From Pseudoalteromonas rubra (GTDB lineage: Bacteria; Pseudomonadota; Gammaproteobacteria; Enterobacterales; Alteromonadaceae), in contig NZ_CP013612.1 of NCBI RefSeq assembly GCF_001482385.1, positions 62,001 through 126,000 on the forward strand: a stretch of DNA of 64,000 nt. The letters run 5' to 3'. Of the stretch, positions 1-64,000 are shown piece by piece (position 1 is the first letter of the stretch; the number at the start of each line of letters is the position of its first letter). The notes below the pieces were generated by a model. That model was given only the letters and a program-made list of their open reading frames with translations. It did not search any database and was not told the origin of the DNA. A program made the position numbers and the translations under genes.

Positions 1-2094
1 ATGGAATTTTTAAATAACCTTGGACCTGTTTTGACTATCGTCGGTACAGCGATTGTCGTCATTTTTGCCGTCATTTTATTGATTGGCAAATTCTATCGTA
101 AAGTGGAGCAAGGCCACGCGCTGATCATCAATAAAATGAAAAACGAACCTGATGTCACCACCACAGGCGGCATTGTTTACCCGGTGATCCACAAGATGGA
201 AGTTATGGACATTTCCACCAAGCGCATGGTGCTGGAACGCCGTGACAGCAGTGGCCTGATCTGTAAAGACAACATCCGTGCCGACATTGCCATTACTTTT
301 TATATCCGCGTGAACGAAAACAAAGAAGACATACTGCGGGTAGCGAAGCAAGTAGGGTGCGCGCGTGCGTCTGAGCCTGAAACGCTGCAAGAGCTGTTTG
401 AAGCAAAGTTCTCTGAAGCACTGAAAACTGTGGGTAAACAGATGCACTTCGAGGAGCTGTTCACGCATCGCAATGAATTCAGGGATAAGATCAAAGAAGT
501 GATTGGCCAGGACCTGTCGGGCTATACCTTAGAAGATGTCGCCATCGACTACCTGGAGCAAACCTCGATTCATAAGTTGGATCCTAGCAATATCCTGGAC
601 GCGGAAGGTATTCGTCGTATCACTGAAAAAACAGCAGAGCAGAATGTTGAAACCAATCAGTTAAAGTGTGACGAGCAAGCAAAAATCGAGATCCAGAATC
701 AGGCGGCGCTGGAAAAAACGCTGGAAATAGAGCGTCAGAAAGAAGACGCCATGGCAAAGCAAAAGCGTGAGATTGAAACCGTTCAGGCACGCGAAGAAGC
801 CGAAGCTGAGCGCGTTAAGCAAGAAGAGCGTCTGAAGTCTGAAGAAGCGCGGCTTAAAGCCGATGAGGCTATTCAGATTGCAGAGCAAAACAGGCAGCGC
901 GAAGTCGATATCGCTGAGCAAAACCGCCTGCGCGTGTTGGCGATTGAAGAAGAAAAAGTGGCCCGTTCACGCGAAATCGAGGTGATTGAGCGCGAAAAAG
1001 AAACCGAAATTCTGCGTATTAACAAAGAAAAAGCGCTGGAAGTGGAACGCAAAGAGATTGCGGATGTGCAACGCGACCGTGTGGCAGTTGAGAAAACTGT
1101 GGCGGAAGAGCAGGAGCGTATCAAAGACGTGCAAACGCTGGCTGCCGCCGAACGTGATAAGCAGGCTATTGTGATCCGCGCCCAGGCCGAAGCTGAGTAG
1201 GCCTTAGTGAAAGACATTGAAGCCGCTAAAGCACAGGAGCAGGCCGCTGACTTTAAAGCCCGTGAAATGGAAAAAATGGCCGAAGCTGAGCTGCGCATTG
1301 CCAATCAACAGGCTGAATCGAAGAAGATCCTGGCAGAAGCAACGCAGGTTGAAGCGGCTGCCTCAGGCTTGGCAGAAGCTGACGTGATCAAGGCCAAAGC
1401 ACAAGCCAATGCATTACAGGGTGAAACAGACGCTAAGGTACTACAGCAGAAGATGGAAGCAGAAGCGCACGGTAAGCGCGATATTGGCCTGGCAGATGCC
1501 GAAGTACAAACTGCCATGGCAGATGCGATGGAGAAACAGGGTGAAGCGGAAGCGATTAACCTGGAGCGCAGAATGTCAGCGGAAGCCAAAGGTCTGGAAG
1601 AGAAACTACAGGCTCTGAACGCCATGGATAAAGACGCCCGCGACTACGAAGGCTTCACACTGCAACTGAACCAGCAAAAAGAGCTGACACTGGCACAGCT
1701 GGAAGCAAACAAAGACATTGCTGCTCATCAGGCACAGGTGCTGGCTAAAGCACTGAGCGATGCGGATATCAACTTCATGGGTGGTGACGGCCAGTTCTTC
1801 AACCAGTTTATGAACGCCATCACACTGGGCAAATCCATCGATGGCCTGGTCAACGAAAGCCAGACTATGCAGACTGTGTTTAAAGATCACCTCAACGGTG
1901 AGCGCAACCTGATGGACGACCTGAAAGGTGTACTGGCGGGGGCTAATGCTTCATCGGAGACACTTAAGAACATCAATATGAGCAAGTTTTTCCAGCAGCT
2001 GAGCAACACGTCTGATGCTGAAAAACAGCAACTGCTTAGCCTGTTGGGCAATTCACTGAACGGTAATTCAGCCAAAAACACAACACAGGAATAA
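1..2094 (+). pseudogene. Flotillin-like SPFH/band 7 protein, interrupted by in-frame TAG
   Basis: This is a YqiK/flotillin-type membrane scaffold gene. The N-terminus has one hydrophobic segment (about residues 10-30), then an SPFH-like region (about 30-200), then a very long Glu/Ala/Gln/Lys-rich coiled coil typical of flotillins. Codon 400 (1198-1200) is TAG; the same frame continues without interruption to the TAA at 2092-2094, giving a roughly 697-residue protein if read through. The sequence on both sides is the same flotillin coiled coil, so this is one gene with a nonsense codon, possibly CAG to TAG. A GTG at 1207 lacks a clear ribosome site. The base before ATG at position 1 is outside the window, so the start is not proven. 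A giant ATPase lies just downstream. Nonsense mutation, sequencing error and readthrough cannot be told apart here. Confidence 0.85.
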
Positions 2095-2105
2095 ATCCCT
2101 GAAAA

Positions 2106-2128
2106 GGGGCACAGCCCCAATGTTTTTT
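2106..2128 (+). terminator. Short hairpin plus T6 between flotillin and ATPase genes
   Basis: A GGGGC/GCCCC stem with an ACA loop (2106-2118) is followed four bases later by six T residues. It lies 12 bases after the flotillin stop. The stem is only 5 bp, so it may be a partial terminator that reduces ATPase expression relative to the flotillin gene. Confidence 0.5.
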
Positions 2129-2184
2129 GAGGTGCGTGACGGCAATTCGGGATCACGCACCCGATATGATTACAGGAAAGTGAT

Positions 2185-5100
2185 ATGATGGAACCAACAA
2201 GTCAGGATACTGAGTCACACAGTGCACTGGAGCAGGGCTCCTATCAGCTAATAAAGCGTCGCTTGAGCAATTTCGGCAGCGAGCTGCGCACTCAGGTTGA
2301 TGCACTCAATGGTCAACGCGTTGACGCCTTTGGCAGCACTGAGCTGAAAGTACAAGGTCGAGCCCGGGTTAGAACGGAGCACAATTGCATTCCCAGAGAC
2401 ATAGTACTGATCGGTGATAAGCTGATCTTTGCGTACAACGTCTTTATGGGTCTGAAGCAAAGTACGCACGTCAGTGATGTATTCAGCGTACAAAAACTGG
2501 TGTTACAGGATGACCATTATGAAGTGGAGCCGTATCCGTCAGAGACCAAGTTTCTGACCGATGCCCGCTTTTTACGAGATTTTGACGAGCTTTATACTTA
2601 TTACAAAGAAACTCGTTTGCAGCATCTGTTTGTGCAGGGTGGCAAGCTGTTTGCACTGTTCCAGATTGGTGACCGGCTGAGTGATGTCAGGGTATTCCGC
2701 TGGCAAATTGCCGCGGATAACACGCTGGACTACATAGATAACCGTGGTGAACGAGATATCTCAGAGCATAGCGGCTTTGATTTTGAATGGACCAGGACAG
2801 ATCGTGCCCAGCATGAGGAAGGCCGACACCCGCACATTAATGTGCTCGACAAAGTGTTTGTCGAAACTGTCGGTGGCGACTTGACCATTAAGATTGAAAA
2901 CAACACTGAGACTGGCGAAGGCATTTATAGCGAACCGGTAGAGGACAGCAATCAGTCATTGGCAGACTGTGAGTTGGATTACGCGCAGGTCGGTGAGCTG
3001 ATCCTGCTCAGGGTTCAGCCTTATCGTGAAAAGCAGTGGCGTTACTTTGTCTACAATTGTCGCACTCAGCAGGTGCTCAGACAGGATGCCATTGGTCAGG
3101 CTTGTGTGCAGTTGCCTGAAGACCACGGCATTATTTTCCCGGGTGGCTACTATCTGCAATCCGGTCAGACGCGCTATTTTGAAGAAAAAATAGATGATTT
3201 GGAGTTTCATCGCCAGCTAAAATCGCCAAACGGTGAAGACGTGCTGTATGTGTTTTATGAGCCTACCGAAGGCCGTTATGCACTGTTCGCTTACAATATC
3301 ATCGAAAAGAACCTGCAAAACCCCATTTATTGTCATGGCTATGGCATTTATGAAGATGGTTTAACGCTGACCTTTAAAGCTGAGCAGGAAGAAGCCGAGC
3401 GGGTTCACCCTATTCAGATCTGGCAAAGCCCCTTTTGTTCCGCAGAGTTTGCTGCTAATGCACCCACACCGACCAGTGTATTCGGCCGCATAGGCAATCC
3501 GGACCTAGTCAGAGCCATCTCTGATCTTTATAGCGTCTGTAAGGCCATCAGCGAGCAAAATCCCAGCGTTTTTCATTACGAAGATCTGATCTCTCATACC
3601 CGCGGGATACTTGATCGCTACCACTGGCTCGCTGAAGCTGATTTCAGCACCATTAATACGCAACTGCACGACATCTTTGAGACCTCTGAGCAGGTGCTGG
3701 ATGAGTTTGAAAAGGTCAGCCAAATTCAGCAAAGTGCCCGTCAGGCGGAAGCCGATATTGAGCAGGAAAGCCATCAGGTATTGCGTGAAGTGCGCCCCGA
3801 CAGTTTTAAACAGGCCAGTGAGTTTGTCGCCAGCCTGGATGCGCTGAAACTGCTCAAAGGGAAAGTGATCAGTCTGGAAGAAGTGAAATACATCAACCTT
3901 GATGTGCTCAATACTATCCAAAACAATATTGATGAGCAGACCCGGGTACTCAGCCATGCCACGGCGACTTTCTTACAGCAGGATAAAGCCCTTGCGCCTT
4001 ATCATGAACAGCTCCAGGAAATTAACGAGAAAAGTGAGCAAAGCGACAGTGTCACGGAACTTAAAGGCTACCTCGGGTCACTTGAAACACTGGGCGATGA
4101 GCTGGACCTGCTGAACCACACTATGCTGGACCTGGAAATTGAAGACAGCCGGGTCAGGACGCAGATCCTTGAAGATGTCAGCGCCGTGTATGCGCTGGTT
4201 AACCGGGCAAAGGCGGCCGTTGAAATACGCCGCAAAAGCCTCGGCAGTGTTGAGGCTAAGGCGGAGTTTGCCGCGCGCTTTAAATTGTTCAGTCAGAGTA
4301 TCACCAGTGCGCTGAGCGCTGCTAAAACCCCTGAGCAATGTGATGAGCAGTTGTCGCGATTGCTGATCCAGCTTGAGGAGCTGGAGTCTCAGTTTAGTGA
4401 GTACGATGAATTTCTGGGTGAGATACTGGCCAAACGAGACGACGTTTACGAAAGTTTTGAAGCGCACAAACAGCAGCTGATAGACGAGCGTCAGCGCCGG
4501 GCACTGAATCTGGCCACCGCAGCAGAGCGGATTTTACAGGGCGTGAGCCGACGTACTCAGAACTTTACTGAGCTGGATCAGATCAACGGTTATTTTGCTT
4601 CCGACCCTATGATCAGCAAGTTACGTAGCCTGACTCAGGAGCTGAAGGAACTTGGCGATGAAGTCAAAGCCGATGACATCGCTGCTAAGCTCAAGGCTTG
4701 CAAAGATCAGGGGATCCGTTCACTCAGAGACAAGCAGGATATCTATAGTGACGGTGGTAAAACGGTCAAAATTGGCAAGCATGGCTTTAGCGTGAACAAG
4801 CAGGTGCTTGACCTGACGCTCTTACCCTGCGATGACGAGTTAATGCTACACCTGACTGGGACGGAGTACTTTGATGTGATCCCTGACCCACAAGCCCGTT
4901 CACAGTTAGCTGAGGCGGCTGACTACTGGACGCAAACTTTACCCTCTGAACGACCAGAGATTTATCGCGGTGAGTTTTTGGCCGCCCAGATCTTGCGAGC
5001 GGCGCAACGGGGTGAGTCTGACTTGTCAATGGAGCAGCTACTACGTGCTCAGCAGGAGGAGTCATTGCTGAGTTTAGTTCAGGCATTTGCTGAGCCCAGA

Positions 5101-7968
5101 TATCAGGAAGGCTATGAAAAAGGGATCCATGACTTTGACGCGACTCAGATCCTGAGCTTGCTACTGAAACAAAAAAGCGCGCTTGGATTATTGATTTATC
5201 CGGCTAGCTGCCGGGTTATGGCCCAGCTGTTTGTCGCGACACTGGATGAGGCACAGTTACAGCCGTTGCAACAACAAGCAACTCAGGCGCAACTGATGGC
5301 CACTACACTCAATGATCCGCGTTTCAACCAACTGTTAATTAGTGAGCTGAGTGAGCTGATAAGCAGTTTTGAAGTGCAACTGGGCGATTATACAGCGAGT
5401 CTGGCGCAGTACTCTGCTCCGCTGAGCGCCGAATACCTCATTCAGGTGCTGGCCCGTAGTAAAGGTCTGCCACAGTTTGAAGTGCAATCAGGAGCGCGTA
5501 AGTTAGCTGAGCAGTTTCAGAGCATGGCCAAGGCCAAAGGTTTCTGGCAGACGCTGCAAGCTACTTTTGCTGAACTAAATACTTTGTCTGATAAGTGCCG
5601 CCTGGCATCGGGTTGGCTGAGCGCTTATGGTGAACAACATGGCGCTAGTCGTGAAGGTCAGATTGAAGCGGCGAATTATTTGTTGCTTGTGGATCACAAA
5701 GGGCTCAGTTATCAGGTGCAGGATGTCCAGGCGCAGACGCAGGTATCCGGTCTGATGGGGCAGCATTCGCGTATTGAAGAGCAGACTCTGGAGTTAGACT
5801 ACGCTGAGTTTTTGGCTCGCACCAGTGCGTATATTGATCAGGCTTTGCCCGCTTATCAGGGTTATCAGCAGCTGAAGGCCGATGTTTTGCAAGCGCAAAA
5901 AGCACGCCTGCAACTGGAGGAATTTAAACCCAGACCGCTGAGTTCATTTGTGCGCAACCAGCTCATTGATAAAGTGTATTTTCCGATCATCGGGGATAAC
6001 CTGGCCAAGCAAATAGGTGCTTCAGGCAGTGCTAAGCGCACCGATTTAATGGGCATGTTATTACTGATCTCGCCTCCGGGATACGGTAAAACCACTTTGA
6101 TTGAGTACGTGGCAAACCGCCTTGGACTGACTTTTGTTAAGGTCAACTGCCCGTCTATTGGTCACGATCAGGTTTCTTTGGATCCTTCTCAGGCGATTAA
6201 TGCGACGGCCGCCAAAGAGATAGATAAGATCAACCAGAGCTTTGAAATGGGCAACAACGTAATGCTCTATCTGGATGACATTCAGCATACCAATCCGGAG
6301 TTTTTACAGAAGTTTATTTCGCTGTGTGATGGCTCACGACGGATTGACGGTGTCTGGAATGGTAAGAGTAAAACCTACGACCTTCGCGGTAAAAAGTTTG
6401 CGGTGGTCATGGCCGGTAACCCGTATACCGAATCAGGTGAAAGTTTTAAGATCCCGGATATGCTGGCAAACCGGGCAGACATATACAACCTAGGGGATAC
6501 ACTGGCCGGGTGTGAGCAAGAGTTTGCCATGAGTTTTGTTGAAAATGCGCTGACATCCAATGCGGTACTGGCACCACTGGCAAATCGCAATATGGCTGAC
6601 TTGTACAAGCTGGTGCGTATTGCTCAGGGAGAAGACATTTCGCTTAACGAGCTGGAATATGGCTATTCTCAGGCGCAGGCCAATGAGATCAGTGCAGTAC
6701 TTCAGAAACTGCTGGTTATTCGTGAGACTGTACTCAAAGTGAATGCCCAGTATATTGCCTCGGCTGCTCAGGATGATAGCTATCGCACTGAGCCGCCATT
6801 TAAGTTGCAGGGCAGTTACCGCAACATGAACAAAATGGCGGAAAAGGTCGTTGCCGCTATGAATCAGGAAGAACTGGAAAACCTGATCCAGGACCATTAC
6901 CGGGGTGAAGCGCAAACACTGAGTAAAGGCAGTGAAGAAAACCTGCTTAAACTGGGTGAGCTGCGAGACACGCTCACAGCCGAGGAAAATGAACGCTGGG
7001 CTCAGATTAAGTCAGACTATGCACGACTTAATCGGGCCAATGATGCGGGAAGCCCGGCTTTGTTGGCAGTTGAGCAACTGGCTGAGGTCAGTGGTGCGTT
7101 ATCACAGATAGCCTCACGTCTGGACAAACAGCAGCTGAGTCACAACTACACTGAGCAGTTTGAAGGCTTGCGTGCTGTACTTGGAGAGCAGGGCGTGACA
7201 GCGCAACTGCAACAATTGACTCGACAAGCCGAGCAGCCTGCCATACTCAAAGTGCTAGAGCAACTTGCTGAACAAAACCAGGCGCATAACCAGCAATTCC
7301 CGCACTGGCTGGACACCATAACGACGGCAATAAACTCGGCTGCTCAGAGCAGTGACACGGCGACACGTGAGGGCCAGGCAGAACTCAAAGAGGTACTTGA
7401 AGTGCTGGTGTCTTATCAGCAGTCAGGGCAAAGCGAGTTGGTGCAGGCACTGAGCGAGGCAGTTAGTCAGGCGATGGCCAGCAGTGATCAGCTTGCAGCC
7501 AATAATGTGGCAACGCTTAAGTCAGCATTGGACTCTATGCTCAGGCAGCAGCAAACCAATCAGACAGCTCAGTCTCAGGCAGTATCCAAAGCACTGGCGC
7601 AGTCTGTTGCAGGATTAGAGCTTCATCAGAGCTCGCTGGATAAGGTGTTGGCGTCACTGATCAGCCAGCAGGAATCTCAACAGGCGAAGCAAAGTGGTGC
7701 TCAGCAAGCTTTGATTAGCGAATTGACGGCACAACTGGCACGTATTCAGTCGGCCAATGTGCAGGTAGATAACTACAGTGATGATGCCAGTGCCCAGGCA
7801 TTAGCTGCAATAACTGAGTTACTTGGCCAAATGCATCAGGCCTCACAACAGGGAAGTGACACCCAGCTGCGTGAGCAACTCACTACGATTATCGACAAGC
7901 TTGAAAATTTGCAGTTGGCACCGTCGGAAGGTAATGAACCGAGAGGAGAGAATCCTTATATGTTATAA
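2185..7968 (+). CDS. Giant AAA-type ATPase of the 'DNA repair ATPase' (DUF3686-like) family
   Basis: A 1927-residue cytoplasmic protein with no signal peptide. A beta-rich N-terminal region of about 450 residues is followed by long helical/coiled-coil segments (about 510-860), an AAA core, and a Gln/Ala-rich coiled coil (about 1600-1910). Walker A is PPGYGKTT at residues 1297-1304 and Walker B ends in Asp1364-Asp1365, so ATP binding and hydrolysis look intact. Proteins of this type are annotated as DNA repair ATPases and, from family knowledge, often sit beside flotillin/PspA-type membrane-stress genes; that matches the gene upstream. The DNA repair label comes from SMC-like coiled coils and is weak. 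The start has an AGGAAAGTGAT leader before tandem ATGs. Its real substrate is unknown; a role as a remodeller with the flotillin is inference. Confidence 0.8.
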   Translation: MMEPTSQDTESHSALEQGSYQLIKRRLSNFGSELRTQVDALNGQRVDAFGSTELKVQGRARVRTEHNCIPRDIVLIGDKLIFAYNVFMGLKQSTHVSDVFSVQKLVLQDDHYEVEPYPSETKFLTDARFLRDFDELYTYYKETRLQHLFVQGGKLFALFQIGDRLSDVRVFRWQIAADNTLDYIDNRGERDISEHSGFDFEWTRTDRAQHEEGRHPHINVLDKVFVETVGGDLTIKIENNTETGEGIYSEPVEDSNQSLADCELDYAQVGELILLRVQPYREKQWRYFVYNCRTQQVLRQDAIGQACVQLPEDHGIIFPGGYYLQSGQTRYFEEKIDDLEFHRQLKSPNGEDVLYVFYEPTEGRYALFAYNIIEKNLQNPIYCHGYGIYEDGLTLTFKAEQEEAERVHPIQIWQSPFCSAEFAANAPTPTSVFGRIGNPDLVRAISDLYSVCKAISEQNPSVFHYEDLISHTRGILDRYHWLAEADFSTINTQLHDIFETSEQVLDEFEKVSQIQQSARQAEADIEQESHQVLREVRPDSFKQASEFVASLDALKLLKGKVISLEEVKYINLDVLNTIQNNIDEQTRVLSHATATFLQQDKALAPYHEQLQEINEKSEQSDSVTELKGYLGSLETLGDELDLLNHTMLDLEIEDSRVRTQILEDVSAVYALVNRAKAAVEIRRKSLGSVEAKAEFAARFKLFSQSITSALSAAKTPEQCDEQLSRLLIQLEELESQFSEYDEFLGEILAKRDDVYESFEAHKQQLIDERQRRALNLATAAERILQGVSRRTQNFTELDQINGYFASDPMISKLRSLTQELKELGDEVKADDIAAKLKACKDQGIRSLRDKQDIYSDGGKTVKIGKHGFSVNKQVLDLTLLPCDDELMLHLTGTEYFDVIPDPQARSQLAEAADYWTQTLPSERPEIYRGEFLAAQILRAAQRGESDLSMEQLLRAQQEESLLSLVQAFAEPRYQEGYEKGIHDFDATQILSLLLKQKSALGLLIYPASCRVMAQLFVATLDEAQLQPLQQQATQAQLMATTLNDPRFNQLLISELSELISSFEVQLGDYTASLAQYSAPLSAEYLIQVLARSKGLPQFEVQSGARKLAEQFQSMAKAKGFWQTLQATFAELNTLSDKCRLASGWLSAYGEQHGASREGQIEAANYLLLVDHKGLSYQVQDVQAQTQVSGLMGQHSRIEEQTLELDYAEFLARTSAYIDQALPAYQGYQQLKADVLQAQKARLQLEEFKPRPLSSFVRNQLIDKVYFPIIGDNLAKQIGASGSAKRTDLMGMLLLISPPGYGKTTLIEYVANRLGLTFVKVNCPSIGHDQVSLDPSQAINATAAKEIDKINQSFEMGNNVMLYLDDIQHTNPEFLQKFISLCDGSRRIDGVWNGKSKTYDLRGKKFAVVMAGNPYTESGESFKIPDMLANRADIYNLGDTLAGCEQEFAMSFVENALTSNAVLAPLANRNMADLYKLVRIAQGEDISLNELEYGYSQAQANEISAVLQKLLVIRETVLKVNAQYIASAAQDDSYRTEPPFKLQGSYRNMNKMAEKVVAAMNQEELENLIQDHYRGEAQTLSKGSEENLLKLGELRDTLTAEENERWAQIKSDYARLNRANDAGSPALLAVEQLAEVSGALSQIASRLDKQQLSHNYTEQFEGLRAVLGEQGVTAQLQQLTRQAEQPAILKVLEQLAEQNQAHNQQFPHWLDTITTAINSAAQSSDTATREGQAELKEVLEVLVSYQQSGQSELVQALSEAVSQAMASSDQLAANNVATLKSALDSMLRQQQTNQTAQSQAVSKALAQSVAGLELHQSSLDKVLASLISQQESQQAKQSGAQQALISELTAQLARIQSANVQVDNYSDDASAQALAAITELLGQMHQASQQGSDTQLREQLTTIIDKLENLQLAPSEGNEPRGENPYML

Positions 7969-7986
7969 GGCCGCATTGTGCGGCCT
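7968..7986. terminator. Bidirectional hairpin between convergent genes
   Basis: An 8-bp perfect stem AGGCCGCA/TGCGGCCT with a TTG loop begins at the last base of the ATPase stop codon and lies 13 bases beyond the stop of the convergent YiaA/B-like gene. It can serve both transcripts. Confidence 0.75.
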
Positions 7987-7998
7987 CTTAACTTCAGA

Positions 7999-8445
7999 TC
8001 ACTCCTCGCCTTCATACACTTGTGTGCTGGGTGAGGAGACTGTTTCGATTATGCTCTGGCTATCCCGGACGTTCTTCTGAACGGCAATCGCAGCATACAG
8101 ACTCATCAAAAACGCGATACCATAAAAGCCTTTTTCACTGAGCAGCAACTCAGCGCGCCACAGCGCAAATACCAGTAGAATGACGGCCAATAAAGTGGAA
8201 ACCAGGCTTAATAAATAGTAAATGTTTGAAGTCGGGATCTGCTCCTGACTGTCCCGTATGCATTTTTGCAAAGAGACCGCAGAAAACAGGCCATAGAGCA
8301 GGGCTATCAGATAATACCCTTTTTCATTCATAGCCATTTGCGCATTGAACAGGCCAATCAGGTAGCAGGCGATACCAATCAGCAGAGCGGCAACAGATGC
8401 CAGTTTGAATGCTTTACTTGGTGCATAAGGGGCTGGTGCAGTCAT
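7999..8445 (-). CDS. YiaA/YiaB-like four-helix inner membrane protein
   Basis: A 148-residue protein with four predicted membrane helices arranged as two similar helix pairs. Each pair has a matching stretch with a K-G-Y/F motif followed by an alanine/leucine-rich helix and a VRDSQ/IRDSQ-like cytoplasmic turn. This internal duplication is the hallmark of the YiaA/YiaB inner membrane family, whose function is unknown. It is the last gene of a three-gene minus-strand operon. Its ribosome site TAGGAGAA contains the TAG stop of the upstream DUF2145 gene, which suggests translational coupling. Confidence 0.8.
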   Translation of the reverse strand: MTAPAPYAPSKAFKLASVAALLIGIACYLIGLFNAQMAMNEKGYYLIALLYGLFSAVSLQKCIRDSQEQIPTSNIYYLLSLVSTLLAVILLVFALWRAELLLSEKGFYGIAFLMSLYAAIAVQKNVRDSQSIIETVSSPSTQVYEGEE

Positions 8446-8456
8446 ACTGTGTTCTC

Positions 8457-9266
8457 CTAAAGTGGGTATTTCAAATCAACCGGACCATCTGGCGTCAGTA
8501 CCGTACTGTGCGCCAGCAACTGATTGTTATTCAGATATCGGACGATAGAGGTAAAGGTGGTGGTTTTGATCTTACCTTGGTGATCACTGCTGTCGACACC
8601 ATCATTAAAGAGTGAGCCAAGTGCCAGTTTAAAGCGACTTACATTGAGTGCTTGCGGCTTAAAATAGGCCTGCGTATTCACTTTGAGCTGTGCCATGTCC
8701 GTGGTGTTATATAATGCAGCATTGATCACATTCAGCGTATGCTCGGTGCAATTTTGCTTCTGATTATTAAAAGGATTAGCCACCACTGAATAGCTGGGGT
8801 TATGGACTTTGGCTGGCACGCCCTGAGCAATGGCATCCAGCAGCTTTTGTTGCAATGCCCGGCTGGGTATCGCAATGGCCGCTTTGAGATCATGTACTGA
8901 CCAGAAAAAGTCCGTAGGATAATCTATTATCAGCTGGCTAGTGCCCGGGTCGTCACTCAGCTGATACAAGTTATGGATGGCATAACCTTGTCTCTTCTCG
9001 CCTTCAGAGGTTGTGAGTTCAGAATACACCGCCAGCGCGACATGGGTAAATTCTATGCCCTTAGGGAGGTCATCCAGACGACGACCAACCCGACCGATAA
9101 CAAATACGTGTGCACCCTGATTTGCAGCATAACGCTCAACCTGTTTGGCAAACTGAGCAATCTGATTTGGTTCAAAGCGGGTCTCGCCACTATTTTGGCT
9201 GCCTGCAAAAGTGTGTGTGCTGGCACTTAGTGCAGCGGCCATGCACAGTCCTTGTATCCACTTCAT
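8457..9266 (-). CDS. DUF2145 family secreted protein, possible permuted NlpC/P60-type enzyme
   Basis: A 269-residue protein with a Sec signal peptide ending near residue 21. The body matches my recollection of the DUF2145 family. A conserved-looking FTHVAL motif (His75) precedes a CTEH motif (Cys173, His176). A His block before a Cys block is the order found in circularly permuted NlpC/P60 (YiiX/YaeF-like) papain-fold enzymes, so a thiol hydrolase acting on the envelope is a reasonable guess, but it is only inference. The ribosome site GGAGCGATAGTT precedes the ATG. The upstream gene ends two bases before this ATG, so the two are one operon. Confidence 0.75.
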   Translation of the reverse strand: MKWIQGLCMAAALSASTHTFAGSQNSGETRFEPNQIAQFAKQVERYAANQGAHVFVIGRVGRRLDDLPKGIEFTHVALAVYSELTTSEGEKRQGYAIHNLYQLSDDPGTSQLIIDYPTDFFWSVHDLKAAIAIPSRALQQKLLDAIAQGVPAKVHNPSYSVVANPFNNQKQNCTEHTLNVINAALYNTTDMAQLKVNTQAYFKPQALNVSRFKLALGSLFNDGVDSSDHQGKIKTTTFTSIVRYLNNNQLLAHSTVLTPDGPVDLKYPL

Positions 9267-9268
9267 AA

Positions 9269-9619
9269 CTATCGCTCCTCGCTAAGGGCTTGTGCCGGTG
9301 CTGGTCCTGCGATCAATACATCGTCACAAATCGGTAAGGGTTTTGGGCTGGCTGCGTCAGATAAACTGAGAGCGGCACCTGTACTAACAGCGCCAGCTGA
9401 CATGGCGCTTATCCCGACCACAGCGATCGGGGCAGCTAACACCACCATAGATACCTGGGCCCCGACAACGGCGCTTTCGCCTACGCTGAGTGCACTGTAC
9501 TTGCTGGCCTGACTGCCATGATGGCTGGCCTGTGACGCATGACTGTCATTTGCCATAACCTGTGTACAAAATAATCCTAATACTGCAGAACATAAAACTG
9601 AACGAAGTAAATGAGTCAT
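9269..9619 (-). CDS. Small Ala-rich secreted or membrane protein, unknown
   Basis: A 116-residue protein starting at the ATG at 9619, chosen because GGAGGGAAAGAT sits directly before it; a longer reading to 9646 lacks such a site. It has a signal peptide ending near residue 23, a Ser/His-rich short stretch, then a hydrophobic Ala/Val/Gly-rich segment that could span a membrane, and a Pro-rich tail. I do not recognise the family. It is the first gene of the operon with DUF2145 and the YiaA/B-like gene, and its promoter region (9620-9752) is shared with the divergent XRE regulator. Confidence 0.65.
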   Translation of the reverse strand: MTHLLRSVLCSAVLGLFCTQVMANDSHASQASHHGSQASKYSALSVGESAVVGAQVSMVVLAAPIAVVGISAMSAGAVSTGAALSLSDAASPKPLPICDDVLIAGPAPAQALSEER

Positions 9620-9752
9620 ATCTTTCCCTCCTGGTAAGCAAACCATGTGGCTTGCGTTGACTTGCTTTCCAATTTACCGAAGGGATTGTATTTGTATACT
9701 CATATTTGATATGTATAGTAATCAGAGACTGTAAGTATAGGAATGTAATACT

Positions 9753-10496
9753 TTGAGCCAAATACCAATGATAACCTCAACGCTCAAACAGCTGTTGAAA
9801 CAACATAAGCTGACCTATAAGGAGGTCGCTAACGCACTGGATATGAGCGAGGCCAATGTTAAGCGGGTCTTTGCCAGTGAACAGTTTAGTTTGCAGCGTC
9901 TTGAGCAGATCTGTGATCTGATGCAGTTGTCTTTGGCAGATCTGTTTGCGTTGGGAGAGCAAAAGCAGTCTCTGATCAGCCAGCTTACCCAGGCTCAGGA
10001 GCAGGAGTTGATGGAGATTCCGAAACTGTTTTTGGTGGCTGTGTGCGTGCGTGATGGTTGGCAATTTGAAGACATTATCTCTCACTATCAAATTGATGAT
10101 CTGGAGTGCATTCGTTTACTGGCACGATTAGATAGCCTGAACATGATCCAGTTGCTCCCCAATAATCGCTATAAATCTCTGGTAGCGCAAGACTTTCGCT
10201 GGATCCCCGGAGGCCCGCTCGAGCGCTTTATCGAACAGCAGGTACTGACCAGGTTTTTACAGGGCGACTTCAACCGAGAAGACAGCTTTCGATTTTATTT
10301 ACGCGGTAGTTATAGCGATGCGACTATCAGTCTGGTGAGACGCAGACTGGAGCTGTTGACTAAAGAGGTTGCTCAGCTGAATCAGCAAGATGCTCGCCTG
10401 CCTTTGGATAAACGTCAGAGTGTGGGGTTGTTTTTAGCAATGCGGCCATGGCAGTTAGGTTTGTTTAATGATCTCAGGCGCGAAGAGGCGAAATAG
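9753..10496 (+). CDS. XRE-family helix-turn-helix regulator
   Basis: A 247-residue cytoplasmic DNA-binding protein. The N-terminal 70 residues form a lambda-repressor-like domain with a recognisable helix-turn-helix (about 22-45) in which a Ser-Glu-Ala-Asn-Val-Lys helix would contact DNA. The remaining 170 residues are helical with no recognised ligand domain. The TTG at 9753 is chosen because AGGAA lies about nine bases upstream, whereas the ATG at 9768 has no ribosome site. The gene is divergent from the DUF2145 operon, so control of that operon is plausible but unproven. Confidence 0.8.
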   Translation: MSQIPMITSTLKQLLKQHKLTYKEVANALDMSEANVKRVFASEQFSLQRLEQICDLMQLSLADLFALGEQKQSLISQLTQAQEQELMEIPKLFLVAVCVRDGWQFEDIISHYQIDDLECIRLLARLDSLNMIQLLPNNRYKSLVAQDFRWIPGGPLERFIEQQVLTRFLQGDFNREDSFRFYLRGSYSDATISLVRRRLELLTKEVAQLNQQDARLPLDKRQSVGLFLAMRPWQLGLFNDLRREEAK

Positions 10497-10607
10497 CGTT
10501 ATAGCGCAAGGTTCAAAAAACTCCCGACTGTGATTTATTTTACGTATTAAAATGGGTACACTGAGACGATGATTTGTGCGATGAAGTGACGTTAGTCCGA
10601 AGCTCTG

Positions 10608-11264
10608 ATGATCGATATTACTCTGTTACCTCTGTTTTTTACTACTATTTTCTTTTTGGTTATCAGCCCGGGCCCGGACCTGTTGCTGTTATCCAGTTAC
10701 TCCGCTACAAAGGGGTTCCGTGCCGGTGCCTTTATCGCACTGGGTATTTTACTGGCAGGTTTGGTACAGACGGCGTTAGTGGCCTTTGGCCTTGGTCAGG
10801 TGATGCAGACAATGCCGCTGGTTGCACTCATTGTCAAACTCATTGGTGCGGCCTATCTGGCCTACCTGGGCGTCAAGATGCTTCTTCACTGGTACAAACA
10901 CCGTCGCATTACCCCCTCAGGAACCGAAACCGCTCCCACTGAGAGTGGTTTAAACGGTGTCGAGCTGATCAAGCGAGGATGTTTTAACAACTTACTTAAC
11001 CCCAAAGCACTGTTGTTTTTTAGCTTGTTCTTACCTCAATTCACCACAGCAGAGCATGGCCTGACCGCGCAGTTAGTTGTACTTGGGCTGATGTTAAGTC
11101 TGTTTGCGTTTGGCATTAATCTGTTGTTCGCTGCTGCTTTCAGTAATCTGGCGAAAACTATCGCAACAAGAGCCAAAGGGATAAAGCGCTGGGTTGTGCA
11201 TCTCGACGGTGTACTGGGGACCTTGTTTATTGCGTTATCAGCGCGCCTGGCACTGAGCAAGTGA
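10608..11264 (+). CDS. LysE/RhtB-family amino acid exporter
   Basis: A 218-residue inner membrane protein with about six helices. The N-terminal ISPGPD motif and the following Gly-rich helix (GFRAGAFIALGI) are diagnostic of the LysE/RhtB translocators, which export amino acids and related small molecules using proton or ion exchange. A Lys-Pro-Lys-Ala-type loop near residue 130 (LNPKALLFF) is also family-typical. The substrate cannot be predicted from the sequence. The gene stands alone, 111 bases after the XRE gene. Confidence 0.88.
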   Translation: MIDITLLPLFFTTIFFLVISPGPDLLLLSSYSATKGFRAGAFIALGILLAGLVQTALVAFGLGQVMQTMPLVALIVKLIGAAYLAYLGVKMLLHWYKHRRITPSGTETAPTESGLNGVELIKRGCFNNLLNPKALLFFSLFLPQFTTAEHGLTAQLVVLGLMLSLFAFGINLLFAAAFSNLAKTIATRAKGIKRWVVHLDGVLGTLFIALSARLALSK

Positions 11265-11545
11265 AGTTTCATTATATGGTAATAAGCAATAATTAACATT
11301 GCGCTGAGCACTGACAGTTCTAACTTTTGTATTTATTTCATAGGTTTGAATAATTTATTTTTAGAATTTGCAGGTGGGAATATTTTATGTTTTGGGCTTG
11401 GCTGAGTGAATTTAATTGTAAATGATACGATATGATTGATTAATTTTTTCTAATTATTTAGTATTGCACGCGTTTGGCTCCAAAGGTAGAACAATAAATA
11501 AACAATAAAGCATTGCCACCGAACAATGCGACTTGATGGACCTGT

Positions 11546-12589
11546 ATGGAATTTGATACAACACTAACTCGCTCCGCGCACTATCTGAAGCAGGCGCTTC
11601 CTATTATGATCCGCTATCGGATCCCGCTGACACCACTGAATTATTCAATTTTCTATTGCTATGTTGTGGGCTCACAACCAGAGCTGAATGTGGAGTTGGA
11701 TCAGATTATTGCCCGTTATCAGGGTTGTCCGCCTCATCTTGCCAGAGAGTTATTTGATAAGTACCTGTCTCAGCATGATTTGGCCTTGTTCCATGAAATT
11801 TCTCATTCTTTTCAGGGCGCGATAGATCAGGTCCAGAATGGTATCTGTGAAACCCTGGAATCTTCCCAGGACTTCTCTGCGTTTCTTTCCGAGTGTCACT
11901 ATGGTCTGCACAACCTTAAAAAACGCGGTGCGGAACAAGACCCGAGTGCTTATGATGAAGTATTGGAATATGTGTCCAGGTTGACCCGCGAAGCAGTTGC
12001 AATGCAACAGAATGCGCTGGGCTTTCAGAATAAACTGGAAGTGGCTTACGATGAAATTAAGCTACTTAAAGAGGCGCTGTTTGCGTCTCAACGAGAGGCC
12101 AACACAGATAAGCTGACGGGATTGTTGAACCGGGGCAAGTTCGATGAAGATATTGTCAGTTTCTGCACACACCCGCTGAGTAAGCAAAAGGTGTTGATAT
12201 TTGTTGATATTGACCACTTCAAACGATTTAACGACGATTTTGGCCACCAAAAAGGCGATGACATTCTGCGCAAGGTGGCAGAAAAGCTGTCACACCATGC
12301 ACAAGGTCGTGGCGATGCTTACCGCTATGGTGGCGAAGAGTTTTGCCTTACTTTATCAATCAGTAGTGTTAGCGAAGCGGTTAGCTTTGCCAATATGGTT
12401 CGTCATGACATTCGAAAGCTGTCGGTGAAGGATAAAAAAACTGGTGAACCTATTCGGCAGATCACGGCGAGCTTTGGTATTGCACTACACAAAGAAGGTG
12501 CACCCTGGCAAAGCCTGATTGAACTGGCAGACAGGGCGCTCTATCTGGCCAAATCACACGGACGAGATCGGGTCGAAGTCGCCGGCTAA
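11546..12589 (+). CDS. Diguanylate cyclase (GGDEF) with uncharacterised N-terminal domain
   Basis: A 347-residue cytoplasmic protein. Residues 1 to about 170 form a helical domain without membrane segments, then a coiled coil leads into a GGDEF domain. The active site is GGEEF at residues 262-266, which is competent for c-di-GMP synthesis. The metal/substrate Asp lies in the FVDIDHFKRFND motif. Where a product-inhibition I-site (RxxD) would be expected, the sequence reads R-G-D, so feedback inhibition is probably weak or absent. No neighbouring gene suggests the input. The ribosome site is weak. Confidence 0.88.
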   Translation: MEFDTTLTRSAHYLKQALPIMIRYRIPLTPLNYSIFYCYVVGSQPELNVELDQIIARYQGCPPHLARELFDKYLSQHDLALFHEISHSFQGAIDQVQNGICETLESSQDFSAFLSECHYGLHNLKKRGAEQDPSAYDEVLEYVSRLTREAVAMQQNALGFQNKLEVAYDEIKLLKEALFASQREANTDKLTGLLNRGKFDEDIVSFCTHPLSKQKVLIFVDIDHFKRFNDDFGHQKGDDILRKVAEKLSHHAQGRGDAYRYGGEEFCLTLSISSVSEAVSFANMVRHDIRKLSVKDKKTGEPIRQITASFGIALHKEGAPWQSLIELADRALYLAKSHGRDRVEVAG

Positions 12590-12896
12590 CAGTCGGCGAA
12601 CGCTATGCTTGTATCTATTTTAGACGCACAGCACATCTTGAAATTTCCTCAAATACATTATTCTCCAAATTACAAACGTTAATAAAAGTTTAATTTATAT
12701 TCGTTTTGTGGTTGATTTTTGATCATATACTCATTAGCTTATTATTCGTTTTAACTAAAAGGTCAGACGTCAGATGAGTGATGCTTGTATGCAGTTGCGC
12801 TTTATGTAATTTTCGCGGTATGGCGTATTACCGGATAACCGAAATCTGAAGACTGGTCACTGAACACAATGATTTAATAGGATTTAAGAGGAAGCT
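12590..12896. other. Gene-free stretch
   Basis: About 307 AT-rich bases between the cyclase gene and the hydrolase gene. It must contain the hydrolase promoter, but I could not assign convincing promoter boxes, and no small gene with a ribosome site was found. AGAGGAAGCT just before 12897 is the hydrolase ribosome site. Confidence 0.6.
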
Positions 12897-13958
12897 ATGC
12901 AGCACAAAATCAAATACTTTCTACGTTTTTCCTGGCTTTTCTTGCTAGGTTCAGTCGCATTTAATTCGTTTGCAAGTGGTTATAAAGTCGTTCTTATCCA
13001 CGGCCTTCAGACCAGCCAGATCACTTCAGGCTATCCAATCGATGTAATTGGTGACGGGGAGTCTTACTGGGCAGAGTTTTGGGGCCAACATGCAGATGTA
13101 CGTATTGACTGGCCAGCGCTGGAGCGTATCGAAGGCAAGATAGCCAGCGACTATGTTTGGCCAAAGCTGAAGCAAATGTCGCAACAGGGAACTTGTCAGC
13201 CAGGTTGTATTCTGGTCACTCACTCTACGGGTGATCTGGTTGCGCGTTATCTGTTGGATAATCAGGCAAACTGGCTTGAGAACGCAGGCTTAGCACCGCT
13301 TAACATTGTTGCAACCTTTGATATTGCAGGTGCTGGCGGTGGCAGTGAATTGGCTGATTTGGCAGTGAGTGTTGCTCAGGGCACATCAGGTTTGAACCCT
13401 CTGCTTGAAGCCGCCATCAGAGCCTGGCTAGGGGGTTCTGTTGAGGGTCGCCTGGGTGTGTTGAATGACCTGAAAGTAAATAACGCCAGACAAATCGCCG
13501 CTCTGCCAGAAGCCAGAACACCAAGGTTGCGCTTTGTTGCTGATGGAACCTTGTTTCTGGGGGCGACTAAACTTTTCCTCAAAGGCACAGATGACAGTGT
13601 TGTCGCAACTCACTCTGCATGTGGTGCCAGCCGTGCAGACGATTTTGGTAGCTGTAGTGCAAGCGTTGCAACTAGCGGAAAGCTTGCGTCGCAAAGCGAT
13701 GCTGTTAGCGGGTTTATGCCATATCATTACCCTATGCTGATGAGTGATAACTATGACCACTTTTCTGTCATTAACGATCGGGCTGAAGGCAAAGTGACTG
13801 CCGCACAAGCGAGCCGCCAGTTAGTGGACGGTCGCACCATCAACTTCAACACCTACGAAGAAGAAACGGGTGCCTGGTTCTGGAAAAGTACTTATCGCTA
13901 TGTTGAAAACTCAGGAAATAACAGCCTGTCTCGTCTAATGCTTAACGCGATGCAATAA
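12897..13958 (+). CDS. Secreted alpha/beta hydrolase (lipase-like)
   Basis: A 353-residue exported protein with a signal peptide cleaved near residue 26 (F-A-S). The first beta strand ends in VVLIHGLQ, the oxyanion-type HG motif of lipases, and the nucleophile elbow is T-H-S-T-G with the Ser following the His. The Asp of the triad is probably in the late GTDDSVV segment, and the His in the C-terminal YDHFSV motif. Two Cys pairs could form disulfides. The overall plan resembles exported triacylglycerol-lipase/esterase enzymes; the substrate is unknown. A gene for a membrane-anchored protein starts 11 bases downstream and is probably co-transcribed. Confidence 0.8.
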   Translation: MQHKIKYFLRFSWLFLLGSVAFNSFASGYKVVLIHGLQTSQITSGYPIDVIGDGESYWAEFWGQHADVRIDWPALERIEGKIASDYVWPKLKQMSQQGTCQPGCILVTHSTGDLVARYLLDNQANWLENAGLAPLNIVATFDIAGAGGGSELADLAVSVAQGTSGLNPLLEAAIRAWLGGSVEGRLGVLNDLKVNNARQIAALPEARTPRLRFVADGTLFLGATKLFLKGTDDSVVATHSACGASRADDFGSCSASVATSGKLASQSDAVSGFMPYHYPMLMSDNYDHFSVINDRAEGKVTAAQASRQLVDGRTINFNTYEEETGAWFWKSTYRYVENSGNNSLSRLMLNAMQ

Positions 13959-13969
13959 GAGAGGTCAGG

Positions 13970-15019
13970 ATGAAGTCCCGAATGTTCATTATTCTGACGT
14001 TTTTGGCAATCGGGCTTGGTTATTGGTGGCTCAGCGGTGACGCTGAGCCCGTTCACCACGGCGCAGTTGCTAAGACACTGAATGCTGAGGTGGTTAACCA
14101 TCAGCCAGAACAAGCTATAAAAAACACACCTCAGGTAAAATCAGTACAACAGTCAGAGCGTCATATTCCGATAGAAATGACTGATGCCGCGAGCAAAGTT
14201 GCTCAGCTTTATGAGCAGCAGTTGCGTTATGCCCCGTACTCTCAGCCTTTATCACTGGCAGACACTGACAGGCTGACACCCAATCATTTTTATCCGGTGA
14301 CCATTCCGACACAGGATATTGAAGAGGTATTGACACTTAAAGTGAGTCAATATCGTTTTGTGTATCCAGAACCCATAGAATTAATGCTGACTGGCAGTGA
14401 TATTTATGGTGCCACTGTGATGGTAAGCGAGGTAGACAGTAATAAGGTGCTGATAACACAAAGCCTGCATGAGCAAGAAGGCGGTTATATTGCCAGTATA
14501 CCTGGTAAAAAAGATTTTCCCAGAGCATTGCAACTGACCGTACAAGCACATGTCAGAGGTGATGAGATCCCCTTAGTCGCACAGGTACAATATATGAAGC
14601 CCAGTGCTGAGCTGGTAAATCTAGAACAGTCTAGGGTACACGGCAGTGATCTGCTGATTGATGCCAGACTGAATGTGCAGGAAGCTGGGATTTATCGAGT
14701 CAGAGCAAATCTGTTTTTAGGCGATCAACCTTTGTCTCATGTGGTTGCCAGAAAACGCCTGAGTGAAGGTGTGCAGACATTGCCCATGAAGATCCATCAA
14801 AGTGTGTTGCCGAACCATGCATCAGGCCTGAAGCTAAAGACTTTCGTAGTAGAGCGGATGTCTGGCTCGCCGCAGGAAAAAGCACGTTTTGGCCGAAGTA
14901 AAGTCAGTGAGTTTGCACTGGATGAGGTCGATCTCTCGGATCTTCAAAGACAAGCTTACACACCTAGTGCACAAGAGCAGCAGAAACTGGCTTTTTTAAA
15001 GCGGCTGGGCAAGCAATAG
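13970..15019 (+). CDS. Membrane-anchored periplasmic protein, unknown family
   Basis: A 349-residue protein with an N-terminal hydrophobic segment (about residues 5-21) lacking an obvious cleavage site, so it is probably anchored in the inner membrane and faces the periplasm. After a low-complexity linker, a helical stretch (about 65-95) leads to beta-rich regions that look like one or two immunoglobulin-like folds. I do not recognise the family. AGAGGTCAGG precedes the ATG, and the gene is 11 bases after the lipase-like hydrolase, so a partner or chaperone role for that enzyme is plausible. It is not recognisably a Lif foldase. Confidence 0.6.
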   Translation: MKSRMFIILTFLAIGLGYWWLSGDAEPVHHGAVAKTLNAEVVNHQPEQAIKNTPQVKSVQQSERHIPIEMTDAASKVAQLYEQQLRYAPYSQPLSLADTDRLTPNHFYPVTIPTQDIEEVLTLKVSQYRFVYPEPIELMLTGSDIYGATVMVSEVDSNKVLITQSLHEQEGGYIASIPGKKDFPRALQLTVQAHVRGDEIPLVAQVQYMKPSAELVNLEQSRVHGSDLLIDARLNVQEAGIYRVRANLFLGDQPLSHVVARKRLSEGVQTLPMKIHQSVLPNHASGLKLKTFVVERMSGSPQEKARFGRSKVSEFALDEVDLSDLQRQAYTPSAQEQQKLAFLKRLGKQ

Positions 15020-15327
15020 CCATTACCTTAAGATTGATTAGGGCAAGCGGGGAGGCCTACACACCATCTTGAACTTTGCTTGAATTGGCTCCCCGGTATC
15101 GAACCAGGCATGCGCTTTGGGTAAAGGCGCGTGTTATTTAGCTCAATAGACGACGTTTGTTCGTTTTACACTGTGTTGACCAGAACACCTCACCTCGCTT
15201 CTCTTGATTCTCGCGTTGTTGTTCGTTACGTTGATTGTTCCTATTAGAGATCAAAACACTCATCTGGGTTCTCTCAAACACACATATTCAGTAGTTTTGG
15301 TTATGTTATAACGAATTAAGGGCGGAT
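15020..15327. other. Gene-free stretch
   Basis: About 308 bases with no supported gene. A 7-bp inverted repeat (CGGGGAG/CTCCCCG) spans part of it, and on the minus strand near 15100 there is a short segment resembling a tRNA T-arm, but no complete cloverleaf could be built. Confidence 0.5.
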
Positions 15328-15798
15328 ATGATCACAATTAAAAAGCTGAGACCTGCCGACATTGAAGCGGTTAAATCCATTCAGCTGGCCTCCGAGCAGG
15401 TTCGTTTTGCTGGCACGGCGCAAGAGTTTCTCGATGAGATCTGTGAGACCACACATCTCCATGTTATTTATTATCAGGACACTTTGGTTGGCTACTTTAA
15501 GCTGGATCTGGCGTATGCAGAAAAGTTTGCTTATTGCCCGACCGGCGCGCTTGGGATACGTGCGTTTGTGATTGGTCAGCAGTATCAGGGGAAAGGGCTG
15601 GGCAGTGCGGCAATGGTGGCTGTGTTAGGTTACCTGGTAGAACATTATCCACAATTTCGTTGGATATATCTGGGTGTTAACTGTCAAAATCCGGGGGCAT
15701 ATGCTTGTTATAAGAAAGCCGGGCTAACTGAATGTGAAGACAAATATGTGGGTGGTCCTGCTGGCCCTCAGCACATAATGTACAGTGAAATTAAGTGA
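15328..15798 (+). CDS. GNAT-family N-acetyltransferase
   Basis: A 156-residue cytoplasmic protein with the full GNAT layout. The acetyl-CoA pyrophosphate loop is QYQGKGLGSAAM (about residues 85-96), matching Q/R-x-x-G-x-G/A. The C-terminal N-P-G-A-Y-A-C-Y-K-K-A-G-L motif is the usual motif B. The acceptor is unknown. AAGGGCGG lies just before the ATG. It is a single-gene unit. Confidence 0.88.
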   Translation: MITIKKLRPADIEAVKSIQLASEQVRFAGTAQEFLDEICETTHLHVIYYQDTLVGYFKLDLAYAEKFAYCPTGALGIRAFVIGQQYQGKGLGSAAMVAVLGYLVEHYPQFRWIYLGVNCQNPGAYACYKKAGLTECEDKYVGGPAGPQHIMYSEIK

Positions 15799-16043
15799 AA
15801 CTAACCGATCATGAGAAAGTTGGGAGTGGAAAAATGCCAGTCAAAATCTTTGCTTTTTAATCACAGCGTCAGTGTTGCTGGCTCATGATGAATGAGCTAA
15901 TCTGACTCAGAATATCCAAGACAGTGAGCAGGCAGGTTACGGTTGTATTCATCTTACCTGGTAGTCATGGGGGTATTTGCTTTAGGTGTCTATACTTATT
16001 CTCATAATTGAGAGCTGACAGGCTCACCTGGGATATTATTTGT

Positions 16044-17072
16044 ATGGGTATCAAGTATGTGGTGGCAGTATTTAGCGCGCTGGCAATGGTATTTTTAACG
16101 CTTGCGTTGCAGTTTTATTTTATCAAAGACAATCGCCATCATCAGCCTGTTATTAATAACAGCGCAGACTTAGTCACTTATTCCAGCCAATGGGTAGATG
16201 CCGCCATTCAACCCTTGCCGCGTCTGGAACACTATGATGTTGGCTGGGTGCAGCTTGGCAAAGCTCTGTTTAAAAGCCCATTGCTTTCGGCGGACAACAC
16301 AACGTCCTGTGCTTCTTGTCATGACCTCTATAATGGCGGCGATGACGGTTTTCCCGTTTCTGTTGGTGTAAATCAGCAGCTGGGGAGTCGCAATGCCCCG
16401 AGTGTAATTAATGCGGTCTTTAACTTCAGGCAATTCTGGGATGGGCGCAGTCCCGATCTTACCAGTCAGTTGCCGTTACCCATTCATAACCCGTTAGAGA
16501 TGGCCAGCAACTGGCCGCAAGTGATAGGCAAACTCAATCAACAGCCGCACTTTGTTAACAGCTTCGAAGCCTTGTCCGAAGACGGGATCACGCCTGAAAA
16601 TATCACCAAGACCATAGTCGCCTTTCAGATGTCACTGGTATCCGAAAATACGCCCATTGACGCTTACCTGTTAGGTAATGAAAAGGCGTTAACTGCGCAA
16701 CAGCAGCGCGGATATCGAAAGTTTGTTGAACTGGGCTGTGTGACCTGCCATCAGGGGCGTAATATCGGAGGCAATATTTACCAGAAAATGGGTCGCCTGG
16801 ATCGTATGCCCAAAGCATTACTCAATGACGCCGGGCGGTATCAGATAACCCGTAACGAGCAAGACAAGTTTGTCTTTAAAGTGCCCAGTTTGCGGAACGT
16901 TGCACATACAGGACCGTATTTTCACAATGGTTCTGTGGTGCAATTGTCGGATGCGATCCGGATAATGGCGAGCGGGCAGCTAGGGTTAGAACTCAGTGAG
17001 GAGGATGTCTCTGATCTAGAAGCAGTGCTACATGCCTTTTCAGGCGAACTGCCGAGGTCATTGAAAGAATGA
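16044..17072 (+). CDS. Di-haem cytochrome c peroxidase (CcpA/MauG type)
   Basis: A 342-residue periplasmic enzyme anchored or exported by a hydrophobic N-terminal segment. Two c-type haem sites are present: CASCH (Cys89, Cys92, His93) and CVTCH (Cys232, Cys235, His236), the arrangement of bacterial di-haem peroxidases that reduce H2O2 with electrons from cytochromes. A PSLRN-H-x-GPYFHNG segment near the C-terminus is typical of the family. The ATG at 16044 is preferred over a TTG at 16008 because it begins directly at the hydrophobic segment. Its stop overlaps the start of the next gene (ATGA), so the peroxidase and the histidine kinase are translationally coupled. Confidence 0.88.
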   Translation: MGIKYVVAVFSALAMVFLTLALQFYFIKDNRHHQPVINNSADLVTYSSQWVDAAIQPLPRLEHYDVGWVQLGKALFKSPLLSADNTTSCASCHDLYNGGDDGFPVSVGVNQQLGSRNAPSVINAVFNFRQFWDGRSPDLTSQLPLPIHNPLEMASNWPQVIGKLNQQPHFVNSFEALSEDGITPENITKTIVAFQMSLVSENTPIDAYLLGNEKALTAQQQRGYRKFVELGCVTCHQGRNIGGNIYQKMGRLDRMPKALLNDAGRYQITRNEQDKFVFKVPSLRNVAHTGPYFHNGSVVQLSDAIRIMASGQLGLELSEEDVSDLEAVLHAFSGELPRSLKE

Positions 17073-19417
17073 AATACCTTATTGAAGGAGCAATACTTGG
17101 ATTGATTTGGTGGGTTGGCGCGCAAGCCATCACGCAATATCATCAGCTACAAGATACTCAGGTTGCTATGGCGCTGAAAGCGCGACTTAACAGGGCGACA
17201 ACAGAATTATCGCTCGAAACCTTATCTGCAATGGATAGCAATATTTATCACTTTGACAGGCATGCACAAAAGCAGCTGGAATTCGAAAGTGCATACAATG
17301 AACTGCTCACCCGGGACTTGTTGAGCGACGAAATGAGCCTCGCTGTCACGCACTTTCATGATGCTGTTGACACATACATGCAGCTGGCTTCAATGCTCAA
17401 AACGTCCTACCGTTACATTGCAAAGCAGGAGCTGGAAAAAGAGGCTTACTCAGCGCAAGCCCAGTTAGCCGTCAGTAAAAGCGCTGCCCTGGTGTCTAAT
17501 TTGCAGGTAACCAATTCACATACTGTTGTTGAAGTGGTGCGTGAGCAGCTAATGCGCTCCATGGCATCACTCGAACAGTTTGAACAAGAAAGCCGTAGTT
17601 TCAGGGTAATGCGTTTACACATAGATTTTATACTCGAGAATGCATTGCCCGCTTCAAATCTGCTGGTACCGATACAAAACAGTACGCTATCAACGGCCAT
17701 TTTGAAAAAAACGCAGCACCTTAGCGAACAGGTCGACACTGTTTACTGGCAGATGACAAGGTCGATCCTCTTCCTGCTTGCGCTGGTATCTCTTCTTATT
17801 ATTATCGTGTTGCTGCGGTTGATGAGCGATCTGAAGCGAGCCAATGCGCAGGCGAATCAGGCTGCCGAAACCAAGTCTTTGTTTTTATCCAATATGTCAC
17901 ATGAGATAAGAACGCCCATGAATGGGATCATGGGTCTGACTGATATCCTGCTGGCTACAGAGCTCACCTCAGTACAAAGAAATTACCTTGAGAAAGTGCG
18001 CTTTTCGGCAAATGCATTGACGACCATCATCTACGATATTCTCGACTTTTCAAAAATTGAATCTAAGAAGCTTAATATCGAACAAACGTCTTTTCAGTTT
18101 GAGGAGTTGATCGATAACTTGAGATCTCTGATCACGCCCATTGCCAATACCAAAGGGGTCAAGCTTATTTTCGATATTGACCCTTTGCTCAGTGACTGGT
18201 ACCTCGGCGATCCCGTTCGGATCAATCAGATTATGCTAAATTTCACGTCTAATGCAGCGAAGTTCACGGAATCCGGTTCGATTACGCTTGCTGTGCATCG
18301 GGAGGCTAAAACCGAGTCGAGTGACTGGGTGGAGATTTCAGTGAGCGATACGGGGATAGGGATAGAGCAGGATAAAGTTGAGCAGCTGTTCGAGCGTTTC
18401 ACACAGGCTGAAGCATCTACAACTCGTCGCTACGGTGGTACCGGACTGGGACTGACAATTTGTAAATTACTGACAGAGCTAATGGAGGGTAATATCGCGG
18501 TGGTTAGTGAAGTCGGGCAGGGTTCTACGTTTAGCGTTCGTTTACCTCTGGAAACTGTCAGTAAGGCATCATTAACTGAGCAGGAAATTTCGACTGCCAG
18601 TATTGCAGGCAAAATATTAATTGTAGAAGATGACCCAATTTACATGGAGGTCAGTGATAACATTGCCTCGTAAGTGGGGCTGAGCGTGTCGCGTGCGCAA
18701 AACGGACGGCAAGCTGAGGCTGCGTTATCAGAGAATACTTTTGACATACTACTACTTGATTGGATATTGCCCGATTGTGAAGCCAATGAGTTGTTAGAGA
18801 GACTAGAAACCTTAGCGGTGTTACCTGCAAAAGTTGTCATTTACACGGCGCACACAGAGCAAAGTATTGCGACAAAAGTGAACTACCCGATACTCTATAA
18901 GCCACTACTAAAAAAAGACCTGATCAGCATTTTTGTTAAAGATACGCCCAGCCAAACTGCTGCAAAGAATAACCCAGAACAATCAGACGAGGCAGAAGAA
19001 CCTGCCTGTGCAGCAGGTGAGTTTCGGGTGCTACTCGTTGAAGACAATGAGATTAATCGCATTGTGGCGACCAAGTTATTAGATCGTTTTAACTTAGAGG
19101 TTGAGATTGCAGAAAACGGTCAACAGGCGATTGAGGCAATCAAGGCGTGCGATGGCGCATTTGACCTTGTCTTAATGGATATTCAAATGCCTGTGATGGA
19201 TGGTATGGAAGCTACCCGTATCCTTCGTGAAACCTATGATAAAGAGCGACTGACTATCATCGCATTGACTGCTAACGTCATGCAAAGCGAGGTAGATAAA
19301 TATCTGAGCATAGGCATGAATGCGCACCTCGGAAAGCCGTTTAAAACGGATGAGCTGGATAAGGTGCTGGAAAAGTACATTTTTAAGCGAGAGTGTTTAG
19401 CTAGTAAAGCTGAGTAG
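17069..19417 (+). pseudogene. Hybrid sensor histidine kinase, interrupted by in-frame TAA
   Basis: A membrane kinase with two helices (about residues 8-22 and 231-252) enclosing a helical periplasmic sensor. The HisKA site is His278 in SHEIRTP, followed by an intact ATPase domain ending in GGTGLGLTICK. The first receiver domain starts normally (VEDDP) but codon 535 (18671-18673) is TAA. The frame continues through the rest of that receiver, with its phospho-acceptor region LLLDW, into a second receiver ([16 protein letters not shown]) to 19417, about 781 residues in all. A Gln codon CAA is a likely ancestor of the stop. As written, the product is a 534-residue kinase without working receivers. 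It is coupled to the peroxidase gene upstream, suggesting redox or peroxide sensing. Confidence 0.85.
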
Positions 19418-19421
19418 TAAA

Positions 19422-19448
19422 GGTAGGTAGTCTGAAAGGCTGCCTACC
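19422..19448. terminator. Hairpin between convergent genes
   Basis: GGTAGGTAG (19422-19430) pairs with CTGCCTACC (19440-19448) with one wobble. It lies just after the kinase stop and just after the stop of the convergent small secreted protein gene. Confidence 0.55.
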
Positions 19449-19460
19449 CTGAAGTGCACT

Positions 19461-19769
19461 TTATTTGTAATCCATCGCGATCAGCCTTCTTGCCTTGTGT
19501 GGATATTGAAGATTATCAATTGTGTCTGAACCATTCACCCAAACAGTACCCTGTGTCGCTTTTGCGGTGAGGAATAATGAGAGAGATACACGGTTGATGT
19601 CTGAGTCTGGTGTAAACCAGAACTTGTCGATGGCACCATTGACGTTCTTAACTGTGACTATTACCTTACCTAAAGAGGTCATGATATTTGTTACTTGACC
19701 CTGAGACTGGTAGTTCGCGTAAGACCCCGTACTAACTATCAACATAAATAAAGCGATTAGATATTTCAT
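19461..19769 (-). CDS. Small secreted protein, unknown
   Basis: A 102-residue protein with a clear signal peptide (about 18 residues, ending Y-A-N). The mature part of about 84 residues is predicted to be mainly beta strand and contains no Cys. I do not recognise it; the size and layout resemble small exported beta-barrel or OB-like proteins common in marine gammaproteobacteria. AGGGAAAAACG precedes the ATG, which supports translation. No operon partner is nearby. Confidence 0.65.
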   Translation of the reverse strand: MKYLIALFMLIVSTGSYANYQSQGQVTNIMTSLGKVIVTVKNVNGAIDKFWFTPDSDINRVSLSLFLTAKATQGTVWVNGSDTIDNLQYPHKARRLIAMDYK

Positions 19770-20160
19770 CGTTTTTCCCTATTTTGAAAACGGCATTTTA
19801 TCTTAGAGTTTTTTATCCGGCAACAGCAAGATACCTGATTGTAACGTGTTTGTGTTCGTTGCGTTTAGAGAAAATACACCAGTTGTTTTGGCGTTTTTTA
19901 TGGTTTACGTCTTAAGTGGCGCTGAGGATAATCTAAATGATAGATCTGAAATTACATCCATACAGAGCAAATTTGGCAGCAGTCGAATAAAAGTGAGTAC
20001 AAAATGGGTCGGTTGTTCAGGTGACAACTTTTAATCATGAAGCAGGTGAGCCGCCTATTTGATTGAGTATGGATATGATGAAGTAAATACAAAAAGCCAA
20101 CAAGGTCGAGCCTTGCTGGCTTCTAGGCTGTTATTGATAAGTATGACTCAGATACGATGA
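19770..20160. other. Intergenic stretch with terminator
   Basis: About 391 bases. The left part is the promoter region of the small secreted protein gene. A 62-codon plus-strand frame here has no ribosome site or recognisable features and is not called. At 20094-20122 an imperfect stem AAGCCAaCAAGG/CCTTGcTGGCTT forms the probable terminator of the M14 peptidase transcribed from the right. Confidence 0.6.
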
Positions 20161-23091
20161 TCAAATCTTTTTAATTGGTTGATTTGTACCTAGACCAGAA
20201 CCGTATACGATTGCATTTAGTAGTAAACGGTTAGTTGCGAGTGTCGAGCCTCTAAATGCAGGCTGGCCTGAGAACAATATAACCTGTCCTCTACCCAGGC
20301 GCTCTCGTGTTAAGTAAGCTGAATTCGCGATTCGTTTGCTTGCTTCTGGCCATAACAGGCCACTCATACGCAGCGTCAGAGTTTGTTTTTCAGGTAACGT
20401 TGACCAGTTTATTGTGCGGTTAAGCGGTTTATCTGCTGCACTTTCCACGCGTTTTTTCCATTCTTTGTCTTCCATTTCCTGGTATGCACCAAACCTAACC
20501 GGCGCCTGCACGTCTTCTTTGGCCATCAAAACCGGGTTTTGGGCAGTCAGAACCGGGATCACTTTAGGGGCACCAAAAGTTAACCAATGTTTTTGGTCGG
20601 TACGAGCGGCAACCAGAGCGCCTGCTGGCTTAAATTGTGCGAGCCAGTCATCTTGTTTTTTCAGTTGCTTCTCGCTTGGTGTTTTTGTTTCGCTGTTCCA
20701 GGGGTAGTTGACTGACTCAGCAGCATTGTGTTGCCAGGCCAGGCTCACCTCAGGATAACCGTTTTTTTGTGCTAACCACTCTTTTTGTAAGGCAACATCA
20801 TATGTGGCTATGTCTTTGAAGGTATGCTGAATTTGCCTTACCCGGCTGAATTGAGCATCTTTATCTACAAACGGAGCTACAGAGCCATCTATGGCAATGA
20901 GTGTGCCACCGTTTTTTGTCCATGCTTTTATTGCTGACAGTTCATTTTGACCCAATCGGTTGTACCAGGTCGTTGGCACGATGAACGTGTTGTAGCGTCG
21001 CAGGTCTGTGATATTAAAGCGATTTGAGTCTATATGAGAATGACGGATCCCCAGATTACTGTCGATGCTATGCCAAATTGCACCAAAATCTAATGAGCTG
21101 ATGCCGGGGCCGCCAAGAATGGCGATTTTTGGTTGATTCAGTACCTTAAAGTGCTCACCACCAAAATCAGGCAAGTCGCCTTTACCCATACCACCTGTTA
21201 CCGCATGTGCAGTGACAGACATTTCCTGTGCTGTTTTCTCAATTACTGCATCTAAATCGCCGGCAAAGAATTCATTGTCGTAGCGTGAGACTACAATGGT
21301 GCCTCGACTCATATTTACCCCATCCAGGGCCGTTTCTTTGTCAAGGATACGTGTTGTCACCCCTCGTTCCATTAAGCGAGCGGCAAATCCTACCGAAGCA
21401 TCATTAGTGCCATTGACCACATAGCCAATGGAATTCGCTTTTTTAATTATTGCCGGACGTTTTTCAGGTGCAGAGTAAGGGCGAATGTTATCATTGATAT
21501 CGCTTGGAATGGCCAGGGCTTCAACACCGTGCATCATGGTGATGTTCCATGCAGTGGCATCATACATTAAGCTGGAACCATCACGCAGTACGCGTTGACG
21601 CTCTTCAATAAGTACACTGTCGTCTATCTTGGTATCAAATTCCAGCATAGTGGAGACAAGCCGCCCCTGAGCTTGGCGATTGCGAATGATTAACGTACCT
21701 GTGGGGAGCATTTGTGAGACGGAATCTCCAAGTTGATTAGTGGCATTTTTAACAGCAATAGGTTGCGTAGTTTGATGCATCTCAAAGCCTTGCAACTGCA
21801 TTAAATCAACAAACTTGGCCATACGCTGATGGTTCTCAGACGGTAAAATGGCAAAAGTTCTATCAGCATATGGGCTGTTTTTTGAAATGAGCTTACGTTT
21901 GTCGCTCACAAAGTCACGATAGATATCTTTTGAGTGCTTAATGAGTGTTTTTACATTAACCAGGCTACTGACAAGCTGTTTATCAACTCCTTCAGCATAA
22001 CTCACAATACGGCCATTCGGCTGCATGACACCATCTTCTTTGATGCGCGCTTGTTCGTACAGAATGTGAATAGTGCCCCGGAACGCGGCATAACTTGAAT
22101 AACCCGGGTAAAGGTTTTCTAACCATTCACCTGTGTAGTATGGCCAGTTTTGATCATCAAAAGCTTGAGCCTGATCCTGCGCAAAAATCCCCCCCCATTT
22201 CCTGCCTGATGCGGACAAGTTTTTGTTTACAGGCTCTCGCGCCAAACCAAATAAATAAGAGTCCATTGGGCCCATTTCGTGCGCATCAATCATTAATTGC
22301 GGATTCCACTCATTGATTGATTTAACAATACCGCGCGTTTCAGGGTGAACGCCCAAAATAAAGTCACGGTTTAAGTCAAACAAGTAATGGTTACTGCGGC
22401 CAGCTCTCCATGCGTCGGTGTGTAACGTCGATTGGGTGTCTACATTGGGGGCAACCCCTCGACGCTGCTGAAGCTCCTGTGTAAAGCGCGCACGACCGTC
22501 AGGGTTCATAAGAGGGTCGACAATGATAACGCTTTTTTCAAGCATATCTTGAATGTCTTTTTCTTGTGATGCTATTAATTGGTAGATTGCCGCCAGTCCC
22601 GCATCACTGCCCGACCCTTCATTGCCATGAATGGTATAGGCAAGCCAGGCGACGGCTGGCAGTCTGTTTATAATGCGCTTTTCTTCACTCTTTGAGAGGT
22701 TTTTTGGGTTTGCTAACTTGCCGATATCCGACTTGATCCGGTCGGTGTTTTTTAGGTATTCCGGAGATGAAATAACCACATAGTGTAAGGGTCTGCCTGC
22801 GTGAGAGCGCGCATATTCTACAATTTGCATTTTATCACTGACTTGTTGCCACAGTTTTAGTGCGTTGGTGATTTGTGCTGGTGTTGCCGCTTTTTGGCCA
22901 ACAGGAAAGCCTAGAATACTCTCTGGGGTGGGAATACTGGCGTCTAGTTGGCCATTAATTAGCGCTTTTTGGTAATCAAGGCCTTGTAATTCAGTGGATG
23001 TCAGTTTTATTTGCGCGGTTGCTTGACTACTGATGGTCAGCGTACCTGCAAGTGCAATGGACAATACTTGAGAGTGAAATCGCATTGACAT
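20161..23091 (-). CDS. Secreted M14-family zinc carboxypeptidase
   Basis: A 976-residue exported metallopeptidase with a signal peptide of about 26 residues. The zinc site is His155-x-x-Glu158 in HGNEGSGSD and His271 in DAHEMG; the NPDGR (196-200) and FDLNRD (239-244) motifs fit substrate-binding positions of the M14 family, and a Glu in ILYEQA near residue 345 is the likely catalytic base. The remaining 550 residues form a large C-terminal extension including a Rossmann/glutamine-amidotransferase-like section (IAILGGPG). The length matches the big M14 peptidases of Alteromonadales that degrade extracellular protein. The gene is monocistronic, with a terminator hairpin about 40 bases after the stop. 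Confidence 0.88.
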   Translation of the reverse strand: MSMRFHSQVLSIALAGTLTISSQATAQIKLTSTELQGLDYQKALINGQLDASIPTPESILGFPVGQKAATPAQITNALKLWQQVSDKMQIVEYARSHAGRPLHYVVISSPEYLKNTDRIKSDIGKLANPKNLSKSEEKRIINRLPAVAWLAYTIHGNEGSGSDAGLAAIYQLIASQEKDIQDMLEKSVIIVDPLMNPDGRARFTQELQQRRGVAPNVDTQSTLHTDAWRAGRSNHYLFDLNRDFILGVHPETRGIVKSINEWNPQLMIDAHEMGPMDSYLFGLAREPVNKNLSASGRKWGGIFAQDQAQAFDDQNWPYYTGEWLENLYPGYSSYAAFRGTIHILYEQARIKEDGVMQPNGRIVSYAEGVDKQLVSSLVNVKTLIKHSKDIYRDFVSDKRKLISKNSPYADRTFAILPSENHQRMAKFVDLMQLQGFEMHQTTQPIAVKNATNQLGDSVSQMLPTGTLIIRNRQAQGRLVSTMLEFDTKIDDSVLIEERQRVLRDGSSLMYDATAWNITMMHGVEALAIPSDINDNIRPYSAPEKRPAIIKKANSIGYVVNGTNDASVGFAARLMERGVTTRILDKETALDGVNMSRGTIVVSRYDNEFFAGDLDAVIEKTAQEMSVTAHAVTGGMGKGDLPDFGGEHFKVLNQPKIAILGGPGISSLDFGAIWHSIDSNLGIRHSHIDSNRFNITDLRRYNTFIVPTTWYNRLGQNELSAIKAWTKNGGTLIAIDGSVAPFVDKDAQFSRVRQIQHTFKDIATYDVALQKEWLAQKNGYPEVSLAWQHNAAESVNYPWNSETKTPSEKQLKKQDDWLAQFKPAGALVAARTDQKHWLTFGAPKVIPVLTAQNPVLMAKEDVQAPVRFGAYQEMEDKEWKKRVESAADKPLNRTINWSTLPEKQTLTLRMSGLLWPEASKRIANSAYLTRERLGRGQVILFSGQPAFRGSTLATNRLLLNAIVYGSGLGTNQPIKKI

Positions 23092-23240
23092 GAGGGTTCC
23101 TTATTGTTTTTGTTGATATGTTATATTGTAGCATTTTGTGGTTGGGAATAATTGTTTAGTGAGCTTGGTTTTATTGCGTGTTAACGCTTTTTCTAAGTTA
23201 AAAGTAGGGGAATCATGAAGTCAGGGGCTGACAGCTGTCG

Positions 23241-23286
23241 CTTTCTAGCGCAGAGTTATAATACTCTGGCTAGAAAGTGTTTTTTA
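23241..23286 (+). terminator. Strong orphan hairpin with T-tract on the plus strand
   Basis: A 15-bp stem with one bulged G: CTTTCTAGC and CAGAGT (23241-23256) pair with ACTCTG and GCTAGAAAG (23263-23277), loop TATAAT. On the plus strand it is followed by TGTTTTTT. Both flanking genes are on the minus strand, so as a rho-independent terminator it has no obvious plus-strand gene to serve. Confidence 0.6.
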
Positions 23287-23296
23287 ACCAGTTGCT

Positions 23297-23653
23297 TTAT
23301 TGTTGATGTGCTTTGAGGACCTCTAATGAGATGAACTCCAACGCATTTTCGTGCGTTGCTTCGAGATTGACAGGAGGAGCAACCCCGGCTTCATAGGCTT
23401 CTTTCCACCTTAGCGCGCATAAACACCACCCATCGCCTGGTTTTAAGCCCGGGAAATGATATTCCGGATGTGGCGTGGTTAAATCGTTGCCTCTGGATTG
23501 GGTAAAGGCCAAAAAAGCCTCTGTGACTGTGGCGCAAATTACGTGAGTACCAACGTCCATATGATTGGTATTGCAAAATCCATCCCTTAAAAAACCGGTC
23601 AACGGATTTGTGCAGCAAGACTGCAGCGCTCCACCTAATACATTTTTAGCCAT
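23297..23653 (-). CDS. DUF2237 family protein
   Basis: A 118-residue cytoplasmic protein recognised as the DUF2237 (COG3651) family by its N-terminal NVLGGALQSC-C block, the G-F-x-R-D-G-x-C segment, the T-H-x-I-C-A-x-V-T-x-x-F-L-x-F-x-x-x-x-G-N-D-L-T-T-P pattern, and the L-K-P-G-D-x-W-C-L-C motif near the middle. The conserved Cys and His residues suggest metal or thiol chemistry, but no function is established. Its length is normal for the family. It is a single gene. Confidence 0.88.
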   Translation of the reverse strand: MAKNVLGGALQSCCTNPLTGFLRDGFCNTNHMDVGTHVICATVTEAFLAFTQSRGNDLTTPHPEYHFPGLKPGDGWCLCALRWKEAYEAGVAPPVNLEATHENALEFISLEVLKAHQQ

Positions 23654-23902
23654 GTTTAACTTCCATTCTTTATACAGTTAGGGCTTTGTACGTATGTGCT
23701 TGCAGTGGGGTTTACTGTGGGTGAAGTGTTTACCGGGGAGCGCGAACCGAGAGACAGAACACAGAGGCAGGTTTTACTTCTGAACAACGTAGGCTTGTTT
23801 TATGCTAGTAAGTATTGAGGCTGGTATTTTTTAACGCCTTTTCTACGTTACAATATCCATGATTTAGACAAATTATGAGTGTAATAAAAGGAATGTATCA
23901 GA

Positions 23903-24115
23903 ATGAAAGCTAATGAATTTTATAGTCTTTCAGAAGAGCTGGGGAGCAAGTATCTATTACCTCTGGGTTTTTGGTTTAATAATGGCGGGTGGTACTTCGC
24001 CGATGACAATTACATGCTGGCTTTTGAACTGGCCAACATTTCTCATTCCCAGAGTATTTTTCTAAAATATCTGACGGTAGTTTTCTATAACTATGTTAAG
24101 CGTGAGGATTTCTGA
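23903..24115 (+). CDS. Small protein, unknown; possibly the first part of a broken gene
   Basis: A 70-residue reading frame with many aromatic residues (two YF/WF clusters), no signal peptide and no recognised domain. It ends in TGA at 24113-24115, and the next gene begins at an ATG six bases after the start of that stop, in the same frame. The two may be separate coupled genes, or a single gene cut by a nonsense codon. A GAGG 11 bases before the second ATG permits independent translation. Family unknown. Confidence 0.45.
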   Translation: MKANEFYSLSEELGSKYLLPLGFWFNNGGWYFADDNYMLAFELANISHSQSIFLKYLTVVFYNYVKREDF

Positions 24116-24118
24116 GCG

Positions 24119-24555
24119 ATGCAGCCGATGCAGTATGCTGATCACTATGGTCCGGTGCAGATGAACCCTATGCAGCTTCCTGAGTATGAACAATGGCAGT
24201 ATACAAACGCGCACAATAGTCGTGGGGAAACATCCGCCTATTTCCCCCTCTACTACGGTGGGCTGATTGAGGCCGAGCCGATAAGGCAAGGCTTTTTTGT
24301 TAAAAAACAGTGGGAAATGCCAAAGGAGTTACTTCCTGGTTGGATCACTGAACGCGGTGCCGATATCGTTGCTGAAGATGAAGTCAGAGAGTTGCTAAAA
24401 AAGGCGATGATCAACACCGCAGAGTATGTTTTTAAATGGGCAGGTACACTGACACCCCATGAAATCATTCGCAGATCGAAGAAAACGGCGATGATTGGTT
24501 TGTCGAAAAGGAGTGGGTAAAAGCTTACAAAGCGCATCTGGCAGCACAAGTCTAA
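24119..24555 (+). pseudogene. Frameshifted gene of unknown family
   Basis: The frame from 24119 encodes a soluble acidic protein through a T-P-H-E-I-I-R stretch (about 24450-24468), then continues for a few residues with atypical composition and stops at 24520. In the next frame, from about 24470, codons read I-E-E-N-G-D-D-W-F-V-E-K-E-W and continue to TAA at 24553-24555. That tail has the same acidic/aromatic character as the body. One missing base (for example C in CGC-CAG) near 24468 would join them. The protein is unrecognised. Together with the preceding 70-residue frame, the whole may be one gene with two lesions. Confidence 0.6.
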
Positions 24556-24642
24556 GTAAGGCAGATATGAAAGCAGGTACAATGGTGTCGTTCAGGTACT
24601 TTGTTCCTGCTTCCTTATTTATTTGTTAAGTGTTACGCAGCT

Positions 24643-25533
24643 TCACCCTTGCAACAGCAAAAACACCCCAAATAATGCAATTGCACCGCCGCATAGCATT
24701 GCTTTGGTGACGGTTTCTCTTCGGATCAGGCCCAGGGTCATCACCATGAGTGGGGCTGTGGCAAAAATAGTTTGCGCAATGGCTGGATCGGTGTGGTTAA
24801 CAGATATGAGTTGCAACCACAAACCAATAAAGGTGCCAAAAAAGACAGCAACAAATAACCAGCGTTTACCCGACAATTGCCTTAATGTCAGTGCCTGATT
24901 GAGGCTTTGTGACTTCAAACTGGCGACCAGACAAGCAACAAACAAGGTGCCAGATGTAAGGCGGATAAATGCAGCCCATAAGCTACTGATGGTTTCACTA
25001 TTTAACGCGCCTTTAGAGAGCACCATGCCGGCGGCCTGGCAGGTTGCGGCGGTGATCGCAAACGCGATGCCAAGCAGATAGTGTTTTTTATCTGTTATAG
25101 GCTGAGCTTTAGTAGGTTTAATCGCAACAATGACACCACATGTTGTTACCAGGATACCAAGCCAGGCAACCGGGCTAAGATAGACACCGAGGATCAGGAT
25201 ATTTAGTATGCCGGCAATAGCTGGTGCCAGGCTTTCTACGACCAAAGTGCGTGCAGGACCAATATTTCTGAGCGCAGCGAAATAGGCGCTATCTCCAATG
25301 GCAATACCTAAAACGCCACTGGCAATCAACCAGGCCCAGCTGGATGGTAATACAGGATATGCGGTATCTTGCACAATAAGCATGCACAATACCATCAGGG
25401 TTGCAGCGATCACGCCTTTGCTGACATTGAGTTCAAATGGACTAAGGTGGTGGCTAAAGCGCTTATATATCAGGGTTGAAAACGCCCAAACAAATGCAGC
25501 ACTGATGGCTGCTATTTCACCTATTCCAATCAT
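24643..25533 (-). CDS. EamA/DMT-family transporter
   Basis: A 296-residue inner membrane protein with ten hydrophobic helices arranged as two five-helix EamA repeats. The first repeat ends with a conserved Pro/Glu segment (VESLAPAIAGILNILILG) and the second with an equivalent FATAPLMVMTLGLI-type helix. Members of this family export metabolites or amino acids; the substrate cannot be inferred. It stands alone and is transcribed away from the PIN-like gene. Confidence 0.85.
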   Translation of the reverse strand: MIGIGEIAAISAAFVWAFSTLIYKRFSHHLSPFELNVSKGVIAATLMVLCMLIVQDTAYPVLPSSWAWLIASGVLGIAIGDSAYFAALRNIGPARTLVVESLAPAIAGILNILILGVYLSPVAWLGILVTTCGVIVAIKPTKAQPITDKKHYLLGIAFAITAATCQAAGMVLSKGALNSETISSLWAAFIRLTSGTLFVACLVASLKSQSLNQALTLRQLSGKRWLFVAVFFGTFIGLWLQLISVNHTDPAIAQTIFATAPLMVMTLGLIRRETVTKAMLCGGAIALFGVFLLLQG

Positions 25534-25800
25534 GTTATTATTCTTCTGACTAATGCAAAGCTGCTAGTATACACAAACGCTCATCGAGAAGTGAGGTGTA
25601 GAGGTGTTCTGGCTGTCACTACTTTATTTACTGTTACAGTAAGGCTTTGCCCGTTAGATCAGTTTTAAGCCCCAGTCTCACACCGTCTCAGGAATTTGTC
25701 TAAGATTGTTTAGAATGGTTAATATTGTGATACTATTATTTTGCATTTTATAGTGGTTAACCTTTCTTTTCTGCGCTTTTAAATCTTAATTAGAATAAAA

Positions 25801-27876
25801 ATGGTGTTATCAATGAGTTCAACTGTTCTGGCATACGCATTTCTTAAAGCTGCCTTTGGGCGAGGTCTTAAAAGCCCTATCGATGCAGTCGAGCCTTTGG
25901 TCAAAAGGGCTTTATTGGATCTTAAACATGGTCAATTTGAACAAGTCAAAGTTCAGACAGCGATAAAAAAGTACTTTGGCGTTGAAATTCCGCTCAACGT
26001 TATACGCTATACGTTTAAAAATATCTCCGCAAACACTGACCTCATTTCCTTAAATAAAAAGACTTTTATTTATGAACGGACCAAAAGTGAAAAAGGCATT
26101 GAAGATGTATTAAACATGGAGCGAGAATCAAAAGCGCAGATCAACCGGATAAAAGCGATTTTATTTGATGTGATTGAAGAGTACTCCAGATTCAAATTTG
26201 AAGCAGAAGAAGTGCTTGAAGAGTGGCTGGATAAGTCTGCTATTAGCTTTCTCGGCGGTAAGGCTCAGGCCTCAAACATCAGTAATCGGGACTCTGAACT
26301 GAACAGAATTGTCGCGATAGCAATTAACGATCCGGATCATGGCAAAACCTTCATCAAGGATCTTACGGATGTCGCTCTGGGGGATGCGTTATTGAGGGCG
26401 ATTACTGAAATAACTGAGTATGACAAGCATAAATCAAGTCAAGACATGGGATCTGCCATTGTCACCTTTCAGTCAAAGATGAAAGGTGTAGAGGTTTATT
26501 TCGATACTAAATTGGTGCTGCGTGTACTGGGTTACGTAAATGATGAAATGGAAAAAAGCACAAATGAGCTTATTAACTTGTGCAAATCATTAGACGCAAA
26601 AATTTGTATTTTCAGCCATACAGTCAGTGAAATTAAGAAAATTATTAATCGTGTCGCGTCTGGGTTGGTTGAGGGCAGGCAGGTTGATGGAGACTTAGCA
26701 AATCATGCGTTTCAACGAGGCATCAGCGCAGGTGAGTTGCTTGAATATGTTATCGACCTGGATGACAAGCTTAAACAGTTGGGGTTTGAGATCAAAGATG
26801 CTCCGACAGTCGAGCTGGAAAACTCGATAAATGAATCCAACCTGGACAATATGGTGGGCAGTCGATTAAACCAGGAGTCAGATGACGCGCGGATCGCTGA
26901 TGTTAATTCTATATGCGCAATTTACAGGCTCAGAAAAGGAGAAGCAAAGCGCTATCTTGAGAAATGTAACGCGATCTTTATTACTCCAAATAAAGCGCTT
27001 GCGGATACCGCCACCTTATTCTTTAAAAATCACTACAGGGATGAAGCTGAACCAAACAGAGTTCAGCACTGTATGACAGATGTGGTCTTTGCAACGCGTC
27101 TTTGGACTAAGTTACCCACATCGCTCGACAAGTTACCAAAGAATCAAATCGTGGCTCATGCGATGAGTAATCTCTCGATTAATAAAGAAGTAAAAAGCCA
27201 GTTTCAGAAGCACATTGGCGAATTAATAGGCGAGGGTAAATTAACTGAGCAAGAAGGTGTTCAGGTTAAGCTCTATAATTATACTGAAAAGCTGATTTCT
27301 TTAAGCGAGTATGCTTCGACACCCAGTAAAGATGGCGCTGAGTGTATTGCAAAAGAAATTATTAACAAACAAGGAAGCTACATCAATTCAATCATCGAAG
27401 ATAATGAAGAACAGAAAAAAGCGCTGGAGTCGCAGTTAAGTGATATGGAATCCAAATATGAGCGTGAGAAACAAACACTCGAAAGTGACAATGTTTATCT
27501 GACTGAATCTCTCAATAAAAAAGTAGAAGAGGGGCGAGTTAAAATTTCATATATGGAGATGAACTTGGCACGCATCGAAGCACGTTGCGGTAAGATAAGT
27601 CGAGTACTAACCAATAGCGTATTTTTAATCGCTTTTTTACTCGTGTACTATAGCTTTGTCATTAACTTGGACGTGACCCAATACTTAATGTCCCACTTTG
27701 AGATTGAGAAAAATGACACACTGGATAACGTTTTACAGTTTGTCTCAGTGATGTTTTTTACCATTATCTCGATATATGGTGTGTCTCGTACTGATTTTTA
27801 CGACTATTTTTATAGTAAATTGCGAGGGGTAATCATCAGAATAGTTGTGGGTAATGAAGAAGAATTCGAAGTTTAA
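25801..27876 (+). CDS. Large protein with PIN-nuclease-like core, coiled coil and two C-terminal membrane helices
   Basis: A 691-residue protein I do not recognise from a named family. Residues 1-220 are helical. From 230 to 405, a PIN-like signature appears in the right order: Asp235 in VYFDTKLVL after a beta strand, Glu277 in SHTVSEI, Asp367 in DARIADV, and a strand-turn FITPNKALAD (Asn397, Asp402). These are the acidic positions that bind metal in PIN ribonucleases. Residues 540-600 are a strong coiled coil, followed by two hydrophobic helices (about 608-625 and 643-660) and a short tail. A membrane-tethered RNase, perhaps a defence or stress effector, is an inference. The start is uncertain: no clear ribosome site lies before the ATGs at 25801 or 25813. 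Confidence 0.6.
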   Translation: MVLSMSSTVLAYAFLKAAFGRGLKSPIDAVEPLVKRALLDLKHGQFEQVKVQTAIKKYFGVEIPLNVIRYTFKNISANTDLISLNKKTFIYERTKSEKGIEDVLNMERESKAQINRIKAILFDVIEEYSRFKFEAEEVLEEWLDKSAISFLGGKAQASNISNRDSELNRIVAIAINDPDHGKTFIKDLTDVALGDALLRAITEITEYDKHKSSQDMGSAIVTFQSKMKGVEVYFDTKLVLRVLGYVNDEMEKSTNELINLCKSLDAKICIFSHTVSEIKKIINRVASGLVEGRQVDGDLANHAFQRGISAGELLEYVIDLDDKLKQLGFEIKDAPTVELENSINESNLDNMVGSRLNQESDDARIADVNSICAIYRLRKGEAKRYLEKCNAIFITPNKALADTATLFFKNHYRDEAEPNRVQHCMTDVVFATRLWTKLPTSLDKLPKNQIVAHAMSNLSINKEVKSQFQKHIGELIGEGKLTEQEGVQVKLYNYTEKLISLSEYASTPSKDGAECIAKEIINKQGSYINSIIEDNEEQKKALESQLSDMESKYEREKQTLESDNVYLTESLNKKVEEGRVKISYMEMNLARIEARCGKISRVLTNSVFLIAFLLVYYSFVINLDVTQYLMSHFEIEKNDTLDNVLQFVSVMFFTIISIYGVSRTDFYDYFYSKLRGVIIRIVVGNEEEFEV

Positions 27877-27906
27877 AAAAACCGGAAGAAATCTATTGAA
27901 GCACAA

Positions 27907-27936
27907 CACAGCGATTGCTACGTGGTAATCGCTGTG
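27907..27936. terminator. Hairpin between convergent genes
   Basis: A perfect 10-bp stem CACAGCGATT/AATCGCTGTG with a 10-base loop lies between the PIN-like gene and the convergent flavin reductase. There is no long T-tract, so it is a probable but not textbook terminator for both. Confidence 0.55.
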
Positions 27937-27944
27937 GGCGTTCA

Positions 27945-28559
27945 TTATTTAGGTCTGACTTTCGCAAATGGTGCGGTGATCCCTGAGTACTCTCCACTAC
28001 CCAGACGTGCCAGTGGGGCGGCTTTATCGGCCAATACTTTAATGCGTTGTTTGTGGTCCAGCTCAGTTACCTTGTCGCTCAGGTACAAACTGATGATCTT
28101 CACAAACACCAGGTTTTGCGGCGTGTCGCCGATTTCCTGAAATTCATATAATTCACAGCCATAGGCGATATCACAATGCGCGATACGTGGCATGTCAAAG
28201 CCTGTGAATTCCGCTAGTTTAATGTCGTTGGCGGTTACTTCGGATTCGCCATGCGGCAGCGTTGCAGCCGTTTGCGTTACCAGTTCAGCATCATGCTCAC
28301 AGGCAATGTGAATTACACATCTGCGTGTTGATTTGATGTTTTTTACTGTGTCTTTAATTTCCCCTGTCGGCTTTTTGCCGGCTGAGAACATCAGTAATGG
28401 AGGCGCACTGGATACCGCTGAAAAGTAAGAAAAGGGTGCCAGATTATAGTTGTGTTCATCGGACTCCGTTAAAACCCAGGCGATGGGCCTTGGGATCACG
28501 GTTTGAGTCATAAGGTGATATATCTGGGTTGGTGAAAAATCGGCAAAGTTCAGTTCCAT
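27945..28559 (-). CDS. Flavin reductase-like FMN-binding protein
   Basis: A 204-residue cytoplasmic protein of the flavin reductase (DIM6/NTAB) family. The N-terminal P-R-P-I-A-W-V segment, N-L-A-P-F-S-Y-F, and the following P-P-x-L-M-F-S strand form the usual FMN-binding split barrel. It probably binds FMN and transfers electrons or reduces flavin with NAD(P)H, possibly for a partner oxygenase that is not visible nearby. It is divergent from the HDAC-like gene, with about 100 bases between starts. Confidence 0.85.
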   Translation of the reverse strand: MELNFADFSPTQIYHLMTQTVIPRPIAWVLTESDEHNYNLAPFSYFSAVSSAPPLLMFSAGKKPTGEIKDTVKNIKSTRRCVIHIACEHDAELVTQTAATLPHGESEVTANDIKLAEFTGFDMPRIAHCDIAYGCELYEFQEIGDTPQNLVFVKIISLYLSDKVTELDHKQRIKVLADKAAPLARLGSGEYSGITAPFAKVRPK

Positions 28560-28663
28560 AAGGTAAAATACGCAAAGTTTAGGTGTCGATATGTTGCCAT
28601 ACTAACCACGAGGTGGAAAGATGCGCTACACTCACGCCATCCTCGTTATATGTTGTTTTGGAT

Positions 28664-29587
28664 ATGTATATAAACCGCCAGTCACTTAATACCAGCCTAC
28701 CGCTGGTGTATCACCCCAACTATTCATTCAGTTTCGATCCAAATCACCGCTTTGTGATGAGTAAGTTCGCTAATCTCTATCAGCAGGTGAGGGCAATGGG
28801 CTTGATTGGCGACAATGTATATCAACCTGAGCTGGGGTCACCGGAGCCACTGGAAACGGTGCACTGTGATACTTATTTATGGGATCTGTGGCGTAATCAA
28901 CTTGATGCTAAATCGATGCGTCGTATTGGTTTGCCTTGGTCTGAGCAGCTCATGGCGCGGACCTTCACTGCACCGCTTGGCACACTCAAGACCGCAGAGT
29001 TGGCGCTGCAAAACGGTGTAGCCTGTCATCTCGCTGGTGGCACGCACCACGCTCACTATGACTTTGGCTCAGGCTATTGTATGGTCAATGATTTAGTCTT
29101 TACTTCTACAACCCTGATAGCGCAAGGTAAAGTAAACAATGTGCTGATCTTTGATCTGGATGTCCACCAGGGAGATGGTACCGCAGCCATGCTCAAACAT
29201 AACCCCTATGTGTTTACCTGTTCTATTCACTGCGAAAAAAACTTTCCGTTTCGAAAACACAGCAGTGATCTGGATATTGGTCTGGCGAACAATCTGAGAG
29301 ACGCGGACTACTTGCATATCGTAGAAGACACCCTGACAGGCTTGCTCGAAGACGTTAATCCAGATCTGGTATTGTACGACGCTGGGGTGGATATCTGGGA
29401 GCACGACGGCCTGGGTAAGTTAGACATCAGTTGGCGAGGTCTGGAGCAGCGCGATGCGCTGGTGCTCAAAACTTGTCAGCATGCAGGCGTACCCGTTGCA
29501 ACCGTGATCGGCGGCGGTTACGACAAAGATCACCTGCGCCTGGCTCAGCGCCACGCCATTGTGGTGGAACAAGCGGCACTACTTTAA
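28664..29587 (+). CDS. Histone deacetylase-family (arginase-fold) hydrolase
   Basis: A 307-residue zinc deacetylase of the bacterial HDAC-like family. Motifs include the tandem His in GGTHHAHYD, the zinc site in FDLDVHQGDGT, the third zinc ligand in Y-D-A-G-V-D, and a C-terminal GGGYDKDH loop with the transition-state Tyr. Such enzymes remove acyl groups from polyamines, small molecules or proteins. The ATG at 28664 gives a normal family length; a GTG at 28583 would add 27 residues with no family resemblance, and neither has a strong ribosome site. The gene is divergent from flavin reductase. Confidence 0.85.
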   Translation: MYINRQSLNTSLPLVYHPNYSFSFDPNHRFVMSKFANLYQQVRAMGLIGDNVYQPELGSPEPLETVHCDTYLWDLWRNQLDAKSMRRIGLPWSEQLMARTFTAPLGTLKTAELALQNGVACHLAGGTHHAHYDFGSGYCMVNDLVFTSTTLIAQGKVNNVLIFDLDVHQGDGTAAMLKHNPYVFTCSIHCEKNFPFRKHSSDLDIGLANNLRDADYLHIVEDTLTGLLEDVNPDLVLYDAGVDIWEHDGLGKLDISWRGLEQRDALVLKTCQHAGVPVATVIGGGYDKDHLRLAQRHAIVVEQAALL

Positions 29588-29790
29588 AAGGGGTCCTGCT
29601 AGCTTCATTTAAATTAAAAGTAAGTGGGAGATTTTGAGTTAAATATAGGAGGCCTAAAGCCTTGATTAAAAAGGCTTATAAATATATTCATAAAATGCCT
29701 TTTATTTGTTTCTTTTGTTAAAAATTGGTTGCTTGTGCGCGTTGTTGGGCGGTATTTGTCGCTCACAGTATAAGGAAAGGGTACAAGTGT

Positions 29791-30075
29791 GTGAATAACA
29801 TAACAAGAAGGAACAAAACGGAAAGATTCAGACGCTACATTCAAAGCTCGGTCAGGCGCATGCGCCTGGAGCGTAAATGGTCTCAGGCCACCCTGGCTAA
29901 AAAGCTTGGCGTTGATCAGGCCACCATCAGCAATTATGAGTCCGGTAAAACCGATATGAGCAGTGTACAGCTGTTTGAGGTATTTTTAATATTTGGTAAA
30001 GATCTGACCAATGCGTTGGATTTTGCTGAGCCGAATTCAGATGAAGTTCAAGAGAACGATCAGGAGAAGGAGTAA
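29791..30075 (+). CDS. Small XRE-family regulator
   Basis: A 94-residue DNA-binding protein with a standard XRE domain: WSQATLAKKLGVDQATISNYE, split as two helices of the helix-turn-helix (about residues 28-50), followed by a short acidic tail. The GTG at 29791 is chosen because AAGGAAAGG lies about nine bases before it; earlier codons in frame have no ribosome site. Three micro-genes follow immediately on the same strand, the first only five bases after this stop, so it probably leads their operon and may regulate them. Confidence 0.8.
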   Translation: MNNITRRNKTERFRRYIQSSVRRMRLERKWSQATLAKKLGVDQATISNYESGKTDMSSVQLFEVFLIFGKDLTNALDFAEPNSDEVQENDQEKE

Positions 30076-30080
30076 CTTAT

Positions 30081-30164
30081 ATGTTTGATATTTATACAAT
30101 CGTTGATCATGCTCAGCCGCTTGTTATTGCTTGGGTGCCTGTTATTTTATGCAAAGAAGGCTGA
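30081..30164 (+). CDS. 27-residue micro-protein, unknown
   Basis: An ATG eight bases after a strong AAGGAG (located in the last codons of the XRE gene) opens a frame of 27 codons ending TGA. The peptide is mostly hydrophobic in its middle (P-L-V-I-A-W-V-P-V-I-L-C) and has one Cys near the C-terminus. It could be a small membrane peptide or a leader peptide. The excellent ribosome site is the only support, so it is a candidate gene. Confidence 0.5.
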   Translation: MFDIYTIVDHAQPLVIAWVPVILCKEG

Positions 30165-30181
30165 AGCAAGGGAACTTAACT

Positions 30182-30328
30182 ATGAAAAAACTAGATAAAC
30201 AGCAAATGAGTTTGGTCATGGGAGGCGACTCCCGTTCTCCAGATTTACCAGCAAGACAAAGAGCCGAGATAATGGAAAATGAGGCGAAAAAAGGAACTAC
30301 CCAATGGCTAGTTCAAAAGGAAAAATGA
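30182..30328 (+). CDS. Double-glycine-leader micro-peptide precursor
   Basis: A 48-residue peptide beginning MKKLDKQQMSLVMGG. Relative to Gly15 as position -1, Leu4 is at -12, Met9 at -7 and Val12 at -4, with Gly14-Gly15 at -2/-1. This is the classic spacing of double-glycine leaders cut by C39 peptidase/ABC transporters (bacteriocin and microcin export). The remaining 33 residues are charged and hydrophilic with no Cys, so no lanthionine or disulfide pattern is visible. AAGGGAACTTAACT precedes the ATG; a longer reading from 30131 lacks support. No transporter is in the window. It follows the XRE gene and the 27-residue micro-gene in the same direction. Confidence 0.65.
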   Translation: MKKLDKQQMSLVMGGDSRSPDLPARQRAEIMENEAKKGTTQWLVQKEK

Positions 30329-30339
30329 GGGATTGAATT

Positions 30340-30423
30340 ATGAAAATATTAATTAGACAGCTTGCAAAGCGCATCCACGGCGGTTCACATGGGCGCTCGA
30401 TTTACCGCAGCAGGCAAGAGTGA
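30340..30423 (+). CDS. Second short double-glycine peptide
   Basis: A 27-residue frame beginning MKILIRQLAKRIHGGS, with Gly-Gly at residues 14-15, the same position as in the neighbouring 48-residue peptide. Leu4 sits at -12 and Ile12 at -4; -7 is Ala. The 12-residue remainder is rich in Arg and Ser. GAGG lies about nine bases before the ATG. It begins 11 bases after the previous stop, so it is probably co-transcribed. It may be a truncated or genuine mini-precursor. Confidence 0.5.
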   Translation: MKILIRQLAKRIHGGSHGRSIYRSRQE

Positions 30424-30789
30424 TGCGACTACCTGATGATGCTGAGGTTTTGGAAAAGAAACCAGGTTGATCTAACGTTTAATAAATGGGTTTAACAAGT
30501 TCCAGTCTTTTTAAAACGAAAACTATCTGAACTTGTCACCATCTAGCACCAACACCCTTTGTCATCCCGGGCGCTTGCGACCCGGGAGCTGCTTAACACC
30601 ACTCAGCTCTCTAATCAGGAGGGAGAAAGCAGGAGCGACAAGTGCACGGTTTATTCATATCCTGCGGCTAGCGTTGATACCTGCCTGGCTCCAGACTCGA
30701 TCTCACTTCACCCTGAGCGCTGGTTATCAACCTGGTGTGCCAGTTCACTGCGGCTGCTAATTAATAATCAGCCCCGAATGGAGATTTCA
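30424..30789. other. Gene-free stretch with palindromic repeat fragment
   Basis: No supported gene in these 366 bases. At 30565-30587 the sequence TCCCGGG-CGCTTGCGA-CCCGGGA is an inverted repeat with an inner CGC/GCG pair; it resembles the GC-rich palindromic intergenic repeat that I recall in many gammaproteobacteria. A longer overlapping frame through this region exists only because it is open upstream of the DUF6429 start. Confidence 0.45.
30565..30587. repeat. GC-rich palindrome, possible dispersed repeat
   Basis: TCCCGGG and CCCGGGA arms of 7 bp flank CGCTTGCGA. It is GC-rich compared with its surroundings. No second copy was seen in this window, so calling it a dispersed element rests on memory of similar sequences. 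Confidence 0.4.
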
Positions 30790-31020
30790 ATGAACATAGA
30801 TGAGCATAAAATTGATGACGCGGCGCTGGCGATACTGTCGCTTACACTAAGCGAAGATGGCTGTGCCTGGAAACAAATTGACTGGGAAGTGATGAGTAGG
30901 CTTTACGAAAAAGGCTTAATCCATGACCCCAGAGGAAAACAAAAATCGGTTCAGTTTACAGAGCAAGGAGTGAAGTTGTCCCGGCAACTGCTTGAACAGC
31001 TTTTTACCGCGGAAAAATAG
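30790..31020 (+). CDS. DUF6429 family protein
   Basis: A 76-residue cytoplasmic protein recognised as the DUF6429 family by its I-D-D-A-A-L-A-I-L-S-L-T-L start, the W-K-Q-I-D-W-E-V-M-S-R-L-Y-E-K-G-L-I-x-D-P core and the G-K-x-K-S-V-x-F-T-E-x-G segment. It is a small winged-helix-like protein of unknown function. The ATG at 30790 is fixed by GGAG seven bases upstream. These genes often appear near mobile elements; here a palindromic repeat precedes it and a MITE follows. Confidence 0.8.
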   Translation: MNIDEHKIDDAALAILSLTLSEDGCAWKQIDWEVMSRLYEKGLIHDPRGKQKSVQFTEQGVKLSRQLLEQLFTAEK

Positions 31021-31197
31021 CTTTGTTTATCTATCTCACCAATAAACCGTCAAAGCTGGGTACTATGGAATTGCACAGGTGCGGCTGACAAATCTAACTG
31101 AATATTTTGTCTATACAGTGCAGATGACACTTTACACTGACTGGTAACAAGCCGATGGGCTGCTAGAGCGGCCCGCCGGCAAATTGCTATCGCGAAT

Positions 31198-31363
31198 TAA
31201 TACCAATTTTCTTAATTAAGTGGTCTATTTTGAGGCGAGAAAATAGGGTCGATAACAAGGCGAAAATTTTGCTGTTTAGTTGTTCTAAATGAGAAATTTT
31301 TAACGCTGTTAGCGTCCTATTTGCTCCTTCAAATAGACCAAGTATTAAATGAAATTGGTATTA
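31198..31363. mobile_element. MITE-like element of 166 bp
   Basis: Perfect 12-bp terminal inverted repeats TAATACCAATTT (31198-31209) and AAATTGGTATTA (31352-31363). Inner parts of the arms also pair: TGGTCTATTTTGA on the left with TCAAATAGACCA on the right. There is no coding capacity. I recall near-identical sequences dispersed in Pseudoalteromonas and relatives. Its right end coincides with the stop codon of the VOC gene. Confidence 0.75.
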
Positions 31364-31774
31364 TCTTTGTACCAAACTGAACCAGTTTCCGGAGTTGTCC
31401 AGACCCATGGCTTCTACGCCATATAATTGTTCTGTTGGCGGCTGAATGAATTCGACGCCTTTGGCGACAAGCTCTTCGTATGTTTGCTGGCAATTTTCAG
31501 TTTCGAAAACGCCCGCGCCGAATGCACCTTCTGTAATTAAACTCCGGATTTTTTCGGCAGCTTCTTTGTTAAACATGGGCCCTTCTTTTGGCTCTGCTAA
31601 TACCAGCTGGAGCTGTGAATTCGATTTCGGATAGACAGTTAACCACCGGAAACCACCTTCTACTTTCATATCATCACCGACTTCGAAACCAAGCTTATTT
31701 TTATAAAAATCAAGCGCCTCGTCCTGATTTAGTACATATATTGTGGCATGCGCTATAGATGTGATCATCTTCAT
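31361..31774 (-). CDS. VOC/glyoxalase-family protein
   Basis: A 137-residue cytoplasmic protein of the vicinal-oxygen-chelate superfamily: a beta-alpha-beta-beta-beta module repeated twice, with H-A-T-I-Y-V-L-N-Q-D-E-A-L-D-F-Y at the N-terminus, a middle G-F-R-W-L-T-V-Y-P segment and a C-terminal D-N-S-G-N-W-F-S-L-V strand. The His in the first motif is a likely metal ligand; the second Glu is less obvious, so lyase or dioxygenase activity is uncertain. The TAA stop is the end of a MITE. An AraC-type gene lies just upstream in the same orientation, a common pairing for such genes. GGGAAT precedes the ATG. Confidence 0.85.
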   Translation of the reverse strand: MKMITSIAHATIYVLNQDEALDFYKNKLGFEVGDDMKVEGGFRWLTVYPKSNSQLQLVLAEPKEGPMFNKEAAEKIRSLITEGAFGAGVFETENCQQTYEELVAKGVEFIQPPTEQLYGVEAMGLDNSGNWFSLVQR

Positions 31775-31840
31775 ATTCCCTGTTGTGAGTTCACCTTTAT
31801 TGTATAGATAAAATCCAGCAAAGGTTTCTCCAATATTGCG

Positions 31841-32251
31841 CTATTTGCCTAAAAAGTGATAGGCATAACAGGCCGGTATGGCCTGAGAGGGAAAGCAAAA
31901 TGGCTCAGCCGACAAGGCCCAAAGTTTGCGTCGATATAAAGTCGGTGCCATGCCTGTTTGCTTCAAAAATAAGGAGGAAAAGCTGCCAAGGCTTGAATAA
32001 CCCACATGCTCACAAATCTCTGAGACACTGTGGTTTTCGGTAATCAGCAGTTTCTTTGCGTGTGTCACTCTGAGTCGGATCAAAAATTCATTGGGCGTTT
32101 CTCCATAAGTGTCCCTGAAAACCCGTAAAAAATGGTAGGGAGAGATATGCGCATGCTTTGCCATATCAGAAAGGCTCAGTGCATTGTGGAAGTTGTCGGC
32201 AATGTGATCCCTGCCCGCTTTCACTTTCTTAAATTTATAATTTGTGGCCAT
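31841..32251 (-). CDS. AraC-family transcriptional regulator
   Basis: A 136-residue protein composed almost entirely of an AraC DNA-binding domain with two helix-turn-helix motifs: one around L-S-D-M-A-K-H-A-H-I-S-P-Y-H-F-L-R-V-F and the second around V-S-E-I-C-E-H-V-G-Y-S-S-L-G-S-F-S-S-L-F. There is no ligand domain, which is typical of short MarA/SoxS-like members. The frame extends upstream to 32383, but the ATG at 32251 begins just before the conserved region. The VOC gene lies downstream on the same strand, so a small operon is likely. Confidence 0.8.
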   Translation of the reverse strand: MATNYKFKKVKAGRDHIADNFHNALSLSDMAKHAHISPYHFLRVFRDTYGETPNEFLIRLRVTHAKKLLITENHSVSEICEHVGYSSLGSFSSLFLKQTGMAPTLYRRKLWALSAEPFCFPSQAIPACYAYHFLGK

Positions 32252-32604
32252 AACATTTAACTCTTGTTCCCTGTAAAAATAACCGGCGTACTGACACTCT
32301 GTTTGGCCTGTCAACAGCCCTGTATACGCATCATTCATTACAATAAACAAATTACCACTGCTATACCCCTTGCTCAAGCACAACCTACTCAGAGAAAGTG
32401 AGCTATCGGGTTGGTAATAGCAAATGCATGTGGCTCTGGCCAGATTGATATGTTTTTAATGATTCATCCAAATATGAGCAAAGGTCGACTCTGCTGCGGT
32501 TTGCGACAGGTCGGTGATATCTTGGCTCTGTGAGTAGGAGCGTCAGCTGTTTCTGTCTTTGGTGTTTAGGCTAAAAATTATTGAAATTCAGTTTCTGGTG
32601 TGAC
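32252..32604. other. Gene-free stretch or upstream extension of the AraC gene
   Basis: The AraC reading frame remains open to 32383 with an internal ATG, so the first 132 bases might encode an N-terminal extension. The rest holds no supported gene and must include the AraC promoter. Confidence 0.4.
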
Positions 32605-32630
32605 AAAGACACCCTGCATTGGGTGTCTTT
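32605..32630 (-). terminator. Terminator of the SDR gene
   Basis: A 10-bp perfect stem AAAGACACCC/GGGTGTCTTT with a 6-base loop. Read on the minus strand, it follows the SDR stop by about 36 bases and ends in CTTTG. Confidence 0.7.
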
Positions 32631-32665
32631 CATATATTCCTCATATATTTTTCATATATATGTGT

Positions 32666-33388
32666 TTACGGCTGTTGGCGTGTTGCTGCAATTAACAGTT
32701 CCCGGATACAGACTTGCTGGGGTTGCTCTTGGATGAAAAGTGCGCTTCGCGCTATGTCATCAGCGAGCAAAGCACCTCCCATGGTTTGTTTCCAATCTTC
32801 ATAACCGGCTTTTATTTCGCTTGACGTTGTGTGGTTCAGTAGTTCAGTTTCTACGGATCCGGGGCTGATATTTGTTACCCTGACACCAAAGTCTGCCACT
32901 TCTTCACGGACATTCTCCGTGATAGCAGACACCGCGAATTTGGTTCCACAATATGCTGCATGATTTGGAAAGGTCTTTCTGCCAGCAATTGAGCTAATAT
33001 TAATAATCGTGCCACCGTTTCTATTTTTCATAGGTTCAAGTACAGCCTGCATCCCATTCAACAAAGCCACAACATTGACGTCGAACATTTTTTGCCACTC
33101 GTTGTTGTCTTGTGTCTCTATTTGGCCTAGCAGCATGACCCCAGCGTTGTTGATAAGGCATTCTACTGGACCAAACTCTGCTTCAGCTTTTGCGATGGCT
33201 CGTACAAAGGCCTCTTTGTTTGTGACATCGACTTGTTCGCATAAACAGTTAGGTAAGTTGAGTGCAGTCAGCTTCTCAATACGCCGTGCTATGAGTAACA
33301 GTGGGTAACCAGCTTCACTAAAGCGCTTTGCGATAGCTTCTCCTATACCAGAGCTGGCACCTGTAATAACAACTAGCTTTTTCATCAA
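32666..33388 (-). CDS. Short-chain dehydrogenase/reductase
   Basis: A 240-residue classical SDR. TGASSGIG near the N-terminus binds NAD(P), NNAG follows strand four, and the catalytic Ser sits in I-N-I-S-S-I-A-G with Tyr and Lys in YCGTK. An Arg in the A-R-R turn after strand two suggests NADP(H) preference. The substrate is unknown. A LysR regulator is transcribed divergently 266 bases away and is the likely controller. It ends with a strong terminator. Confidence 0.9.
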   Translation of the reverse strand: MMKKLVVITGASSGIGEAIAKRFSEAGYPLLLIARRIEKLTALNLPNCLCEQVDVTNKEAFVRAIAKAEAEFGPVECLINNAGVMLLGQIETQDNNEWQKMFDVNVVALLNGMQAVLEPMKNRNGGTIINISSIAGRKTFPNHAAYCGTKFAVSAITENVREEVADFGVRVTNISPGSVETELLNHTTSSEIKAGYEDWKQTMGGALLADDIARSALFIQEQPQQVCIRELLIAATRQQP

Positions 33389-33654
33389 TTTTACTCCTAA
33401 AAAGGCAGCCTTTTTAAGTGAGGCTGATTAAAGTTCTTGTCTCTGACATGGTTAAGTTTGCTCAGAGCTCGAAACAAAGGATCCTCATACCACTGCAGTG
33501 CTTTACCGTATTGTTGCGGTGGCTGGTGGGAATCAAATGATGAGGCGCATTCTATGGCAATATCAGAAGGTGATATATAAGGTCAGAGTCACATCATTGT
33601 TTACAAAAACGATCTAATCTTTATTATTAATTCCTTTTGGACACAGAGATTTTG

Positions 33655-34554
33655 ATGAGAAAAGAAGTCAGTTACTCGGATATAAATAGCTTTTTGGTAC
33701 TGGTCGAGGAGGGGAGCTTTACCAGGGCGGCAGAAAAGCTCATGTGTTCACGTTCACAAGTTTCAAAACAGTTATCTCAACTAGAGTCCAGTTTGGGTAT
33801 AAGCCTGTTAGTCCGAACTACGCGTACTCAGCATTTAACGCCAGCGGGCGAAGCGTTCTTCGAGCGGTGCAAGCAGGCTTATGCTGGCATAGATCAAGCG
33901 ATAAGCAGGGCAATAGAAAGTGCCACTGAGCTGTCCGGGGAAATCAAAATTAATTGTGTAGGTGGATATATTGGTGAAAACATCATTGGACCGCTGGTTG
34001 CCGATTTTATGCGAATACACCCTGACATTAATATTGTGCTGGACTTCAGTAGTAAACGGGTGGACCTTGTTTCAGGCGAGTTTGATTTTGTCTTCCGGAT
34101 GGGAGAGCTTGTAGACTCAGCACTGATTGCAAGGAGGTTGACAGAGCTGACTATGGGTACCTATGCAAGCCCAGATTACATCTGCAAATATGGAAAACCG
34201 GACACTCCGAAAGATTTGGATAACCATAAGTGTATTACGGGCAGCATGCGCTCGTGGACGTTTGTGCATGCCCATGATCGTAATCAACAGGAAGTCAGTG
34301 TTAACGGCGATCTGGAGTGTAAAAATGGTCGGATCATGGTGTATTCTGCATTGCGTGGTAATGGCATCATTCGGGTGCCCGAGATTTACTGTTCACAGGA
34401 GTTGAGAGAAGGCAAGCTAGTGTCAGTCTTTGAACATTGGCATCCAAAGCGCATTCCTCTCTACCTGGTTTATTTACAAGACAAACATCAACCCACAAGG
34501 ATCAGCGCATTTAAAGACTTTGTGCTCAATAATTTTGCGTCATACCTTGCGTAA
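33655..34554 (+). CDS. LysR-family transcriptional regulator
   Basis: A 299-residue protein with an N-terminal winged helix-turn-helix (E-E-G-S-F-T-R-A-A-E-K-L plus S-Q-V-S-K-Q-L-S-Q-L-E at about residues 15-45) and a C-terminal periplasmic-binding-like effector domain. It is closest in style to the CrgA-type group that regulates an adjacent oxidoreductase. The ATG at 33655 is preferred over a TTG at 33637, which would add six residues. It is divergent from the SDR gene, and the shared intergenic region probably carries its operator. Confidence 0.88.
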   Translation: MRKEVSYSDINSFLVLVEEGSFTRAAEKLMCSRSQVSKQLSQLESSLGISLLVRTTRTQHLTPAGEAFFERCKQAYAGIDQAISRAIESATELSGEIKINCVGGYIGENIIGPLVADFMRIHPDINIVLDFSSKRVDLVSGEFDFVFRMGELVDSALIARRLTELTMGTYASPDYICKYGKPDTPKDLDNHKCITGSMRSWTFVHAHDRNQQEVSVNGDLECKNGRIMVYSALRGNGIIRVPEIYCSQELREGKLVSVFEHWHPKRIPLYLVYLQDKHQPTRISAFKDFVLNNFASYLA

Positions 34555-34942
34555 TCGCCTCTTCTATAGCGAGTATGCTGTCAGGTTCAGCAGGAATTTC
34601 CATCAGTTATCTGCTCCCTTTAATTTCTTGTTTTCATCAACTTGCTGTTCCCTGTTTATAAAGCAAACTCAAGGTATCCATCTGGGTGTGAGTAGCACCT
34701 GGGTTGGTGGGACTGCTTGCTAATGAAGTCAATTCAGCGCAAAGTGATGTAATCAATGTGAGCAATGCTTTCAAAGTTCGTTTGCAATGCGTATTTTTAC
34801 GATGCACATCTGTATGAGGTATAGAGTGCTAGATGGTTTGCGATTTTAACGTTCCTTAAGTGCGGGGCAGTCAATGACTCAATGATGACTACCAACCTTC
34901 ACTTAAAGCCTGGAGGTTGGTAGTCGATATGGTTTAAAACGT
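34555..34942. other. Gene-free stretch with terminator hairpin
   Basis: About 388 bases between convergent genes. A 97-codon frame here only overlaps the LysR tail and is not supported. At 34887-34925, GACTACCAACCT and AGGTTGGTAGTC form a perfect 12-bp stem with a 15-base loop, 18 bases after the FN3 gene stop; no T-tract follows. Confidence 0.6.
34887..34925 (-). terminator. 12-bp hairpin downstream of the FN3 gene
   Basis: Perfect inverted repeat GACTACCAACCT/AGGTTGGTAGTC, probably ending the FN3 transcript. Confidence 0.55.
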
Positions 34943-36076
34943 TTAGTTACTTACAACGTTAGATGCAGGCGATGCGTTGTAACATATGCCACTTTGTGTA
35001 CATGCTTTGACGCGATATTGCCTGTTGCCTGACCCCAGGTTTGACCACGAGATACTAGATGTGTTTGGTGCACTGTAGAACCGATAGTCAGTCCAGTTAT
35101 TGTTGTTGTACTTGATTGAAAGTACATACTGATAGGCACCGGGTACATCGTTCCAATCCACAATGATGGTATTGCCACTTAATCTGGCGTAAGGCGCGTT
35201 GGGTGTATCCAAACCTGAGCTCACTGTAACCGTATTTGAGATCGGTGAAGGTTCAGAGCAGCCATAGCTATTACAGGCGACGACGCGGTAACGACGATTA
35301 CCATCGTTTAAGTTTTGCCAACTCATGTATGACGCTGAAGCCGGACTTGGAATATATTGATAATCGGTCCAGCTATTGTTGTTATATTGAATGGCAACTT
35401 TATAGGTTGCACCGCTGACAGGTTCCCAGTTCACATTCACGCTGTTACCTGAAGCTGAGGCATTGATCCAGCCTGGCGCATCAGGCACACCAGGCACTTC
35501 ATATTCATAATCAACGCCGAGGGTGTATTCGAAATACATATAGTCTTCACACTCAGCTGGGTTTCTATTAGCACACCGTAAACTCACGCTGTTGCTCAGC
35601 TGTGCCTTCAGGGTGAATGACAGATTATCTAAGCGAGTACCATTAAAAGGCAGGTTAACTGTTGAAGACCCTAACGAGTTTGCACCGTATGCCGACATAA
35701 TGGCTTTCACTTGACCCGTTAGCGGATTAGGTAAATAGGGAGAAGATGCGCTAACTGTGAGAATATAATCGCCCAGCAGCAGGCCCCGGGTCAGTACTTG
35801 TCTATCTGCATAGGCTGTAAAACTCGCGCGAATATTGGTGATGGTTGCATTGTTTGGAACTTCACAGCTCTCAGCGCCAAAGACGGAGTATTTGGCGGTT
35901 GTCACGTAGTCATTGTTGTCCCAGCTCATAGGCGGCGCGCCCGGTTGGGTTCTGGATATTTCACAATACCCACTTTGTGTCGCTGCGGTGGCAGAGAAAG
36001 TGGGGAGAATTCCGAGTGCCAGAGTGGCGCTCACACATAGCGCTGAAGCACAGCTTGGGAATAACTTAGAGATCAT
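34943..36076 (-). CDS. Secreted protein with two fibronectin type III domains
   Basis: A 377-residue exported protein. The ATG at 36076 is set by AAGGAAAG just upstream; a longer reading to 36193 lacks this. The signal peptide (about 32 residues) ends near A-T-A-A. Residues 33-200 form a Cys-containing beta-rich domain of unknown family. Two C-terminal fibronectin type III repeats (about 205-290 and 295-375) share the pattern Y-x-V/L-x-I-x-Y-N-N-N-x-W-T-D-Y and a following N-L-x-x-G-N-R-x-Y-R-V-x-A-C. The repeats are so alike that a recent internal duplication is likely. A surface-binding or polymer-binding role is inference. Confidence 0.8.
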   Translation of the reverse strand: MISKLFPSCASALCVSATLALGILPTFSATAATQSGYCEISRTQPGAPPMSWDNNDYVTTAKYSVFGAESCEVPNNATITNIRASFTAYADRQVLTRGLLLGDYILTVSASSPYLPNPLTGQVKAIMSAYGANSLGSSTVNLPFNGTRLDNLSFTLKAQLSNSVSLRCANRNPAECEDYMYFEYTLGVDYEYEVPGVPDAPGWINASASGNSVNVNWEPVSGATYKVAIQYNNNSWTDYQYIPSPASASYMSWQNLNDGNRRYRVVACNSYGCSEPSPISNTVTVSSGLDTPNAPYARLSGNTIIVDWNDVPGAYQYVLSIKYNNNNWTDYRFYSAPNTSSISWSNLGSGNRQYRVKACTQSGICYNASPASNVVSN

Positions 36077-36349
36077 ACTTACTTTCCTTTTATAGTCTGT
36101 CCTAAAAAATATGAGGCAGGCACATCTTGCCAGCCATGAGAAAAGTGCACTTTTAATAACAAAGGCTACCTGATGATATATTAAAATATTCATCAGGTAA
36201 TTGACTTAATCGGCATTTCAAATGCGAGTTTTCGAAGTTGGCAGACCTTGAATGTTCATTACAAACAGACAAAAGGCACGGAGTTATTTCTTTCTTGCAA
36301 GTCTGTATCAATATTGAGACAGTTGACTTATTCAACAAGCAGACAAAGA

Positions 36350-36823
36350 ATGATGACGGTGGAATTTTGTTTTCTCGCTGAACGACCGGAGTTTAAGGCG
36401 CTGGTTGCTCACTGGTATTTCAGCGAGTGGGGCGCGCTGGCACCTGATGCTACAGTAAACTCGTTTGAAGATAAGCTCGAAGAGTATCTGCAAAAAGATG
36501 CTATCCCACTGGCGTTGCTGGCAATGCAGGCAAACAAACCTGTTGGCGTTGCTCATCTGCGCTTTCACGAAATGACCATTTACCCGGATAAAACGCATTG
36601 GCTGGGTGGTGTGTATGTCGCACCTCACGCAAGAGGGAGTCAGGTCGCTTCTGCGTTGGTACAAAGAATTGAGCAGTTGGCTAAGTCTTTTGGTGTCAAG
36701 GAATTGCATTTGCAAACCGAGCAACAAGACGGCGGGCTTTACCATCGTCTAGGCTGGCAGGCACAGGAGCGAGTGAATTATCGCGGCGTGGATGTGGTTG
36801 TAATGAGCAAGTCGCTTTTCTGA
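36350..36823 (+). CDS. GNAT-family N-acetyltransferase
   Basis: A 157-residue protein with the GNAT core: a central strand ending G-G-V-Y-V-A, followed by the acetyl-CoA loop A-R-G-S-Q-V-A-S-A-L, and a C-terminal L-Y-x-R-L-G-W motif. The acceptor is unknown. A longer frame to 36248 is open, but its first 34 residues look unrelated to GNAT; an ATG-ATG pair at 36350 is the probable start, with only a weak ribosome site. It is a single gene. Confidence 0.82.
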   Translation: MMTVEFCFLAERPEFKALVAHWYFSEWGALAPDATVNSFEDKLEEYLQKDAIPLALLAMQANKPVGVAHLRFHEMTIYPDKTHWLGGVYVAPHARGSQVASALVQRIEQLAKSFGVKELHLQTEQQDGGLYHRLGWQAQERVNYRGVDVVVMSKSLF

Positions 36824-36886
36824 TTTGAGCCCGCCGGTGTATGCGATTTCTTTGCTTAGCATGGCACTTTTTTTCAATGTAAAAAC

Positions 36887-36960
36887 ATCAAGCTGGACAA
36901 GCTAATCGATTAATACTGATTCTATCTTCAGCGTCAATCGATTAGCTTGTCCAGCTTGAT
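36887..36960 (-). terminator. Perfect 25-bp inverted repeat and terminator overlapping a gene end
   Basis: The arm at 36887-36911 is the exact reverse complement of 36936-36960, with a 24-base spacer. The right arm encodes the last residues (I-K-L-D-K-L-I-D) of the response-regulator gene and touches its stop codon. On the minus strand the hairpin is followed by GTTTTTAC, so it can act as an intrinsic terminator. Confidence 0.75.
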
Positions 36961-38055
36961 AAAGAAGTCATTAAAGGTTGCCGACATGTCTTCAGAGTGC
37001 TCTTGTATTTGTTGCAGATCTTCCTTTGCCCCGTCGAGTGTTTCACGGATAGTTTGCTCCTGCGTATCACTGAATCCGAATGTTAATATGGAGTCTTCTA
37101 TATCAAAGATAAGCCGTTCAATTAGTTCCTGACATGACTGATTATAGTGCTTGAAAATATAATCGATACTTTCTAAATCTTTGCTGGCAATTTGGCTTAG
37201 TTCTTGTAGCCCTCTGTTTTTAGCCTGAATAGCTTGAACATTGCTTTCCAGGCTTTTTAGCCTGGCATTCGCCCCCCTGACAACCAATGCCAGGATGTCA
37301 TTGAAGCGCCCATATTTCTCTTCATCGTCTACTGGCATATTTTTAACCAGCAAGGAGCAATATGCGCTATTAAAAAAGCTCCGCTTTTCAATATTGATAA
37401 CGGTTTTGCTCTCACGGCCTTTTTTTAATAACTCATGCTCTAGCGGGTTAATTACGCCAAAGTTACTAAAATCCCGAAACTCTCCCATTAACCCAATTTG
37501 TACAGACGCTTTTAGACTAAGGTTTTGACAGAGGGCCAGAATTGCATTAGAAAGCTCTGAAAGCGTATTGCATCGATAAGAATTTTCAATAAATTCAAGG
37601 CATAACCCCAGCTCGCTGCAACTTGCAATGGCAGTCATAGTGACTTCTTCAGCGGCTTCGCAATTAACTTTTAGCATATCAATTTCGTTACTGTACTTTA
37701 CCAGACGCTCTATTCTGAAACTGAGCTCGGCCGCATCAAATGGTTTAGTGATGTAATCATCACCACCGGCCTTAAAGCCCTCGAGCTTGTCTTCAATACA
37801 GTCTTTAGATGACACAAATAAAACCGGGGTATCATTGTGGTTTGACGCCTTACGAATTGCCTGACAAACCTCGTAGCCATTCATGCCTGGCATGACGACG
37901 TCCAGCAAAATGGCATCATATTTTCGTTCATTAAACAACGTAAGTGCGTTTTCGCCATTTAAGGCAGAAAAGTATTTATGTGTTTCGCCTAACATGGTCC
38001 TTGCGATGTCATGATTTACCTCATCATCGTCGACTAATAAAATAGAGTAAGGCAT
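36934..38055 (-). CDS. Response regulator with C-terminal unknown domain
   Basis: A 373-residue cytoplasmic protein. The receiver domain occupies about residues 1-120 with the phospho-acceptor Asp52 in LLDVVMPGMNG, an acidic pair in V-D-D-D, and Lys in Y-I-T-K-P-F. The rest has no DNA-binding or enzyme motif: residues 150-280 may be a GAF-like domain, and the C-terminus is a long helix. It starts 17 bases after the HD-GYP gene ends, so the two are probably one operon, divergent from a hybrid kinase with an Hpt domain. It could be a phosphate sink or a protein-interaction output. Confidence 0.85.
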   Translation of the reverse strand: MPYSILLVDDDEVNHDIARTMLGETHKYFSALNGENALTLFNERKYDAILLDVVMPGMNGYEVCQAIRKASNHNDTPVLFVSSKDCIEDKLEGFKAGGDDYITKPFDAAELSFRIERLVKYSNEIDMLKVNCEAAEEVTMTAIASCSELGLCLEFIENSYRCNTLSELSNAILALCQNLSLKASVQIGLMGEFRDFSNFGVINPLEHELLKKGRESKTVINIEKRSFFNSAYCSLLVKNMPVDDEEKYGRFNDILALVVRGANARLKSLESNVQAIQAKNRGLQELSQIASKDLESIDYIFKHYNQSCQELIERLIFDIEDSILTFGFSDTQEQTIRETLDGAKEDLQQIQEHSEDMSATFNDFFIKLDKLID

Positions 38056-38072
38056 AAGTCCCCCGTTTAGTC

Positions 38073-39152
38073 CTAGTCCCGGTATTGTTGAGAAATCTCA
38101 AAAAATGCGCTTTCTTGTGCCAGAAATTCATCTAATAGTTCAGGGTCGAAGTGACTACCGCGGCCTTCTTTCATAATCTCAACTGCGTCGTTGTGTTCCA
38201 TGGCATCTTTATAAACCCGACGACTTATCAGCGCATCGTAGACATCGGCGATGGCCATCAGCCTGGCACTGAGTGGGATATCTTCTCCTTTGAGGCCTTC
38301 GGGATAACCAGAGCCATCCCACTTTTCATGGTGATAATGAGAAATCTCTTTTGCTGTTTGTAAAAAGCTGTCGGTCTGGCCCAGCGCTGATTCGGCCGTT
38401 TCGATCGCATTGCGGCCAAACACGGTATGGGTTTTCATAATCTCAAATTCTTCAGCTGTAAGCCGGGCTGGTTTGAGTAATACATTGTCTGGTATGCCAA
38501 CTTTGCCAATATCATGCAGTGGCGCAGATTTGTAATAAATATTGATGACTTCGGGGGGCAGTATCTGCTTATACTTTTCTTTGCCACTGAGTATGGTGGC
38601 GAGCAACTTGACATAAAGCTGTGTACGGCGAATATGATTACCTGTTTCCTGATCCCGGGTTTCAGCAAGGCTTGCCATTGCCTGAATGGTAACGTCCTGC
38701 AGTCGCGACATTTGCTCGGTCCGTTTCTGGACCTCTTCTTCTAAGTAATTGTTTTTGTCTTTAAGAATGTCCTTAGATTCTTTGTTTAGCAGATGTGTAT
38801 TTAGGCGAGCCAACAGGATGGGTGGGCTAATTGGCTTGTTGATATAATCGCAAGCACCCAGCATAAAGCCCTTCTCTTCATCTGAGACGCTGGTTTTTGC
38901 GGTCAGGAAAATGACCGGAATTTCGCAGTGAGACTCATGTGACTTCAGATATTTGATGACATCGTAGCCATTCATTTGTGGCATCACAACGTCCAGTAAA
39001 ATAATATCTATCTGATTATTCTCAACAAGGTTAATAGCGGCTTCGCCACTTTTTACTGCCAATACACGATATTTGTCTTTGATAATCTCCGCCATGAAAG
39101 CCAGGTTCTCTTTCACATCATCTACTACCAGCACGGTCTTTAGTTCTTCCAT
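38073..39152 (-). CDS. Response regulator with HD-GYP phosphodiesterase output
   Basis: A 359-residue cytoplasmic protein. The receiver has phospho-acceptor Asp54 in LLDVVMPQMNG and Lys106 in N-K-P. A coiled linker (about 125-150) leads to an HD-GYP domain with His213-Asp214 in HDIGKVGIPD and HH-E-K-W-D-G-S-GYP (Gly282-Pro284), the metal and substrate motifs of c-di-GMP phosphodiesterases of the RpfG type. The ATG at 39152 is preferred to a GTG at 39185. It is divergent from the large hybrid kinase (92 bases between starts), which probably phosphorylates it. This gives a path from signal to c-di-GMP breakdown. Confidence 0.9.
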   Translation of the reverse strand: MEELKTVLVVDDVKENLAFMAEIIKDKYRVLAVKSGEAAINLVENNQIDIILLDVVMPQMNGYDVIKYLKSHESHCEIPVIFLTAKTSVSDEEKGFMLGACDYINKPISPPILLARLNTHLLNKESKDILKDKNNYLEEEVQKRTEQMSRLQDVTIQAMASLAETRDQETGNHIRRTQLYVKLLATILSGKEKYKQILPPEVINIYYKSAPLHDIGKVGIPDNVLLKPARLTAEEFEIMKTHTVFGRNAIETAESALGQTDSFLQTAKEISHYHHEKWDGSGYPEGLKGEDIPLSARLMAIADVYDALISRRVYKDAMEHNDAVEIMKEGRGSHFDPELLDEFLAQESAFFEISQQYRD

Positions 39153-39243
39153 AGTCTCTGTTATCACTATGTTGCACGATTGCACGACGTACTTAGAAAT
39201 ATAGGTCTATTATTAGTGAAACGCCAAGTAAGGATTGAGTGAA

Positions 39244-42200
39244 ATGAAAAGCTTAAGAGCTAGCTTCTTTATCACTTTTTTAGTGATGCTGGTTGTAAGT
39301 TGTGGGATCGGCTTGATGTCGCATTTTGTAAGGACAGAAGTCAATACCCTATCACAGAAACAAGCACAGTTATTCCAACTTACGGAACTTGCTCATGAAT
39401 TGAAACTCAGCTCGGATAACTTAACGAATTTTGCCCGGGCCTATGCGGTAACCGGCGATGAAAAATGGCAGCAGTTGTTTCAGTATGTTTTGCTTGTACG
39501 GGATGGCGAAGTGCAAGCCCAAAGTGCCAATACTTTTGATTATTGGGATAATCTTGCGTCGCCACATACCAGTTTGCCAAAGCCAGAGCGGATAGAAGAC
39601 GGGCATAATATTATCGAGCGCTTTCAACAACTGGGGGCACAAGATTTTGAACTGTTGCAAATGCAAAACGCCCTGTCTACGTCGAATGGGTTAGTGGGGT
39701 TAGAAAGACAGGCGTTTAATGCCATTCAGGGGATCTACCGGGATGAGTATGGTAATTGGGTGGAAGGCGGGAAGCCCGACTTAACAAGCGCACAGAAAAT
39801 TTTATTCAGTGATACATATTTAGCTGAAAAATCAAAAATTATGACCGCAATTGGTGAGGCGCACAGAGCAATTGCAACACGCCTTAATAATGAATTGCAA
39901 AGCCATCAAGACAGCCTCAACGCTGCTTATATGTTCAGGAATGTATTTAACCTGATATTACTCATCAATATCGCATTATCATTTTATCTGTTGTGGAAAT
40001 TGTACATTAACCCAGTAGCCTCCATCCAAAAGCAGGTGGTCAACAATGTGGAACGAGGTAACTATAACTTTACGCTCGATGAATCCGTAAAAGGGGAGCT
40101 GTCAGGACTCTCTGTGTCTATGAATAAGTTGCTTAATGACTTGTCTGAGCAACTTGAGTTTAACACCATTATGAAGGACTTTGGTCTTGCACTACGAGGC
40201 AAGAAAAGCCCGCATGATCTTGGGGAAGAGCTGTTACAGTTTCTGGAGCAGCGGTTATCTGTGCCATTACTTGGTTTATATGTATTTGAAGATCAGAAAG
40301 CACTCAACCGAGTTGCCGGGACAGGTTATAGCAGCAGCTGCGCCACAACATATACCAATTATGACTCCATTCACTTTCATGTTCTTAGCACTCAAAAGCC
40401 CTACTCTATGAAGTTTGAAAAAGAGCAATATGCTATTGAGTTGAACGGACAAAAGCTCTCTATTAGTGAGCTATATTACTTCCCGCTGGTGGTGAGTAAC
40501 GACAGTATCGGGTTATTGGAATTAGGCAGCCTGGTTGAGCTGACAGAGCAGGACTACAAGTGGGTTAAATCGGTTATTAATGATCTGGCGGTGAGTTTGC
40601 AATTGACCCAAAATATTGACCTACAGTCTAAAGCAGAAAAGCGCATTGTTGAGCAGCTTGAGTTGAATAAGAAAATTCTCAACGCCATCCCAAGCCCAAT
40701 GTACTACAAAAATAGCGAAGGCCAATATTTAGGCGTAAATAGCGTTTTTAATCAATACTTTGGAACATTCGATGCCGATGTGTTGGACGCCACGGCTGAG
40801 GATATTTTCGATTATGAAATTGCTCAGGTTTTTGAGCAATCCCATCAGGATTTAATCGACAGAGAGTCAAACCACCATTATGAAATTACGATCGAGAATG
40901 CAGAAGGCGACCCCAGAAATTTCATTGTGTACGAGGCGTTATTTACCAATGCTGAAAATCGGCTGGCAGGCGTGGTTGGTTTGCTGCTTGACGTGACAGA
41001 ACGCAAACAAATGGAGCAAGAATTAAGGCTGGCCAAAGATAAAGCCGATGAAATGAGTACCGCAAAAGGGGAGTTTTTGGCAAATATGAGCCACGAGATC
41101 CGAACCCCGATGAACGCCATAATCGGTATGAGCCATTTGGCGCTCAGAACTGATCTTACCCCTCAACAGATGGGCTATATCAATAAAATAGATCAAGCCG
41201 CGAAAAGTTTGCTGGGGATCATTAACGATATATTAGATTTTTCCAAAATTGAGTCAGGTAAGCTTGAAATTGAAAACATCGACTTTTCTTTGCAAGAGGT
41301 CATGGACAATGTGGTCAACATCAATGTGATTCGGGTGCAAGAGAAAGGCCTGGAGATGTTGCTAGATATCGCCCCTGATGTGCCAATTAGCCTGATTGGC
41401 GACCCTCTGCGTTTGGGGCAGATCCTGATTAATTTGTGTGGTAACGCCATTAAATTCACTGAGCAGGGTGAAATTACTATTTCGGTGACTGTCGCGGAGC
41501 AATCTGAAGACCTGGTAATCTTAAAGTTCTCGGTGAAAGATACGGGCATTGGCATGTCTCGCGAGCAGCAAAATAAGTTGTTTCAGGCTTTTTCGCAGGC
41601 AGATGGTTCAATCACACGTAAGTATGGTGGTACCGGACTTGGTCTGAGTATCTGCAAGAAACTTGTGGAGCTTATGGGGGGCTCTATTGGTGTTCACAGT
41701 GAGCAAGGGAAAGGCTCGGAGTTCTTTTTCACCATAAAGAGTAGCTTACAGTCGGCTAAGCTCACCAATGTAATCTGCCCTGACAGTCAGCTCGCGGGTA
41801 AGCAAGCGCTGGTTGTTGATGACAATGAAAGTGCACGGGCTATTTTAACTAATTTGCTTAAAGCAATGAAGTTTCAGGTGACGTGCTCTGCCAGTGGGTC
41901 AGGCGCCATTGAACTGGCGCAAGCCGGGGTTTATGACATTATTTTTATGGACTGGAAAATGCCGCATATGAGCGGTATTGATGCGATTAAACATATTCGG
42001 GCATTAGAGCTGGAAACAGAACCTAAATATGTGCTTGTCACAGCATATGGTACAGATATAGGCATGAACTCAGAGGTGCATGAACTGATTGACTCGGTCA
42101 TTTTGAAGCCTGTGAATGCATCTGTGCTGCTCAATTCGATCATGGAGTCTTTTCAGTTGTCGGAGCCGCAAGGGGAGAGTGAGTCATATAGAAAGGTCGA

Positions 42201-43245
42201 CAATACCGCGCTTTTATTTGAGCAACAGCATGTACTTTTGGTTGAAGACAACAGCACAAATCAGGAAATTGCCGCAGAAATGCTGTCCTCGTTAAACCTT
42301 CAGGTAAGTATTGCTGAGAATGGTCAGGTTGCGGTCGAAATGATTAAAGAGCAAGCGTTTGACATTGTACTGATGGACATACAAATGCCCGTTATGGACG
42401 GATATTCTGCAACAAAATACATCAGAAAGCTCAGTCAGTTTAACGCATTGCCAATTATCGCAATGACAGCAAACGTCATGAACGAAGATCTTCAAAAGTG
42501 TCAATCTGCCGGAATGAATGACCATATTGGCAAACCAATCAACTTCAATCAAATGGCAGAAACAATACGCCATCACTTGTATAAGCAATCTGAGCTTACT
42601 GATCCCGCAGTGCTGAAAAATGAAGCTGAGCTGGATAATGGAAAGGACGCGAAAAACGATGAGCAAATCGAAATAGCAGGTGTAGACGTTGAACGGGCTA
42701 TCAAGCGACTGGGCGGCAATGACAAGGCGTTTTGGAGCATTATTAATAAATTTGCCAGAAACCAAATTGAGGAAACCATTAATTTGAATCAGGCGCTGGT
42801 CATAGGAGACCTGGAACATGCTGAGCGTATTGCCCATTCTCTGAAGGGGGCAAGTGCCAATTTATGCATGGATGACTTATCAAAACGCGCCGCAGAGATT
42901 GAAAAAGCGATTGGCAGCGGTGAGCAAGTCGAGTTGGAACAGGTAGAGCATCTGACTGAATTCCTGAGGAAGCTACACAAGCAGCTGAGTGAACTAAATC
43001 AGGAAGATACACCTTCAATTAAGCGAACAAATGTAGTTAGTTTAAAGGTAACGAAAGAGGACTTTACTCAGCTTGAAGCACTGCTGCTTAGTTGTGATAT
43101 GCAATCAGTTGAACAGGTGCGCGAGCTTGCCGCCAGCCATAAGTTGGATGAGGCGACCAGCAAGCAGCTTATTGATCTGATTGAAGACTTTGAATTTGAA
43201 GAGGCTACCAAGGTGGTTGCCCATTTGTTAGAAAAATCAGCGTAG
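39244..43245 (+). CDS. Large hybrid sensor histidine kinase with two receivers and Hpt
   Basis: A 1333-residue membrane kinase. Two membrane helices (about residues 5-25 and 240-260) enclose a helical periplasmic sensor, then a HAMP-like segment, a GAF-like domain (about 310-460), a PAS domain (about 480-590), HisKA with His617 in SHEIRTP, an ATPase domain ending in [11 protein letters not shown], receiver one (Asp903 in [10 protein letters not shown]), receiver two (Asp1045 in [10 protein letters not shown]) and an Hpt domain with His1198 in AHSLKGA. The BarA-like arrangement supports a full internal phosphorelay whose output is probably the divergent receiver proteins. The ATG at 39244 has AAGGA nine bases upstream; a TTG at 39235 lacks proper spacing. 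Confidence 0.9.
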
Positions 43246-43464
43246 TGAACCCACAGTGCCATCAAGGGATATAAACAAAAGCGTATCAAGCTCAACCGAT
43301 TAACAGCCAGACATAGGTTTGGCTGACTTAAGCGACATTCAATATCTGTGTGACTTTATAACACATCGGGTTTTTATTCCGTTTTATCGCGTATTGGATG
43401 ACATCTGTATTCAGCTGAATAACTATGTGGCCTTTATTAAAATGATAACAATAGGAGGCTGCCC

Positions 43465-45498
43465 ATGCCTTTTGGACTGAAACGTACTTTGCAATGTTCT
43501 TTACTGGCGTTTGCAACACTACCCGTATTGGCGCAGGCAAATGCCGGGCTACAGGCTGAAGATATTTTTGAGCTGGAGTATGCAAGCGATCCACAGATTT
43601 CGCCCAATGGTGCGCAAGTGGTGTACGTACGTAACAGCAACGACGTGATGAAGGATGCCAAAAGACAAAATTTATGGCTGGTCGATGCAAAAACGGGCGT
43701 ACAGTCTCCTTTGTTCTCAGACGAAAACCGCTACTATCAGCCGCGCTGGTCACCCGATGGCAGTAAGATCGCCTTTTTGAGTGATGTGTCTGGCAGCACT
43801 CAGGTGCACGTGCATTATATTGCGCAAAACCGCACGGCTTTGCTGACTCAGTTACAGTCTGGGATAAGTGACCTGACCTGGTCGCCAGATGGTAAATGGC
43901 TGGCATTTAGCCAAAAAGTTGAGGAAAAGCCAGCGGTGATTGCCAAGATGCCGGCAAAACCAAAAGGCGCAAAATGGTCCGAGTCGGCCATTGTGATTGA
44001 TAAAGCCTATTATCAGGCGGATGGGCGCGGTCTGGTTAAGCCCGGATATCGGCAAATTTTTGTGTTGCCAAGTGAGGGCGGCACGCCTCGTCAGCTGACT
44101 TCAGGTAACTATCACCACAGTGGTAAACTGGCGTGGCGCAGTGATTCAAAGGGCATTGTGTTCTCGGCAAATCGCATTGCAGACTGGGAATACAAGCGAC
44201 TGGAAGGCGATCTGTTTGAGGTTGATTTTGCAGGTAAGATCACACAGTTGACCAATGCACCGGGACGTGAGCACTCGCCGAGTTTTTCGGAAAATGGCAA
44301 ACAGCTGGCGTTTTTGAGTTCATCGGGCGAGCTGAACCCTTATCGCAATCACAAGCTGAACATTATGAACTGGCAAAGCAAAGAATCGCGCATGATAGCG
44401 AAGGACTTTGACCGTTCAATCCAAAGCCCAAGCTGGATAGGCAGCACTAAGCTGGCAATGGCTTACGACGACCATGGCATGCGCAAACTGGCGACGATTA
44501 CGACCAAAGGCAAAATCAAAGACCTGACCAATATGCTGTCAGGCACCACGTTGGGTCGCCCTTATCTGAGCGGTCAGTTCAGCGCCAACTTTGATGGTGA
44601 GATTGCTTTTACCAAAGGCTCAAGCTCGCGTCCGGCTGATGTCGCTGTCACAACCAGTAAAGGCAAGGTAAAATCGCTAACTGCGCTGAACGAGGACTTA
44701 CTGGCACACAAATCACTGGGTAAAGTGCACGAAATCACATACAAATCCTCGTTTGATGGTGAACAGATCCAGGGTTGGTACATCACGCCACCAAATTTTG
44801 ATCCGAACAAGAAGTATCCATTGTTGATGGAGATCCACGGTGGTCCACATTTGGCTTATGGCCCACATTTCTCGGCTGAGTTACAACGCTATGCAGCACA
44901 GGGCTATGTGGTGTTTTACGACAACCATCGTGGCAGTAGCTCATATGGTGAGCGTTTTGCCATGTTGCTGAAATACAAGTACAGCTCAAAAGAAGACTTT
45001 GCCGATCACAACTCAGGTGTAGACGCCATGATTGCCAAGGGCTTTATTGATCAGGATAACTTGTTTATCGCGGGTGGCTCTGCGGGCGGTATCGCGACTG
45101 CCTATGCCATTGGCCTGACAGATCGCTTTAATGCTGCTGTTGTTGTTAAGCCAGTGATCAACTGGTTAAGTAAAGTACTGACCGCCGACAGTGGCTTGGT
45201 GCAGATCCCCACTCAGTTCCCGGGGATGCCATGGGAGCATGTTGACCATTACTGGGAGCGCTCACCATTATCTCTGGTTGGCAATGTTACCACGCCGACT
45301 ATGCTGATGACTGGCGAAGAAGACTTGCGTACGCCAATGGCTGAAACAGAGCAGTTCTATCAGGCATTAAAACACCGTAAGATAGACTCTGTACTGGTGA
45401 AAATCCCGGGTGCACCACATGGTATTGCCGGGCGTCCTTCGCGGATGATCAGTAAGATAGAACATACGCTTGCGTGGTTCGAAAAATATAAAAAGTAA
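43465..45498 (+). CDS. Secreted S9-family peptidase (acylaminoacyl/dipeptidyl type)
   Basis: A 677-residue exported serine peptidase with a signal peptide of about 26 residues. The N-terminal two thirds form a beta-propeller with WSPDG-type repeats. The C-terminal alpha/beta hydrolase domain has the GGSAGG nucleophile elbow (Ser539), an Asp in the E-E-D-L-R-T-P loop, and a His in G-A-P-H-G. This matches prolyl oligopeptidase-family exopeptidases that release dipeptides or N-acyl amino acids from peptides. An excellent AGGAGGC ribosome site precedes the ATG. It ends with a strong terminator, so it is monocistronic. Confidence 0.9.
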   Translation: MPFGLKRTLQCSLLAFATLPVLAQANAGLQAEDIFELEYASDPQISPNGAQVVYVRNSNDVMKDAKRQNLWLVDAKTGVQSPLFSDENRYYQPRWSPDGSKIAFLSDVSGSTQVHVHYIAQNRTALLTQLQSGISDLTWSPDGKWLAFSQKVEEKPAVIAKMPAKPKGAKWSESAIVIDKAYYQADGRGLVKPGYRQIFVLPSEGGTPRQLTSGNYHHSGKLAWRSDSKGIVFSANRIADWEYKRLEGDLFEVDFAGKITQLTNAPGREHSPSFSENGKQLAFLSSSGELNPYRNHKLNIMNWQSKESRMIAKDFDRSIQSPSWIGSTKLAMAYDDHGMRKLATITTKGKIKDLTNMLSGTTLGRPYLSGQFSANFDGEIAFTKGSSSRPADVAVTTSKGKVKSLTALNEDLLAHKSLGKVHEITYKSSFDGEQIQGWYITPPNFDPNKKYPLLMEIHGGPHLAYGPHFSAELQRYAAQGYVVFYDNHRGSSSYGERFAMLLKYKYSSKEDFADHNSGVDAMIAKGFIDQDNLFIAGGSAGGIATAYAIGLTDRFNAAVVVKPVINWLSKVLTADSGLVQIPTQFPGMPWEHVDHYWERSPLSLVGNVTTPTMLMTGEEDLRTPMAETEQFYQALKHRKIDSVLVKIPGAPHGIAGRPSRMISKIEHTLAWFEKYKK

Positions 45499-45502
45499 CA
45501 GG

Positions 45503-45527
45503 AAAAGCCGCGTAATGCGGCTTTTTT
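45503..45527 (+). terminator. Rho-independent terminator of the S9 peptidase gene
   Basis: AAAAGCCGC/GCGGCTTTT, a 9-bp perfect stem with a GTAAT loop and a run of T residues, begins four bases after the stop. Confidence 0.9.
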
Positions 45528-45690
45528 AATGCCTGTTAGCACAAGACAAAATAACCCGACTGGTGCGCCTTTATTCTGCCCGAGGATCCTGTGATGCGCT
45601 GAAAAAAGCCTGAGCAACGAGAAAAAATGAACGTTTTACTGAACTGGGTATCTTAACTGCCTTCTAACTAATAATTAGAAGGAATAACAA

Positions 45691-46689
45691 ATGAGGCTTA
45701 TTCAGTACCTTGGCTTATCTCTGGTGATGCTACCTTGTATAAGCAGTGCCAATGAGGACTTTAACAAGCAGGAAGTTGTCAGCACCTTAGTGAATGAAAT
45801 TGAAAACAGTTATGTTGAAACAGACAAAATTCCCGGCCTGGCAAAGAGCTTGCAGCAACTTAAAGATAACCCTGCCTTTAAGGATGCTGTTACTAAGGAT
45901 GAATTTGCCGCTTTGTTGTCCGCAGAGCTGGAAAAAACCGACCCGCATTTTGGCGTACAGTGGCGCGATCCGAGCGGTGTTGTGGCACAGAAAAAATATG
46001 AACCTTGGTTCACTAAACTGGCGCGTAACAACTCTGGCTTTAACAAGGTCGAGATCTTGCCTGGCAACGTCGGTTATATTGACTTCTGGGGCTTTGATAA
46101 TGTTACGGATGAATCAAAACGTACCGTGACAGGGGTGATGAAGTTTGTGGCCGATGCGGATGCATTGCTCATTGATTTGAGAAAAAATGGCGGTGGAAGC
46201 GGGGAAATGGTGCAGCTGATAAGTAGCTATTTTTTAAAGCCTGATACGCATTTAAATAGCATCTACTGGCGCACCACCAACACCGCGCGCGAATTTTATA
46301 CAATAAAAGAGGTCGCAGCGAAGGCGAATTTGACCATTCCATTGTATGTGCTCACGAGCAAAGGAACCTTCTCGGCAGCCGAAGAGTTTGCCTACAATCT
46401 GAAGCACTTGAACAGAGCCACGTTGGTGGGTGAAGTTACCAAAGGGGGCGCAAATCCCTGGCAATTCTACGAGCTGGGTAACGGTTTCCGGGCTGGCATT
46501 CCTATTGCCAAGGCTATCAACCCTGTAACCAAAAGTAATTGGGAAGGCGTCGGAGTGAAACCGGACATCGTCACGACCAGTGAGGCGGCTTTCAATACGG
46601 CTTATAAACGTGCACTCAAAGACATCGCTAAGGTCGCTGATAACGAATATCAGCTGGCGGAAATAAAGGACAAAATCGATACTCTGTAA
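45691..46689 (+). CDS. Exported S41-family (C-terminal processing type) peptidase
   Basis: A 332-residue protein with a signal peptide of about 20 residues. A helical N-terminal bundle (about 30-95) precedes an S41 catalytic core: D-L-R-K-N-G-G-G-S-G, then the nucleophile Ser228 in KGTFSAAEEF. Lys in the following G-E-V-T-K-G-G-A segment is a family feature of IRBP-like members. No PDZ domain is present, so it is of the short tail-peptidase/IRBP type rather than Prc/CtpA. AGAAGGAATAACAA precedes the ATG. It stands alone, after the S9 peptidase terminator. Confidence 0.85.
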   Translation: MRLIQYLGLSLVMLPCISSANEDFNKQEVVSTLVNEIENSYVETDKIPGLAKSLQQLKDNPAFKDAVTKDEFAALLSAELEKTDPHFGVQWRDPSGVVAQKKYEPWFTKLARNNSGFNKVEILPGNVGYIDFWGFDNVTDESKRTVTGVMKFVADADALLIDLRKNGGGSGEMVQLISSYFLKPDTHLNSIYWRTTNTAREFYTIKEVAAKANLTIPLYVLTSKGTFSAAEEFAYNLKHLNRATLVGEVTKGGANPWQFYELGNGFRAGIPIAKAINPVTKSNWEGVGVKPDIVTTSEAAFNTAYKRALKDIAKVADNEYQLAEIKDKIDTL

Positions 46690-46978
46690 CTGTTTCTACC
46701 CGCAAGTGCCTCCCTGGTCGTCATGCACGGCAAAAAGGAGAACACATGCGGTAAATTTTGCTATCAAAAAATGTAGCTTTTGACGAATGCCCCTATTTTT
46801 CGAATTCAATGCCTACAATATCGTCAAAGTATTTCGCTGGCGCTGAAGTTTGTCGATACTTGTTAAAACAGCCAGCATAAGCAAGGAACTAGGTTTTTAT
46901 CTGGGTACAAAAATGTGACATTGGACGTTTTAAGGCTGCATAATACGGCAGTTTATAACGATATAGTTCAGGAGTTTT

Positions 46979-47737
46979 ATGAAGTTTTTAAAAGGATTTG
47001 GTCTGGTAACTGCCTGCTGGTTGAGCACCGCTGCGGCCTCCGTTCAACCAGCCAGCGTTTACGATAAAGCCCGTGACAGAGCCATTCCGGTTGAGATCAC
47101 TTATCCCGAATCTCAGTCACAGTGCAATGAAAAAGCCCTTTGCCCGGTGGCGTTCCTCGGCGCTGGCTACGGTATGTCGCATACTGATTATACCTTTTTA
47201 GCCAAAGTGCTGAATAAACACGGGTATCTGGTGGTTGCAATCGGACACGAATTACCGGGCGATCCGCCGCTTTCAGTCTCTGGTAATTTGTTTGAAACGC
47301 GCAGTGAAAACTGGCAGCGTGGTGCAAAGACACTGGAGTTTCTACACGGTGAATTGCAACGCAGCATAACAGGGTACGATTTTAATAATTTAACTTTGGT
47401 TGGCCACTCAAATGGCGGAGATATTGCTGCCTGGCTGGGTAATGAAGGCAAGCCCTATGTTAAACAGATCATTACCTTAGACCACCGCCGTGTGCCATTA
47501 CCAAAAACTAAGGATATCAAGGTACTGTCGATACGCGCAAGCGATTTTCCGGCAGACTCGGGCGTGCTGCCCAGCGAAGCGGAGCAAGTCGAGTTTGATA
47601 GCTGTGTGGTGACCATTCCTAAAGCGCGCCATGATGATATTGCCGACTTTGGCCCTGTCTGGTTAAAAGACAAGATAGTGCAGCTTATTCGTCTGCATTT
47701 GGGCGGAAAATCTTGCAAACAGTTGCAACAAGCATAG
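46979..47737 (+). CDS. Secreted alpha/beta hydrolase
   Basis: A 252-residue exported protein with a signal peptide of about 20 residues (A-A-A-S). The nucleophile elbow is GHSNGG (Ser in L-V-G-H-S-N-G-G-D), and a late R-H-D-D-I motif supplies the probable catalytic His. It lacks a lid domain and is close in size to small dienelactone/platelet-acetylhydrolase-like enzymes. Substrate unknown. CAGGAG lies just before the ATG. Confidence 0.8.
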   Translation: MKFLKGFGLVTACWLSTAAASVQPASVYDKARDRAIPVEITYPESQSQCNEKALCPVAFLGAGYGMSHTDYTFLAKVLNKHGYLVVAIGHELPGDPPLSVSGNLFETRSENWQRGAKTLEFLHGELQRSITGYDFNNLTLVGHSNGGDIAAWLGNEGKPYVKQIITLDHRRVPLPKTKDIKVLSIRASDFPADSGVLPSEAEQVEFDSCVVTIPKARHDDIADFGPVWLKDKIVQLIRLHLGGKSCKQLQQA

Positions 47738-47819
47738 TGGGCTGATAGAAAGACAATGACGGTGTGCGAGCCACACTGTCATATTCACCAACTAATCATA
47801 ATAATAAGAGCACCCTCAT

Positions 47820-48110
47820 ATGAAATACTTACTAATTGCCCTGTTTACCCTGGTTTTTATCGGCGGCTGCTCGTCAACTTCGCAGTCAGATCCTCAGGTT
47901 AAAAACGGCTATGTTCAGATGCAATTCGATATTAACGAGCAAGGCAGGCCCGAGAACATCCGAATTATTGAGTCAAGTCACAATGGCTTATTTGACCAAG
48001 AAGCCATACGCTCACTAAAAGAATGGAAATATAACCCTAAGACAGAGAATGGCACACCCGTCAGACAGACCAACCAAAAGGTACAGCTGGAATTTGATAT
48101 TAAAAATTAA
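47820..48110 (+). CDS. Small lipoprotein with TonB C-terminal-like domain
   Basis: A 96-residue lipoprotein: hydrophobic N-terminus ending in the lipobox I-G-G-C (Cys near residue 17), then a 75-residue domain with the pattern V-Q-M-Q-F-D-I-N-E-Q-G-R-P-E-N-I-R-I, I-R-S-L-K-E-W-K-Y-N-P and V-Q-L-E-F-D-I, matching TonB C-terminal folds. There is no Pro-rich spanning segment, so it is not a working TonB; it may be an orphan periplasmic domain bound to a membrane. No ExbBD genes are nearby. Confidence 0.75.
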   Translation: MKYLLIALFTLVFIGGCSSTSQSDPQVKNGYVQMQFDINEQGRPENIRIIESSHNGLFDQEAIRSLKEWKYNPKTENGTPVRQTNQKVQLEFDIKN

Positions 48111-48131
48111 GCAGGCAGTTCGTGAACAAAT

Positions 48132-48470
48132 TTATTTCGATTTGTCCCGTTTGTGGGTAATTTGACGCGCGGTTCTTCGTTTAGTGCCTATTCTAGATTT
48201 GACTTTCATCGGGCACAACAATGCAGCAACAGCGGCCAACAGTGGAATTACTACAGCGCCCAACAAAATCATGTCGACAGACCGTATGGTAAAAGCGAAG
48301 ACTGATATGAGCATTATGCTCAGGCTCATTGCGCCTGTTATCGTCCATAAAGCGCCTTTGTGAAGATAAAGTAGCGAACCACATAGTTTACAACGGACTT
48401 TTGTATCAAAGATAAGAAGCGATTTCTGCAATGGAGAAATTCCATTTTGGGCACATTCAGGGCACTTCAT
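48132..48470 (-). CDS. Membrane protein with N-terminal zinc ribbon
   Basis: A 112-residue protein. C-P-E-C near the N-terminus and C-K-L-C about 24 residues later form a probable zinc ribbon. Two hydrophobic helices follow (about 45-65 and 68-88), and the C-terminus is basic. The layout resembles small zinc-ribbon membrane proteins of unknown role. It converges with the TonB-C-like lipoprotein gene. Confidence 0.65.
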   Translation of the reverse strand: MKCPECAQNGISPLQKSLLIFDTKVRCKLCGSLLYLHKGALWTITGAMSLSIMLISVFAFTIRSVDMILLGAVVIPLLAAVAALLCPMKVKSRIGTKRRTARQITHKRDKSK

Positions 48471-48540
48471 TCACAAATTCCATTGAGCAAGATGAGTATC
48501 ATACTACTTTGATTTAACAACAATGGGTATGGGCGCTGGC

Positions 48541-48894
48541 TTACCCTTGCTCTATTTCCTCCAAAAACCGACTGAGTATCGCTTTACTCTCAGCCAGTCG
48601 CGCGGCTTTTTCATCAACGGCTTTGATTTCGCTATGTAACAGGTTTCTGAGCTCGTCACAGGGCTCAAAAATGGGCCTGTCGCCGCGAATACAGGGTAAA
48701 AACTGCAAAATGGTATTTAGTGTCATGCCTGCCGCGCTCAGTAACTGAATACGGGTCAGAGTCTGGATATCACTCGGTGTGTAGTGGCGATAGCCTGAGG
48801 GGGAGCGGCTGGGGTGAAGCAAGCCTTGCTCTTCGTAATACCGCAGCATGCGAATGCTGATCCCTGTTTGTTTCGATAACTCGCCGATTTTCAT
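48541..48894 (-). CDS. MerR-family transcriptional regulator
   Basis: A 117-residue protein with an N-terminal MerR winged helix (M-K-I-G-E-L-S-K-Q-T-G-I-S-I-R-M-L-R-Y-Y-E), a helix-rich dimerisation region and no long ligand domain. Cys residues in L-P-C-I-R-G-D-R and E-P-C-D-E could sense metal or redox state, but this is speculative. It is divergent from a class IV aminotransferase gene whose promoter has the over-long spacer typical of MerR targets. Confidence 0.85.
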   Translation of the reverse strand: MKIGELSKQTGISIRMLRYYEEQGLLHPSRSPSGYRHYTPSDIQTLTRIQLLSAAGMTLNTILQFLPCIRGDRPIFEPCDELRNLLHSEIKAVDEKAARLAESKAILSRFLEEIEQG

Positions 48895-48903
48895 GATGTG
48901 CTC

Positions 48904-48935
48904 TTGACTCTCACAGTACTGTCAGGGTTTATAGT
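48904..48935 (+). promoter_or_regulatory. MerR-type promoter with 20-bp spacer and palindromic operator
   Basis: TTGACT (48904-48909) and TATAGT (48930-48935) are separated by 20 bases. The spacer contains the perfect 10-bp palindrome ACAGTACTGT (48913-48922). MerR-family activators bind such spacers and realign the boxes. It points at the aminotransferase gene that starts at 48976. Confidence 0.7.
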
Positions 48936-48975
48936 ACTGGCTTCCAAAAAAGGTTTCAAACCGGGAGTTAATTGT

Positions 48976-49791
48976 ATGAATGAACACATCTTTACGCCGC
49001 AAACTGTGGTCAATGGCACGCTACTTCAGAGTTCACAGATGAGCCAGCTGGCCTTCTCTGGTTTTGCACATTTTACCGCTATGCAGGTACGTGACGGCAT
49101 GGCTAAAGGAATGGATCTGCATCTGGACAGGTTACGTCATGCCTCAGTCGAATTGTTTGGTCAGGCATTGTCTGATGAAGAAATTCTGACGTCTGTTCGT
49201 ACTGCCATCGTTGCGGCGGGCACGGACTTGTCTTTGACGGTGACCTTGTATTCTGCTCATGGAGAGTTCACCCTGGATAGTATGGACACCCAGCCGAATA
49301 TTATGGTTCGCACTGGTGTACCCGCGAATGGACCGAGCGGACCGCTGAAGCTGCTGGCTACCGAATATTGCCGACCTTTGCCTGAAATTAAACATGTTGG
49401 GGAGATCAGTAAAACTCACTACCTCCACAAGGCTGCACAGCAGGGCTATGATGATGCTGTATTTATAGATGATACCGGTTGTCTGAGTGAAGGGACCATC
49501 TGGAATCTGGCCTTTTGGGATGGTGAAACGGTGATTTGGCCACAGGCGCCAAAACTACAAGGCACTATGATGAGCATGGTTCAGCGGCAACTACGCTTAC
49601 TTAATATCGAGCAGCGTACTGAGCCTGTGACATTGGCGAGTTTGCTATCGCTTCGCGGGGCTGTGGTGATGAATTCCTGGACACCAGGTGTAGAAGTGGC
49701 GGAAATTTCGGGCCACAGCCTGAAAGAGTCTGAATCCTTATCTGAGCTTTTTCATCAGGCTTATACGGCTGAGCCTATGCAGGCAATCTAG
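48976..49791 (+). CDS. Class IV aminotransferase-like (branched-chain/ADC lyase fold) protein
   Basis: A 271-residue PLP-fold protein of class IV: the G-E-I-S-K-T-H-Y segment supplies the PLP Lys, followed by A-V-F-I-D-D-T-G-C-L-S-E-G-T-I-W-N-L-A-F, the usual strand-turn with the phosphate-binding E-G-T-x-W-N. It could be an aminodeoxychorismate lyase or a D/branched-chain amino acid aminotransferase; specificity is unclear. The ATG at 48976 is chosen because GGAG lies upstream; the longer frame to 48898 runs through the promoter. It is controlled probably by the divergent MerR protein. Confidence 0.82.
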   Translation: MNEHIFTPQTVVNGTLLQSSQMSQLAFSGFAHFTAMQVRDGMAKGMDLHLDRLRHASVELFGQALSDEEILTSVRTAIVAAGTDLSLTVTLYSAHGEFTLDSMDTQPNIMVRTGVPANGPSGPLKLLATEYCRPLPEIKHVGEISKTHYLHKAAQQGYDDAVFIDDTGCLSEGTIWNLAFWDGETVIWPQAPKLQGTMMSMVQRQLRLLNIEQRTEPVTLASLLSLRGAVVMNSWTPGVEVAEISGHSLKESESLSELFHQAYTAEPMQAI

Positions 49792-49798
49792 CGCGCTT

Positions 49799-49826
49799 AG
49801 CCCCGTTGCGTAAGCTATTCGGGGCT
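49799..49826. terminator. Hairpin between convergent genes
   Basis: AGCCCCG/CGGGGCT, a 7-bp stem with a 14-base loop, between the aminotransferase gene and the convergent membrane protein gene. Confidence 0.6.
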
Positions 49827-49850
49827 TGATGATGCATGGCCGTAATGTGC

Positions 49851-50453
49851 TTATTCATCGCTCAGTTCATTAAGTTGCTGTTCAACGCGCGCCAGCAAAG
49901 GTCCGAACCTTTTCTCGGCGGCGCGTTTATTCCAAAAGTAGATCCCCACCATACCAAGCAGCACGATCAGGTAATACAATTGCATTTGCGTATCGAGTTG
50001 AATCACCCCTTTATCATCCATGTTGGCGCCCAGCGTGATCAGCATAACACTGACAAAAATGGGCGCTATGTACCACCAGACTATACTCTCCAATAGCTGC
50101 TTTTGCTGAGCAAGCCTCTGCTGCTCCTGATGTAAATATGCCCGGATACTGTCATCTTTGCAGGGGGAAAGGCGGCGAGCTTTAAGCAATTTATAGGGGA
50201 TGTACAGGCTCGTCAGGGTGGCCAGAATACAGCCTAAAGACTGGACCCAGTTAAAGCTAATGGTGAGGCCATACAGCCAGACGGGAATAAGCAACAATGA
50301 AATGGAGATTTCCATAAAATCGCGCACTTTAATATCACGCTGATATTTTTTAGTTTTGACTTTAAGCTCATCGATTTGCAACGCCAGTTTTGCTTCTGAG
50401 CTGCTCGTTTCGATTTGCTGTGCAAAGTTGTGTTTTAGATCATCCAGCTTCAT
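49851..50453 (-). CDS. Membrane protein, probable ECF anti-sigma factor
   Basis: A 200-residue protein with a soluble helical N-terminus (about residues 1-45) and about four membrane helices in two pairs, separated by a coiled cytoplasmic loop. The start overlaps the stop of the sigma factor gene (ATGA), so the two are translationally coupled. That arrangement suggests an anti-sigma factor, although no ZAS zinc motif (HxxxCxxC) is seen and the family is not recognised; the assignment rests on context. Confidence 0.6.
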   Translation of the reverse strand: MKLDDLKHNFAQQIETSSSEAKLALQIDELKVKTKKYQRDIKVRDFMEISISLLLIPVWLYGLTISFNWVQSLGCILATLTSLYIPYKLLKARRLSPCKDDSIRAYLHQEQQRLAQQKQLLESIVWWYIAPIFVSVMLITLGANMDDKGVIQLDTQMQLYYLIVLLGMVGIYFWNKRAAEKRFGPLLARVEQQLNELSDE

Positions 50454-50938
50454 GATTCATCTCCTACAAAGTTCTGTTCAAACTCACGCTTAATGCGCTT
50501 TATCCGTGAGCGCACTGCGTTGTCACTTATCCCTAATACTTGTGCAATGTCTTCCGATTTCAGGCCATCCAGATACATCATCAGGACGCCAGCATCGATA
50601 TCACTGAGCTTGTCCATAAACTGATTCAGAATATCGGCCTGACAGCCAGCTTGTTCAGCGTGAGGTTGCTGTTTGCTGTGCCTCGAAACGGATTGTTTAA
50701 TGTCATTGTGTTTAATTCGGGTTTTGACAAAGGTGTTGGCCGTATTCAGCGCGACTTTATACACCCAGGTGCCGATTGAGGAGTGTCCCGAAAAGCTTTC
50801 ATAGCTGCGCCACAGTTGCAGCAGAATTTCCTGATACATATCGTCGCGGTCACTCGCTCCGCCATAGCGGTCGGCGATGTATCGGATCCGCCCATCGTTG
50901 TCAGCGAGCATCTGTTTGAATGCGTGTTGTGTGTTCAC
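50450..50938 (-). CDS. ECF RNA polymerase sigma factor
   Basis: A 162-residue sigma-70 family protein with only regions 2 and 4. Region 2 includes D-R-D-D-M-Y-Q-E-I-L-L-Q-L-W-R-S-Y, and a W-V-Y-K-V-A-L-N motif. Region 4 has the C-terminal helix-turn-helix in L-K-S-E-D-I-A-Q-V-L-G-I-S-D-N-A-V-R-S-R-I. Such sigma factors respond to envelope or extracellular stress. It is coupled to a downstream membrane protein that may restrain it. Its own promoter and targets are not identified. Confidence 0.9.
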   Translation of the reverse strand: MNTQHAFKQMLADNDGRIRYIADRYGGASDRDDMYQEILLQLWRSYESFSGHSSIGTWVYKVALNTANTFVKTRIKHNDIKQSVSRHSKQQPHAEQAGCQADILNQFMDKLSDIDAGVLMMYLDGLKSEDIAQVLGISDNAVRSRIKRIKREFEQNFVGDES

Positions 50939-51077
50939 TGTGTCCCTGCTTGTTGTTATTGATGATACTTAGTTAGTCGGCCACAGGAGTGAAATGTGTC
51001 ACAGCTTGGCAAAAAAGATAAGTGTATCTGGGTAAAAGCTGGAAATACGCAGGATTGCGGCGGGAGCATGATGATAT

Positions 51078-51104
51078 GCCAAAGCCCCGCGGGAGGGCTT
51101 TGGC
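51078..51104 (-). terminator. Terminator of the oligopeptidase gene
   Basis: A 10-bp perfect stem GCCAAAGCCC/GGGCTTTGGC with a 7-base loop lies about 18 bases beyond the stop of the oligopeptidase B-like gene, read on the minus strand. Confidence 0.7.
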
Positions 51105-51121
51105 TGCAATGGAGCACGCAG

Positions 51122-53284
51122 TTACAGTTTGCCCTCAGCCAGGCCAATGATAAAGCCATAGCTCAGCGCGATATCATTGATGCGCTTAAAGCGACCCGAT
51201 GCGCCACCGTGACCGGCAGACATATCGGTTTTTAACAACAGCGTGTTATCGTCGGTTTTGTACTCGCGCAATTTCGCAACCCATTTCGCAGGTTCAAAGT
51301 ACTGTACCTGAGAGTCATGCAAGCCAGTGGTGACCAGCATGTTCGGGTAGTTTTGTGCGCTCACCTGATCATAAGGTGAGTAAGAGCGCATATAGTCAAA
51401 ATAGACTTTGTCATTCGGGTTACCCCACTCATCGTACTCATTGGTTGTCAGCGGTAATGACTCATCCAGCATGGTGTTGATAACATCGACAAAGGGCACA
51501 GCTGAGTGCACACCGTGATACAGTTCAGGCTCCTGGTTGATCACCGCGCCCATCAACAGGCCGCCAGCACTGCCTCCGCGAGCATATAGACGTTTTGGAT
51601 CGCCGTATCCCGACTTAGTCAGTGCCTTGGTGACGTCGATGAAGTCATTAAAGGTATTCTTCTTATTGAGCTTTTTACCATCTTCATACCAGGGTCTGCC
51701 GAGTGCCTGAGAGCCACGAATATGGGCAATGGCATAAACAAAGCCACGATCCAGTAAGCTCAAAGTACTGACTCTGAAGTAAGGGTCACGGGTTGAGCCG
51801 TAAGATCCATAACCATACTGTAAGAGTGGGTTCGTACCATCTTTTTTGAATGTTGCCTTTTTATAAACCAGGGTTACCGGCACTTTGGTGCCATCTCTGG
51901 CCTCGATAAACAGACGTTCAGAGGCATAATCATTAGCGTTAAAGTCGCCCAGTACTTTAGTTTGCTTGCGCTGGGTTTTTTCCAGAGTAGTCAGGTCAAT
52001 GTCATAAATGGTTTTGGGTGTGGTGAGGCTCTGATAGCTGACCCGGACAAACTGACTATCTAGGGTTCGGTTGCCTGTCATTGACACCATATAGGCCGGA
52101 TCTTTAAACGTGAGCGCCTTGTGCTGTTTGGTTTTCAGATCCAGCACGTTCAGAGTGCCTATGCCCTCAACGCGAGATTGATAAACCAGGTGCTGATTAA
52201 ACAGTTCTACTTCTTCCAGCTTAGCATTGGGGTTGTGCGCAATGATGGTTTTCCATTTCCGCTTGTCAGCCATATCATTTTTGTGGGCTTTCATCAGCTT
52301 GAAATTAACGGCATTGTCATTGGTGTAAATAAAGTAGAAGTCACCTTGTTTGAGCAAGCTGTATTCATGGCCCTTGGTACGTGGCAAGAGGCGTTGTGGC
52401 TGAGCGTTAGGGTTTTTGGCATCAATGACTGATACCCCTTTGGCTTCTGTACTGTAGTGGACAATGTAAATTTCACTGCCTTCTTTGCTTTTTTCCAGGT
52501 AGGTATAATAGGTGTTGTCTTTTTCTTCGTAGACCAGTTCATCTTGTGATTGTTCTTCGCCCAGCACGTGACGATAGACCTGATAACCCAGCAACGTGAC
52601 GGGGTCTTTTTTAATGTAGTAAAGGCTACGGTTGTCGTTTCCCCACTCGATGCTATCCGCTGCACCCTCAAGTTTATCTGTGTAAATTTCGCCGGTTTCA
52701 AGGTTTTTAATACTCACAGTATAAATGCGACGGCTGAGGGTATCTTCCGCAAATGCCATGAGCTTGCCATCCGGGCTGATGCTAATCGCACCCAGCGCAT
52801 AATAAGATTGGCCTTCAGCTTGTTTGTTGGCGTTAAAAATCTCAGTGGCATTACTGCCGTCAGCATGTTTACTGCGATAGAAGTTACGGTATTCCTGATC
52901 GCCTTTAACTTCGCTGAAATAGTAGTAGTCGCCACGTTTATAAGGGACGCTACGGTCGTCTTTGGCGATTTTATTCTTAATTTCTTCAAACAGGGTCTCA
53001 CGCAATGTCCCAATAGGCGCCAGCTTCACGTCTGCGTAGCGGTTTTCCTGCTCAAGGTGAGTAAGTACTTTTTCTGAACTTCTTGAATCATCGCGTAGCC
53101 AGTGATAGTTGTCGACCAGTTCATAACCATGGATTTGGGTGACATGGGGCACTTTTTGTGCCACAGGGGGCTGAATTTGCTGCTGCGTTGTTTGGGTGTC
53201 TGTGTTGTTATTTGATGTGATCTGGCTGCAGGCACTGGCCAGTAAAACGGCACCTGCAATGGCGCTGAATTTAATCGTTGTCAT
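51122..53284 (-). CDS. Oligopeptidase B-like S9 peptidase lipoprotein
   Basis: A 720-residue serine peptidase. The N-terminus is a lipoprotein signal: a hydrophobic stretch ending L-L-A-S-A-C, so the enzyme is probably lipid-anchored. Unlike cytoplasmic oligopeptidase B it is thus envelope-located. The propeller domain spans about 70-420 and the C-terminal hydrolase domain contains R-G-G-S-A-G-G (nucleophile Ser), a G-L-H-D-S-Q-V loop with the Asp, and a G-H-G-G-A-S-G-R loop with the His. It cuts peptides after basic residues by family inference. The ATG at 53284 is fixed by AAGGAC; the frame continues to 53359 without support. Confidence 0.9.
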   Translation of the reverse strand: MTTIKFSAIAGAVLLASACSQITSNNNTDTQTTQQQIQPPVAQKVPHVTQIHGYELVDNYHWLRDDSRSSEKVLTHLEQENRYADVKLAPIGTLRETLFEEIKNKIAKDDRSVPYKRGDYYYFSEVKGDQEYRNFYRSKHADGSNATEIFNANKQAEGQSYYALGAISISPDGKLMAFAEDTLSRRIYTVSIKNLETGEIYTDKLEGAADSIEWGNDNRSLYYIKKDPVTLLGYQVYRHVLGEEQSQDELVYEEKDNTYYTYLEKSKEGSEIYIVHYSTEAKGVSVIDAKNPNAQPQRLLPRTKGHEYSLLKQGDFYFIYTNDNAVNFKLMKAHKNDMADKRKWKTIIAHNPNAKLEEVELFNQHLVYQSRVEGIGTLNVLDLKTKQHKALTFKDPAYMVSMTGNRTLDSQFVRVSYQSLTTPKTIYDIDLTTLEKTQRKQTKVLGDFNANDYASERLFIEARDGTKVPVTLVYKKATFKKDGTNPLLQYGYGSYGSTRDPYFRVSTLSLLDRGFVYAIAHIRGSQALGRPWYEDGKKLNKKNTFNDFIDVTKALTKSGYGDPKRLYARGGSAGGLLMGAVINQEPELYHGVHSAVPFVDVINTMLDESLPLTTNEYDEWGNPNDKVYFDYMRSYSPYDQVSAQNYPNMLVTTGLHDSQVQYFEPAKWVAKLREYKTDDNTLLLKTDMSAGHGGASGRFKRINDIALSYGFIIGLAEGKL

Positions 53285-53668
53285 GTTTGTCCTTGTTGAT
53301 TGCAGAGGGTGTGGTCTTGCATGGCTCTGAATGAAGCTGGGATTCAGAGCCCGAATCAATTGTTGTCGAATTGTAGTCTGAACATTAATAAATGGTCAAA
53401 GTGGCTGAGATAAACCGAATAGTTTTGCGATTAGCGACATAAAACAGAAAAAGTGGACAAGACTTATACGGAGATGACTGATGTCCCGCTGCCGAGTCGA
53501 GCTCTGTTTAAATTCCTCAAATGTGCACGAAGTGGATGGTTGCGGTTGGGGTCCTTTTGATTGTGAATTAGCACTCTTATCAATGTTTTGGATGTCTGAT
53601 ACCTGCATGTGTGGCTGATACTGGGGCTCTTTTGGAGCCCGTTGTGTTTTAGCATCAATCGGTGGTGG
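53285..53668. other. Gene-free stretch
   Basis: About 384 bases between the oligopeptidase and the TPR gene, both on the minus strand. It must contain the oligopeptidase promoter. Two minus-strand frames of 64-70 codons here have no ribosome sites or domains and are not called. Nothing else recognised. Confidence 0.5.
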
Positions 53669-54658
53669 CTAGGCTCTGACTAACTTTTTCAATACGGAGC
53701 GCGCTTTTTTCTTCAGCTTTTCACTCAGCGTTTCTGTTATGACTTCGTTTAGCAGTCGTTGCGCGAGCGTGGTTTTCTTTTGTGCCATGGCTATCGAAGC
53801 TAACCTGAATTTGACCTGGTTTTTATCGGGCAGGTCGTAGTGATAGGCAGCCTCATTCAGATATTGCTGAAGCGCGTTTTGCCCCTCGTCGTAATTGCTC
53901 TCCAGTTGCTGGCTTAAGGTGCCAATCAACACCAGAGACTGATATCGGGCTTTTTCTTGTTTCAGGTTTTTTGCCCGTATATTAGCTGCACGTCTGAACT
54001 GATTTAACGCCATTTCAGGCTCTTCCTGATCAAGATAGATTTGGCCTAAAGTATAAAAAAAGCGGGGATCGGCGGAAAAGTTTTGCTGCCCTATCTTTAT
54101 CAGGCGAGCAAACTCTTCTGGTTCATTTGACTTAGCGGCCAGGTGTAAGCGAGTCAGAAAAGCATCAAAGGGCGAGACTTTTTCCAGTGCCTGAATGTGC
54201 GTTAAAGCAGCCTGTTTATCACCACCAAACATGCTGGGCGCGTTGATGTAAAACTTGATCAGCGTACTGCGGTATTTACTATTGTCCGGTGCCAGTTCAA
54301 CTGCTTTGATGAATGAGGCTTTGAGTTTTTTGATATAACCGGACACGCTGAAAATACTGGCTTGTTCGGCAATTTTAGCGACGACTTCGGCGTGTGCAAA
54401 ATAGAGCTCCGGATTGTTTGGGTGCTGCTCTATGGCTGCTTCTAAGTGTTGTAGTGCCGTTTCGTCCTGATCGCTTCTAAGTGCTATGCGGGCCAGAAGC
54501 AGTGATTTTTGATAATCAGAGGTTTGCTGTTGCGACAAAATGGATTGCGCAAGGCGCAGATTACCTTTGTCGAATTCTGCCAGGCCCAGTTCAACACTGG
54601 CTGTGGTTATGTTGCAATAAACAAGCAGAGTAAGGGGAATAAGCAGTTTGCTTTTCAT
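53669..54658 (-). CDS. Exported TPR-repeat protein
   Basis: A 329-residue protein with a signal peptide of about 20 residues and tandem helical pairs consistent with about five TPR units (A-L-Q-H-L-E-A-A-I-E-Q-H-P-N-N-P-E-L-Y-F at about residue 60; D-P-R-F-F-Y-T-L-G-Q-I-Y-L-D-Q-E-E-P near 210). It probably serves as a periplasmic protein-binding scaffold. The ligand is not apparent, and the neighbours do not indicate a pathway. Confidence 0.8.
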   Translation of the reverse strand: MKSKLLIPLTLLVYCNITTASVELGLAEFDKGNLRLAQSILSQQQTSDYQKSLLLARIALRSDQDETALQHLEAAIEQHPNNPELYFAHAEVVAKIAEQASIFSVSGYIKKLKASFIKAVELAPDNSKYRSTLIKFYINAPSMFGGDKQAALTHIQALEKVSPFDAFLTRLHLAAKSNEPEEFARLIKIGQQNFSADPRFFYTLGQIYLDQEEPEMALNQFRRAANIRAKNLKQEKARYQSLVLIGTLSQQLESNYDEGQNALQQYLNEAAYHYDLPDKNQVKFRLASIAMAQKKTTLAQRLLNEVITETLSEKLKKKARSVLKKLVRA

Positions 54659-54748
54659 GAGTCTGTTTCCTTCTTAAATGTTCTAAATACAAATGTAATC
54701 TGCTGAATCCTTGGGTGTTTATGGTTCAGAGTCCTGTCATCTATCGAT

Positions 54749-55204
54749 TCAACTTTGAGCTGTGCTTAACACTGCCGCTTCAGGTGCACGCCACCGTATG
54801 ACCATCCAGGCTATGCTTAAAAGCAGGGTGAGCTGTATGCATGCCAGAAACAGGTAGAAAGGATCTGTTTCAATACCACCTAGTACAAACAGGAAAGTTA
54901 ACGGGACAGCCACCAGGTTACACAGGCGGTTTAATCGATAGCTGAGACATTGGGACAGGAAAATCATCACGATGGGGATCTCGATGAGTATGGCTGAGAC
55001 CAAAAGTAACTCCTGGGTGAGTTTAACCGAGCCTGAGTATCCGCTCATCAGAGTGTCTATTACCCCCGGAGTGATAAAGGCTGAAACAAAGGCCAAAATA
55101 TCGGCATAAATCATATTCAGCATAACTAACAGCCACAGTGTCGCGATTTTGATGCGAGTGCTTTTATCCTGTGATGCGCCAGTGGTTAAAATTGCGTTTG
55201 TCAT
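54749..55204 (-). CDS. DUF6326 family membrane protein
   Basis: A 151-residue inner membrane protein with four helices. The first helix region W-L-L-V-M-L-N-M-I-Y-A-D-I, followed by a loop with P-G-V-I-D-T-L-M-S-G-Y and the E-I-P-I-V-M-I-F-L-S helix, matches the DUF6326 family as I recall it. Function unknown. It is divergent from the membrane-bound AraC regulator, which may control it. Confidence 0.75.
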   Translation of the reverse strand: MTNAILTTGASQDKSTRIKIATLWLLVMLNMIYADILAFVSAFITPGVIDTLMSGYSGSVKLTQELLLVSAILIEIPIVMIFLSQCLSYRLNRLCNLVAVPLTFLFVLGGIETDPFYLFLACIQLTLLLSIAWMVIRWRAPEAAVLSTAQS

Positions 55205-55413
55205 AAGCGATTCCTTAAGTCATATTGGATGTCCCTGCAAGGTGTGCCAAAAGGCATATGCCCTGTTTTATCCAGGTTATCGTCAGACTAGTCATTTTGT
55301 GGGGATACGTCGTCCTGGCGTAAAGGCGCGGACAGTCTTGGTGGGAAGGGAAATTTAAAAGCAGATAAAACAAAATATTATGGAAAAGTTTATTTTGATG
55401 TCAGGGGAGTTAG

Positions 55414-56604
55414 GTGACTGAATCTATCGTGATGGTGCTGATTGCTATGCTCATTGGGCAAATTGTGTTGAGTGTCCCTGTGCTGCTACTACCGCGAGCG
55501 ACACGTGTTTATCGTATGCCTTTGGTACTTTTTCTTTGTGCCAGTGGAGTACTCGCACTCAATGCAATCGTGCCGGTGTTTTTACCCAGCTGGTATCAGG
55601 TATATACCGTTTTGGGTTTTCCCATGCTCTTTGTGTTGTGTCCGGCGCTTCGCTTGTACATTGAAGGTATTACCACACAAAAAAAGTGGGTACTTAACAG
55701 AGCTAAGTTAAACAAGTTTGTTTTGTTCTGGCCTGCCGTGCTGATTTCCGGTGCGGTTGCGTTTTTGCCTGCACAGCATCACAGGGCACTGTTCGTGACA
55801 GATGACATGCCAGCGGGTCCGTATGTTGTGGTTTTGGCTTGTGCGATGCTGGCTTTGATGTGTTTATGGCTGATTGAATGCGGGTTTACGCTACTGGTGA
55901 TTATCAGGCGTCTGGCCAGATTCAATGCGCAGCTAAAAGAAAGTTATTCTAATCTCGACAGTCCCCAGCTCTCTGTTATCAGGAAGCTTATTTATATCGC
56001 CGTCTGTATTTGGGTTTTTGTTTTTGTGTCAGCTTTTGTATCTAGTCTATTTGATCATGCAATACTGTCGCGCAGCGCCGAAGTGTTTGTTGCACTGGTG
56101 CTTATCTGGAGCGTGACCTTTTTTGCAATGCAGCAGAGCGCGCCAATACTTCAATCACAACCTAATAGCAAAGTTGTTAGTATCGACGTTCCGCGCTTGT
56201 CACGTAGTGAAGGGACAGGGAACAAGTACCATAAATCAGCACTGGATGAGCTTCAGTCTACACGGATAGTTGAAAAAATTACGCAGGTTATGCAAAACAG
56301 TGAGCTTTATCTGGATGCCGATCTGACTCTACAAAAGCTATCACAGGCAAGTGGGATATCACCTAATTACCTGTCTCAGGCTTTAAACGAAACGCTGAAG
56401 ATGAACTTCTTTGATTTTGTTAATCACTGGCGTATCAAAGCTTCGAAGTCCCGTCTATTGAGCAGCGATGAATCGGTGTTGAATATTGCCCTTGAAGTGG
56501 GGTTTAATGCGCGCTCTTCGTTTTATAAGGCGTTTAAGAAAGAAACAGGTATGACACCGGGTCAGTTCAGGCGTGAATATGCAAATCCACCAACATGCGA
56601 TTAG
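55414..56604 (+). CDS. Membrane-anchored AraC-family regulator
   Basis: A 396-residue protein with about seven membrane helices in the first 240 residues and a cytoplasmic AraC DNA-binding domain at the C-terminus (about 290-390: S-G-I-S-P-N-Y-L-S-Q-A-L-N-E and V-L-N-I-A-L-E-V-G-F-N-A-R-S-S-F-Y-K-A-F). The membrane part probably senses an envelope or lipid signal. The start is GTG with GGGGAG close by. It is divergent from the DUF6326 gene, its likely target. Confidence 0.88.
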   Translation: MTESIVMVLIAMLIGQIVLSVPVLLLPRATRVYRMPLVLFLCASGVLALNAIVPVFLPSWYQVYTVLGFPMLFVLCPALRLYIEGITTQKKWVLNRAKLNKFVLFWPAVLISGAVAFLPAQHHRALFVTDDMPAGPYVVVLACAMLALMCLWLIECGFTLLVIIRRLARFNAQLKESYSNLDSPQLSVIRKLIYIAVCIWVFVFVSAFVSSLFDHAILSRSAEVFVALVLIWSVTFFAMQQSAPILQSQPNSKVVSIDVPRLSRSEGTGNKYHKSALDELQSTRIVEKITQVMQNSELYLDADLTLQKLSQASGISPNYLSQALNETLKMNFFDFVNHWRIKASKSRLLSSDESVLNIALEVGFNARSSFYKAFKKETGMTPGQFRREYANPPTCD

Positions 56605-56637
56605 TGTATCGATGCAGGCACCAGTTATAGTCAACAG

Positions 56638-57051
56638 CTAGTAAAACTTACACATCCCTAATCCCAGTTTTTCGCCGTCTCTCAGTGAATAACCGTAGCG
56701 CTGGTAGAAGGTTTCTTTGCCAGTTGCAGCCAACAAAGCGGCGGTCGCGCCGCTTTGGCAATGCGCCGCCAGATATTGCTCTATATTATCCATAATAAGG
56801 TGACCAAGGCCCTGGCCCTGGTGGCTCGGGTGCACAATGATATCCTGAATGTAAAAGTACATGTGCCCGTCGCCTACAATCCGGCCACAGGCAATCAATC
56901 TATCTGCCTTACGACACTGCACCCAGTAAAGTGACGCCGTAATGCTGGCCGCAATGATATCGGGCGCAGGATTTTGCCAGCCAGCACTTTCGCGCAGCGC
57001 GCTGAACTCCAAAGGAGCAGGAGGGGTATGCAAGATCTTTAGTTCAGTCAT
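56638..57051 (-). CDS. GNAT-family N-acetyltransferase
   Basis: A 137-residue protein: [18 protein letters not shown] is the acetyl-CoA loop and F-Y-Q-R-Y-G-Y the C-terminal motif. The ATG at 57051 overlaps the last codons of the chemoreceptor gene, so the two are translationally coupled; a longer frame exists to 57129 inside the receptor gene. The acceptor is unknown. It resembles the small aaC-type GNAT proteins. Confidence 0.82.
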
Positions 57052-59005
57052 CGACATCAAACCTGTCAACCAGTTGATCCAGGTTGCGCGCCAGCTCAAC
57101 CAATTGTGTTGCACCTGTATGCAGCGCATCGGCAGAGTTGCCCACTTGTTGTACTGACTGACTCACACCGTGAATACGAGATTGGGTGTCCTCGGCAGCC
57201 TGCCCTTGCGCATTGGCCTGCTGGGAAATGTCAGCAATGATCCCCTTAACGAGGGAAACCGAGCTGGCAATATCATCGAATGCCTGATGGGCCAGCTCCG
57301 ACTGGTCAATGGCATGTTTTGATTCACCTACACTGGCAGTCATGCGCTCAGACACACTGCGAGTTTGCTCAATCAGCTTAGTTAACACCTGTTCAATATC
57401 CTGAGTGGCGTCGTGAGAGCGCTGTGCCAGCGTTCGTACTTCGTCGGCCACAACCGCAAACCCCCGGCCTTGCTCACCGGCACGGGCCGCTTCAATGGCG
57501 GCATTGAGGGCCAGCAAGTTAGTTTGTTCGGCAATGGTGCGGATCACCTCCAAAATATTGGTGATGTTGTTACTTTCATTTTCAAGCTTGCTCATGGCCG
57601 TCGCTGAGTCGCCCAGAGAGTCGTTAAGTTTAGCGACCTGAGCCACAGTGCTTTGGATCATCTGGTTACCAGTCTGAGTGTGTTGCTCCGTCGTCGAGAT
57701 TTCGTTGAGTGCATCACCACAGTTGTCGCTTACTGTCATGGCCATGCTTGCCATGGATTGCGTGGTATCCGTCGCGGTTTGGGATGTTTTTTCCTGATGA
57801 CGGCACTGGTTACGAATATCATTGATCCGCGACTGAGAGTTCTGGGCTTCACTATTCAGGGTTCGTGCATTGCCCTGAATGTCTTTCACCAACGCATTAA
57901 TGGAGTTGAGGAATTGGTTAAACCAGGTTGCCAGCTCGCTTATTTCATCATTGCCAATGACCTGGAGCCGTTTTGACAAATTACCTTCACCCTGGGCAAT
58001 TTCTTTTAGCCCGTCCGATACCATTTCAATGGGGTAAACGATTTTGTTGGCCAGCACAATGGCAATGACCACAAACAGCGCCAGCATGATGACGGCGATG
58101 ATACTGATGCTATAGGTCATATTATAAGAGGAAGCAAGGATTTCATCCTCTTCAATGATGGCGATAAAGGTCCAGCCCAGCTCTTCAGAGCGATAAAACT
58201 TGGCATAAAAGGCTTTGTCCTGATACTCCAGCGTAATAAAAGCAGCATTCCCCGCGTTTCGTATAGCCTGATACCGGGCATCATTCAAATCACGAATGTT
58301 CTTAAAGTTACTGTTGGCGTTTTTCGGATCTGCCAGCACGGTGCCTTGGTTGTCGAGTAACAACAAATAGCCTGTGTTACCCAGTTTGATGTTGCTGACA
58401 ATGTCTGTCAGTGTCGACAAGGTTACATCCAGAGACTGAACGCCGAACATTTGGCCGCTTTTCATAATCCCGGTTGCCACAGATACCATTGCCTGTCCGG
58501 TAACGCCTTGATAAGGCTCAGTGATCACCACCTGAGATGGATTGGAGCTGACTTGCTGATACCAGGGCCTTTTGCGTGGATCATAGTTGCCCAAAGGCTC
58601 GGCAGGATACTGAATAAAGCCACCCTCACGGGTGCCCAGATATACGAACAGTAACTCGGGGTGAGTTTTGCCAAAGGTGGTGTACAGGTCAAAAATTTCT
58701 GCTTCTGCCTGACCTGAGGCCTCCGGCGTCATCATTTTTTCTGTACCGAAATAGGTGGTTGTGTCCTTGCTAACGGATTGCACAGTTTTACTTTGCGCTA
58801 GGAATCGGGCATTACTTTTCATCTGGTCAAAAAAGATGATAAATGCATTCTCAATTTGTCTGATCTCGTTAACCGATGTCTCTAAGAATCGATCCAGTGA
58901 CTCCTGTTTGGTGCGCGAGATACTCATGATGGATATTGCAAGAATAGGAATGATAACGGTCAAAACAAAGCTTAAGATCAGCTTTTTACGCATTCTCATG
59001 GGCAA
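57044..59005 (-). CDS. Methyl-accepting chemotaxis protein with dCache sensor
   Basis: A 653-residue receptor. Membrane helix one is at about residues 9-28, the periplasmic part (about 35-290) is a double Cache domain with the R-K-R-P-W-Y motif typical of dCache_1 ligand sites, and helix two is near 300-325. HAMP follows, then a signalling domain whose hairpin tip reads [18 protein letters not shown]. It should bind CheW and CheA. dCache motifs suggest small-molecule ligands such as amino acids, though none is proven. The GNAT gene overlaps its end. Confidence 0.92.
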
Positions 59006-59158
59006 CCACCTCGTTTTTTATTCTAATAATAGTGTAGTTGTGAACGGAGCATGTTGCTCTGATATGATGTCAATTTATGACATTAATTCGAAGATACTAT
59101 TGCAAACTTTGCACGTGAGGACAAGGGACATGGCTGAGGGATGTGCTGTTTTATGAAC

Positions 59159-59190
59159 AAAACAGAGTTCTGAACTCAGAACTCTGTTTT
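59159..59190. terminator. Perfect 15-bp bidirectional terminator
   Basis: AAAACAGAGTTCTGA and TCAGAACTCTGTTTT are exact reverse complements separated by two bases; A and T tracts flank both ends. It lies three bases beyond the stop of the 51-residue peptide gene on the minus strand. Confidence 0.85.
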
Positions 59191-59193
59191 GGC

Positions 59194-59349
59194 TTAACGG
59201 CAATAGTGGTACAAGGAAAACATATCACAAATTTTGCCTGATAATGAGGCGGCTACATCACCACCCGCGATTTGCGGCGTCGCCTGCTGAGGAAGTGAAT
59301 TAGACTCCGAAAGGCGTTTTAAATTGGTTTTCTTTACCTTTATTTTCAT
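59194..59349 (-). CDS. Small double-glycine-leader peptide with two cysteines
   Basis: A 51-residue peptide. The first 30 residues are a Lys-rich leader ending Q-I-A-G-G; relative to Gly30 as -1, Leu19 is at -12 and Ile27 at -4, which fits a double-glycine processing site. The predicted 21-residue core has Cys41 and Cys50, so it may form a disulfide or be modified. It is followed by a strong terminator three bases after its stop. I recall similar leader-type peptides in Pseudoalteromonas, but the transporter and modification enzymes are not nearby. The ribosome site before the ATG is weak. Confidence 0.6.
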   Translation of the reverse strand: MKIKVKKTNLKRLSESNSLPQQATPQIAGGDVAASLSGKICDMFSLYHYCR

Positions 59350-59541
59350 GTTGTTATCCAGTTTTTGTTGTATTGGAGATCATAGGTTTTCAATCCCTGT
59401 ATGATAATGATAAATAATCAGGCTCACTCAAACGTACCAAAAGTAAGCAGTGGTCCTGTGATTGAAGGGCTAAGCACTCCTTGCCTGCCTTCATATTCAT
59501 TTAAGCGCATGCATAATAATTGGTCAAATGTTTATACTAAT

Positions 59542-60882
59542 TTATTTTATATCGTGTTTTTTCATTAGCTTATAAAAGTCAGACCGATTTCTTTGAGCCA
59601 GTTTGGCGGCTTGAGGGACTCTGTTCTCGCACAGGGCGAGCACTTTTATCAGATAATCGCGCTCAAACTGACGCTTCGCGTCATTCAGTCCGACAAAGCC
59701 TTGCTTGTCGTCTTGTTCTGGCAGTGCGCTGATAATACTCTCTGCAGTGATTAATTTGCCGGGTGTCATTGCCACACAGTATTCAACTACGTTATGTAGC
59801 TGACGAATATTGCCTGGCCAGGCATAACTTAACAGCGCCGTAGTGGCGTCCAAAGAGAGGCGTTTTTGCCCAGCGGCGAGTTGCCTGATAAACAAATTTG
59901 CCAGTAGGGGAATGTCTTCCACTCGCTCACGCAGCGCAGGCAACTGAATGGCGACGACGTTGAGGCGATAATACAGGTCTTCTCTGAATTTTCCTTCGCT
60001 GACAGCCTGCGCCAGGTTTCTATGGCTGGCCGAGAGAATACGCACATCAACTGTTTGCTCATGCTGGCCACCGATAGGGCGGACCGTTTTTTCCTGCAAT
60101 ACCCGTAGTAGCTTGACCTGCAGGTCAAGCGGCATGTCTCCTATTTCGTCCAGTAATAATGTGCCTTTATCGGCACTTTGGATAAGCCCCTGTTTATCCG
60201 AAATTGCGCCGGTAAATGCGCCCTTTTTATGGCCAAACAGCTCGGATTCAAGCAAGTGTGCGGGCAGGGCACCACAGTTGATGGCGATAAAGGGACCCTG
60301 AGCATGACTGCTCGCCTGATGAATGGCGCGTGCGGTGACTTCCTTACCCGTGCCACTTTCCCCCTGGATCAATATATTGGCCTGGCTGGGAGCGATGGCT
60401 TTAATCTGCTGTACCAGCTGGCGCATGCTCAGGCTTTGGTGATACAAGCCATGAAAGTTATCGGGGTCTGTGAGCTGTGTCGCTCTGTTTTCAGGTAATG
60501 CTTTGTCGATCGCTGTCAGTAGCTCTTCGCTGTTTATTGGTTTGGTAATAAAAGCGGTGATCCCTTGTTCAATGGCATCTACAGCATCGGGGATCGAGCC
60601 ATGCGCAGTCATCATGATCACAGGCAGGCCTGGGTATTGAGCTTGTAATTTCTGGTTCAGTGCCAGGCCGTCCATGTGTTCCATACGTAAGTCGGTGATC
60701 ACCACATCAACGGGCCCATTTGCCAGTTGCCGTAGGGCCGCATGTCCACTGCTGGCCAGGGTGACGTCAAAGCCATGACTTTCGAGGCGTATTGCTAGCA
60801 GCTCGCTTAATGCCGGGTCATCGTCGACCAACAAAACAGAGGCTGCGTGAGTATCTGAGATAGACGGTGTTGTATAGGACAT
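59542..60882 (-). CDS. glrR: GlrR-like sigma-54-dependent response regulator
   Basis: A 446-residue regulator: receiver with phospho-acceptor Asp64, sigma-54 AAA domain with Walker A GESGTGK (174-180) and the GAFTGA loop (221-226) that contacts sigma-54, and a Fis-type C-terminal helix-turn-helix. The length equals E. coli GlrR (444). It is the third gene of a kinase-lipoprotein-regulator operon in the GlrK-QseG-GlrR order; its ATG overlaps the upstream stop (TAATG). It should activate sigma-54 promoters, and in enterobacteria GlrR controls the glmY small RNA; that target is not visible here. Confidence 0.9.
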   Translation of the reverse strand: MSYTTPSISDTHAASVLLVDDDPALSELLAIRLESHGFDVTLASSGHAALRQLANGPVDVVITDLRMEHMDGLALNQKLQAQYPGLPVIMMTAHGSIPDAVDAIEQGITAFITKPINSEELLTAIDKALPENRATQLTDPDNFHGLYHQSLSMRQLVQQIKAIAPSQANILIQGESGTGKEVTARAIHQASSHAQGPFIAINCGALPAHLLESELFGHKKGAFTGAISDKQGLIQSADKGTLLLDEIGDMPLDLQVKLLRVLQEKTVRPIGGQHEQTVDVRILSASHRNLAQAVSEGKFREDLYYRLNVVAIQLPALRERVEDIPLLANLFIRQLAAGQKRLSLDATTALLSYAWPGNIRQLHNVVEYCVAMTPGKLITAESIISALPEQDDKQGFVGLNDAKRQFERDYLIKVLALCENRVPQAAKLAQRNRSDFYKLMKKHDIK

Positions 60883-61421
60883 TATGGCTGCTCCGATGGT
60901 GTTTGAAGGGGGGAGTTCAGGGGAATGTCCTGAAGTCTTTGCTGCTCTATGTCGGCCAGCGCCTGTTTGAGCGTGAGTAGTGCCTGATTGGTTTGAGTCA
61001 GCTGCGTTTGGATCTGGCTCAATTTGGCATTGCTACGATGCAAGCGGATCTTTTGTCCCCGCAGTACTTGTGTCTGTTGTTTCAGGGTATCGAACCACAG
61101 ATGGTAGTGTTCGGGCCAATGCTGACTTTGTTTGATCTTTGCAATTGCTTGCAATTGTCTGGTTGTTGAAACGGTATTGCAATAGCTATGTATGAAGGTC
61201 TCAATAGCGATCTGGCCGATATAAGGTTCAGGCTTTTGTTGCTCAACAACTTGATTGTTTTGACACAGCGTCAGGTAGCGTTGCAGTAGTAGCGCCAAAG
61301 AGGCGTAATCCGGCTCAAGCGTTTTACGTGGCCCGACAAATTGTGTGTTTTTCTGTGTCGGGCTCAGTTGGCAACCGCTCAGGCTGATAACGAGTGTGGT
61401 GATTAAAAGGAAGAGTTTCAT
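60882..61421 (-). CDS. qseG: QseG-like lipoprotein between kinase and regulator
   Basis: A 179-residue lipoprotein: the signal sequence ends L-S-G-C and the rest is helical with a C-terminal coiled coil. The ATG at 61421 follows GGAGAAAGCAG and overlaps the kinase stop (ATGA). Sequence similarity to QseG is weak by eye; the assignment depends on position between GlrK and GlrR, size class and lipid anchoring. In E. coli the lipoprotein partner modulates the kinase. The TAA stop overlaps the glrR ATG. Confidence 0.7.
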   Translation of the reverse strand: MKLFLLITTLVISLSGCQLSPTQKNTQFVGPRKTLEPDYASLALLLQRYLTLCQNNQVVEQQKPEPYIGQIAIETFIHSYCNTVSTTRQLQAIAKIKQSQHWPEHYHLWFDTLKQQTQVLRGQKIRLHRSNAKLSQIQTQLTQTNQALLTLKQALADIEQQRLQDIPLNSPLQTPSEQP

Positions 61422-62884
61422 CTGCTTTCTCCGTGTTTTGGCAGTGTCAGAGTAAATTCGCAGCCAGGCTGATTGTTTCGCCACTGTAACTGGCCACCGC
61501 ACTGGCTGATACATTCGTGGGCAATGGCCAGGCCTAGCCCACTGCCTGCTATTTTTTGGCTGCTGCGGCCTCTGACAAAGGGTTTGAACAAGTGACTGGC
61601 CTCCTGGGGATCGAGCCCTGGCCCATCGTCCCGGATACTGATCTGCCAGTGGCTTGAGGTAGCCAAAAAGTCGATGCGGATCTGGCTGTGTGTATATTGA
61701 ATTGCATTGCTGAGCAGGTGTGTCAGAGCCAGTTTGACAGGTAGCTCAGGTAAGTCTGTTAGCTGCTGCTCAAAGTGCCAGTGAACAAGGATACCCCGCC
61801 GCTGCAGCCGTTGTGCAAAGTGGTCTTCCAGTTGCGCTTTGATTGACCGGGCACTGCAGCGTGCCTGTTGGCTGTGCGGGTGGCTGGCAGCGCTAAACGT
61901 AAGCAGGTCGTCAATGAGCTGAGTGAGCTTGGCGACAGAGGTGTGGAGAATATCGGTTACGCGTCGTTGTTTGTCATTGAGTTGCCCGAGGTGCTCGGTA
62001 TTCAGTAAGTCTGTGCCTTCTTTAATCGAAGCCAACGGGGTTTTCAGCTCGTGTGATACGTGGCGTAAAAAGGTTTCTTTTTGATGTTTACTGGCAGCGA
62101 GCTCCTGGCGCAATTGCTCAAGGCGCTCACCCAGCTGGCTGAACTCTCGGCTACCTGTCAGCTGGATTGGCGTAGTAAAGCTGTCTTCACCAATGACTTC
62201 TATGGCTCGCTCCAGCTGAAATAGCTGACGGGAGATCCGCCGGATCAGCCAGATACTCATGCCGACTAGGATAGGTAACAGAATGCTAAGTCCAATTAAA
62301 AAGCGCTGCCGGATGAGACTTTGTTGCAAGAGCGCATCCGTCAGTTGTTTGTCTAGGGTCTGTTGTAGCGGTTGTGACTGGCGAGTCAGGGCGTTGACCA
62401 GTGCCGACAGGGTGCTACTGTCTGGCGTTTGGGTGTGTTGGAGCAGGTGTTGCCAATTAGCAACTGTTGCATCTTTCTCAAGTCTCGCAAGCAGTGATAT
62501 AAGCCTATTTTTTTGCACCTGCCAGCTTTTATTGATGCTTATTCTTAGTTGTTCGCTTTGTAGTAACTGATTGTTTTGCTGTGCTTTTAGAAGCGCCTGA
62601 AAGGCGTTTTTCAATTCACTGAATTCTGACTTAACCTTCTGATTATTAGTATAAATATCCTGAACTGTATGCTGCTGATATGCAACTGACTGAATAAACC
62701 ACAAGGTTAACAGCAACAGAGGAACCAGGGCCAGCATTAATGCCATAAGTGCCTGTTTCCACAATGCCTGAGAAAAAAAGGGGTTGAGTGGCGCGTGTGA
62801 GCGTAATTCTGAGCTGGCATGGAGCATAAAGAGCCTGATAGTTTGCGCGCTTTTAATTGTCTGTTGCCAATTAGCGACAGCCAT
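61418..62884 (-). CDS. glrK: GlrK/QseE-like sensor histidine kinase
   Basis: A 488-residue membrane kinase with helices at about 44-66 and 196-214 around a helical periplasmic domain, then HAMP, HisKA with His278 in SHELKTP, and an ATPase domain with a G-L-G-L-A-I-A-H box. It is the first gene of the GlrK-QseG-GlrR operon; its stop overlaps the lipoprotein start. The predicted sequence is a little longer than E. coli GlrK. The start is uncertain: an ATG at 62827 would shorten it by 19 residues, and neither has a good ribosome site. Confidence 0.88.
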   Translation of the reverse strand: MAVANWQQTIKSAQTIRLFMLHASSELRSHAPLNPFFSQALWKQALMALMLALVPLLLLTLWFIQSVAYQQHTVQDIYTNNQKVKSEFSELKNAFQALLKAQQNNQLLQSEQLRISINKSWQVQKNRLISLLARLEKDATVANWQHLLQHTQTPDSSTLSALVNALTRQSQPLQQTLDKQLTDALLQQSLIRQRFLIGLSILLPILVGMSIWLIRRISRQLFQLERAIEVIGEDSFTTPIQLTGSREFSQLGERLEQLRQELAASKHQKETFLRHVSHELKTPLASIKEGTDLLNTEHLGQLNDKQRRVTDILHTSVAKLTQLIDDLLTFSAASHPHSQQARCSARSIKAQLEDHFAQRLQRRGILVHWHFEQQLTDLPELPVKLALTHLLSNAIQYTHSQIRIDFLATSSHWQISIRDDGPGLDPQEASHLFKPFVRGRSSQKIAGSGLGLAIAHECISQCGGQLQWRNNQPGCEFTLTLPKHGESR

Positions 62885-63111
62885 AAGTAACTGATTTTAA
62901 ATAGTAAGCTAAAAACGCGAGTTGAATTTTGTCGCCATTTAGCAACAAATCGCCTTAATGTCCCCTGAACTTTTTTACCCAATAAAAACTAACTTATTGA
63001 AAATTAATATCTAATTAAACCTGGCACCAAAGTTGGAATAGTCTTGTCAAACGCAGCCTGCAAGCTCAGAACAGTTTCGCGGCGGCACACATTCAAAAAC
63101 AGAAGGAAAAT

Positions 63112-63336
63112 ATGATGAAAACAGCAATGACAATGATGACAGCTATGGCTCTGACGGTGTTGGCGACACAGGCAATTGCAGGCGAGGGTTTTGAAAAGTA
63201 TGACACGGATGGTGATGGCACCATTAGTTTGAATGAGGCGACGGCAAACTCCGCGCTCATGGGCCAGTTCAAAGTGCTGGATAGTAATGGTGACGGCTTG
63301 CTGAGCAGAAAAGAGTTCTCTGAGTTTAACGGCTAA
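63112..63336 (+). CDS. Small secreted EF-hand protein (first of three)
   Basis: A 74-residue protein with a signal peptide of about 23 residues (cleaved after A-I-A). The mature part has two EF-hands: D-T-D-G-D-G-T-I-S-L-N-E and D-S-N-G-D-G-L-L-S-R-K-E, each with the Asp/Asn/Asp ligands and terminal Glu for calcium. It is probably a periplasmic calcium-binding protein. AGAAGGAAAAT precedes the ATG. Two similar genes follow on the same strand with short gaps. Confidence 0.85.
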   Translation: MMKTAMTMMTAMALTVLATQAIAGEGFEKYDTDGDGTISLNEATANSALMGQFKVLDSNGDGLLSRKEFSEFNG

Positions 63337-63362
63337 GTCGCGTTTGAACCGGAGGATCTAAT

Positions 63363-63590
63363 ATGCAAATTACGTACGTTTTTGCGTTGACCCTGGGAAT
63401 GTTCACCTGTGCATTAGCGTTTGCCTCTGAAGTCGATTTTGCACTTTTGGATGATAACAGCGATGGCCTGATCAGTCGCTCAGAAGCAGCTAAGGTCTCT
63501 CTGGTCGCTGACGCATTTAAACGCCTGGATACAAACCGGGATGGCGCGCTGAGTGCCAAAGAATTTAGACATTTTAACAAGCATTTATGA
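63363..63590 (+). CDS. Small secreted EF-hand protein (second of three)
   Basis: A 75-residue protein with a signal peptide of about 21 residues (cleaved after A-F-A). Two EF-hands: D-D-N-S-D-G-L-I-S-R-S-E and D-T-N-R-D-G-A-L-S-A-K-E. It lies 26 bases after the first copy. A ribosome site GGAGGATCTAAT precedes the ATG. It is likely a paralogue from tandem duplication that has diverged in the signal peptide and linker. Confidence 0.85.
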   Translation: MQITYVFALTLGMFTCALAFASEVDFALLDDNSDGLISRSEAAKVSLVADAFKRLDTNRDGALSAKEFRHFNKHL

Positions 63591-63600
63591 GGAACTTGAT

Positions 63601-63807
63601 ATGTACAAGCTTATGTTAAGCACCATTTTAATGGCAGCCAGTATTGGCGCGCATGCTGCGGACAGTTCGTTTTCAACTTTTGATGCCAATGGCGATGGGT
63701 TTATCTCTAAGTCGGAAGCGGCGGGATCGGATACATTGACGGTTATTTTCGATAAGCTGGACAGCAATGGCGACGGCAAACTATCGGAGCAGGAATTTAG
63801 TCAGTAG
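63601..63807 (+). CDS. Small secreted EF-hand protein (third of three)
   Basis: A 68-residue protein with a signal peptide of about 20 residues (cleaved after A-H-A). Two EF-hands: D-A-N-G-D-G-F-I-S-K-S-E and D-S-N-G-D-G-K-L-S-E-Q-E. It starts 10 bases after the second gene; GAGGAACTTGAT overlaps the previous stop region. The three form one operon ending in a terminator about 80 bases further on. Confidence 0.85.
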   Translation: MYKLMLSTILMAASIGAHAADSSFSTFDANGDGFISKSEAAGSDTLTVIFDKLDSNGDGKLSEQEFSQ

Positions 63808-63884
63808 GACATTATCCTGACACCGTTTTCCTCTCCCAATTTTGTATTTTTACGCAACGATCTTCATGGGTCCTTCCATGAGTC

Positions 63885-63910
63885 AAGGCACCTGATAAGG
63901 GTGCCTTTTT
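63885..63910 (+). terminator. Terminator of the EF-hand operon
   Basis: AAGGCACC/GGTGCCTT, an 8-bp perfect stem, followed by T residues. It lies just before the stop of a convergent gene. Confidence 0.85.
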
Positions 63911-63916
63911 CGTTTA

Positions 63917-64000
63917 TCAGGCTGTTGCTGCCATGATATGTTCACTACGTAACAGGCCGTACATATAGCCATCATAGTAACCATGGCTAAATTTAAAGTG
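63917..64000 (-). CDS. 3' end of a minus-strand gene (partial)
   Basis: The minus strand from 64000 reads an open frame of 27 codons with a TGA at 63917-63919. The peptide ends with a Gly/Tyr-rich stretch and E-H-I-M-A-A-T-A. It shares the terminator at 63885-63910 with the EF-hand operon. The rest lies beyond the window, so the product cannot be named. Confidence 0.5.
   Translation of the reverse strand, partial: HFKFSHGYYDGYMYGLLRSEHIMAATA

Follow-up and report, generated by a model that had tools for sequence, protein, structure and literature searches.

Does a small regulator gene followed by three micro-genes encode a new peptide system, as the initial annotation of this locus had proposed? 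The locus lies in the window, i.e. the whole 64-kb stretch of Pseudoalteromonas rubra DNA that was analyzed, which belongs to a genome of 5.9 Mb on three contigs (G000, the own genome). An XRE/Cro-type helix-turn-helix regulator of 94 aa with a GTG start is encoded at 29791-30075 on the + strand (Pfam HTH_3, 1.9e-11). It is followed on the + strand by micro-gene 1 (27 aa, 30081-30164), micro-gene 2 (48 aa, 30182-30328), and micro-gene 3 (27 aa, 30340-30423). A purine-rich ribosome site is present ahead of the XRE gene and of each micro-gene, all on the + strand, so that the place, the strand, and the ribosome sites given before were confirmed in the sequence. The flanking gene at 28583-29587 encodes a histone-deacetylase-like protein (Pfam, 3.7e-49). 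The XRE protein is 33-53% identical to five paralogues of its own genome, and Pfam recognized no sensor domain in it. Elsewhere in the window, a 691-aa ORF (25801-27876) lies in the most AT-rich 2-kb bin (GC 0.399), and a hydrophobic stretch near its C-terminus was noted by eye.

The 15-residue leader of micro-gene 2 contains Leu at -12, Met at -7, Val at -4, and Gly-Gly at -2/-1, and its core contains SPDLPAR. In micro-gene 3, Leu at -12, Ala at -7, Ile at -4, and Gly-Gly were found. The leader residues described earlier for the 48-aa peptide and the Gly-Gly of the third peptide are thus as stated. Both strands of the whole window were searched with a rule demanding a ribosome site, [LIVM] at -12, [LIVMA] at -7, [VIALMT] at -4, and GG. 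Micro-genes 2 and 3 were the only matches, and twenty dinucleotide shuffles of the window yielded two matches in total, showing that the occurrence of these two frames is above chance. A profile of 22 peptides from the loci described below (A5), which includes the orthologues of both peptides from a second genome (G130), matched micro-gene 2 with an E-value of 1.1e-13 and micro-gene 3 at profile positions 1-20 only (E 2.9e-4). The absence of a recognized family, which had been noted before, held up, as Pfam and NCBIfam named none for the peptides. The curated bacteriocin models gave no match above cut-off with the window peptides, and a model of rSAM-modified double-glycine RiPPs (TIGR04149, cut-off 25) scored 13.9 bits with peptide 2 and 14.7 bits with its G130 orthologue. 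Judged by their leaders, micro-genes 2 and 3 are double-glycine (C39-type) precursors, for which cleavage and secretion are predicted.

The comparison of strains that had been suggested as a check revealed which parts of the window locus have decayed, because G130 holds an unbroken orthologue (L112) at the equivalent site of its chromosome, which is likewise flanked by the deacetylase-like gene. It comprises the XRE gene, a gene for a membrane protein of 176 aa, the 48-residue peptide, and a second peptide of 44 residues with an SPDLP core of its own. The XRE proteins of the two genomes are identical, and their genes differ by 5 synonymous codon changes and in no other way. Micro-gene 2 shares 47 of 48 residues with its orthologue, with 5 synonymous differences and 1 nonsynonymous difference. 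The predominance of synonymous differences supports that the XRE gene and the 48-aa peptide are coding. In the membrane-protein gene, 413 bp are gone in the window between two 9-bp direct repeats (TTGTTATTG), and a span of 531 bp in G130 corresponds to 118 bp in the window in the DNA alignment. The junction lies inside 30121-30129 (+). As the deletion breaks the frame, micro-gene 1 is the stub that remains, i.e. the first codons of the membrane-protein gene reading out of frame into its 3' remnant (30121-30198, +), the last part of which overlaps the start of micro-gene 2. The alignment to L112 thereby ruled out micro-gene 1 as a peptide gene. In micro-gene 3, a 4-bp gap relative to G130 shifts the frame just after the Gly-Gly and ahead of the proline motif, and a precursor of 27 aa instead of 44 results.

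The earlier reading of three micro-genes with double-glycine leaders is therefore valid for the second and the third, the latter in frame-shifted form, and not for the first. The Gly-Gly motif was expected to be conserved among homologues if the reading was right, and it is kept in the G130 orthologue and in the relatives, although the set of 76 frames discussed below was itself selected by this motif. By these alignments, the window locus is a decayed member of a repeated cassette and now lacks the membrane protein as well as one of its two peptides. With the membrane gene deleted and micro-gene 3 frame-shifted, it probably does not form a complete working system. The proposal of a new peptide system is thus borne out with respect to real double-glycine precursors and an XRE partner, whereas the window copy as a whole is probably non-functional; intact relatives may work.

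The same site was also compared in further genomes. In G092 (L078) and G033 (L092), the XRE gene and the membrane gene are kept and no peptide was seen. In G093, G094, G095, G100, and G122, the deacetylase gene matches, and the XRE region is absent in the ~1.3-1.5 kb beyond it. The cassette site thus appears as a mosaic of partial losses or gains between strains. A 158-aa frame stands in place of the cassette in G100 (L166, compared with window positions 29590-30560).

The distribution of the cassette was analyzed with a membrane-protein profile (A3) that was built from four proteins of the own genome and applied with a cut-off of E <= 0.001. Between 1 and 9 matches per genome were obtained in 28 of 108 Pseudoalteromonas genomes, with seven in the own genome and nine in G092, one of which is a fragment. 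This number is a lower bound, because G087, which was counted as negative, has a diverged XRE/membrane-gene pair (L226, E 6.5e-6), with a match to the peptide profile 86 bp behind it. Eight named loci with this protein family all come from Pseudoalteromonas, four of them from P. rubra. The 92 stretches around the matches contained 113 profile-positive frames, and 112 usable membrane genes remained after one frame without start codon had been dropped (the L074 fragment).

An XRE frame end was sought between -60 and +150 bp from the membrane gene start; it was found at -10 to +39 bp in 83 of the 112 cases, and 63 of these 83 also have a double-glycine peptide. Altogether, such a peptide follows 68 of 112 membrane genes, compared with 2/112 on the opposite strand and 1-6/112 in 20 shuffles. 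In 42 of the 68 cases, the start of the first peptide falls within the final 50 bp of the membrane gene. The 44 membrane genes that lack a peptide under the rule used include loci that show one under a laxer rule (L141, L151, L102) as well as tandem membrane genes. Some loci have a single peptide and others an array of as many as five (L131, L143, L153), and a few precursors are multi-core, e.g. L068 with SPDLPKR, SPDLPPR, and SPDLPPK. At L127, L135, and L156, three to four membrane genes stand in a row with few or no double-glycine peptides between them. A plasmid-borne module was also considered and discarded, as one tblastn query gave no match in 72,556 plasmid records. In summary, as far as it can be read from the genomes, the cassette consists of an XRE regulator, a helical membrane protein of ~176 aa, and double-glycine leader peptides with proline-rich cores, and it is present in multiple copies. 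It was recognized nowhere in the open-licence full-text literature searched and is undescribed there, and it is wider than the finding in the window itself.

For the peptides, 76 non-redundant frames were collected that were chosen by the Gly-Gly motif, including a few that look spurious by eye and were kept. The leader has 15 residues in 47 of them; position -12 is occupied by L/I in 60 frames, position -7 by L in 49, and position -4 by V/I in 60. The cores have a median length of 28 residues and contain 16% proline. The motif P-x(0-3)-P is found within the first 22 residues in 72/76, and [SA]P.[LTVI]P in 30/76, often as SPDLPxR. Lanthipeptide cores were rejected as a general rule, as only 9 of 76 cores contain Cys. 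A membrane RiPP of the TMcin type was rejected as well, since the precursor described in the excerpt of PMC13252029 contains a transmembrane helix. For 16 pairs of peptide genes (non-overlapping, of equal length, at least 75% identical in DNA, two of the pairs being neighbours in one locus), dN/dS was 0.17 for the whole frame, 0.23 for the leader, and 0.16 for the core. These values argue that both parts of the peptide are maintained, with purifying selection on the core.

The A5 profile, which was made from these same loci, gave 48 matches in 19 of 108 genomes at E <= 1e-6 (counted by eye), and all 19 have a membrane gene. Inspected by eye, 46 of these matches lie close to a membrane gene. 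The two exceptions are the window copy, whose membrane gene is broken, and a peptide in G130 (G130:C1:665662, L222), around which neither an XRE gene nor a membrane gene was found within 4 kb. L222 adjoins a MerR-type gene similar to the one that flanks the cassette L070 of the own genome. When the threshold was relaxed to E <= 0.05, matches were found in 40 genomes, i.e. all 28 with a membrane gene and 12 others, many of them leader-only. One of these 12 is G029, with a double-glycine peptide (L223, E 2.7e-4) around which 4 kb contained neither an XRE nor a membrane-gene match; another is G087 with its diverged cassette (L226). Weak similarities to NCBIfam leader models were found, with a best E-value of 0.0011; they include Gram-positive induction factors, a pheromone, and also bacteriocins, and the window-type peptide stays below the cut-offs. 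Among the 22 peptides of A5, four weakly matched TIGR01847 (best E 0.0021), and single members weakly matched other bacteriocin models. A second, related precursor type was observed in the own genome at C2:223515-224216 (L006, L210), where a 234-aa polyprotein with repeated GG...KPPR units is encoded directly behind a small XRE gene and divergently from another XRE gene. Matches to this polyprotein were obtained in 17/108 genomes of the genus at E <= 0.01, and the number of units varies where it was read (L211-L221).

The membrane protein could not be assigned convincingly to a family: when 73 members were scanned at E <= 0.01, the yield was a single weak match, to one member, in each of Pfam, NCBIfam, and PADLOC. 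A toxin-antitoxin pair of the HipB/HigA-like type II was excluded, because no toxin family was found among the 73 partner membrane proteins in these three collections at this threshold. A PDB sequence search with the membrane profile returned four weak matches (best E 0.062). Hydropathy averaged by alignment column revealed five main hydrophobic segments, and AlphaFold2 modelled the G130 protein with confidence as a purely helical structure (pLDDT 93.8, pTM 0.85). Conservation is complete at R30 and E124, 99% at R75 and E104, and 96% at W24 and Y58. Outside the genus, one match besides the own genome was obtained in a sample of 394 genomes of the order (G478, E 9e-8), and the G478 protein as query added G876 among 146 genomes of its family. 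A class sample of 369 genomes contained no match apart from the own genome. In G478 (L201) and G876 (L209), which belong to a different family of the order, an XRE gene is followed by a gene for a small protein (77-83 aa) and then by the distant membrane-protein relative, and the small proteins end in the proline-rich tails RLPPRK and GKPPKK. The combination of XRE, membrane-protein relative, and proline tail suggests that the putative receptor and the proline tail may predate the double-glycine leader. A double-glycine peptide in G027 lies beside a different membrane protein of 187 aa (L224:1423-2171). In the own genome, a 187-aa protein that by eye resembles it is encoded ~200 bp from an operator-like site (L193:1696-2259).

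A Mantel test on 52 of the 68 membrane genes (after removal of any with an identity of 85% or more to a retained one) and the first peptide of each gave a rho of 0.33 between core similarity and membrane-protein identity, and 0 of 999 permutations were as high. For the leader, rho was 0.11, and 32 of 999 permutations were as high. With pairs below 45% membrane-protein identity, the values were 0.24 for the core and 0.004 for the leader. Linkage alone would be expected to affect leader and core alike, and the bias towards the core thus supports that the membrane protein recognizes the core. This is no proof, however: with a shorter and more tightly constrained leader, the test may have had less power there, and at 32 of 999 permutations the leader signal is weak rather than missing.

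A candidate for the regulatory site was found upstream of the XRE genes. Of 44 non-redundant XRE genes (from 99 upstream regions), 29 have the palindrome TTATRAATANNTTCATAAA at >=8 bits in their upstream region, compared with 0-4/44 in ten mononucleotide shuffles, the matrix having been trained on the sequences that it scores. Twelve of the 29 palindromes lie 112-119 bp ahead of the XRE start. The copy in the window, TTATAAATATATTCATAAA at 29676-29694, lies 115 bp ahead. An alignment of 15 upstream regions, hand-chosen among the carriers of the site, contains conserved islands at the palindrome, TTTTGTTAA, GTTG, a GATAATTT-like element, and the ribosome site. On the basis of the GTTG and GATAATTT-like islands, a promoter-like pair was located by eye in the window on the + strand, with a putative -35 box TTGCTT (29729-29734) and a putative -10 box GTATTT (29752-29757) at a spacing of 17 bp; its consensus match is weak, and a consensus promoter scorer did not place the pair (29729-29757) among the best three of the window. 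The palindrome is upstream of the -35 block, which would fit an activator.

In the own genome, a degenerate pattern with <=1 mismatch gave 19 matches at 15 places, compared with 4 for the reversed pattern, and 8 of the 15 places are in cassettes (counted by eye). No XRE or membrane-gene match was found near the 7 sites outside cassettes. One of these 7 is a perfect match to the pattern between two divergent non-cassette genes (L182, G000:C2:54724). Judged by the motif, the palindrome is a putative operator of the XRE protein.

A transporter had been described as missing. The genome-wide search for C39 peptidase/ABC exporters that had been recommended yielded two C39 matches in the own genome, the strong one being a 714-aa C39-ABC exporter with ABC domains. 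It is encoded on another contig, at ~2.74 Mb of G000:C1, next to an HlyD gene, so that the claim does not hold for the genome. All 28 genomes that carry the membrane gene have a strong C39 match (E < 1e-25), compared with 37 of the remaining 80 (Fisher 4e-8, counted by eye and uncorrected for phylogeny). In the 108 genomes of the genus, none of the C39 matches lies closer than ~25 kb to a membrane gene of its contig. The strong exporter adjoins LanB- and LanC-like genes and may thus serve another peptide. The C39 exporter of the genome can be regarded as a candidate exporter for the cassette peptides that is unlinked to the cassette. The exporter region itself (L159, G000:C1:2731000-2745000), with LanB-like, LanC-like, C39 exporter, and HlyD genes, is a candidate class I lanthipeptide locus, and a small double-glycine frame lies near the exporter at L159 11109-11198.

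Taken together, we propose that the intact cassette is a self-regulated secreted-peptide system, and we give this explanation about an even chance of being correct, with signalling likelier than a bacteriocin function. The XRE protein would bind the palindrome upstream of its own promoter, and the motif, common to the copies of a genome, would link these to one another. One transcript would carry the regulator, the membrane protein, and the peptides. The C39 exporter would cleave the leader after the Gly-Gly and release a peptide that is short, hydrophilic, and rich in proline. Its core would then be recognized by the cognate membrane protein, which would control the XRE protein, and the peptide would act as an autoinducer-like signal. 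The control step is modelled on the membrane inhibitors of LytTR regulatory systems. Points against this explanation are the XRE protein without a recognized sensor domain, the 44 of 112 membrane genes that lack a peptide under the rule used, the distance between C39 and membrane genes, and the weak peptide-profile matches in 12 genomes that have no profile-positive membrane gene. The statistics back the operator-like motif, the pairing of core and membrane protein, and the co-occurrence with the exporter; core recognition and the signalling role are the least certain steps. Two observations favour signalling over a bacteriocin: the cores are rich in proline and are conserved among close relatives, and peptides are still present where there is no intact membrane gene, in the window and at L222.

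The cassette could also encode microcin-like bacteriocins that kill or inhibit kin, with the membrane protein as immunity protein and the XRE protein silencing the operon. This explanation would be in agreement with the double-glycine precursors, with a small membrane protein that tracks the core, with the many diverse copies per genome, and with the sub-threshold leader matches to bacteriocin models. The membrane genes without peptides at the site of the window in G092 and G033 (L078, L092) are as expected for resistant non-producers. However, pore-forming class II bacteriocins are unlike the short, proline-rich, and mostly Cys-free cores, the core dN/dS does not point to an arms race among close relatives, and an exporter gene beside the peptide is absent (C39 type, within ~25 kb). 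In addition, peptide 2 of the window is almost unchanged after loss of the membrane gene, and the L222 peptide also stands without one. Keeping the peptide in this way would be costly for a toxin with one immunity protein, unless a paralogue protects. We therefore consider a bacteriocin function unlikely, although it deserves to be taken seriously.

It is far less probable that the membrane protein is a membrane-bound RiPP enzyme that modifies or processes the peptide without any sensing. The near-invariant charged residues R30, R75, E104, and E124 in an otherwise variable protein could be explained in this way, as could the tracking of core and membrane protein and the LanB/LanC-like genes beside the strong exporter of the own genome. 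Yet no enzyme family was matched in the collections scanned, no membrane-gene match lies near a C39 match, and in the 67 of 76 cores that are free of Cys no lanthionine can be formed. A last explanation concerns the window locus alone, which might be junk, i.e. a pseudogene cassette without a function of its own. This is a real possibility, if somewhat short of an even one: the membrane gene and peptide 3 are broken, but the XRE protein is unchanged and peptide 2 nearly so in comparison with G130, and export and sensing via a paralogue would be possible. Junk in the window would be compatible with a self-regulated secreted-peptide system in the family.

For the genus as a whole, we tentatively suggest a family of peptide signalling channels in a Gram-negative bacterium, each with a secreted proline-rich peptide and a five-segment membrane receptor of its own and with a kinase-free XRE regulator, which would share the exporter and the operator; we hold this extension to be possible rather than probable. 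If it were true, as many as about eight peptide dialects may operate in parallel in one cell. In Gram-positive bacteria, signalling by double-glycine precursors is understood in detail; to our knowledge, reports from Gram-negative bacteria are sparse. The cassette family offers testable parts, i.e. a conserved core that can be synthesized, a cognate membrane protein, and a regulator with a predicted operator, together with natural variants in which single parts are missing, in a marine genus that is studied for bioactive compounds. If the peptides were bacteriocins, they would form a proline-rich class with paired immunity genes that was not found described in the open-licence literature searched.

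Several known systems resemble the cassette in parts. Genome mining that included P. rubra S2471 reported general bacteriocin predictions, and in the main text as consulted (an excerpt of PMC4359443) the words 'leader' and 'microcin' are absent. The Gram-positive models EntF (NF033383) and VP1 (NF033772) match 7 and 1 of the 22 A5 peptides, with best E-values of 0.0011 and 0.0036, and the window-type peptide reaches 13.4 bits with EntF, below the 35-bit cut-off. In contrast to Gram-positive double-glycine pheromones, no histidine kinase or response regulator was seen in the cassettes, and the cassette core is proline-rich. The mcbABCI operon of Moraxella catarrhalis, which encodes a Gram-negative double-glycine bacteriocin (McbC), is alike in combining a double-glycine precursor with an overlapping small partner gene; it is unlike the cassette in that it holds secretion genes and encodes a 74-aa immunity protein, and the excerpt of PMC2761928 mentions no XRE regulator. 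Cyanobacterial small secreted double-glycine proteins in biofilm development are alike in their non-antibiotic role, a likeness by description alone (PMC4997328, excerpt).

LytTR systems such as HdrRM and BrsRM of Streptococcus mutans differ from the cassette in the regulator, which has a LytTR domain instead of the HTH_3/XRE domain found in the window. They occur mostly in Firmicutes, and peptides are not described as part of the operon in the excerpt of PMC6193735, while bacteriocin genes are included in LytTR regulons. They resemble the cassette in that a DNA-binding regulator and a transmembrane inhibitor form a two-gene unit, in autoregulation via a repeat upstream of the promoter, and in the presence of several cross-regulating copies (PMC6193735, same excerpt). 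By this analogy, the LytTR pair of regulator and membrane inhibitor would be the closest functional model for the cassette.
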